Shown here piece after piece: positions 1 to 37,114 of a stretch of DNA of 37,114 nucleotides. Below the pieces are notes generated by a model. That model did not search any database. It had not been told where the DNA came from and saw only the letters and a program-made list of their open reading frames with translations. This stretch comes from Crocinitomicaceae bacterium (GTDB taxonomy: Bacteria > Bacteroidota > Bacteroidia > Flavobacteriales_D > Sanyastnellaceae). Within the stretch, counting starts at the first letter, position 1; every line of letters starts with the position of its first letter. The DNA is taken from positions 1 through 37,114 of the forward strand of contig NZGF01000078.1 of assembly GCA_002690915.1 (NCBI GenBank). The letters are read 5' to 3'. The translations under genes were made by a program, and so were the position numbers.

Positions 1-970
1 CGAAGGTCGTCGCATTTGCAAGCATCGAGTACATGTTCGTGATGTTTGAAGTGTTCCAATTGCTAAGGTCCTGGTTAAATGACTCTGCGTTACTAAACAC
101 GTACATCATGTCAGTCACCGAACTAACATCCCATCCACCAATGTCCTGATTAAATGATTCTGCGTAACTAAACATGTACCCCATGTTGGTCACAGAACTA
201 ACATCCCATCCGCCAATGTCCTGATTAAATGACTCTGCGTTACTAAACATGTGCGCCATGTCAGTCACCGAACTAACATCCCAAGTCCCGATATCTTGAT
301 TGAAGGAAGAGGCACCATCAAACATTTGTCTCATTATCGACACGTTGCCTACGTTCCAATTGCTGAGGTCTTGGTTAAATGTCTCAGCGCCGTAAAACAT
401 GTAATGCATTTGTTCAACAGCGCTCACATCCCAACCACTGATGTCTCCATCAAACTCGTAGGCATTGTTAAACATATTTTCCATGTCAGTCACAGCGCCC
501 ACGTCCCAATTGCCAATGTCCTGATTGAAAGTGTGGGCTGAAATGAACATCTGTTTCATATTCAACACTGAGCTCACGTCCCAATCGCCCAGGTCTTGGT
601 TGAATCCGTCAGCACCCCAAAACATGGCTCGCATATTCGTAACGGCACCCACGTCCCAACTCCCGATGTCCTGATTGAATGCATCAGCAGACATGAACAG
701 GCTCTCCATGTCAGTCACAGAACTCACATCCCAATTGCTGAGATCTTGGTTGAATGATTCCGCGCCACGGAACATGCGAAACATGTTCGTCACAGCACCC
801 ACATCCCAAGTCCCGATATCTTGATTAAACGCATCAGCCCCTTTGAACATTTCCGACATATCCATCACATTGCTTACATCCCAAGCGCTGATGTCATCGT
901 TGAATTCAGATTGGTTTTCAAAAAGCTCAGACATACTCGTCACCTGACTCACGTCCCAGCTGGAAATGTG
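1..970 (-). repeat. 75-bp tandem repeats coding for the DUF285 units
   Basis: Twelve full units and one partial unit of exactly 75 bp (25 codons) are visible; for example, the block 'atgtcctgattaaatga' recurs at 141 and 216. The units nearest the left edge (about 1-285) are the most alike at nucleotide level, which suggests recent duplication there. Units further in alternate between 'DVG' and 'DVS' forms, which suggests an older 150-bp duplication. Confidence 0.93.
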
Positions 971-1132
971 ACCGTAAGTGCCCTCCGCGGTTACGGGCTC
1001 TGCGACCCATTCGTTCACTGCCGTCGACAGAGTAGCATCCGTGAAGACATACTGTGCTTGAACGTTGACAAAGGGGATCAATACTACAACACTCAAAAAA
1101 AGCCGGCTGATGTGGTGAAAAACGTTTTTCAT
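1..1132 (-). CDS. BspA-family (DUF285) tandem-repeat surface protein, C-terminus beyond window
   Basis: The frame opens at an ATG (1130-1132) and runs off the left edge without a stop, so only the first 377 residues are present. Residues 1-27 form a signal peptide ending in VNVQAQ. After a short N-terminal part, residues 55-354 are twelve complete 25-residue repeats plus most of a thirteenth, each close to '[17 protein letters not shown]' followed by an 'AxxFNQ' end. This is the Pfam DUF285 / BspA-type leucine-rich-repeat signature found in secreted adhesin-like proteins. In Flavobacteriales such proteins usually end in a T9SS sorting domain; that part is outside the window, so export route and anchoring are inferred. 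The role is probably surface adhesion or binding, with ligand unknown. It is transcribed divergently from the GH30 gene. Confidence 0.9.
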
Positions 1133-1185
1133 GAGCTAAATATAGGTTTTTGTCATTTTTTTACGTAGTTATCGCTCTAAAATAT

Positions 1186-1199
1186 GTGATAATTATCAC
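1186..1199. promoter_or_regulatory. Perfect 14-bp palindrome, CRP/FNR-like operator candidate
   Basis: GTGATAATTATCAC is its own reverse complement. With its flanks it reads TGTGA-N6-TCACG, one base away from the classical CRP/FNR-superfamily layout TGTGA-N6-TCACA. It sits in the 138-bp gap between the divergent surface-protein and GH30 genes, 71 bp upstream of the GH30 start and 53 bp upstream of the other start, so it could control either. Which regulator binds is unknown. Confidence 0.45.
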
Positions 1200-1270
1200 G
1201 TGAACCATTGGTACGTCACAAATTCATCTGTTGACTTGCGAAAACAGAAGGGGGGTGCGAAGTTGCAACC

Positions 1271-2731
1271 ATGCTCAGAATGCTCCCCCTCTCCTTGGCT
1301 TTGCTGCTAATCGCTTGCAATACGAAAAGCTCGTCATCATCAGCAACAACCGCACCCACTCAACAACGAACGCGTGAATCTGCGCAGCTAATTGTAACCG
1401 CTGAAAACACCTCACTTCGGTTGAGCAAAGCAGGTGCGTTGGGTTTTGCACCTGCAAAACAACCGCTCGAAACGGAAGTCGCCGTCTTTGTCAACCCCAG
1501 CAACACCTTCCAATCCTTCATGGGAATCGGCGGTGCCATCACGGACGCTTCGGCCGAAGTGTTTTCCAAATTGAGCGCACCCGTTCAGTCCCAGTTTATG
1601 GACGCTTACTTCGGCGAGGGGGGCATCAACTACAACATTCTTCGGACGAGCATCCACAGTTGCGACTTCGGTCTCGGGAGCCACACCTACATCGAAGAGG
1701 GTGATTCAGCCCTGACCACGTTTGATATCGAACCCGACCGCGCCAAACGCATTCCGATGATCAAGCGTGCGGCATCCATGATTGGGGATAATTTGGTGTT
1801 TTACGCAAGCCCGTGGAGTCCACCGGCCTTCATGAAAACCAACAAAAACATGCTCCGCGGCGGTTCGTTGTTACCTGAATACTACCAAGCGTGGGCCAAC
1901 TACTTTGTCAAATTCATCGAAGCCTACGAGGCGGAAGGGCTTCCGGTGTGGGGGGTGACCATCCAAAATGAGCCCATGGCCACGCAGCGATGGGAGTCGT
2001 GCATCTACACCGCTGAGCAAGAGCGGGATTTCTTGAAAAACAACCTCGGCCCCACCATGGCTGCGGCTGGGTACGGGGACAAGAAAATCGTCGTGTGGGA
2101 CCACAACCGCGACCTCATTACCCACCGCGCCAACACCATTTTCGACGACCCCGACGCAGCGAAGTACGCCTGGGGCACCGGCTTTCACTGGTACGAAACA
2201 TGGACCGGCGGCAACCCCAAGTACGAGAACCTCAAACTCATCAAGGAAGCCTACCCGGACAAGCAGCTCTTGTTCACAGAAGGATGCCAAGAAGGATTTG
2301 ATGCCGAACATTACGAACGCTGGTCCAACGCGGAGCGGTACGGCAACTCCATGATCAACGACTTCAATAGCGGCACCGTGGGTTGGACCGACTGGAACAT
2401 CCTCCTTGACGAAACCGGCGGACCCAACCACGTTCAGAACCTTTGTTTTGCTCCGATTCACGCCGACACCCAAAACGACTCATTGATCTTCACGCCGACG
2501 TACTACTACATCGGGCATTTCTCCCGGTTCATTGAGCCAGGGGCTTTGCGCGTGAGCACGTCAGCCAGCCGCAGCACCATCGAAAGCACGTCGTTCCAAA
2601 ACCCTGACGGTACACTGGTCACAGTGGTCATGAACCGAACGGAAGCGCCGTTGGATTACACCCTCATTGTCGAAGACCAAGAGGTCCGCGCCTCCATTCC
2701 AGCGCACGCCATGCAGACGCTTGTTTACTGA
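1271..2731 (+). CDS. GH30-family glucosidase lipoprotein (glucosylceramidase / beta-1,6-glucanase type)
   Basis: 486 residues. The N-terminus is a lipoprotein signal with lipobox LIAC (Cys16) followed by a Ser-rich linker, so the enzyme should be lipid-anchored and possibly surface exposed. The TIM barrel shows GH30 hallmarks in order: MGIGGAITDASA (84-95), YNILRTSIHSCDFG (121-134), YASPWSPPAFMKTN (178-191), the acid/base motif VTIQNEP with Glu234, and the nucleophile motif LLFTEG with Glu337. A short beta-sandwich closes the protein. GH30 enzymes are retaining and cleave beta-glucosyl linkages such as beta-1,6-glucan or glucosylceramide; the exact substrate cannot be fixed from sequence. No SusC/SusD pair is nearby, so this is not a classical polysaccharide-utilisation locus. 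A CRP-like palindrome lies upstream, hinting at catabolite-type control. Confidence 0.93.
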   Translation: MLRMLPLSLALLLIACNTKSSSSSATTAPTQQRTRESAQLIVTAENTSLRLSKAGALGFAPAKQPLETEVAVFVNPSNTFQSFMGIGGAITDASAEVFSKLSAPVQSQFMDAYFGEGGINYNILRTSIHSCDFGLGSHTYIEEGDSALTTFDIEPDRAKRIPMIKRAASMIGDNLVFYASPWSPPAFMKTNKNMLRGGSLLPEYYQAWANYFVKFIEAYEAEGLPVWGVTIQNEPMATQRWESCIYTAEQERDFLKNNLGPTMAAAGYGDKKIVVWDHNRDLITHRANTIFDDPDAAKYAWGTGFHWYETWTGGNPKYENLKLIKEAYPDKQLLFTEGCQEGFDAEHYERWSNAERYGNSMINDFNSGTVGWTDWNILLDETGGPNHVQNLCFAPIHADTQNDSLIFTPTYYYIGHFSRFIEPGALRVSTSASRSTIESTSFQNPDGTLVTVVMNRTEAPLDYTLIVEDQEVRASIPAHAMQTLVY

Positions 2732-2737
2732 TTGCCC

Positions 2738-3820
2738 TTATTGCACAACGATTGTGCGCGCAGCCTCACCGTCCGTCGTCAGCACATACAAGCCATTGGG
2801 AAGACGCGGTGTCCACTGCGCAGCAGGCTCCACAGTTTTTTGCAACACCGGTCTGCCATAAAGCGACCACAGCTTCGCCTGCAAGTGGCGGTTGGTGGTA
2901 TTGAACAGTGTAAGACCGGTCGGTGGGTTTTGGTAAAACACCTTAAGCGCTTCGGGTTGCGGAGTTGCAACTGACAGCGCACAAGAAAGGGTTAGGTCCA
3001 ATCCGCCAGTTGCCGCTGCTTCCTCGAGCCCATCCAATCCGGAAGGGTCGTCACGCAGGAAGGCGTCCAGCCACGGCACCACGACGCTAACCGACAGGGC
3101 CAGTTGCTCAGCATGGGATAGCCCTTGAAACCCGAGTTCCCCAAAATCGCACAACGTACCCGGGTCAGCATAACCGCAGTGCCCCCCGTTGGGAATGGAA
3201 ACAAACGCCCGGCATGGTGAATTCACTGAAGATTCGTAAATGGGTTCGTGTTGGGAAGTGGGCGGAGTAACCGCGTCGTCCGTCCCGGAGACCACCATCG
3301 CGGGGGCTTCAATGGACGCTCCCGCGGAAATCGCAGAGGGATTAGTCTCCCCGGGAGCGAATACGACGTAGGCGTCCACGGGAGGTGTTGATTCAGATGA
3401 CAACCACGACGCACCGCCGCCCATACTGTGTCCCCCAATCGCGATGCGACCATCAAACGCTCCAGCCAATTCACCCCCCACTTCATTGGATGAAATTTCT
3501 TCAGCAACGAAGGCTAGATCCTGGCCGTAAGCTCCGTGGTTCGGCGCAAAGGTTTGTTCTGTCCCTATGGAAACAAAGGCATACCCCTCTCCTACAAGCG
3601 CTTCAGCTAACCCTTCGTAATCATCCGGCGCCATCACAAACCCATGGGCAAACACCACGACAGGGTAGGGTCCCGGAGCCTCCGACGGGTACCACACCAT
3701 GCAGGGCACTTCACGGTCGTCGCGGTCCGGGTCCACAAGAGTCCAATTCGTTTGGGCGACCTGGCTGAAAAGGCTGAGTGAATGAGCAGCAGCAGCAGCT
3801 AGGAGAACCGTCTTCGTCAT
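2738..3820 (-). CDS. Secreted alpha/beta hydrolase with T9SS type A sorting domain
   Basis: The frame is open to 3889, but the ATG at 3820 gives a proper signal peptide (MTKTVLLAAAAAHSLSLFSQ), so 360 residues are called. The fold is an alpha/beta hydrolase of the dienelactone hydrolase/chlorophyllase/polyesterase group: oxyanion region VVVFAHGF, nucleophile elbow GHSMGG (Ser132), acid in SGTDDAVTP (Asp181 or Asp182) and His214 in NGGHCGY. The last ~75 residues (NPPTGLTLFNTT to the end, with LPNGLYVLTTDG) are a type A T9SS sorting domain, so the enzyme is exported across the outer membrane. Esters are the likely substrate; whether polyester, lipid or pigment is unknown. It is convergent with the GH30 gene (6-bp gap) and divergent from the peroxiredoxin. 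Confidence 0.88.
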   Translation of the reverse strand: MTKTVLLAAAAAHSLSLFSQVAQTNWTLVDPDRDDREVPCMVWYPSEAPGPYPVVVFAHGFVMAPDDYEGLAEALVGEGYAFVSIGTEQTFAPNHGAYGQDLAFVAEEISSNEVGGELAGAFDGRIAIGGHSMGGGASWLSSESTPPVDAYVVFAPGETNPSAISAGASIEAPAMVVSGTDDAVTPPTSQHEPIYESSVNSPCRAFVSIPNGGHCGYADPGTLCDFGELGFQGLSHAEQLALSVSVVVPWLDAFLRDDPSGLDGLEEAAATGGLDLTLSCALSVATPQPEALKVFYQNPPTGLTLFNTTNRHLQAKLWSLYGRPVLQKTVEPAAQWTPRLPNGLYVLTTDGEAARTIVVQ

Positions 3821-3940
3821 GGTGTTTAAAGGTAGGGGTCGACCTGTGTATTCTGACCTTCTCGTTTTCGACGGTATCAGGTGTTCCAATCGAAGATGTT
3901 GGTTTTACGTTTTTTCACCCCACCCCTCCCGTAATACGTA

Positions 3941-3970
3941 TTGTGGCGGTTGGAAAATTCCCTAATTTCG
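3941..3970 (+). promoter_or_regulatory. Bacteroidota-type promoter for the peroxiredoxin operon
   Basis: TTG (3941-3943), a 19-nt spacer and TAATTTCG (3963-3970) match the Bacteroidota housekeeping consensus TTG-N19-21-TAnnTTTG with one mismatch. Transcription would start near 3976, leaving a leader of about 30 nt before the ATG at 4005. Confidence 0.55.
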
Positions 3971-4004
3971 CATCTCGTGTAACAATAAGAATCAAACCAT
4001 TATT

Positions 4005-4643
4005 ATGAGCATCGTAGGTAAAAATTTCCCAAGCATTGCGGTCAAAGCAATCAACGATATGGGCGACGCATTCGATTTGAACGTTGTTGAAAAAGCAATC
4101 AACGAGGGCAAGAAGGTGCTTCTTTTCTGGTATCCCAAAGATTTTACGTTCGTTTGTCCTACCGAATTGCATGCATTTCAAGCGGCACTGCCCGAGTTTG
4201 AAAAGCGTAACACTATAGTAATTGGTGCTTCGTGCGACACTGCAGAAGTTCACTTCGCTTGGTTGAACACCGCCAAAGACAGCGGGGGTATAGAAGGGGT
4301 AACCTACGACATCCTCGCGGACAGCAATCGGAATCTATCTCGCGCTTTGGACATCTTAGAGGTAAACGATCACACCTACGATGAAGAGACTGGGTTGGAA
4401 TTAATCGATGGTGATTTCGTGACGTACCGCGCAACCTACCTCATCAGTGAAGAAGGTTTAGTGTTCCACGAAGGGATCAATCATATGCCCGTCGGACGAA
4501 ACATAAACGAGTTCCTTCGTTTGATTGATGCATACACCCATGTTCAGGAGAAAGGCGAGGTCTGCCCCGCCAACTGGGAGGAGGGAAAGGACGCGATGAA
4601 GGAAAACCGCGGAGGGGTCATCGACTACCTCAGCAACCACTGA
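4005..4643 (+). CDS. Typical 2-Cys peroxiredoxin (AhpC/Prx1 type)
   Basis: 212 residues, a usual length for a 2-Cys peroxiredoxin. It carries the peroxidatic site FTFVCPTE with Cys51 and the resolving site GEVCPANW with Cys187, plus the conserved FWYPKDFTF strand. It reduces hydrogen peroxide and organic peroxides in the cytosol, using a thioredoxin-type partner to recycle the disulfide. A thioredoxin-like gene starts one base after its stop codon, which makes that protein the likely reductant. A well-formed promoter precedes it. No OxyR or PerR gene is in the window, so induction by peroxide is only inferred. Confidence 0.96.
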   Translation: MSIVGKNFPSIAVKAINDMGDAFDLNVVEKAINEGKKVLLFWYPKDFTFVCPTELHAFQAALPEFEKRNTIVIGASCDTAEVHFAWLNTAKDSGGIEGVTYDILADSNRNLSRALDILEVNDHTYDEETGLELIDGDFVTYRATYLISEEGLVFHEGINHMPVGRNINEFLRLIDAYTHVQEKGEVCPANWEEGKDAMKENRGGVIDYLSNH

Positions 4644-4644
4644 T

Positions 4645-4956
4645 ATGATTGAATTACAAGAAGATAATTTACATGCTGTTGTGGCTGAAAACACCACTGT
4701 TATTGTTCAATACTCTGCAGGTTGGTGTGGCAACTGCCGCATCATGAAGCCAAAATTTAAGAAGCTCGCCCGCGAAAACGAGGATGCGGTTTTTGTGATG
4801 GTAGACGCGGAGAAGTTTCCTGCTTCACGTCAACTAGCGACAGTCGATAACCTGCCCACGTTTGCGACATTTACCAACGGAGCACTGGTAGACCAGGTGC
4901 AAACCAACAAGTTCGAAATCCTCAAAGAATTGGTCGATGCGGTTGCCTCTGATTAA
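4645..4956 (+). CDS. Thioredoxin-like protein with CGNC active site
   Basis: 103 residues, thioredoxin size. The active-site motif is WCGNC (Cys28 and Cys31) instead of the usual WCGPC, and the cis-proline loop is NLPTFATF. There is no signal peptide, so it acts in the cytosol. It begins one base after the peroxiredoxin stop and overlaps the next gene by 20 nt, so it very likely supplies electrons to that peroxiredoxin. Replacing Pro by Asn between the cysteines should shift the redox potential towards a less reducing value than classic thioredoxin; that is an inference from known CxxC variants. Confidence 0.92.
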   Translation: MIELQEDNLHAVVAENTTVIVQYSAGWCGNCRIMKPKFKKLARENEDAVFVMVDAEKFPASRQLATVDNLPTFATFTNGALVDQVQTNKFEILKELVDAVASD

Positions 4957-5194
4957 ACATATCGGCGAGTTCATTGAGCAGAATGACCGCGATTTTATCA
5001 TCGAGGCCATCGAAACGCTTGAACACTTATCCGAAAGCGAAAACCTCAAAGATGAGGAGCTCGATGTAATCGGCGAGTTGATTTCCAATTTGTACGGCGC
5101 CATCGAAGTCCAAGAGTTGGTGGACAACGGCACCTCGAGAAAAGAGGCGTTAAACGCCTTCATGAAGCGCGTCGTGGGTTCGATAGATGGCTAA
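4937..5194 (+). CDS. Small acidic helical protein, DUF6952-like
   Basis: 85 residues, acidic, predicted helical, with no signal peptide, cysteine or obvious catalytic motif. The segment LKDEELDVIGELISNLYGA and the end EALNAFMKRVVGSIDG match what I remember of the DUF6952 family, which in Flavobacteriia commonly sits directly behind a peroxiredoxin and a thioredoxin. Its start lies 20 nt inside the thioredoxin gene, so translation is probably coupled. Function is unknown. The constant partnership suggests an accessory or regulatory subunit of the peroxide-reduction unit. Confidence 0.85.
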   Translation: MRLPLIKHIGEFIEQNDRDFIIEAIETLEHLSESENLKDEELDVIGELISNLYGAIEVQELVDNGTSRKEALNAFMKRVVGSIDG

Positions 5195-5258
5195 TACCAC
5201 GCACAGGTAAAAGCCTATTTCTCTAGGGATGGTCTTTGTTTTTTACGACCTTTAGGGC

Positions 5259-6533
5259 ATGCGATTTTTACTTGCCCTTCTTCTCGTTCCTGCCACCATA
5301 ACCGCACAGATCGATTTCCCTTTTAATTTTGAAACCGACGCTACGACTCCTGTTTTTGTGGATTTTGAAGCCGCCGTTACCACTGTGGTCCCAAACCCAA
5401 GCCCCAACGACAATAACCCGAGTGACTACGTCGCTCAGATGGTTCGAGGTGAAGGTGGTCAAATATGGGCTGGATCCATCATCACCCTTCCCTACTACCT
5501 CACCCTTTCGGATGTCGGCGCTATTCGCATGAAGGTACACGCCCCTATGCAAGGGTCGTTGATGCGAATGAAATTAGAGGGAAACAGCACTGCTGAGCTT
5601 GATGCGATAACAACCGTGGCTGGGGATTGGGAGGAGCTTGAGTGGGATTTTACCGGCCTGCCCGACGGCACATTCAACCAGATTTCCTTCATGCTCGATT
5701 TTGGCTTGTTTGGCGATGGAACGGCTTTGAGCACCATTTACTTTGATGATGTCGAGCTTTTCGATGGTGCGGGAGACCTCATCCAGGTCGACCTTCCCAT
5801 CACCCATGAGGACGCGAGCGTTCACTACCAAACCACCTCCTTTGCGGGCAACCTTGCAGGCCTCGCTGGCGACCCTACCGATGCAAGCAACACCGTCACC
5901 AAGGTAACCAAGCATTGGACGGGGCTCACTTACGCCGGGACCAGCATGAGTACGCCGCTCGGCCTCGCCTCACCGATTGCCTTCGAACCTGGATTCACCT
6001 CAATCAGCGTCGATGTGTACAGCCCCGTAGCGGGCCTACCCGTTCGCCTCAAAGCGGAGCAGTACCTGGATGTGGCCCAAAGCGTGGAAACGCAAGTCAA
6101 CACGACCTCTGCCTACGATTGGGAAACACTCACGTTTGACTTCACACAAAACATCCCGGGCACCCCCAACATCAACTACAACACCGCTTACACCATTTTA
6201 TCCATCTTTTTTGACTTTGGAAATGAGGGCTTCATGAGCGGGACAACGGACTATTTCTACGACAATGTCTCGTTCAATGGCAACCCCTCTGCTGTGGGAG
6301 CCGGTCGGGTGCAATCCGCTGCTTTGTACCCGACGATCTTGCCCTCAGGGCGGCCTGTTTTTGTGCGGTGCAATGCCCCAACCATTTTCACCCTTACCAA
6401 CCTATCCGGTCAAACCGTCTTCAGCCAGACTGTAACGAGCAGCGGTGCTGTTGTGTTGCCTGCGCTCGCAGCCGGAATCTACGTATACCGGCTCGGAGAA
6501 CAGACCGCTAAGTTGGTGATTAAACCCGAGTAA
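5259..6533 (+). CDS. T9SS-secreted protein with two carbohydrate-binding-like modules
   Basis: 424 residues. Signal peptide MRFLLALLLVPATITAQ. Two related beta-sandwich modules follow: module 1 about residues 20-178 (DFETDA.., EELEWDFTG, IYFDDVELFDG) and module 2 about 180-345 (TLTFDFTQ, DYFYDNVSFNG). Each has the W-E-x-L-x-x-D-F and Y-F/Y-D-D/N-V-x-F signatures of galactose-binding-like modules that often accompany GH16 laminarinases in marine Flavobacteriia. Residues ~350-424 form a type A T9SS sorting domain (LSGQTVFSQTV, LAAGIYVYRL). There is no catalytic domain. The protein probably binds polysaccharide at the cell surface or serves as a scaffold. Its stop is one base from the stop of the opposing aldo/keto reductase gene. 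Confidence 0.82.
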   Translation: MRFLLALLLVPATITAQIDFPFNFETDATTPVFVDFEAAVTTVVPNPSPNDNNPSDYVAQMVRGEGGQIWAGSIITLPYYLTLSDVGAIRMKVHAPMQGSLMRMKLEGNSTAELDAITTVAGDWEELEWDFTGLPDGTFNQISFMLDFGLFGDGTALSTIYFDDVELFDGAGDLIQVDLPITHEDASVHYQTTSFAGNLAGLAGDPTDASNTVTKVTKHWTGLTYAGTSMSTPLGLASPIAFEPGFTSISVDVYSPVAGLPVRLKAEQYLDVAQSVETQVNTTSAYDWETLTFDFTQNIPGTPNINYNTAYTILSIFFDFGNEGFMSGTTDYFYDNVSFNGNPSAVGAGRVQSAALYPTILPSGRPVFVRCNAPTIFTLTNLSGQTVFSQTVTSSGAVVLPALAAGIYVYRLGEQTAKLVIKPE

Positions 6534-6534
6534 T

Positions 6535-7389
6535 TCAGGGCACCTTATGGCCACGGCTCGCTTCCAAAAGCTCGAACCAATGCTCCAGCTCCATCGACAC
6601 ATCGGCCGACTTCACAAGGAACCCATAACGCTCGGGCTTTGTGGTGCCAACCACAGGCACGATGCCTGCGGGGTGTTTTTGAAGCCATGCCAACAATAAG
6701 ACTTCCGGGGGAACACCATATGATACCGACAGGCGTTCCAGTACCGTTGATACGCCTTGGTTTTTTCCGCCCAAAAGTCGACCCAATGGCGCCCAAGCCA
6801 TGGTGCCAACACCAAGGGTCTGATGGGCATCTAGTGTGCCGTCCATCAAGGGAGCTGTGTGGGCCAAAGAACATTCAATCTGGTTCCATTCCGGCCCCCG
6901 CTGTGTGGCAATCAACCGCAGTTGCGACGGAGTAAAGTTCGAGACGCCCCACGCTTTAATTTTTCCCTCGTCACGCAAAGCCTCTAGCGCTATTACGGCT
7001 TTCTTGGTATCGAGCAAAGGACTTGGTCGATGCAGTAAGTATAGGTCCAAATAGTCTGTGCGTAAGTTGCGTAAACTGTTTTCAACGGACTGCTTGATGT
7101 GGCCTGCGGAATAATCGTAGTGCTTTACGGAGTTCTCTTTTCCTTCCACCGGATACCTGATTCCACACTTCGATATGAACTGCACTGATTCGCGGTCTAG
7201 GCCCGAAGCTTCAAATCCGGCACCGAACGCAGCTTCGGTGGAGTAACCACCATATATATCCGCATGGTCAAAAGTGCTTACCCCTGACGCCAAGGCGCAT
7301 TCGATGGTTTGAGCGAACTCTGCCGTGGATAGGTTCGCACCCCAGACCCCCCAATTCATAGTGCCAGCGATGATGGCTGATGGATTCAT
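6535..7389 (-). CDS. Aldo/keto reductase (YdhF-like)
   Basis: 284 residues, a TIM-barrel aldo/keto reductase. The catalytic tetrad is visible: Asp41 and Tyr46 in FDHADIYGGY, Lys74 in FISKCGIR and His120 in YLLHRPSP. The C-terminal GTTKPERY motif matches the NADP(H) 2'-phosphate binding loop. The arrangement resembles E. coli YdhF-type cytosolic NADPH-dependent carbonyl reductases, whose natural substrates are poorly known. It lies 93 nt downstream of the response regulator on the same strand, behind a terminator-like hairpin, so it may be read partly by readthrough or from its own promoter. Confidence 0.9.
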   Translation of the reverse strand: MNPSAIIAGTMNWGVWGANLSTAEFAQTIECALASGVSTFDHADIYGGYSTEAAFGAGFEASGLDRESVQFISKCGIRYPVEGKENSVKHYDYSAGHIKQSVENSLRNLRTDYLDLYLLHRPSPLLDTKKAVIALEALRDEGKIKAWGVSNFTPSQLRLIATQRGPEWNQIECSLAHTAPLMDGTLDAHQTLGVGTMAWAPLGRLLGGKNQGVSTVLERLSVSYGVPPEVLLLAWLQKHPAGIVPVVGTTKPERYGFLVKSADVSMELEHWFELLEASRGHKVP

Positions 7390-7433
7390 TTGAGCTGGGT
7401 TATTCGGGTTCCGGATGATTTCTTTCCAACAGA

Positions 7434-7458
7434 AACGGCAGCCAATCTGGCCGCCGTT
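7434..7458 (-). terminator. Intrinsic terminator-like hairpin after the LytTR regulator
   Basis: On the minus strand the arm AACGGCGGCC, the loop AGATT and the arm GGCTGCCGTT pair over ten positions (one G-T wobble), followed by the T-rich run TCTGTT. It lies 25 nt past the regulator stop codon. An overlapping alternative stem (7445-7452 with 7472-7479, ATCTGGCC/GGCCAGAT, 8 bp perfect) would compete with it. Confidence 0.6.
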
Positions 7459-7482
7459 CGATAATGTTCCGGGCCAGATGTC

Positions 7483-8232
7483 CTACAGCAAATTGATGCG
7501 TTGGGCCAACAAGTCCTTGTAGCTTCCGCCTACTGGAATTTCTTTTTCCATGCCGCGAATCGTAATCATTGAATACTTCATGCTCTCAATCGCTTCGATG
7601 TTGACAATGTAACTTCGGTGTACACGCATGAAATCCGATCCACTCAGCTTGGTTTCCACATCCTTCATGGTGGAGTGAATGGTGTAGCTTTCTGTTGTTG
7701 TGTGCACTACAACATAATCCTTCAACGCCTCCACAAACAACAGGTCTTCATTCTTGACACGAATGAGTCGGCTGCGGTTCTTCACGAAAATGATATCCGA
7801 ATCCTCTTTGTGTTCAGCCAAACTTCGCAGGAACTCTGTTTCCTGACGAACCTCTTGTTCCTTTCCGTGCTTGTGCAACGCCATTTCGATGGCGGTTTGG
7901 ATGTCAACATCCTTAAACGGCTTTAAGATGTAGCCGTGAGGCTCCGCCATTTTGGCTTCGTTGAGCGTGTTTTCGTCTGCATATGCCGTCAAAAACACAA
8001 CCGGTATGTTGATGTTGCGTTTGATCTCTTCCGCAGCAGCAATGCCGTTCATGTCGCCTTTGATCATAATGTCCATCAGCGCTAAATCCGGCTTGTGCTT
8101 AATGGCCATGTTGATGGCGTCTTCGCCGTTGTCGGCAGACGCTACAACGTTGTAGCCAAGATTACCAAGGCAACGCTCAATGTCTTTACGAACAATGCTT
8201 TCGTCTTCGGTTACGAGAATATTGATAGGCAT
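7483..8232 (-). CDS. LytTR-family response regulator
   Basis: 249 residues. An N-terminal receiver domain (1-120) has the acidic pocket TEDE (Glu9, Asp10), the phospho-acceptor Asp54 in LMDIMI, Thr82 in FLTAYAD and Lys104 in ILKPF. A C-terminal LytTR DNA-binding domain (about 145-249) has EALKDYVVV and FMRVHRSYIVN. LytTR proteins bind short direct repeats as transcription factors. It is 12 nt downstream of the large histidine kinase, its obvious cognate partner. The output regulon is not visible. Confidence 0.95.
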   Translation of the reverse strand: MPINILVTEDESIVRKDIERCLGNLGYNVVASADNGEDAINMAIKHKPDLALMDIMIKGDMNGIAAAEEIKRNINIPVVFLTAYADENTLNEAKMAEPHGYILKPFKDVDIQTAIEMALHKHGKEQEVRQETEFLRSLAEHKEDSDIIFVKNRSRLIRVKNEDLLFVEALKDYVVVHTTTESYTIHSTMKDVETKLSGSDFMRVHRSYIVNIEAIESMKYSMITIRGMEKEIPVGGSYKDLLAQRINLL

Positions 8233-8244
8233 GTCAAGTGGTTC

Positions 8245-11124
8245 TTAATCAGTCAATGGGGTAAAACTAACCAAAAATGAGGCCCCTGTTGACCATTCTA
8301 ACGCATTATCGCTGTGTTTGTTATCCACAGTAAGCCTTCCGTCGAGTTGGTCCGTCAACGCTTGAACGAGGTAAACCCCTAAACTCTCATTGGTTTCAAA
8401 ATCAAAATCATCTGGAAGCCCCACTCCGTTGTCGGCCACTTCAATCTCTAGGTTTTCATTCACACGTTTCACACGCAAGAAAATTTTACCAGACGACATG
8501 CCTTTGAATGCGTACTTCAAACAATTCGAAACCAACTCATTAACAATTAAACCACACGGTATCGCCTGTTTGAGGTTGATGTGGACATCATCGAGCTTTG
8601 TGATCAACTCTACACCCTTGGTCACATTCGAATAACTGTGGATTAGGTTCTGGGTCAATCGTTGCAGATAGTCCGAAAACCCAATGGAACTAAAGTCCGA
8701 ATTCCTGTAAAGGCTCTCGTGGATGAAACTCATGGTTGAAATTCGGTTTTGACTCTCGTCCAACACTTCTAGCATCTTCACATCGTCGATAAATCGACGC
8801 TGCAAATTCAGCATGCTTGATATGACTTGCAGGTTGTTTTTAACACGGTGGTGGACCTCTTGAAGCAGTATTTCTTTCTCCTTAAGCGCTTCTCGAATCT
8901 GATTATCAATCTCCTTCCTTTCGGTGATGTCATAAGCAATGCAGCTGAGCTCTTTAGTGCCCTCATCGTACTGAACCGGGTTGATAAACAGTTGATACCA
9001 AACCACCTCATTCTTTTGATTCACCAATGGCAGCTCAAACTGCTGCTGAACCCCTTGGGCGGCGCGGACAAACAACCGGAGCTGTCCTTGGTAAAACGCC
9101 TTGAACACAACCTCCTCAAGCAGCTCAAGTATGGGTGTTCCCACAATGGTGTCAAAGTCGAATTGTTCCTTCAGTACCTCTACTATGTTGTGGTTCACAG
9201 ATGTCACGTTGAAGTTTTGATCTGTCGTGAACATGAGCAGATAGCGGGTCGAGTTGAAAATTGATTCCAACTTTGCAGACTGAACCAGTGCAGAACGCTC
9301 ATATGCTCTTACTTCGGATACGTTAAGGTAAATGCACCGTAAACCAATGAGCTGTCCTTGAGCATTGGTTTGAACGGATCCCCCACCCAGCATTTTCAAC
9401 TCATCTCCGTCTCGGCCTCGGAACGTTAGTTCATTTCTATCACCCACCATCCAGTGTTTCCAGTCGCCGATGCTTTGGTTGTCAGGAGGTAAAGCAATTT
9501 CTTGGATTCGAATCGTCTTCAGTGCTTTGGCATCATAACCTAGGGTAAAGAAAAATGCAGGGTTCGCATACGTCAATCGACCTTCTTCATTGACCAAAAA
9601 AACCAGGTCGCTAGCGTTATCGAGAATATCCCTGTAGCGTTCCTCACTTCGCCTCAATTCTTGTTCAGCCAAACGGATGTCTGTGATGTCTCTTCCGACC
9701 AAAACGAATCCCGTGTCCTTTCCTTTATCACTTTCTAAGGCTGCAATGGAAATCAACATTTGGAACACCTCTTCGCTTGATCGGCAACCGGCAACCTCGC
9801 CTGCATAGTAACCTTGCCTGCGTAAATCCTTCATGATGACCTTAAAATCCGCTGGGTCTTCAAGGAAATCATGCCCCCTCATTTGCATGGCGTCTTCGGC
9901 TGTCATACCAAATTCGACGGACGCTGCGTGGTTGAATTGAATAATATTACCCTCAGCATCAAACGCCATAATCATGTCAATGGAACTTTCGATGATCGAG
10001 CGGTTGAAACGCTCAGCTCGCATCAACTGCTTCTGTGTGTTGCGGTGTTGAACGATCTCTTCCTTGAGTAAAACATTAGACTCTTCTGCCGACGATCGAC
10101 GCATCTGCTCTCGCACCAACTGCATACGTGTCGATAAATCGTTCACTGTAATTTGAACGGCAGGTTGGTTATCGAAAAAACTCAGCACCATCTGTACCCC
10201 CACTTCTCTCGCTTTGCCATTTGCTTGCAGGATAGAAACTTCAAGGTAAGCGGTCTTCTCCCCAGCCAAGATGCGACTCATGTCCTCGGTAATCCGCACC
10301 TGGTCCCCAGCCTCAAAGAAATTTGAAAAGCGTTGGTTGAAGACCTCTTCTTCATCCTGAATGGCGATGATTTCTAAACCGGATTGGTTGGTGTAGCGAA
10401 TGTGACCTTGCACAACCAAAAACAAACCGAACGGATTGGTCTCAACAAGCAAACGGAAACGTTCCTTGGTTTGCAATAAATCCTTGGAAATCTTGTGTTT
10501 CTCTGTGATGTCAAGCAATGCCAACGTGTAATTATCACCGTCTTGCCCAATCTTGGTCATCCTTCCTTCGATCACCAAATTATTCCCAAGGGTATTGACA
10601 AATTCGAATTCAATGACTTCACCCAAACGGACCGCCAGTCGCTTCCAATTGCGAACCCCGAGCAGGTTTTGGAGGTCCAAATCTGCCAGCGCAGATGCAT
10701 TGGGTACACCTACAATTTTCCAAAGCTGCGGATTTGAATCCATGACTTTGCCTTTCTGTAGAAAAGCCAACCCCTCGATTGTGCCGTTTGCCAGTCCGCT
10801 GTAGAAAAGTTTATTAAAATTCAAAGCAGCCACCAATTCACTGTGTTCTCTGGAATCCTTGAACACGGCGAAAAAACACCCTTCTACTTGTCCAGGGTGA
10901 ATGGTGTAAGAAGTGGACCCTGACGTGTTGGACCATGAAAATGGATGGAGCTCTGGGTGCGATTCAATGTGGCTCCATATCCCTGCTGCTGCTTCCTTAT
11001 CGGAGTCTGAAAAAATCCGGCACGCAGCAGCGTTGATGTGCAATAGTTCACCTTCCTTATTGAAGACCAATGTAGGATCCGTCCAAAGATCCGTCCAAAC
11101 CACCATTTGTTCCCGGGTTTCCAT
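8245..11124 (-). CDS. Soluble sensor histidine kinase with about six PAS domains (HisKA_2 type)
   Basis: 959 residues with no signal peptide or membrane segment, so it is a cytosolic sensor. About six PAS-like modules can be read at roughly 10-90, 100-220, 225-345, 380-495, 500-620 and 625-745 (for example SEERYRDILDNASDLVFLV). They are followed by a HisKA_2 dimerisation helix with EVHHRVKNNLQ (His758/His759) and an HATPase_c domain (N-box VNELVSNCLKYAF, G-box VADNGVGLPDD). HisKA_2 kinases normally pair with atypical regulators, here the LytTR protein 12 nt downstream. The signals could be redox, light, gas or small molecules; no haem or flavin signature is obvious. The MORN-repeat gene ends 14 nt upstream. 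Confidence 0.93.
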   Translation of the reverse strand: METREQMVVWTDLWTDPTLVFNKEGELLHINAAACRIFSDSDKEAAAGIWSHIESHPELHPFSWSNTSGSTSYTIHPGQVEGCFFAVFKDSREHSELVAALNFNKLFYSGLANGTIEGLAFLQKGKVMDSNPQLWKIVGVPNASALADLDLQNLLGVRNWKRLAVRLGEVIEFEFVNTLGNNLVIEGRMTKIGQDGDNYTLALLDITEKHKISKDLLQTKERFRLLVETNPFGLFLVVQGHIRYTNQSGLEIIAIQDEEEVFNQRFSNFFEAGDQVRITEDMSRILAGEKTAYLEVSILQANGKAREVGVQMVLSFFDNQPAVQITVNDLSTRMQLVREQMRRSSAEESNVLLKEEIVQHRNTQKQLMRAERFNRSIIESSIDMIMAFDAEGNIIQFNHAASVEFGMTAEDAMQMRGHDFLEDPADFKVIMKDLRRQGYYAGEVAGCRSSEEVFQMLISIAALESDKGKDTGFVLVGRDITDIRLAEQELRRSEERYRDILDNASDLVFLVNEEGRLTYANPAFFFTLGYDAKALKTIRIQEIALPPDNQSIGDWKHWMVGDRNELTFRGRDGDELKMLGGGSVQTNAQGQLIGLRCIYLNVSEVRAYERSALVQSAKLESIFNSTRYLLMFTTDQNFNVTSVNHNIVEVLKEQFDFDTIVGTPILELLEEVVFKAFYQGQLRLFVRAAQGVQQQFELPLVNQKNEVVWYQLFINPVQYDEGTKELSCIAYDITERKEIDNQIREALKEKEILLQEVHHRVKNNLQVISSMLNLQRRFIDDVKMLEVLDESQNRISTMSFIHESLYRNSDFSSIGFSDYLQRLTQNLIHSYSNVTKGVELITKLDDVHINLKQAIPCGLIVNELVSNCLKYAFKGMSSGKIFLRVKRVNENLEIEVADNGVGLPDDFDFETNESLGVYLVQALTDQLDGRLTVDNKHSDNALEWSTGASFLVSFTPLTD

Positions 11125-11138
11125 CCTATCCCTCTAAG

Positions 11139-12683
11139 TTAACCCTCAGTTGGTTTGATTCGTTTGCCGTTGATTCGAATGAGTTCACCACGCTTGTATT
11201 CCAGTGTTTGATAAAGTGTTTGATTTGGTCCATAGTACAGCCATTTCCCTTCGCGCTGACCGAGATTGTACCGTTCCACGCGCGCTGTTGAACCATTGTA
11301 ACCCTTGTATACATGTTTTCCAGTGGGAAAGCCCATCTCAAATTCACCTTTGAATTGCTCTATTCCGTTCGGGTAAGTATGAATCCAATTGCCGTGCCGT
11401 TCGCCATCGACATAATAGCCTTCTTCCCGATGATCATTCACATCCATAAGCCATAAGCCTTGTTTCAACCCATATTCGTACAAGCCTTCCACCAACGTTT
11501 TTCCTTGGCTATCCAATTCCAAAAAATTTCCGTCCGCTTTTCCTTTTCTATAAGACTCATCCCGATGCACTGAACCGCTGGTGTAGTACCATCTCCAATT
11601 TCCATGGAATTCACCATCTCGGTATGTACCCTCTTGGATCAACTGCCCGGTATCTGCATAAAATTTCCATGGACCTTCACGTCTACCCTCTGTAAAATCA
11701 CCTTCTGATTTGAGCGCCCCGTCGGGATAAAACTGCTTCCATTCTCCCACGCGCTTGCCCTCTGCATTGGTTATTCCTTCTCCAATCTTGAAACCTTGCT
11801 CATATAGCGCGCCTGAAATGATGGTGCCTGTGTTATCATATTGCGTGTAGACCCCTACCCTTACTCCATTTTCGTAAGTCGACCGCGTTGCAATGGTACC
11901 GTTGTTATGTGTGGTTGTTCGGATATCAATTTCCTGGGTTTCTTCAGCATCTGCAATCACCTCTCCTTCCAAGTATTTAACAACATCTTCGAGCTGTCCC
12001 CATTGATCATAGAATCTAAAAAGTCCATTGCGTTTCCCACTATCCCACGGTCCTTGTTCCTGTAAAATTCCGCTGCCATTCCATTCCATCCACACCCCTG
12101 TTTTTTGTCCAAACGAATCGTATCTGTTTACTTTTTCGACGTTCCGCAAGTATCCTTTGTCGTATTCCAATAATGCGATGGTTCGTCCATCAGCGGCGTA
12201 CTCCCTGCCCTTTCCGTCTTCGAGGTTGTTTCTGTAGGGGATGGCTTTTCTACGTTGTCCCTCTTTGTCGTATTCATAAGTCCATCCTGATTTTACATTG
12301 GTATCGAAGTGCTTTTCAAATCTCACTTTTCCGTCTGGAAAATAACTGCGTTCCCATCCTGACTTTAAATCCGCATCGTAATCAACCGATCTGAGTTTAA
12401 CACCCGTTGAATCAAAAAATTCCCAGGTACCGTCGAGTAAAAATTTATGGCGATTGCCCTTGCTTTTAACTTCTCCATTTTCATGGTATGCCGTCCAAAT
12501 ACCTTCGGGTTGACCATTGATTAAACATCCTTCACTTGCTTTATTTCCATTCGGAAAGGTATACACCGTCCAGTTGCATTCACCACCAAGATCCTGGGCT
12601 AAACAACAAGTTGTAATCCACACACATAACAGTAATATTCTTTCTTTCTTAGAAAATAAAGCTATCGTAATAGGACTGTTCAT
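11139..12683 (-). CDS. Exported MORN/YwqK-type repeat protein
   Basis: The frame is open to an ATG at 12740, but the ATG at 12683 gives a more normal signal peptide ending in CVWITTCCLAQ, so 514 residues are called. Nearly the whole protein consists of MORN/YwqK-type repeats of about 20-25 residues, with the pattern 'G-x-W-x-x-Y-x-x-G' and 'EGxYxxGxxxGxW' (for example EGRREGPWKFYADTGQLIQE). Databases sometimes name these 'toxin-antitoxin system YwqK family antitoxin', but nothing here supports a toxin-antitoxin role. MORN arrays form beta-hairpin rods that act as binding platforms. The gene is 14 nt from the histidine kinase and probably co-transcribed, so it may be an envelope component of the same pathway. 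Confidence 0.85.
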   Translation of the reverse strand: MNSPITIALFSKKERILLLCVWITTCCLAQDLGGECNWTVYTFPNGNKASEGCLINGQPEGIWTAYHENGEVKSKGNRHKFLLDGTWEFFDSTGVKLRSVDYDADLKSGWERSYFPDGKVRFEKHFDTNVKSGWTYEYDKEGQRRKAIPYRNNLEDGKGREYAADGRTIALLEYDKGYLRNVEKVNRYDSFGQKTGVWMEWNGSGILQEQGPWDSGKRNGLFRFYDQWGQLEDVVKYLEGEVIADAEETQEIDIRTTTHNNGTIATRSTYENGVRVGVYTQYDNTGTIISGALYEQGFKIGEGITNAEGKRVGEWKQFYPDGALKSEGDFTEGRREGPWKFYADTGQLIQEGTYRDGEFHGNWRWYYTSGSVHRDESYRKGKADGNFLELDSQGKTLVEGLYEYGLKQGLWLMDVNDHREEGYYVDGERHGNWIHTYPNGIEQFKGEFEMGFPTGKHVYKGYNGSTARVERYNLGQREGKWLYYGPNQTLYQTLEYKRGELIRINGKRIKPTEG

Positions 12684-13045
12684 TCTGTTGGTAAGCAATA
12701 TAGCTTTCTCTTGGATTTCCATCTTATTCACGATTCTCATCAGAGTTCTTCACAGCTATTTCGGTAAAGAAGTATTGATTTTCAAAGCTTAAAGATGGTT
12801 TTAAACACCTTGTTCATAGTCGAGTTATAGGACAATTTATGCCAATGTGAATAGTCAATAACCTTCAAAAGAAGCTTTAAAAATTGTAGCGCAAATTCAT
12901 CTTTGAAAATTTTGAAATGTGACGGTCAGAATGGCTTAGGTAAAAACATGAAAATCGAAAGTGAAGTTGTTGTGGAGTTCTTCACACTAAAAACGCTCAA
13001 TCAACCGTCCTATTGTGAATTACCTTGCCGTTCAAATATGGAAAA
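12684..13045. other. 362-bp AT-rich divergent intergenic region
   Basis: This stretch lies between the MORN gene and the rpiB fusion. It is clearly more AT-rich than its neighbours and should hold both promoters, but I found no clean TTG-N19-21-TAnnTTTG pair for either gene. No tRNA, small-RNA fold or recognisable ORF was seen. In-frame upstream starts exist for both genes (ATG 12740 and TTG 13025) but look less likely than the chosen ones. Confidence 0.6.
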
Positions 13046-14974
13046 ATGCGCGTTTCAATAGGGGGTGATCATGCTGGACCTGCCTTGAAAAAGGTCCTTA
13101 CCGCACACTTGGTATCTCAAGGTATCGAAGTTATCAATCGTGGAACAGATTCGTTAGAAAGTGTGGATTATCCAGATCATGCACATGCAGTGTCAACGGA
13201 TGTAGCGAAGGGGTTGGTTGACTTTGGAATCTTAATCTGTGGTTCTGCCAATGGAGTAGCTATGACTGCAAATAAACACCAACAGGTACGCGCAGGATTG
13301 GCATGGAATAAGGAAGTGGCTAAACTGGTGAAACAACATAACAATGCAAATGTCTTATGCATTCCAGCACGGTTTGTCTCACAGGAGGAAGGGCTGGAAA
13401 TTTTACAAGCTTACATGGAGGAGGAGTTTGAAGGAGGACGTCACGAACGTCGGGTTGGCAAGATTGCTTGTGTTTTAGTTACGTGCATGATGGCTGTGAT
13501 GCCATCTCTTAAATTATTAGCCCAAGTGGTAGATCCAGAGCCCTTTGCATCCACCATTTTGGCTGAGGACTTGGAGAATCATTTAACAGTCTTCGCAAGT
13601 GACGCGTTTGAAGGACGAGAGACCGGGGAACGTGGTGCTGAAAAAGCAGCTGATTACATCGCAAGTCATTTCAACAGCATAGGAATTGCTCCGTATGATG
13701 GGTCTACATATTACCAACCGGTGGGTTTGATTCGTTCGCAGGTGAAGGGTGGTCGAGCATCTGTGAGTGGAGACTCGCTTGTGTTTTTGGATGACTTTTT
13801 GTTTTACCCAGGGTTGAAGGTGGAAACGATGGAATCTTTATCAATGGTTGCAGTTAGCGGCGTTTCAGCAATTGCCAACGCTAATGTATCAGGAAAAGCA
13901 GTCGTGGTTTCAGGAGCAGATGAATTGAATGATGTGCGAGAGGCCGCAAATGCGAACGGTGCGGAAGCGGTGATTTTGGTAAGTGATGACATCAGTACGC
14001 TTCGAAGCCGTATGAAGCCGTGGTTAATGCGCAAGTCGTTGCGTTTGGACCGAGAACAACCGAAGGAACGCGAAGGAACCCGTATACCGACATTCATGGT
14101 AGACGCGGCTGCAACGGACTCGTGGTGGACCAATTCGGATGTAAAATCATGGAAGAAATGGAGCAAGAAAATTTCCAAAGGGAGAGCCCTTGGTGCGGTA
14201 GAGTTGGTGTCGGCTTCGTGGAATTTTGCGCTGGACCGATCGGAAGAATCGGTCATTGGAGACAATGTTCTAGGCTACATCCCAGGCTCTGATTCTTTGT
14301 TACGAGAAGAATTGGTCATTATTACTTCCCATTATGACCATGTAGGTATTATTGATGGTGAAATCCACAATGGTGCAGATGACGACGGTTCGGGCACCGT
14401 CACCGTACTTGAGTTGGCAGAAGCCTTCCAAAAAGCTGTCGAGGCAGGTAAGGGGCCACGGCGCAGTGTTTTATTAATGACTGTTGTGGGTGAGGAAAAA
14501 GGGTTGCTTGGAAGTGAGTGGTATGCAGATCACCCCATTTGGCCGTTGGAAGAAACGGTAGCGAACCTAAACATCGACATGATCGGTCGTGTAGATGAAT
14601 TTCATCCGGATGACGATCGGTACGTATACCTCATTGGTTCAGACAAGCTCTCTTCGGAGTTGCATGAAATCAGTGAGACGGCGAATGAAAAGTACACGAA
14701 TTTAGCTTTGGATTATACGTTTAATGCACCGGACGACCCCAATCGGTTTTACTACCGGTCGGACCACTACAACTTTGCGAAGAACAACATCCCGGTCATC
14801 TTCTACTTTAGCGGTGTGCACGAGGACTACCACCGTCCAGGAGACGACCCAGAGAAGATCCACTACAGCAAGACGGCAGAAATTGGCCGGCTCGTGTTCT
14901 ATACGGCATGGCAGTTAGCGAATCAATCGAGCCGAATTGAAGTGAATAGGCTCAACGATTTTCCAACGAAGTAG
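13046..14974 (+). CDS. RpiB sugar-phosphate isomerase fused in frame to exported M28 peptidase
   Basis: One uninterrupted frame of 642 residues (ATG at 13046). Residues 1-140 are a complete RpiB: start MRVSIGGDHAG, active-site Cys65 in LICGSANGVAM, His98, and the family's closing motif FEGGRHERRV. RpiB interconverts ribose-5-phosphate and ribulose-5-phosphate in the cytosol. Without a stop the frame continues into a hydrophobic stretch ending in LKLLAQ, which looks like a signal peptide (about 140-160). It then continues into an M28 zinc peptidase with a PA-type insert and ligands His429, Asp445, Glu483/Glu484, Asp511 and His596 in SHYDHVG, NGADDDGSG, GEEKGLLGS, NIDMIGR and DYHRPGD. Either the rpiB stop codon was lost, or the peptidase starts inside rpiB, for example at ATG 13415. 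The 3' end overlaps the opposing gene by 23 bp. Confidence 0.85.
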   Translation: MRVSIGGDHAGPALKKVLTAHLVSQGIEVINRGTDSLESVDYPDHAHAVSTDVAKGLVDFGILICGSANGVAMTANKHQQVRAGLAWNKEVAKLVKQHNNANVLCIPARFVSQEEGLEILQAYMEEEFEGGRHERRVGKIACVLVTCMMAVMPSLKLLAQVVDPEPFASTILAEDLENHLTVFASDAFEGRETGERGAEKAADYIASHFNSIGIAPYDGSTYYQPVGLIRSQVKGGRASVSGDSLVFLDDFLFYPGLKVETMESLSMVAVSGVSAIANANVSGKAVVVSGADELNDVREAANANGAEAVILVSDDISTLRSRMKPWLMRKSLRLDREQPKEREGTRIPTFMVDAAATDSWWTNSDVKSWKKWSKKISKGRALGAVELVSASWNFALDRSEESVIGDNVLGYIPGSDSLLREELVIITSHYDHVGIIDGEIHNGADDDGSGTVTVLELAEAFQKAVEAGKGPRRSVLLMTVVGEEKGLLGSEWYADHPIWPLEETVANLNIDMIGRVDEFHPDDDRYVYLIGSDKLSSELHEISETANEKYTNLALDYTFNAPDDPNRFYYRSDHYNFAKNNIPVIFYFSGVHEDYHRPGDDPEKIHYSKTAEIGRLVFYTAWQLANQSSRIEVNRLNDFPTK

Positions 14975-16127
14975 ACGGTGTTGTGTGCCTTTGGAAAGCC
15001 GCACGTTCTTCTTTGTAAGGCGCCCCGGTGGCGGGACCATTGAAGCCAGAATGAATATGAACGGTTCCGTCGTGTTGGATGAATAATGTGGTCGGAAAAC
15101 TGATGACGCGATCTAGAAACGGAAAGGCAGCAGCCGCGACTTTTTTATTTGCCTTTCCCCCCAGGACTACATCCCAATCCATTCCCATTTCAGCCTGAAA
15201 TGTTTTTAATCGAGCGTACGCTAGGGCCACGGAGTCGGGACGTTCAAAAGCAACGGATAGCTGGTTGACGTTTTCCATGTCAAGGGAGGTAAGCAACCGC
15301 ACCTCATCCATGCAGTTGGGGCACCACGTGCCTAAAACATCCACAACAGTGATGTGATTTGGTTCAGGAATCAGAGACCGTTGGGAGGGTTTGCCCCCAG
15401 GGTCGATGAACCGAACGATTAGTGAATCCACGGGCGGAGTCATTCGCTTTAAACGCACACTGGATTCCCAAGGAGTTGCGGGTGCTCCAAACCAAGAGGT
15501 ATGGTAGTGGTTACCACTGTAGAAATTGCCGCTTGTCCACTGACCCTCGGAATAGGTTGCGTTGAAGTAGAACAGATGAGCGCCATCAAACGTTTGAAGG
15601 GCTAACGAGGTTCCGTCAAAAGAACCAGACAAGTAACGGTAATCACCAGTGGTGGTGCGCATGGTGCCTTCGATGCTTGTGCCGCTATCGCGCAGGTCAA
15701 GCTGTGCGCTTGCCGCACCGTCTTGGCCGCTGTTTTGGCCGCCGAACCAAACATCCCAATGTCCGGCTATGGAAATATTGGGAGGCGATGTTGACGATGT
15801 GCGGAGCTCGAAAGGAATACGGTAGGAACCGGATTTGGTTTTAGGGCGAAGGGAATCAGTCCAGTATCCGGAGCGGCCATCCCTTAAGGTCATGGTGCCG
15901 TTGAATACAGGTATTTTGTAGGTCGAGTTTGTAAGCCTATCGAGCGGAATGGCCTCCACCCCATTGTAAACAACCCAAGTTGTATCACTCACAGAGACAG
16001 GAAAGCTGGCTTGAACCGAATCATTCAAAGTAAACACCAACCTATCCAATGAAGTGACCGGCACAGAGGGCTCTCCACACGCGACAAAAACTCCAATTAC
16101 GAGGACAAGGAAGAGTCTATTGATCAA
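14952..16127 (-). CDS. TlpA-like thioredoxin-fold lipoprotein
   Basis: 391 residues, starting with TTG (no suitable ATG). Lipobox VFVAC with Cys17, so it is an envelope lipoprotein. An N-terminal beta-rich domain of about 230 residues precedes a thioredoxin-fold domain with GTWCPNCMDE (Cys269 and Cys272) and the cis-Pro motif ISFPTTLFI. TlpA/ResA-type proteins reduce or isomerise disulfides in the periplasm. The TTGA start overlaps the stop of the ALDH gene, so translation is coupled, although a functional link between the two is not obvious. Its 3' end overlaps the peptidase gene on the other strand. Confidence 0.88.
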   Translation of the reverse strand: MINRLFLVLVIGVFVACGEPSVPVTSLDRLVFTLNDSVQASFPVSVSDTTWVVYNGVEAIPLDRLTNSTYKIPVFNGTMTLRDGRSGYWTDSLRPKTKSGSYRIPFELRTSSTSPPNISIAGHWDVWFGGQNSGQDGAASAQLDLRDSGTSIEGTMRTTTGDYRYLSGSFDGTSLALQTFDGAHLFYFNATYSEGQWTSGNFYSGNHYHTSWFGAPATPWESSVRLKRMTPPVDSLIVRFIDPGGKPSQRSLIPEPNHITVVDVLGTWCPNCMDEVRLLTSLDMENVNQLSVAFERPDSVALAYARLKTFQAEMGMDWDVVLGGKANKKVAAAAFPFLDRVISFPTTLFIQHDGTVHIHSGFNGPATGAPYKEERAAFQRHTTPSTSLENR

Positions 16128-17656
16128 CTTAGGTCGAACTTAATGCCTTGCGCAAGCGGTAAAGTGCGACCGTAGTTCACGGTATTGGTTTGACGACGCA
16201 TGTACGCTTTCCAGGCATCAGATCCTGATTCTCGTCCGCCGCCAGTTTCTTTTTCACCACCGAATGCCCCGCCAATTTCAGCCCCGGAAGTACCGATGTT
16301 GATGTTGGCAATCCCGCAGTCGGAGCCGCTGGCGCATAGGAACGCTTCAGCTTCTCGAACATTGTTGGTCATGATGGCCGATGATAGCCCTTGGGCGACG
16401 CCGTTCTGCATGGCGATGGCTTCATCCAATTCATCGTACGGCATAATGAACAAGAGCGGAGCGAAGGTTTCGTGCTGCACGATAGCTAAATCATTGCCGG
16501 CTTCCGCGATGGAGGGGCTGACATAGCAACCACTTTCGTACCCTGGGCCGTCCAATTTACCCCCTTTAACAACGAACGTACCCCCCTGATCTTCAACAGC
16601 CTGCAATGCGTTCAGATACATCTGTACGGCGTCTTGGTCGGTTAGTGGTCCAACGTGGTTGCTTTGGTCCAGAGGGTTACCGATGCTCAACTGCTTGTAG
16701 GCATTAGCCAAGACATTCTTGACCTGGTCGTAGATGGATCGGTGTATGATTAGACGGCGCGTGGAGGTGCACCGCTGACCACAGGTTCCAACAGCGCCGA
16801 ATACAGCGGCTGGCACGACCATGTTTAGGTCCGCATCGGGCGTGATGATGATAGCGTTGTTTCCACCAAGTTCGAGCAGGGCGCGGCCCAGTCGACCGCC
16901 TACTTTCTCCCCTACAGCCTTCCCCATGCGCGTGCTTCCAGTCGCGCTGACAAGGGGAATGCGCTTATCGGTGCTGATTTTTTCTCCAATGTTGGCATAA
17001 CCGTTGACGACACAAGACAGCGCTGCCGGAACACCATTGGCTTCGGCGACTTCGTTCCAAATGTGTTGGCAAGCGATGGAACACAACGCGCTTTTCTCAG
17101 AGGGTTTCCACACGCATGAATCACCACAAATCCATGCCAGCGCGGTATTCCAGGCCCAGACAGCGACCGGGAAGTTGAAGGCGGAAATGATTCCAACAAC
17201 ACCAAGTGGGTGGTACTGCTCGAACATGCGGTGCTCGGGTCGTTCTGAATGCGTGGTCATACCGTAAAGCTGTCGGCTTAAACCAACAGCGAAGTCACAG
17301 ATGTCGATCATCTCTTGCACTTCACCCAGCCCTTCCTGCAGGGACTTACCCATTTCATAGCTCACTAACGCGCCGAGGGCGTCCTTTTTTTCACGAAGTG
17401 CGTCGCCAAATTGGCGCACCACCTCTCCTCTCTTAGGTGCGGGCACGCTTCTCCATTCCACAAAGGCTGCATGTGCGGCTTGGATGACGCGTTCGTATTC
17501 ATCGCCGGTAGCGCTGGTCAGGGATGCGATGACACTGCCATCGACAGGCGAGATGGATTCGATAACAGGGCCCGAACCAAAAGCTTCGGTACCAATCATG
17601 ACGCCGGGGTTGGTGGGTTGAATGTTGAGTTCGCGGAGGATGTTCTGGATGTCCAT
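16124..17656 (-). CDS. ALDH7-family aldehyde dehydrogenase (aminoadipate-semialdehyde dehydrogenase type)
   Basis: 510 residues from the ATG at 17656; an upstream GTG at 17710 lies before the predicted promoter and is unlikely. General ALDH motifs: FNFPVAVWAWNTALA, base Glu262 in LLELGGNN, and nucleophile Cys296 in GTCGQRCT. The end NIGTSGAEIGGAFGGEKETG and DAWKAYMRRQTNTVNYG are signatures of ALDH7 (antiquitin, AmaB/Pcd), which oxidises alpha-aminoadipate semialdehyde / piperideine-6-carboxylate to alpha-aminoadipate with NAD in lysine catabolism. It is the first gene of a two-gene unit with the TlpA-like lipoprotein. Confidence 0.93.
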   Translation of the reverse strand: MDIQNILRELNIQPTNPGVMIGTEAFGSGPVIESISPVDGSVIASLTSATGDEYERVIQAAHAAFVEWRSVPAPKRGEVVRQFGDALREKKDALGALVSYEMGKSLQEGLGEVQEMIDICDFAVGLSRQLYGMTTHSERPEHRMFEQYHPLGVVGIISAFNFPVAVWAWNTALAWICGDSCVWKPSEKSALCSIACQHIWNEVAEANGVPAALSCVVNGYANIGEKISTDKRIPLVSATGSTRMGKAVGEKVGGRLGRALLELGGNNAIIITPDADLNMVVPAAVFGAVGTCGQRCTSTRRLIIHRSIYDQVKNVLANAYKQLSIGNPLDQSNHVGPLTDQDAVQMYLNALQAVEDQGGTFVVKGGKLDGPGYESGCYVSPSIAEAGNDLAIVQHETFAPLLFIMPYDELDEAIAMQNGVAQGLSSAIMTNNVREAEAFLCASGSDCGIANINIGTSGAEIGGAFGGEKETGGGRESGSDAWKAYMRRQTNTVNYGRTLPLAQGIKFDLS

Positions 17657-17676
17657 GGTAATGAAATATTCAGGCG

Positions 17677-17707
17677 CAAAGGTAGCTTCGTAGGTTTTAG
17701 CCCGTAA
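17677..17707 (-). promoter_or_regulatory. Bacteroidota-type promoter for the ALDH gene
   Basis: On the minus strand TTA, a 20-nt spacer and TACCTTTG give a perfect -7 element (TAnnTTTG) and a near-consensus -33. The ATG at 17656 is 20 nt past the -7 box, which supports that start and excludes the GTG at 17710. Confidence 0.6.
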
Positions 17708-17826
17708 CACTTGTAATTAATTGAAAAACAGTGGTTTATGAAATTCGACTATCGTGAGTTATTCGATGTGTTGGTCACCAAAGGGTGTCCATTGGAATAA
17801 GAGGGCGAAAACACGGTCTTTCGCTA

Positions 17827-17842
17827 TGTTTCACGTGAAACA
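17827..17842. other. parS: parS centromere site (perfect consensus)
   Basis: TGTTTCACGTGAAACA is a perfect 16-bp palindrome identical to the well-known bacterial parS consensus bound by ParB/Spo0J. It sits 2 nt beyond the mnmG stop codon, in the gap before the ALDH gene. parS sites load ParB and SMC and mark the origin-proximal part of a chromosome. Confidence 0.9.
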
Positions 17843-17844
17843 CA

Positions 17845-19716
17845 TCAACGGCCCAGTCGAACAAGGAGCACAGCAAGATCAGACGCGCTAACCCCAGAGA
17901 TTCGGGATGCCGTCGCTAGGGTGTCTGGTTGTTCAGAGGATAGCTTTTCGCGCGCTTCACTGCTGAGCGATTCGAGGGCGTGGTAGTCGAAGCCTTTTGG
18001 GATTGTCACGTAGTCCAGGCGCTGAAGCTTATCCGCTACAGCCTGTTCTTTATCAATGTACCCTTGGTACTTGATTTCGATTTCCATGCTGTCCAAGTCT
18101 GACGGGGTGAGGGCGTGCGTTGCTGAAAGATTTTCAACAGCGGGGATGTTGGCGATCATGTCATTGATGCCAATGTTGGGCCGAGCAAGGATTGAGATTG
18201 CTTTTTGCTTTTGCTTCAATGGAGCAGAGTCTTTTGCCAGCAGTAATTCGGACGTTTCCTGTGGTGTAACACTGAGCTGTTCCAGCCCTTTCCGCATGTG
18301 TTGGATGCGATTCCGCTTTGCATCCAAGGTCTTTAATCGGCCATCTTCAGCCAAACCAATGCTATGTGAAAGTGGGGTTAAGCGCTGGTCAGCATTGTCT
18401 TGGCGCAAGAGAATTCGATATTCTGCACGTGAGGTGAACATACGGTAAGGCTCTTTGGTGCCTTTGGTTACGAGGTCGTCAATGAGAACACCGATGTAGG
18501 CTTGGTTGCGCTTAAGCACAACAGGCTCTTTGTTCCACGTGGAACGTGCGGCATTGACTCCTGCCATGACACCCTGCGCGGCGGCCTCTTCGTATCCGGT
18601 GGTGCCGTTGATTTGACCGGCAAAAAAGAGGTTTTTAATAGCCTTAGTTTCCAAACTATGCCGCAACTGTGTGGGGTGAAAAAAATCATATTCCACAGCA
18701 TAGCCTGGACGGAAGAACTTCACATTTTCAAATCCAGGTACCGCTCGAAGCGCTTGGACCTGTACTTCTTCCGGGAGGCTGGTGCTGAAACCATTGACAT
18801 AGACCTCAATCGTGTTCCATCCCTCTGGCTCCACAAACAGTTGATGCCCGTCCTTATCGCTGAACCGTTCAATTTTGTCTTCGATACTTGGGCAATACCG
18901 CGGGCCAAGGCCTTGGAGCCGTCCGTTGAACATGGGAGAGCGATCGAACCCTTCACGAAGCAGGTCGTGAACGGTAGGATTGGTGTATGCGATATGGCAG
19001 CTTCGCTGGTGGTCGAGAAGAGGGGTTGCAGTGTAGGAGAAGCGCTGTGGGTTTGTATCGCCTTTCTGCTCCTCTAGCACGGCGTAGTTAATGCTTCGCC
19101 CGTCGACGCGTGGAGGGGTTCCGGTCTTCATGCGGTCGGCGCTGAACCCGTTATCGACTAGTTGTTCTGTGAGGCCGCGAACAGCTTTTTCGCCAGCACG
19201 CCCACCACCGAATTGTTTCTCCCCAACATGCATGAGGCCGTTGAGAAAAGTGCCCGCGGTTACTACAACTGACTTGGAGCGAATGGTAGCGCCAAGCTGA
19301 GTTTTTACACCGACGCACGTACCGCCTTCAATCAACAACTCAACAACGGCATCTTGCCAGAAATCAAGTTTTGGCGTTTGTTCTAGCATGAGTCGCCACT
19401 TTTCCGCGAACCGCATGCGGTCATTTTGGGTTCTCGGCGACCACATGGCTGGGCCTTTGGATCGATTCAACATCCTGAACTGGATGGCACTATGATCACT
19501 TACAATTGCGGAGTAGCCGCCGAAAGCGTCAATTTCCCGTATGATTTGCCCCTTTGCAATGCCGCCCATGGCAGGGTTGCAAGACATCTGGCCGATCACC
19601 CCCATATTCATTGTGACGAGCAGGGTAGAAGCTCCGAGGTTGGCAGCAGCAGCGGCAGCTTCATTTCCGGCGTGCCCGGCACCAACCACGATGACGTCAT
19701 AAGTGTTGTGAATCAT
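17845..19716 (-). CDS. mnmG: tRNA uridine 5-carboxymethylaminomethyl modification enzyme MnmG (GidA)
   Basis: 623 residues from the ATG at 19716, the usual size. FAD-binding motif VVGAGHAGNEAAAAA at the N-terminus, then MGVIGQMSCNPAMGGIAKGQ (Cys46), GPRYCPSIEDKI, and YIGVLIDDLVTKGTKEPYRM. MnmG forms a complex with MnmE and installs the cmnm5 group on U34 of several tRNAs, using FAD, NADH and methylene-tetrahydrofolate. It overlaps ybeY by 4 nt (ATGA). Codons 391-396 (RSTWNK) contain a second parS-like palindrome; the local peptide is unusual for the family, consistent with selection on the DNA. Confidence 0.97.
   Translation of the reverse strand: MIHNTYDVIVVGAGHAGNEAAAAAANLGASTLLVTMNMGVIGQMSCNPAMGGIAKGQIIREIDAFGGYSAIVSDHSAIQFRMLNRSKGPAMWSPRTQNDRMRFAEKWRLMLEQTPKLDFWQDAVVELLIEGGTCVGVKTQLGATIRSKSVVVTAGTFLNGLMHVGEKQFGGGRAGEKAVRGLTEQLVDNGFSADRMKTGTPPRVDGRSINYAVLEEQKGDTNPQRFSYTATPLLDHQRSCHIAYTNPTVHDLLREGFDRSPMFNGRLQGLGPRYCPSIEDKIERFSDKDGHQLFVEPEGWNTIEVYVNGFSTSLPEEVQVQALRAVPGFENVKFFRPGYAVEYDFFHPTQLRHSLETKAIKNLFFAGQINGTTGYEEAAAQGVMAGVNAARSTWNKEPVVLKRNQAYIGVLIDDLVTKGTKEPYRMFTSRAEYRILLRQDNADQRLTPLSHSIGLAEDGRLKTLDAKRNRIQHMRKGLEQLSVTPQETSELLLAKDSAPLKQKQKAISILARPNIGINDMIANIPAVENLSATHALTPSDLDSMEIEIKYQGYIDKEQAVADKLQRLDYVTIPKGFDYHALESLSSEAREKLSSEQPDTLATASRISGVSASDLAVLLVRLGR
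18531..18546. other. parS: Second parS-like site inside mnmG
   Basis: TGTTCCACGTGGAACG contains the 14-bp perfect palindrome GTTCCACGTGGAAC, a known parS variant with C/G at the third pair outside the CACGTG core. Only the last base departs from full 16-bp symmetry. It lies 704 bp from the perfect parS site, within the mnmG coding sequence. Confidence 0.75.
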
Positions 19717-20141
19717 GGGTTGAATTCGTGGTAGCGCGCAATCCACTCATCTTCTTGGGCGCGCATGGTTTTTTGCTGGGCATCGGTCTTGTCTGTATAC
19801 CCAACGAGGTGCAGGTGACCGTGGATAATGACACGAAGTAACTCTCTGAAAAACAATTGATTATGCGCCTTGGCGTTGTCTTTGATTCGGTCGATAGAGA
19901 TCATCAAATCACCAGAAATAACACCATTCTCACTGTAGTCAAATGTGATGATGTCGGTGTAGTAATCGTGTTGAAGGTGGGTTTTGTTTACGTCGAGTAG
20001 GTACGCGTCTGTGCAGAAAACAACCCCTAATTCTCCAATGCTTTTTTCATGTGCTGCAGCAAAGGCTTGAATCCAGGCTCTGATTTTGCGCCGATTTGGA
20101 CACCGAAAACGATGGTCGGCATTGTGAAACTGGAATGCCAA
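19713..20141 (-). CDS. ybeY: Endoribonuclease YbeY (rRNA maturation)
   Basis: 142 residues, starting with TTG 9 nt after the previous stop; an in-frame stop upstream and the family's N-terminal alignment support this start. The zinc site IIHGHLHLVGYTDKTD gives His107, His111 and Asp117, with Asp in place of the third His, as is common in Bacteroidota. YbeY is a single-strand endonuclease needed for 16S rRNA 3'-end maturation and ribosome quality control. It overlaps mnmG by 4 nt. Confidence 0.95.
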   Translation of the reverse strand: MAFQFHNADHRFRCPNRRKIRAWIQAFAAAHEKSIGELGVVFCTDAYLLDVNKTHLQHDYYTDIITFDYSENGVISGDLMISIDRIKDNAKAHNQLFFRELLRVIIHGHLHLVGYTDKTDAQQKTMRAQEDEWIARYHEFNP

Positions 20142-20150
20142 GGAACTGGA

Positions 20151-20570
20151 TTAAGGCGTCGCGAAGACGTTGTTGAAGGTCAGTTCTACGATCCGGCCGT
20201 CGTCATCGAACATGCACTCGTCGGCTAAACTGCGCATCAGAAAAACCCCGCGTCCGTTGGGTTTTTCAATGTTTTCTGGAGATGTAGGGTCTGGAACGTT
20301 TTCGAAATCAAAACCTGCGCCCTGATCTGTGATTTTGAAGAAGAGGTTACGCGCCTGCAGCTCATATTCGACGATAACGGTTTTATCGTCTTGCAGTTTA
20401 TTTCCGTGAACAATAGCGTTGTTCACGGCTTCAGTCATCGCAATAAGCACATCGCCGTAGCATTCGTCGTCGAAGGTATTGTTATCTCGTATTTCGTCGA
20501 TTAAACGCTCAATGATTGCGATGTTCTCTGGCTGTGAAGCAAATTCCAATTTGTGCATGGTCTCAATCAT
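20151..20570 (-). CDS. RsbW/SpoIIAB-like ATP-binding protein
   Basis: 139 residues forming a lone HATPase_c domain: N-box EAVNNAIVHGNK, G1 DQGAGFDF and G2 NGRGVFLMRSLAD. The size and motifs match the anti-sigma-factor serine kinase group (RsbW/SpoIIAB-like). No anti-anti-sigma factor or PP2C phosphatase is nearby, so the partner is unknown. It lies between the DUF4175 gene (5 nt) and ybeY (9 nt), an order I remember as common in Flavobacteriia. Confidence 0.9.
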   Translation of the reverse strand: MIETMHKLEFASQPENIAIIERLIDEIRDNNTFDDECYGDVLIAMTEAVNNAIVHGNKLQDDKTVIVEYELQARNLFFKITDQGAGFDFENVPDPTSPENIEKPNGRGVFLMRSLADECMFDDDGRIVELTFNNVFATP

Positions 20571-20575
20571 AATGA

Positions 20576-23500
20576 CTAGCGTTCGGGTTGAAGCTCAGGT
20601 GCGGGCTTTATGTCGTCCAAATTATTGAAATAATCGTTGACTCGGTCCCGATAATACCCTTGCAATTCAAGTGGGATTGTTCGTAACCATTCGGCTTCAC
20701 GTGCTTTCTGCTCTAGGTACTCTAGCAATGGGGCAGGCGCGGTAGCTAGGTTTTGGCTACCAGTTGTGGATTTACGCTTGTTGTCTTCACCTCGTGTCAT
20801 CTCGGCTTTTTCAGCCTCCAGCAAGCGAACCAATAGCTCTTGTTGACGTTCGAGGGTTTCAATGGTGACCTCTTTGTTGACGAGGTCACGTTCGATTTCC
20901 TCCATTTCTTTAGCGATATCACTCATACTCGTCCCATCACCGGACCCGTCAGCATTCATTTCTTGGGCCTTTTTCTCTGCCATTTGACGGAGTGCGGCTT
21001 GTTGGGCTGCCATTTGTGCAAGTTCCTTACTGAGCTGGCGTTGCTGGCGGCCGTCGCTTCCGGCGTTCGCCCCTTCACCCATCATCTCCTTCATTTTCTG
21101 CAACCGCTCACTTAGGGATTGTTGCATTTTCTTGATGTCTCCTGCGCTTGGAGCGGGTTTGGGTTTTCCGTTGCCCCCGGGGTTTTCGCAGTTGCCGCTT
21201 CCTGGCTGCTTTTGAGCCATATCCTGTTGCATTTGCTGCAACGCATCATCCAACATCAAAGCCAGGTTGTTGAAGCTGGTCATGACGTACTGTTGATTGC
21301 TTGTGATTAAATCGGTTTCACGATCACCGAACCCACCAAGCGCTTGCTCCATATGGTGGTTGATGAGGCCAATTTCGCGATTCACAGCAGGGGCCAATTG
21401 GGGGATGCGCAAGCTCAATTCGAACAGGGAGTCCTCTACCATTCGGGCATCGTCTTTAAGTCGACGCTGTGTCTGTCCGTGGAGTACATAGGCGGGGTCA
21501 TTATCGCTGGTGGTGCGAAGCGCTTGCATTAACCCTTCTTCGTCAAATGACAAATCGATGATGTTTTCAAGCAACGCGCGCAGGGCGTCCATATCGACTT
21601 CCAAAGACTCCTCACCTTGCTGTTGCATCATACTTTCCATCTGTTCAGCCATTTGCTGCATTTCGTCTGAAGCTTGCTGCTGTTGTTGGGAGGCCTTTTT
21701 GTTTTTTTCTTGCTCTAGTTGATCGGAGCTTTCGCTCATTTTTTGTTCAATGGACTCACGCTCTTCTGCGCGGTCCATGGTGGCATTGGGGTTTTCGAGT
21801 TCTTGGTTGTCTTTTTCGAGTTGGTCGAGGCGCTCTTGAATTTCTTTAAAGGCTTCGTTCAAGGTGTCCTGCTCGGCTTTTAGGCTGTCGCTGGGGACAT
21901 CTTCATCTCGCGTTTGTTGGGCGAGGTCCTGTTGCTTGTCTGCGAGATCTTTGAGGTCTTCAATGGCTTCCTCCATCTTCACCTCGTATTCCAACTGCTT
22001 GAATTGTTCCAAAGCACGGTCCAATTCTTTCTCTAAAGATTCTTGGTCCACCTGCATGTTCTCAAGCTGTTCTTGGATTTGTTCTAAGGATTCAGGATCC
22101 ATTTCATCCATGAGCCGCTGCATCTCCTCGTACATGGTCTTGAGCTCCTCGCTCATGACCTGTTCCATTAGTTCTTGAAGACGCTCTTGTTTTTCAAGAA
22201 TACGCTCCTCTTCAGGGTTAAATTCATTCGCCCGCTCGTCCTTTTGGCTATTCTGTTGCTGAAGTTCGTCGAGGTTGGCGCGCAATTCTTCCTGCTTTTT
22301 CATGAGCTCCTCCATGGCCCGCTCATCTTTCCAGTCGATTTCTGAATCTTCAGCGAGCTGTCGGCGAAGCTCCTCCATTTCCTCGCGAAGCTCGGCTGCA
22401 CTTTCACGTGCTTGTTGCATCTGCTCTTCGATGTCTGCATTGGCTTGGTTGCGTTCTTCGCGAAGGTCTGTCTCCGAAGGAGGAGCGAAAGTGCGAGGCG
22501 TGGACCGGGTCATTTTCGGGCCATGGATGCGGTCGTTATCCCACACCTCAAACCAATACTCCAGAACATCACCCTGCACTACGCCTAATTCAGCAAGTGA
22601 CCATTCGAAGAAAAAACGATGGGAACGTCCATTTGGCGGCGAGAGAGGAACCCGGCTGACACTATTTAAATCAGGGGCACGGGCTACAAACAGTTCTTCA
22701 GGCCGTTCGCCAACTGCCAACCATTGGTACGCAAAGGTTAATCGGCTGAAACCGTAGTCATCCGAAACCTCACCGTTGAAGTACCGAACCGACTGAACAG
22801 CTGAGTCGATGCGCTCAGATGCGCTGATGCGCGGGGGTTGATCGACGAGTACTTGGAGGTAGTACCGCAGGGAGTCGAGTGCGCCTACCGCTCTGTTTGT
22901 GGGCACCAACCAATACGGTCCGCTATTGGTGGCCCGAAGCGAGCTAGTGAATACCCCAGCTGCCCCCTGTAGCACAGCAGAGGGCTTACCGGGGGCTACG
23001 ATGCGCAAGGAATCAGTGTCTTTGCTTCGCACTACCCACTCAACGGTCGTGCCTTCAGGAACGCGTAGGTTTCCAATATCGAGGAGTGTTTCGCTAGGCA
23101 GTTTTGTGTATGCGGGTGGGATGGTTGTGATTTCCAAACCCACCAATGTTGGAACAGGCAGGGCGATTAAATCATGCATGGAGGAGGAGACCCCACCGCC
23201 AGTCAATCGAAAGGAAATATTCTCACGCACCAACGGAAAGGTGTGTTGGAAGGTGTTGCCGACGCGTTCCATGCGGTATCGACTCTCACCAACCTCGACC
23301 ATAACCACTTCCGGAATCACTTCGCCTGCCGTTGAGGCTGTGAGTAAAAAAGGCTGCATAGCAGGTACCCGTAGGTCATCATTCACCACAAAAGAGAAAG
23401 GGGGAGGAGGGACAAAGTCTTGTCGGTGAGCGAGGATTCGGCTGGCCGGCTCCTTCACCAGAGAAGGGCTCCAAACCCACAAACCTGAGGCGAGGACAAG

Positions 23501-24001
23501 CACCGGAACGGCGTACCGCAATAACCCTTTGCTTTTTTCCCAGTCGATCGCTCGCTTGAAAGCAATAGGCTGAAGCGCGGACGTTCGCTCTTCAATGGAG
23601 GCCTCCAACAGCGACATGTCTGTGGAGCGAGGGCCCACGCCTAGTTGCTGTTGCAGCTGGAGGACATTTAACAATCGGTCGCTGATTTCGGGAAAATGCC
23701 GACCAATTAAAGCGCTGGCCTCTTCGTGCGACAAGCCTTTTCCAATTCGTGCCCACTTCAGCACAGGAGCAACCAACCAAATCGCGAGTAATATGGAATT
23801 ACTGGTTAAAAGGGTCCAGAATAGGACAGTGCGTCCAGCGATTCCGAAATGCCCAACCGATTCAATCAACGCAAAACCAAAGCCGCTGCACACTAAAACC
23901 GCCAACCACCGGAGCACCCCATTTATGAGTTGGTTGAGGTAATATGCTCGGATGAAGTCATCGAGCTTTTGAAGAAGGCTTCCGCGTTGGGACATAGCCA
24001 T
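20576..24001 (-). CDS. DUF4175-family membrane protein with long coiled coil
   Basis: 1141 residues. Three likely N-terminal membrane segments (about 28-50, 58-80 and 160-178) are followed by a beta-rich, presumably periplasmic region to about residue 510, then a very long Glu/Gln-rich coiled coil (about 515-790, e.g. QMAEQMESMMQQQG) and a second helical part. The C-terminal motif IPLELQGYYRDRVNDYFNNL is typical of DUF4175. Function is unknown; I infer an envelope or scaffolding role. It heads the operon with the RsbW-like ATPase, ybeY and mnmG. An alternative ATG lies two codons downstream. Confidence 0.88.
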   Translation of the reverse strand: MAMSQRGSLLQKLDDFIRAYYLNQLINGVLRWLAVLVCSGFGFALIESVGHFGIAGRTVLFWTLLTSNSILLAIWLVAPVLKWARIGKGLSHEEASALIGRHFPEISDRLLNVLQLQQQLGVGPRSTDMSLLEASIEERTSALQPIAFKRAIDWEKSKGLLRYAVPVLVLASGLWVWSPSLVKEPASRILAHRQDFVPPPPFSFVVNDDLRVPAMQPFLLTASTAGEVIPEVVMVEVGESRYRMERVGNTFQHTFPLVRENISFRLTGGGVSSSMHDLIALPVPTLVGLEITTIPPAYTKLPSETLLDIGNLRVPEGTTVEWVVRSKDTDSLRIVAPGKPSAVLQGAAGVFTSSLRATNSGPYWLVPTNRAVGALDSLRYYLQVLVDQPPRISASERIDSAVQSVRYFNGEVSDDYGFSRLTFAYQWLAVGERPEELFVARAPDLNSVSRVPLSPPNGRSHRFFFEWSLAELGVVQGDVLEYWFEVWDNDRIHGPKMTRSTPRTFAPPSETDLREERNQANADIEEQMQQARESAAELREEMEELRRQLAEDSEIDWKDERAMEELMKKQEELRANLDELQQQNSQKDERANEFNPEEERILEKQERLQELMEQVMSEELKTMYEEMQRLMDEMDPESLEQIQEQLENMQVDQESLEKELDRALEQFKQLEYEVKMEEAIEDLKDLADKQQDLAQQTRDEDVPSDSLKAEQDTLNEAFKEIQERLDQLEKDNQELENPNATMDRAEERESIEQKMSESSDQLEQEKNKKASQQQQQASDEMQQMAEQMESMMQQQGEESLEVDMDALRALLENIIDLSFDEEGLMQALRTTSDNDPAYVLHGQTQRRLKDDARMVEDSLFELSLRIPQLAPAVNREIGLINHHMEQALGGFGDRETDLITSNQQYVMTSFNNLALMLDDALQQMQQDMAQKQPGSGNCENPGGNGKPKPAPSAGDIKKMQQSLSERLQKMKEMMGEGANAGSDGRQQRQLSKELAQMAAQQAALRQMAEKKAQEMNADGSGDGTSMSDIAKEMEEIERDLVNKEVTIETLERQQELLVRLLEAEKAEMTRGEDNKRKSTTGSQNLATAPAPLLEYLEQKAREAEWLRTIPLELQGYYRDRVNDYFNNLDDIKPAPELQPER

Positions 24002-24040
24002 ACGAAGTTACGATTCAACGCGGGTTTAACCGTGTGTTAT

Positions 24041-24119
24041 TGTGCGCATGAAAGCAGTCAAGGGGAATGTGTGTACTTTTGACTCCCCCAAGTTGGTAGC
24101 ACCGATTCACATGCGCACA
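24041..24119. repeat. Inverted repeat spanning a divergent promoter and start codon
   Basis: Perfect 10-bp arms TGTGCGCATG (24041-24050) and CATGCGCACA (24110-24119), with a nested 6-bp pair AGTCAA (24056-24061) / TTGACT (24079-24084). The right arm contains the ATG of the downstream gene. Confidence 0.6.
24074..24081 (+). promoter_or_regulatory. -7 promoter element of the lamin-tail protein gene
   Basis: TACTTTTG is a perfect TAnnTTTG match 29 nt before the ATG at 24111. No TTG lies at the expected -33 spacing, so the promoter is weak or activated. Its position argues against the upstream starts at 24042 and 24048. Confidence 0.4.
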
Positions 24120-27100
24120 ATTCTTACCGTCATCTCTCCGATTATTCGGGTCAGCTTTTTCGCCACATTTTTGACGTTGATCGCCGTTCCACATGGCTGG
24201 TCTCAAGTGGTTATCAATGAATTTGATCCCTCAGGTCCGGGCACGGATACTGAGGAGTTTGTTGAGCTTTATGGCGCCCCTAACGAAGGCCTCACCGGCT
24301 ATGTATTGGTTATCTACAACGGTTCCAATGCTCAATCGAATTTAACGGTTGATTTGACAGGGCTTTTCCTCGACGCGGATGGGTTTTTGCTGATTGGAGG
24401 GCCGGGCTTGCCGGAGGCGGATGTGGTCATTGAATCAACGAACTGGCTTCAAGTTGGGCAAGAAGGAATCGCCTTGTATGATTCGGATGCTGCGAATTTT
24501 CCGAACGGAACACCAGTCACTGATGAGGATATATTGGACGCAGTTGTGTACGGCAACAACCAACCACCGATGCTGAGTTTGTTAGACGTTTTGACGCCAA
24601 ATGGGGTTCAACTCAACGAAAGCGCAGAAGGCCTGGCGGATTATCAGGGTTTGTCACGTGTGCCCGACGGCGGCGACCCGCAAACACCTGGCGACTTCAT
24701 ACTTCAAGCTCCCACACCCGGGTATAGCAATGTGTTGGTGTGTGATGGGGGGCAAATCGCTCTGCAGAATGAAGCCAACAACCAAGTTTGCACGGACGAG
24801 AGTGAGTTAGTGTTGATTCAACTATCGCACACCAATGACGTGTCGGAAGCAGCGTTTACATCAATAGTTTCCGATGCGGAAACAGGGCTGATCATTGCCG
24901 CGTTTGATGGGCCGGCGGTCAACGTTGCTGGAATAGGGGACGGGGTGTTTGAGGTGTTTGGTGTCTCGCACGATGCTCCTCTGGTGGCATCGACTCTTCA
25001 AGCCGGGCAGCCCGTGGAGGCCATTGAGGGTGAAGGGTGTTACGCCTTTGCATTCAACTCCATAGAGGTCATTGGTGAGACATGTGACCCGCCCGCGTGC
25101 GATGGAGGTAACGTAACAGATGCGTCAGGCACGCCATCAGCACTGGGGTGTTTGGGCATGGAAAACGCAGTGGTCACATTCGGCTATACATCGGAGGCGG
25201 TGGAAGCAGAGTACATATTCGTCATTACTGATGAGGCCCAAGTTATCTTGGATACCATTGGGTTTCCGCAGTACGATTTCACAGTGCTGGGTGTAGGATC
25301 ATATCAGGTATGGGGAAGCAGCGGTTTGGGCGGATTTGATGGAGCTACGCTTGAGGCAGGTAGTGCGTTGAGTGGCATCCTAGGTGTAGAATGCGATAGC
25401 TTGAGCAACTCTTTTCTAGAAGTGGAAATCCTAGATTGTGAGAGTGCTAGTTTTTGCGAAGAAATCTACATTTCTGAGTACGTAGAGGGCAACAGCAACA
25501 ACAAGGCAATAGAGCTTTACAATCCGTCACCTGTAGCGATAAACTTGGAAGGGTACCACATGGAGACGTGGAACAACGGTGCTTCAGAAGCCACCAACAC
25601 CCAATTGCTCGAAGGTTCGATAGAGCCGAATGATGTGTTTGTTATCATGAATGTTCTCGCTGCACCCGAGCTCTACCAGGCAGCGGATATTGAAAGCCAG
25701 GTTACATGGTTCAACGGCAATGACGTTATTGTGCTGTACCATGACGGGGTAATCATCGATCAGATGGGTGAGTTTGGACCTGACCCGGGCGCGCCATTCA
25801 CAGTTGATGGAGGCGCTGGGGAAATGGCGGAATACACGTTGGTGCGCAAATCAAATGTCTCCCAAGGGAGCACAGATTGGGAAGTGGGCCAATACCAATG
25901 GGATGTCTACCCCCAGGATACATTCGACTTTATAGGGTATCATTCAGCCACATGCACAGGCACACCAGACATGGCATTGGGTTTTGCCGCTACCGACTTG
26001 TACGTGTTTGAAGGCGGTGGCGCGGAGGTCGTCATCCAAGTGGCGTATCCACTACAAGATGCGACCGTTTCTGTTGATGTTGTTGGGGGCACAGCGACCG
26101 CAGGCGAAGATTTCCCAAGCGTTTTCCCACTTCCAGAAATCTCCTTCCCTACCGGACTGCTAAACGATCAATCGTTCGTTTTCGCGGCCATTAATGATGA
26201 GGAACCAGAGGGCGAGGAGACGGTTGAGTTGGCCATTGAGGTGACTTCCGGGGAGGTGCTACTCCTCATCGACACCGTAACCATTCACATTCAACCGTCG
26301 GATCTAACCTACCCTGTTTACGACATTGCTACAGTGCGGTCTGTCGATTTTGTTTCCGGTGTTACAGATAGCTTGGGCGTGTCTTGCGAATTGCGTGGAA
26401 TCGCGCACGGTTGGAACGACTATCCATCGGGTTTGCAGTTCACCCTGATTGACTCCACCCACGGCATCAACGTCTTTAGCCCACTTTCAGATTTTGGTTA
26501 CGAGCAAGTGGTTCCTGGCGACAGCTTGCGCATTCGTGGAACCATTGCGCAATTTGCGGGATTGACCCAAATTATTGCTGACACTGTGATTTACGAAGGT
26601 TCGGGGTTCTTAACCGAACAACCGGAGCTGGTACAAGAACTCAATGAGGAGACTGAATCGCATGTGATTCGATTGAAGTGCGTGGAGTTGGTGGATGTTG
26701 CTCAATGGACGAACAGTGCGCCGAGCTTTGAGGTGGACATCACCACAGGCACGAATACCTATACCATGCGGATCGATGCCAACACAGACCTCTTCTTGAC
26801 TGAGCCGCCGGTTGGAGTTTTTGGAGTGACCGGTATTGGTGATCAGCGCGATTTTGATGCGCCCCACCTTGAAGGCTACCGAATTTCTCCACGCTACCAA
26901 TCGGATTTAACGGAACCGGTGGATGCGGCGTTCACGGTTACTTCCCCTTGGAATTTGCTAGATGGCGACCTTCAAATTGAGAACCTCAGCACCGGAGCCG
27001 CGGGGTATTATTGGATTTTTGGTGATGGAGGGACCAGCGATGAGGAGAATCCAGTTTACTCTTATTCCGAAGAAGGGGTGTATGAAGTGAACCTGACGGT

Positions 27101-27413
27101 ATTCAGTACTGATGGGTATTGCTCAGATCAAGTAGCGGTAGAAGTCGACGTCATTGTCGTATCGGTGGACGAGCTTGACTTCGAAGTGAACCTTTGGCCA
27201 AACCCCGCAACCGGCGCTGTAATTTTCGAGTCCGATGAAAACCTGAGCCAGGTTCAGGTCTACGGATTGGACGGGCGCATTCTGACATCGAACGCACCCA
27301 ATCAGAAGCGTTTCATGTTGGACGTTTCTGGCTGGCCTGCCGGAATTTATGTTGCGCGCATCACCACCTCGAAAGGAACCAAAACAGTTCAACTCCTGCG
27401 CGCCGGCCGTTAA
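24111..27413 (+). CDS. Large T9SS-secreted lamin-tail / Calx-beta / OB-like / PKD protein
   Basis: 1100 residues from the ATG at 24111, which gives the signal peptide ending AVPHGWSQ. Modules in order: lamin-tail domain (about 32-170, VVINEFDPSGPG, EEFVELYG); two related Cys-containing beta domains each opening with CDGG (about 210-445); a second lamin-tail domain (from about 449, EIYISEYVEG, KAIELYNPS); Calx-beta (about 620-726, GGTATAGEDF); an OB-fold-like region (about 733-930, CELRGIAHG, DSLRIRGTIAQF); PKD (about 936-1013, YYWIFGDGGTSDEENP); and a type A T9SS sorting domain (about 1022-1100, WPNPATG, WPAGIYVARI). Lamin-tail plus OB-like modules are typical of ExeM/NucH-type extracellular nucleases, but no nuclease domain is present here. 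Its stop abuts the stop of the opposing EEP nuclease-like gene. Confidence 0.85.
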   Translation: MRTILTVISPIIRVSFFATFLTLIAVPHGWSQVVINEFDPSGPGTDTEEFVELYGAPNEGLTGYVLVIYNGSNAQSNLTVDLTGLFLDADGFLLIGGPGLPEADVVIESTNWLQVGQEGIALYDSDAANFPNGTPVTDEDILDAVVYGNNQPPMLSLLDVLTPNGVQLNESAEGLADYQGLSRVPDGGDPQTPGDFILQAPTPGYSNVLVCDGGQIALQNEANNQVCTDESELVLIQLSHTNDVSEAAFTSIVSDAETGLIIAAFDGPAVNVAGIGDGVFEVFGVSHDAPLVASTLQAGQPVEAIEGEGCYAFAFNSIEVIGETCDPPACDGGNVTDASGTPSALGCLGMENAVVTFGYTSEAVEAEYIFVITDEAQVILDTIGFPQYDFTVLGVGSYQVWGSSGLGGFDGATLEAGSALSGILGVECDSLSNSFLEVEILDCESASFCEEIYISEYVEGNSNNKAIELYNPSPVAINLEGYHMETWNNGASEATNTQLLEGSIEPNDVFVIMNVLAAPELYQAADIESQVTWFNGNDVIVLYHDGVIIDQMGEFGPDPGAPFTVDGGAGEMAEYTLVRKSNVSQGSTDWEVGQYQWDVYPQDTFDFIGYHSATCTGTPDMALGFAATDLYVFEGGGAEVVIQVAYPLQDATVSVDVVGGTATAGEDFPSVFPLPEISFPTGLLNDQSFVFAAINDEEPEGEETVELAIEVTSGEVLLLIDTVTIHIQPSDLTYPVYDIATVRSVDFVSGVTDSLGVSCELRGIAHGWNDYPSGLQFTLIDSTHGINVFSPLSDFGYEQVVPGDSLRIRGTIAQFAGLTQIIADTVIYEGSGFLTEQPELVQELNEETESHVIRLKCVELVDVAQWTNSAPSFEVDITTGTNTYTMRIDANTDLFLTEPPVGVFGVTGIGDQRDFDAPHLEGYRISPRYQSDLTEPVDAAFTVTSPWNLLDGDLQIENLSTGAAGYYWIFGDGGTSDEENPVYSYSEEGVYEVNLTVFSTDGYCSDQVAVEVDVIVVSVDELDFEVNLWPNPATGAVIFESDENLSQVQVYGLDGRILTSNAPNQKRFMLDVSGWPAGIYVARITTSKGTKTVQLLRAGR

Positions 27414-29174
27414 TCAACAGGTCGCTCCAAATAGCCCGAGCAACAACAGCAAGTCTGCAACGGACACTACAGCATCGTTGGTTAAGTCGCCGGGGCAGAT
27501 GTCTAGCGCACTGCAAACACAAAGCTCAAGTCCATCGTTGACCCCGTCTTGGTCAGAGTCGGCGGATAAAGGGTCGGTTCCATAAACGCTGATTTCAAGC
27601 GCGTCGCTCAGGCCATCCCCATCGGTGTCGCTGCATGCATCACCGACGCCATCGTTGTTAAAATCACCCTGGTCCAGGTTCTCGGCGTAGGGGCAATTAT
27701 CCTCAAAGTCATCCACGCCGTCTTCGTCTGAATCAGGTGCTGACCCCAGCATACCCCCATGCCCTAAGTCGCCTACAACAATGAAGTGGTCTGAAGCTTC
27801 AAGCGCATCATCCGCTTGCAAGCCTAGCTGGGCGAGTCGCAAAGGGCTCATGTCGGCAGTTCGAATAACGAACCCGGCTTTTAAATCAATAGAAGCATCA
27901 GATGTTATAAGGTAATCTAGCTTTCCAGGCATCCATTCGGAGTTGATGTTCCCGCTCATCCATGTGAAGTCAAACGGATGGTCAGTTTGCAGGAGCGGAT
28001 GTTCGGTGAGTTCGGTTCCGTCCCAATCGGGATTAAAATCTGGACCGTGGGCATTTTCGTTGCTGATGTCACCTGTTACAAGGGTATAAATAGGTGCTTC
28101 AAGCCCTACCATGTTGAGGTCACCGCCGTAAACGACAGGCGTGTTCCATGGAATACTCAACCCCTCTTCACCGTAGATGGCGTTGCGTAAGAAACCCATG
28201 TATTCGTCTGCTTCTGCTTGACGCTGTGCTTCGTTGGAAGATCCGCCACAGCACTTCAAGTGACTGCTCGTTATCAATAGAGGCATCCCCCAGTCGGGAT
28301 GGCCCTCAACCAAAGCGGGAAACTGCCGTGTTACCGAGGCATAGGAGGATAGGATGTCGCCCTTGGCAGCGATCATCAAATCCCAATCATCCTTTACTAC
28401 GTTCCACGATCCACCACCCTCAATGGGCAACCAGTCGTTAAGGAGGTTTTGGACGAATGATGGGCTGACATCGGAAACTTCTGATAACGCTAAGATGTCA
28501 GGGCTTACTGCCTGCAATATTCGCTCCATAGCCTGCTGAGCGTTTGCCTCGTCCATGCGCCCGTTCATGTTCCAAAAAGCAATTCGATTGAGGGTGTCCT
28601 CTGGTCGTTCAACGCTCACCGGGAGGAAGGGGACTGGGGAATCGCTGAGGGTGTGTGCCATTCCTGCCACTGGAAAACCGGTCTGCGTAGCATTGTCATA
28701 CCAAGCCACTCGAACACTGGGCCCTGCGACTTGAGCTAAATCGCGATTGAAGGCGATTTCAAATTCCTTACCACTGTAGGTGGGGGCTGCCCTCATGCCC
28801 ACCTCGTTGAAGGATTCGATTCCGGAACCGTTTGTGTAACGAATGGCTTGTCGGGTGGCCAAGTTAATGAGCAGATCAACCCCAAGTCCTTGACCGGCAT
28901 AATCGACCCCGGTGTTGGGGTCGTCGTCGAGGTCCAAAAGGATGCGAAAATCATTGGGCAGAACATCCTCGTCCAAAGCCACCTCTCCCACCATCTCAAC
29001 ATGCAAGTAAAGCCATTTAGCGTTACTGCTAAGCGCTGTAGAAACGAACGGACCACCGTCGGTATTCGTGCTGTGCGGAATGACTCCCCAATCTTCAAAC
29101 TGATTGTCCAATTGAATTTGCCCCCAAACGGGAAGGGCGACGAATGCGAAAAAGGCGACGGTGAGATTTTTCAT
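27414..29174 (-). CDS. Secreted endonuclease/exonuclease/phosphatase protein with TSP3 and dockerin-like tail
   Basis: 586 residues. Signal peptide to about residue 18 (VALPVWGQ). Residues 20-190 are a DOMON/CBM9-like beta-sandwich ([20 protein letters not shown]). Residues 195-470 are an EEP-fold domain with Asn202/Asn204 (WNMNG), Glu232 (LSEVSD), His305 (SSHLKCCGG), Asp352/Asn354 (YGGDLNMVG) and Asp462/His463 ([10 protein letters not shown]), the divalent-metal site of DNase I-like nucleases and phosphodiesterases. Residues 480-560 are Ca-binding thrombospondin type 3 repeats ([14 protein letters not shown]). The end [20 protein letters not shown] resembles a single dockerin repeat rather than a known T9SS domain. 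Extracellular nucleic-acid degradation is likely, though phosphoester substrates cannot be excluded. Confidence 0.85.
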
Positions 29175-29185
29175 ACGGAGCGTAA

Positions 29186-29216
29186 TTAAAGTGCAAGCAA
29201 GTTACGGGTAGATTTG
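29186..29216 (+). promoter_or_regulatory. Promoter for the DMT permease, apparently leaderless
   Basis: TTA (29186-29188), a 20-nt spacer and TAGATTTG (29209-29216), a perfect -7 element. The ATG at 29222 is only 5 nt after the box, where transcription itself should begin. Confidence 0.5.
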
Positions 29217-29221
29217 CCGGC

Positions 29222-30118
29222 ATGAATCGCCGCCAAAGCACTTGGATGCTTCATTTCATAGTCTTGATTTTCGGTTTTACGGGAATTTTAGGCAAACTGA
29301 TCTCGCTAGACGCTGAGCGGTTGGTGTTTTGGCGGGTGTTTCTTGGGGGCAGTTTGGTCTGGTTGTGGCTTGCAGCACGCGGTCGTATTCAGCGGTTTTC
29401 AGGGAAAAGCCTTTGGAAAGTGGTTTTGGTGGGGTGCGCGGCCGCTGCGCACTGGATTGCCTTTTTTGCAAGCATCAAAGCGAGCAACGTCTCGGTTGCT
29501 TTGGCCACGTTGGCAACGACACCGGTATTTGTTAGTGTGTTGGAGCCATTGGTCCATAAGCGGAGAGTGGATAAGCGAGAGTTGGTGTTGGGCATGGTGA
29601 TTATTTGTGGACTGCTCGTGTTGCTTTGGGGACCGGCCCCATCTGGAGCAGTGAGCGACCTTAGTCAGTATTACCGAGGGGTGGGATTAGCGCTGATTTC
29701 GGCGGCGCTAGCTGCCGTTTTTGCCACCTTTAATTCCGTGCTTGTTCGCTCCCATGATTCAGCGAATTTGACCCGGTTGGAATTGTTAAGCGCAGCCGTT
29801 GTTTTGGCTGTTTTGTTCATGGTGCAAGGCAAAGGGCTGGATGCGGCACACTGGAGTGTGCCAAGTGAAGACTGGCTGTGGTTGGGGCTGCTGGCCACAC
29901 TCGCTACGGCTTTTGCCTTCCTTATGAGCATTGAAGTGATGAAAGAACTATCCCCATTCACGACTGCGGTTGCCATCAACCTCGAACCGGTATACGCCAT
30001 CGCGCTAGCGGCACTGATTTTTGGCGATGAAGAGCGGATGCACGGGGGGTTTTACCTCGGCGCCGCGATCATCGTTGGGGCAGTCTTTGTCGATGCATGG
30101 TTCAAACGAAGGGCCTGA
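29222..30118 (+). CDS. EamA/DMT-family permease
   Basis: 298 residues with about ten hydrophobic segments in two homologous halves (first half to about 140, second from about 150), the EamA/drug-metabolite transporter layout. Characteristic pieces are IKASNVSVALATLATTPVFV in the first half and MKELSPFTTAVAINLEPVYA in the second. Substrates of this family range from amino acids to metabolites and cannot be predicted here. It is an inner-membrane protein, divergent from the EEP gene and convergent with hemW (14-nt gap). Confidence 0.92.
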   Translation: MNRRQSTWMLHFIVLIFGFTGILGKLISLDAERLVFWRVFLGGSLVWLWLAARGRIQRFSGKSLWKVVLVGCAAAAHWIAFFASIKASNVSVALATLATTPVFVSVLEPLVHKRRVDKRELVLGMVIICGLLVLLWGPAPSGAVSDLSQYYRGVGLALISAALAAVFATFNSVLVRSHDSANLTRLELLSAAVVLAVLFMVQGKGLDAAHWSVPSEDWLWLGLLATLATAFAFLMSIEVMKELSPFTTAVAINLEPVYAIALAALIFGDEERMHGGFYLGAAIIVGAVFVDAWFKRRA

Positions 30119-30132
30119 GCAAAAGGACGAGC

Positions 30133-31272
30133 CTAAGCCACAAAAAGTTCGGCCGCAATGGCGTCAGCCATCACCCACCTTGATTCGGGGATGCGGTAAC
30201 GTCCAGCGCCAATTTCTGCAATCAATCCTTGATTTAGGAAACGGCCCCACACTTCTGGTTCAGCTACATCAGGCCGCAGTCCAAACTGTTTTGCGAAGTC
30301 AATGAGCTCGATGCCTTTAGCGGTACGCAATCCCGTCATGAGGGATTCGTTGTACCGATCGGTGGGGGAGAGGGTTTCGATTTCGCGAGGCAAACCAAGG
30401 GCACTGGTTGCTGCGGTTAAGGCTTTGATGTACTTCGGATTATTCGCTACGTTTGCGTACCGACTCGCACCATCAAACCCATGGGCACCAGGGCCAATTC
30501 CCCAGTACGGCAGTCCTGACCAATAATGCTGGTTGTGCACCGCACGACCCCCAGGCTTGGCCCAGTTCGACACCTCGTAATGCTCGAATCCTTCTGCTGA
30601 CATGGCTTGACACAGGATTTGGTATTCTGCGCTCACGTCTCCGTCTTCCGGGATAGGTTGTATACCTCGCTCCACGCGATTGCCCAACACTGTGCGGTCT
30701 TCAACGGTAAGGATGTAGGCGGAGAGGTGGTCTACAGGCAACGCCACAAATCGGTTTATTTCTTCCCGGAATGGCACCGTCCGGCTGGGCAATCCGTAGA
30801 TGAGGTCGGCGCTAATGTGCTGAAATCCGGCGTCCGCTGCAAGCTGAACCGCTTGGGTCGCATCTTCAGCGGAATGTTGCCGGTTCATCCAGTCCAGCTG
30901 TTTTTGATCAAATGACTGCAATCCAATAGAGAGTCGGTTGATGCCCATCTCCAACCACGCGTGAAGCCGTTCTTCGGTTACGTCTTCCGGGTTGGCCTCC
31001 AGGGTGACTTCACGGCAATTCGGGGCGTCGGGCAGCAGGCGGGTCAATAGCCCGCGCAGCCCACTCAGCTCGAACAAAGACGGCGTGCCTCCACCGAAGT
31101 AGATGCTCTGCAAGGCACTGAAATCAGGCTGCTCAGCTTGTATGCGAAGCTCCAATTCCTTTACTAATGCCGCTTCCATCTCCCCCATGGTTTGGGTGTT
31201 GGTGGAGAAGTGGAAGTCGCAGTAATGGCACGCAGTTCTGCAGAATGGAATGTGAATGTAAATCCCAAACAT
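30133..31272 (-). CDS. hemW: HemW, radical SAM haem chaperone
   Basis: 379 residues from the ATG at 31272 (a GTG two codons upstream is in frame). The radical SAM cluster motif is CRTACHYCDFHFS with Cys11, Cys15 and Cys18, followed by YFGGGTPSLF, LEANPEDV, NRLSIGLQSFD and the family motif HNQHYW. HemW resembles coproporphyrinogen dehydrogenase HemN but acts as a haem-binding chaperone that delivers haem to membrane enzymes; it was long misannotated as HemN. HNxxYW and the absence of a fourth cluster-region Cys favour HemW. It is cytosolic and membrane associated. Confidence 0.93.
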   Translation of the reverse strand: MFGIYIHIPFCRTACHYCDFHFSTNTQTMGEMEAALVKELELRIQAEQPDFSALQSIYFGGGTPSLFELSGLRGLLTRLLPDAPNCREVTLEANPEDVTEERLHAWLEMGINRLSIGLQSFDQKQLDWMNRQHSAEDATQAVQLAADAGFQHISADLIYGLPSRTVPFREEINRFVALPVDHLSAYILTVEDRTVLGNRVERGIQPIPEDGDVSAEYQILCQAMSAEGFEHYEVSNWAKPGGRAVHNQHYWSGLPYWGIGPGAHGFDGASRYANVANNPKYIKALTAATSALGLPREIETLSPTDRYNESLMTGLRTAKGIELIDFAKQFGLRPDVAEPEVWGRFLNQGLIAEIGAGRYRIPESRWVMADAIAAELFVA

Positions 31273-31311
31273 GCACACAAGTTCGGTCCAAATTCCTCCT
31301 AACTTGCTCTC

Positions 31312-31797
31312 ATGGAATGGGAAGTTCGTTGGCCCGATGGACGGGCGGAGCGCGTTTCACCCCAAGCGGGAGAGGCGTGGGACTGGAAGCCAGTCGGTCC
31401 GGGTGTTTACAGTGTTCGAATGGGAACGAAAAATGTTCGCATCGAAACGCTCGAAGGCCCGGATGCTGATGGCCACGTTCGCATTCGTGTGGACGGCGTG
31501 GAGCACCAACTGCAAGTGCTTGACGATCAGATGGTGTTATTGGAATCGATGGGCATGAGCGCGGGTGTGGAGACCATCGAGTCGGCTATTGAAGCGCCCA
31601 TGCCCGGAAAGGTGCTTGAGGTCAAAGTGTCCGCAGGGGAAGAAGTTTCCGCAGGGGATTCGCTGCTGGTTTTAGAAGCGATGAAGATGGAAAACGTTTT
31701 GCGAGCCCCGCGGGACGGGAAAATCGAACGGGTGGAAGTTCAAGTGGGAGAAGCCGTGGAGAAAGGTGCAGTATTGGTTACATATGAAACGAATTAA
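31312..31797 (+). CDS. Biotin carboxyl carrier protein-like subunit
   Basis: 161 residues. The C-terminal half (about 90-161) is a biotinyl/lipoyl domain with [10 protein letters not shown] and the biotin attachment motif EAMKMEN, Lys125. The N-terminal part resembles the linker of flavobacterial acyl-CoA carboxylase carrier subunits. It should carry CO2 between a biotin carboxylase and a carboxyltransferase, probably acetyl- or propionyl-CoA carboxylase. Neither partner gene is in the window, so the complex is unassigned. It is divergent from hemW and ends 2 nt before the next gene. Confidence 0.9.
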
Positions 31798-31799
31798 TC

Positions 31800-32807
31800 A
31801 TGCGTTGGAAGAACATGGTATGTGCAGTGAGAAAGGGGCTCGTTGGAGTGGCCCTCGCCGTTGGTTGCAGTTTGGCGCAGGCTCAGAGCTGTGATAACCC
31901 GATTCCCATTTGTGGAGACATTCCGGAACCGCTGTCACTCAGCTTTGTCCAGTCGTTGGATGTGGCTTGTGTGAATTCACCGTACGTCTCCGTACTGGAA
32001 TTCATGACCAATAGCGACGTCGTTAATACCGGGAACGCCACGGTTGAAGTGGGTGGGGTCGCGTGTCAAACCGATGGAGTGGAGGATGTGATTGAATTGG
32101 TGGTGGTGAAACCCGATCCACAAGCGCTTTGCGATGTGGGTTCCTATGAATTGGTCGCCACCTGCGGTGAAACAGGCGGGGCGTTCACAGTGGTAACGAA
32201 TGAACTTCTCCCCAATACCACCTACTTGATTTTGGTTGGCACTGCCCATGACCCATCGATCACGCCGTGCAATATGACACTCTTCCTGTCAGGCTCTGCT
32301 GTGTCAATTGATGCCTGTTGCACAACCAATATTGCCCCGGGCCAAAGCGTAACCCTCATTGTTACCGGGGGGGATGAAGACTTGGGGTATACGTGGTTCC
32401 CTGATTTGGGTTTATCGTCGACCACGGATCCCGAAATTATCGCCTCCCCTTCCGTGACGACCACCTACTCGGTCTCGGGTTTTTTTGGGGGCTGTCAGTA
32501 TACAGACGCTGTTACGATTGCTGTGGGAAACCCAGTTGGGATACCAACCAGCTTTACCCCCAACGGTGACCTCATCAACGATTATTGGAGCATTGACGGA
32601 TTATCCCAATACAACCAAGCAGATGTGCGGATATTCGACCGATGGGGCCAAGCGGTGTTCCGAAGCGTGGGTTACGCCCAACCGTGGGACGGAAAAAACG
32701 GCGGCAACGACGTGCCGGTCGGAACGTATTACTATGCCATTGACTTCAACGACCCACAGCTCGTGGGCATGGAGACGGTCACTGGCTTCATCAGCATCAT
32801 CCGATGA
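31800..32807 (+). CDS. T9SS cargo with type B (gliding-motility-type) sorting domain
   Basis: 335 residues. Signal peptide ending VGCSLAQAQ. Residues ~30-180 form a Cys-containing beta domain of unknown role, and residues ~180-245 an Ig-like or PKD-like segment (GQSVTLIVTGG, TTTYSVSGFFGGCQYTDAVT). The last ~85 residues are a type B T9SS sorting domain: PTSFTPNGDLINDYW, VRIFDRWGQAVF and VPVGTYYYAIDF, ending GFISIIR. The stop overlaps the PorP/SprF gene (ATGA), an arrangement in which the SprF-like protein assists export of its neighbour. Likely surface localised. Confidence 0.9.
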   Translation: MRWKNMVCAVRKGLVGVALAVGCSLAQAQSCDNPIPICGDIPEPLSLSFVQSLDVACVNSPYVSVLEFMTNSDVVNTGNATVEVGGVACQTDGVEDVIELVVVKPDPQALCDVGSYELVATCGETGGAFTVVTNELLPNTTYLILVGTAHDPSITPCNMTLFLSGSAVSIDACCTTNIAPGQSVTLIVTGGDEDLGYTWFPDLGLSSTTDPEIIASPSVTTTYSVSGFFGGCQYTDAVTIAVGNPVGIPTSFTPNGDLINDYWSIDGLSQYNQADVRIFDRWGQAVFRSVGYAQPWDGKNGGNDVPVGTYYYAIDFNDPQLVGMETVTGFISIIR

Positions 32808-33742
32808 GAAAACTCACCCTCCTCCTTTTTGCTGTGGCGTTGGCCATGACATCGACCCAAGCTCAGCAACTACCGGTTCGAGCGACCGCGATGATGAATC
32901 CATTCCAGGACCACGCGGCGGCAGCGGGTGTTTTGGGATGCATGGACCTGCACATGGGGTTTCGCAACCAGTGGTCCGGCATTGATGGCGCACCGCAAAC
33001 ATCTTTCGTGAACCTTCACGGGCAAATGGAGGGACAGAACAACGACTTCCATGGCATCGGAATTCGGGTCGAGGACGATGCTGCAGGCGCGTGGGGCTAC
33101 ACCTCGGTTAACGCGGCATATGCGTACAACTTGCGCCTGTCGAGCGGTGCCCGATTGGCGGCAGGCATTAGCGCGGGATTTTTCCAACACCGACTGGAGT
33201 TCAGTTTGCTCGACATGCCGGAAGTCCAAGTGGCCAACGACCCTGCGGTATTTGGCGACCAGCAATTTATTGTTCCCATTTTGGATGCGAGCCTCTGGTA
33301 TTACGACCGGGATAAGTATGCTGGGCTGACCGTTCAAAACGTGACCCAGCCTTCCATGGAGAAGATCAGTCAGTTTGGAAAACTACGTCGGCAGTTGGTT
33401 GTTTTGGCGGGTTCAGAAGTGGAGTTGGACGGGCAGTGGATGTTCTTGCCATCAGCGCAAGTTCGCCTCGGTTCTGGGGTGCCTCCGGCGGCCGAGGTAC
33501 TTGGGTTGTTCAAGTACGACCAAGTGGTGGGCGTTGGACTGGGTTACCGTTCACAAAGCGCGCTGATTGTTGCGGCTCAGGCGAAGGTGTTGGACTACCT
33601 GAGCATCGGCTATGCCTATGAGCTCAACGTATCTCCATTGGCTGGTGCCGGGGGCGCCAACACCCATGAAATTGTGATTGGCATCAACGCGTGTTCCGGC
33701 CGTCCGGCGGGCCGCACCATTCCCTGCCCGGCCTACAACTGA
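32804..33742 (+). CDS. PorP/SprF-family type IX secretion membrane protein
   Basis: 312 residues. Signal peptide MRKLTLLLFAVALAMTSTQAQ. The rest is an outer-membrane beta-barrel-like sequence with PorP/SprF features: an early NPFQDHAAAAG segment, FRNQWSGI, then repeated amphipathic strands such as LRLSSGARLAAGISAGFFQH. SprF-type proteins are needed for T9SS export of SprB-like cargo with type B domains. The 4-nt overlap with the type B cargo gene marks it as the dedicated partner. One oddity is a C-terminal Cys-containing extension (INACSGRPAGRTIPCPAYN). Confidence 0.9.
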   Translation: MRKLTLLLFAVALAMTSTQAQQLPVRATAMMNPFQDHAAAAGVLGCMDLHMGFRNQWSGIDGAPQTSFVNLHGQMEGQNNDFHGIGIRVEDDAAGAWGYTSVNAAYAYNLRLSSGARLAAGISAGFFQHRLEFSLLDMPEVQVANDPAVFGDQQFIVPILDASLWYYDRDKYAGLTVQNVTQPSMEKISQFGKLRRQLVVLAGSEVELDGQWMFLPSAQVRLGSGVPPAAEVLGLFKYDQVVGVGLGYRSQSALIVAAQAKVLDYLSIGYAYELNVSPLAGAGGANTHEIVIGINACSGRPAGRTIPCPAYN

Positions 33743-33745
33743 TCC

Positions 33746-35224
33746 ATGAACGTCTACTCCAACAAACAACGTTGGAAGCGGGTGCTTCTCGTTGCTGCTG
33801 CGGTCATCGTGGTGGCAACGTTGTGGTATTCCAATGACATTGCGCAGCGGATTCGCGTGGAGGAGCAGACGAAGGTGAAGCTGTGGTCCGAGGCCATCGT
33901 GCAGCGCGCGGCGCTTGTGGGCTATACGCAGCAATTGTTCGAGGAACTCGGTGGCGAAGAACGCCAAAAGGCCGACCGCCTCGCCGATGCCTACCGCCTC
34001 ATCAACAACCCGCCCCGCGGGATGGACTTGACGTTCATCACGGATTACCTCTGGTCCAACAAAACCATTCCCGTCCTGATTTTTGACGAGAGCGACGAGT
34101 TGCTCTACCGTGTTAACGTGGATCAAGGGGACGACTTGGATTCCTTGAAGGCGACCATGCGTGCGGCCAACGTTCCGATTGTATTCAGCGACGTGGGTCA
34201 CACGATTTACTGGAACGAGAGTCTTCGTTTTAGCGAGCTTAAGGACGTGATGCAGGACCTCATTGATTCGTTTATCAGTGAGACGGTTCTGAATAGCGCC
34301 TCCGTCCCGGTTGTCATGACCGACAGTACTCGAACCGCGGTTGTTCATTATCAGCGCGTCGATTCGGCATCAGTCGCAGATCCGAACCGCCTTGCGGTGT
34401 TGCTTGCTGATATGTCCTCCTCCAACGATCCCATCGCCCTGGATTTACCTGGAGAGGGCCGTCAGTACATCTACTTCGCTGACTCCATCGTCTTAACACA
34501 ACTCCGCTACTACCCCTTAGTACAGCTCGTTTTGATCGCGGTCTTTGCGTTGGTGTCGTACCTGATATTTAGCAGCTTCCGGCGCGCAGAACAAGATCAG
34601 GTTTGGGTGGGCATGGCCAAAGAAACCGCCCACCAACTCGGCACGCCGCTCAGTTCGTTGATGGCGTGGGTTGGATTGCTCGAGGCGGAAGGTGTCCGCA
34701 CGGACTACCTCGGGGAAATGAACCGCGACATCGTGCGGCTCAATACGGTCGTTGACCGGTTTAGCAAGATTGGCTCGAAGCCTTTGCTCAAGGAGCACGA
34801 TGTGGCCGAAGTGGTCGCTGACACGGTCGAATACATGCGCCCTCGCGTTTCTAAAAACGTCGAGATGGTGTTTGATGCGCCCGCTGCTTCGGTAGCGTCA
34901 GCCCTGAGTCCACCCCTGTTTAGTTGGGTCCTCGAAAACCTCATTCGCAACGCTGTGGATGCCATGGACGGGGAGGGCACCATTGCCTTAACTGTTGAGG
35001 AATCTGAATCGGATGTGTTGGTGACTGTCAGCGACACCGGCCCTGGCATTCCTAAATCCAAGCGCAAAGAAATCTTCCAGCCTGGGTACACCACCAAAGC
35101 CCGCGGCTGGGGCCTCGGTCTGTCGCTTTGCAAGCGCATCATCGAGGAGTACCACGGGGGCCGCATCGAGGTGGGAGATGGTGACTCATGTGGAACGGAA
35201 TTTTCAATTGTCCTGACTTCATGA
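33746..35224 (+). CDS. Membrane sensor histidine kinase
   Basis: 492 residues. Membrane helices at about 12-28 and 256-277 enclose a periplasmic sensor domain of about 225 residues with no recognised family. The cytoplasmic part has an H-box MAKETAHQLGTPLSSLMAW (His296), an N-box ENLIRNAVDAMDG, and G-boxes DTGPGIPK and RGWGLGLSLCKRI. No HAMP domain is evident. No response regulator is adjacent, so it is an orphan here; the LytTR regulator some 25 kb away already has its own kinase. It lies 3 nt after the PorP/SprF-like gene and may be co-transcribed with it. Confidence 0.93.
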   Translation: MNVYSNKQRWKRVLLVAAAVIVVATLWYSNDIAQRIRVEEQTKVKLWSEAIVQRAALVGYTQQLFEELGGEERQKADRLADAYRLINNPPRGMDLTFITDYLWSNKTIPVLIFDESDELLYRVNVDQGDDLDSLKATMRAANVPIVFSDVGHTIYWNESLRFSELKDVMQDLIDSFISETVLNSASVPVVMTDSTRTAVVHYQRVDSASVADPNRLAVLLADMSSSNDPIALDLPGEGRQYIYFADSIVLTQLRYYPLVQLVLIAVFALVSYLIFSSFRRAEQDQVWVGMAKETAHQLGTPLSSLMAWVGLLEAEGVRTDYLGEMNRDIVRLNTVVDRFSKIGSKPLLKEHDVAEVVADTVEYMRPRVSKNVEMVFDAPAASVASALSPPLFSWVLENLIRNAVDAMDGEGTIALTVEESESDVLVTVSDTGPGIPKSKRKEIFQPGYTTKARGWGLGLSLCKRIIEEYHGGRIEVGDGDSCGTEFSIVLTS

Positions 35225-35237
35225 CAAAGCCATTGGA

Positions 35238-36515
35238 ATGAATAAACGGGACAGAAAAGAGGAGCTTTCAATGGTGGCATCATTGGATGTCAAGTCGCTT
35301 GTATGCGCATTGAAAGTGGAGGAGCAGAGTTGGACCAAGGCAGCCTCCCAGCGAGTGGGCCGCCGCAATTGGTTTATGACCGCGATCCGCTTGGTGAAGA
35401 CGACTTTGAATTACAAGGTATTCTGGCGCTCGAATCATGAGAGCGAGGTTGATGTCCTCGTCATTGGCTACTCCCTCAACCAATGTCATTCATTATCACC
35501 TGTTGTGGATGAGCTAAAATCTGCAGGGCTGTCAGTGTTATATGAGGAACTTGTTGAGAAGGGACATTCCCATTGGTTTGATGGATTGAATCGCTTTCAG
35601 GCGCTAGTGAAGACCGTGACGTTTTTAAAAATGCATCCGGGTGCTCGGGCCCTGGACCGCTCTTTTGACATCAACGTGTATAAGGCGTTCAGGAACGCAC
35701 GGATTACTCACGAAAGCTTCAAGCAGGTAAATCCTGCTTACCTGCTGGTTTCAAATGACCATACCCCCCGTAATTTGTTAATAGCGGCATGTGCTCGGTT
35801 TCTAAACGTGCCGTCCGGGTATGTTCAACACGCCCATGTGACCTTCAACTTCCCTTCACCACGGTATTTTACTGACTTGTTTTTGGACGGACCGATTGCA
35901 GCGCGCGTGTATAATCAATTAACGGAAGGGCTGGCTCGCCCTCCCCAGCTTCACCAGGTTGGGCCGGTCAGATTTCAAAATCACAAGCGAAGCCCCAATG
36001 GTTTGAAGGGCGAACAAAGGGCCTGTATTGGCATCGGTATGGATTATCAGTGCAATCTTATGCAGGCCAGTGACTTTCGGGCCCTGCAGGCATATCCTGC
36101 GCGTTTTGCGGTTAGATTCCATCCAAGAACCGCGGCCAAACTAAAGTCTTCTACGATGGCGAGTTTCCATAAATATGGAATTGACATTGTTGACTTTGAT
36201 GATTCCAGCGCTGAGGCATTTCTATCACAGATCAGCAGTTTAATTACGGGCACGTCGAGCATTGTGCTCGATGCCGCGCACCAAGGGGTGCCATCTTTTG
36301 TTTTGCGAAATAAATCTGATTATTATGGCTTTATTCAGGAAGGGTTGGTTCAGAACGCAGAGACGCTTCCAGAGACCTTTGAGCTGTTTAATAGAATGAT
36401 TGATCAAATAGGCCTAGAAGATGGGCTAGGGCAGTATTTTGCGCAAGACATCGCTGCAAAAGAGATGCCATCAGCACGGGTGAGCAGAATAATACATCGA
36501 AGGGTTTTATCATAA
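35238..36515 (+). CDS. GT-B-like surface-glycan protein of unknown specificity
   Basis: 425 residues (ATG 35238), or 414 if the ATG at 35271, preceded by AGGAG at 6 nt, is the true start. There is no signal peptide or membrane helix. The C-terminal half has VRFHPRT and ITGTSSIVLDAAHQGVPSFV, the pattern of nucleotide-binding domains in GT-B and CDP-glycerol-transferase/KpsC/KpsS-like enzymes. The N-terminal half has the Rossmann-like VDVLVIGYSL. It precedes a pseB-like gene, so it probably transfers or builds a sugar on a surface polysaccharide; donor and acceptor are unknown. I cannot name the family with certainty. Confidence 0.6.
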   Translation: MNKRDRKEELSMVASLDVKSLVCALKVEEQSWTKAASQRVGRRNWFMTAIRLVKTTLNYKVFWRSNHESEVDVLVIGYSLNQCHSLSPVVDELKSAGLSVLYEELVEKGHSHWFDGLNRFQALVKTVTFLKMHPGARALDRSFDINVYKAFRNARITHESFKQVNPAYLLVSNDHTPRNLLIAACARFLNVPSGYVQHAHVTFNFPSPRYFTDLFLDGPIAARVYNQLTEGLARPPQLHQVGPVRFQNHKRSPNGLKGEQRACIGIGMDYQCNLMQASDFRALQAYPARFAVRFHPRTAAKLKSSTMASFHKYGIDIVDFDDSSAEAFLSQISSLITGTSSIVLDAAHQGVPSFVLRNKSDYYGFIQEGLVQNAETLPETFELFNRMIDQIGLEDGLGQYFAQDIAAKEMPSARVSRIIHRRVLS

Positions 36516-36560
36516 AAAGCTTGAATACCGAAACCCGAGCAATTGATGAAACGTAAATAA

Positions 36561-37114
<554 letters not shown>

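Follow-up and report, generated by a model that had tools for sequence, protein, structure and literature searches.

A predicted single chain joins ribose-5-phosphate isomerase B to an M28 peptidase through an internal signal-like sequence in a family of Bacteroidota

FbcH, the cytochrome b/c1 precursor of Bradyrhizobium, is one gene that yields two proteins: the second is exported by means of an internal signal sequence, and signal peptidase separates the two. Here we describe a fusion of ribose-5-phosphate isomerase B (RpiB) and an M28-family peptidase that, as we read it, would resemble FbcH in consisting of one gene, carrying an internal signal and being split by signal peptidase. The two cases differ in what is joined: the FbcH products share one membrane complex, whereas RpiB-M28 combines a cytosolic sugar enzyme with an exported hydrolase to which it has no known link. 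The RpiB half is like known RpiB (PF02502; PDB 1o1x, 6mu0) in its full domain and active-site residues, but its C-terminus is not free and runs straight into a signal sequence. Likewise, the peptidase half has its fold and M28 active-site motifs in common with secreted M28 aminopeptidases (2ek8; B. subtilis 6hc6; P. aeruginosa PaAP) and differs from them in having the RpiB fusion in place of an N-terminal signal peptide. A more distant likeness is with iRhom2, presented in the part of PMC7618786 drawn on here as a non-canonical substrate of the signal peptidase complex; according to the same part of that source, iRhom2 differs in being eukaryotic and in feeding an ER-to-nucleus signalling pathway. 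In the open-access literature searched, we found no paper on an RpiB-M28 fusion.

The window (the whole stretch of DNA that was analysed, 37,114 nucleotides) belongs to a genome of 2.39 Mb in 84 contigs, 84.9% complete. The ORF as listed starts at an upstream TTG (13025); homology to RpiB fits instead the ATG given in Table 1. The junction reads FEGGRHERRV-GK-IACVLVTCMMAVMPSLKLLA followed by Q, and the end of the RpiB domain abuts the hydrophobic stretch without a linker. The preliminary description had reported that RpiB reads without a stop into a signal-like stretch ending LLA-Q and on into a full M28 peptidase, and we recovered the same ORF. The same fusion, which that description had suggested looking for in relatives, was found in 43 of the 114 genomes of the window's family, in the Flavobacteriales (44 genes), and relatives thus do not always carry two genes. 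On the opposite strand, a further ORF (14952-16127, minus strand) overlaps the final 23 bases of the fused gene; it has no match in Pfam, although on visual inspection its C-terminal part resembles thioredoxin.

Table 1. Features of the fused gene, in window coordinates.
Feature	Position	Strand	Details
Fused rpiB-M28 ORF	13046..14974	+	642 aa; ATG 13046, TAG 14972-14974; no internal stop
RpiB domain, aa 1-141	13046..13468	+	PF02502, NF004051, PDB 1o1x E 6.8e-34
Codon 124 ATG, proposed internal start	13415..13417	+	ATG in 13/44 fused genes only
RHERRVGK, RpiB C-terminal tail, aa 132-139	13439..13462	+	R132, H133, R136, K139 invariant in 43
Signal core and end, IACVLVTCMMAVMPSLKLLA, aa 140-159	13463..13522	+	Modelled as part of helix 132-159
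Predicted signal peptidase I site, A159/Q160	13520..13525	+	Small-Q site in 44/44 fused genes
Mature M28-family metallopeptidase (predicted exported), aa 160-642	13523..14971	+	PF04389; PA-like stretch aa 277-358

Both halves look complete. PF02502 (LacAB_rpiB) matches aa 3-140 over its full length (E 3.9e-49, 166.6 bits against a cut-off of 24.7), NCBIfam NF004051 scores above its cut-off and the equivalog TIGR01120 (rpiB) reaches 134.8, just below its cut-off of 138.65; the half also aligns with PDB 1o1x. PF04389 (Peptidase_M28) matches aa 407-620 (E 8.3e-38, 130.5 bits against 21.3), the PA-domain match scores just under the Pfam cut-off, and a fold search returned the M28 aminopeptidases 2ek8 and 6hc6 as the closest solved folds. 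Across 43 aligned fused proteins, D8, H9, C65, H98, R109, R132 and R136 are invariant in the RpiB half; among these we take C65 and H98 to be the catalytic Cys and His, and R109, R132 and R136 the phosphate-binding Arg residues. In the M28 half H429, D445-D447, E483, E484 and D511 are invariant and H596 is found in at least 90% of the 43, one row (L117) stopping before it at a contig end; these are presumably the zinc ligands and the catalytic Glu. The earlier view that both halves keep their catalytic residues therefore holds across the aligned fused proteins, with nearly all catalytic and ligand residues invariant. Automatic annotation may label such genes plain RpiB or plain M28 and thereby misplace one half.

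The RpiB half is probably also the only ribose-5-phosphate isomerase of the cell, because RpiA was found in 0 of the 114 family genomes by a search that was positive in 8 of 14 control genomes. RpiB itself was found in 102 genomes; it lies at a single place in 99 of them, and at two places in G087, G104 and G113; in G087 the two places are one gene broken across two contigs. Taken together, the genome content suggests that the RpiB half should have to function in the cytosol. The second RpiB-family match of G104, a genome that also carries the fusion, is L186 (G104:C39:5743-6156), a 387-aa open frame that may be a different enzyme or contamination. Neither RpiB nor RpiA was found in eight genomes (G050, G051, G052, G101, G102, G108, G109 and G110; three of g1 and five of g21, g numbers being our labels for genera), which are 63-91% complete, as a result of assembly gaps or of real loss.

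We then examined the stretch that joins the two halves. Judged by simple rules, it has three traits of a Sec signal peptide, namely a positive n-region, a hydrophobic core and a small residue before the cut, and a signal peptidase I (PF10502) is encoded in the window's genome. It does not stand at the protein N-terminus, since 139 in-frame residues precede it; to be N-terminal, it would need translation to begin within the gene. Counting from the final Lys of the RpiB tail (hereafter K), 44/44 fused genes have a small residue 13-21 positions downstream with Gln directly after it; this small residue is Ala in 32, Gly in 8, Ser in 3 and Thr in 1; G042 has two such sites, of which the first was counted. 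As a background, segments of equal length in the M28 half (n = 17) hold a small-Q pair in 17% of cases on average, with one segment reaching 31/44, and those in RpiB in 1-5 of 42-44. We also examined 67 separate rpiB-M28 pairs, eight of them from outside the family, whose peptidases carry a small-Q site in 64/67 when searched over a looser range. As a side observation, the signal peptides of several separate peptidases (L125, L135, L149, L153, L150, L123, L141 and L170, from g12, g13, g8 and g9) share an FHxxx stretch (FHVNH, FHGEQ, FHVDH) just upstream of the cleavage site.

The positive charge before the core appears to come from RpiB. Separate peptidases whose Met could be placed have Lys or Arg among their first seven residues in 63/66, whereas 43/44 fused genes have neither from the end of the RpiB tail up to the cleavage site. 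The window's own copy is the one exception, with K156 inside its signal, a point against the reading we favour below. The RHERRVGK tail would thus double as the signal's positive n-region; the tail motif is also found where rpiB and M28 are separate genes. An AlphaFold2 model (mean pLDDT 85.1, pTM 0.67) contains both domains, linked by the single helix listed in Table 1, with block pLDDT of 56-76. RpiB is an oligomer and the model was computed as a monomer, so the geometry of the tail is suggestive at most.

From these junctions we consider it fairly likely that the gene is translated as a single polypeptide whose internal N-in signal is cut by signal peptidase I, giving cytosolic RpiB and a periplasmic M28 peptidase. 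In relatives, the rpiB gene and an exported-M28 gene adjoin, and the stop of rpiB often shares bases with an ATG (ATGA); a net frame change has brought the two into one frame. The Lys/Arg n-region of the peptidase is gone, as is its own Met in most fused genes, and the RpiB tail GGRHxRRVxK now immediately precedes the hydrophobic core. In the present-day protein, RpiB would fold in the cytosol, its positive tail would keep the following core N-in/C-out in SecYEG, and the peptidase would cross the membrane until signal peptidase I cleaves at the small-Q site. The cut would leave RpiB in the cytosol with a membrane-embedded tail, which might later be trimmed, and would release M28 into the periplasm, one start codon thus yielding both enzymes 1:1. 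Such a gene would be a clear case of an inside-bound and an export-bound protein sharing one chain in cells that apparently have no second copy of the inside enzyme, and it offers a test of the extent to which a folded domain can precede a signal sequence.

The preliminary description had left open whether the chain stays whole as an N-in/C-out anchored protein or is separated at LLA-Q. Both options fit, and the polyprotein is favoured over the anchor. An uncleaved type II membrane protein would place RpiB inside and M28 outside, and its permanent anchor would tether an enzyme of the pentose-phosphate pathway to the membrane. At mostly 17-20 residues from K to the predicted site, the core is also of sufficient length for such an anchor; its best-15-residue mean hydropathy is 1.75-2.77, and the modelled helix is unbroken. 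However, an anchor has no need of the small residue-Gln pair kept in every fused gene, and a site of the same kind precedes nearly all separate peptidases. For these reasons we regard a permanent anchor as unlikely.

An internal start inside rpiB, for which ATG 13415 had been put forward, would instead make M28 separately, with a signal peptide bearing a longer n-region. An ATG occurs somewhere between K-45 and K+8 in 30/44 fused genes, so some species could start internally, and in g18 it stands at K-20 in 10/10 genes and at K+5, the site of the old start, in 8/10. The position nevertheless varies by clade: codon 124 (K-15) is ATG in the minority given in Table 1, 17/44 fused genes have no ATG from K-45 to K+4, and four (G100, G105, G106 and G111) have no ATG, GTG or TTG between K-65 and K+8, their nearest upstream in-frame start being the ATG of K-66, which falls within the RpiB fold. 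These four genes, and the loss of the peptidase's own charged n-region, make an internal start distinctly improbable, and the proposed ATG 13415 in particular is not supported.

We further scanned synonymous sites, comparing codon identity in each segment with each pair's own background so that pair distance is controlled. Relative to expectation, identity in segments across the junction ranges over 0.87-1.01 for g1 and over 0.75-1.07 for g18, where the minimum lies at the signal; it is thus not raised, which counts against a start inside rpiB. This is a weak test, since the true start of g18 is barely raised (1.09, against maxima of 1.26-1.35 near codon 580) and, although the true start is the top segment in g1 (1.25), others approach it (up to 1.21 at codons 15, 27, 28 and 39, and 1.19 at codons 561-575). 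A constraint peak at codon 144, seen in a scan uncorrected for pair distance, was gone once the pair background was used.

An error of assembly or sequencing, through a lost stop or a frameshift, has practically no probability left as the source of the fusion, for although the named fused loci inspected, like the genome of the window, are draft or metagenome-assembled, the frame is intact with coherent junctions in 43 genomes of one family, the 42 other aligned proteins being 48-84% identical to the window's, and this number of genomes in effect refutes it.

Within the family, the fused genomes fall in six genera (19 in g1, 1 in g7, 2 in g14, 10 in g18, 2 in g20 and 9 in g21). Among named genomes, the closest loci to the window's, L034-L036 and L039, are 71-84% identical to it. 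In 59 of the 114 family genomes rpiB and M28 adjoin, but in two frames or separated by a stop; the other 12 were left unscored, RpiB not having been found, and in G007 and G092 among them the peptidase lies at the extreme start of a contig. Beyond the family, the matches listed included no full-length one free of stops, either in a sample of the order (355 genomes, family included) or in one of the class (396 genomes). Twenty more regions, most of them picked for long open frames, comprised 16 with rpiB and 4 without, none fused, and in all 16 the frame stops directly past the RpiB tail. A set of 80 loci from GTDB genomes held 11 fused genes, 28 separate neighbours and 41 without rpiB in the DNA examined. 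Albibacterium, Sphingobacterium, Portibacter and Chitinophagaceae are among the separate neighbours, a distribution by which the rpiB-M28 pair is judged to be old.

The separate pairs suggest how the two frames could have merged. The last base and stop of rpiB form ATGA, a 4-nt overlap, in 29/59 separate family pairs, the typical DNA where inspected being AAA ATT GCC TGC TCA TGA, with the ATG in the peptidase frame. Counted by open frames, the peptidase begins no later than the last base of the rpiB stop codon in 58/59 pairs, the exception being G039. In the portion of PMC10666635 considered here, an overlap of 4 or 1 nt is the commonest spacing of same-strand gene pairs, and the translationally coupled overlapping pairs described there have the same arrangement as many of our relatives. 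They differ in being separate genes, enriched for subunits of heteromers in that portion of the source, whereas here fusion replaces coupling. The fused genes carry KIAC, or a close variant, at the old overlap, followed by the hydrophobic core with the frames in register, and 17/44 have an ATG within K-10 to K+8. Because relatives preserve successive states, namely two genes, a fusion that retains an ATG where the old start lay, and a fusion from which that start has disappeared, the path from an overlap to a compartment-spanning fusion can be read, apparently twice.

This count of events comes from phylogenies. The tree of RpiB plus M28 (110 rows) has two state changes, and a single fused clade is rejected (AU p 0.0012), in a quick analysis in which long branches were flagged, the fused row G024 among them. 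In the likewise quick 68-row trees, a single fused clade has p 0.0065 with RpiB alone, p 0.034 with M28 alone and p 5.6e-8 with both under a mixture model. Since RpiB and M28 each on their own reject a single fused clade, the fusion probably arose twice, two independent events being the simplest reading. In each of the three 68-row trees a single branch sets genus g20 (14 separate and 2 fused rows) apart from the remaining rows; transfer of a fused gene into g20 is unsupported, both of its fused copies grouping with the other rows of that genus whether RpiB or M28 is used alone. A single fusion followed by a re-split in g20 costs equally two changes and was set aside as unlikely, because the stop/ATG overlap of the outgroups would have had to re-form.

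In small genomes the fusion may be near-neutral; with two apparent origins and long retention, we lean slightly towards a merger that is more than chance. We raise tentatively, as a possible if somewhat doubtful extension, that this is a convergent bacterial polyprotein, split by signal peptidase, in which the only Rpi retains the used signal as a membrane tail at its C-terminus, its active-site Arg residues serve also as topology signal, and fixed 1:1 output and membrane placement are selected. One genome, G113 (g21), holds two fused genes (C23:6100-8052 and C130:22113-24092; L011 and L151), one of which groups inside g1 in the tree, probably reflecting mixed bins.
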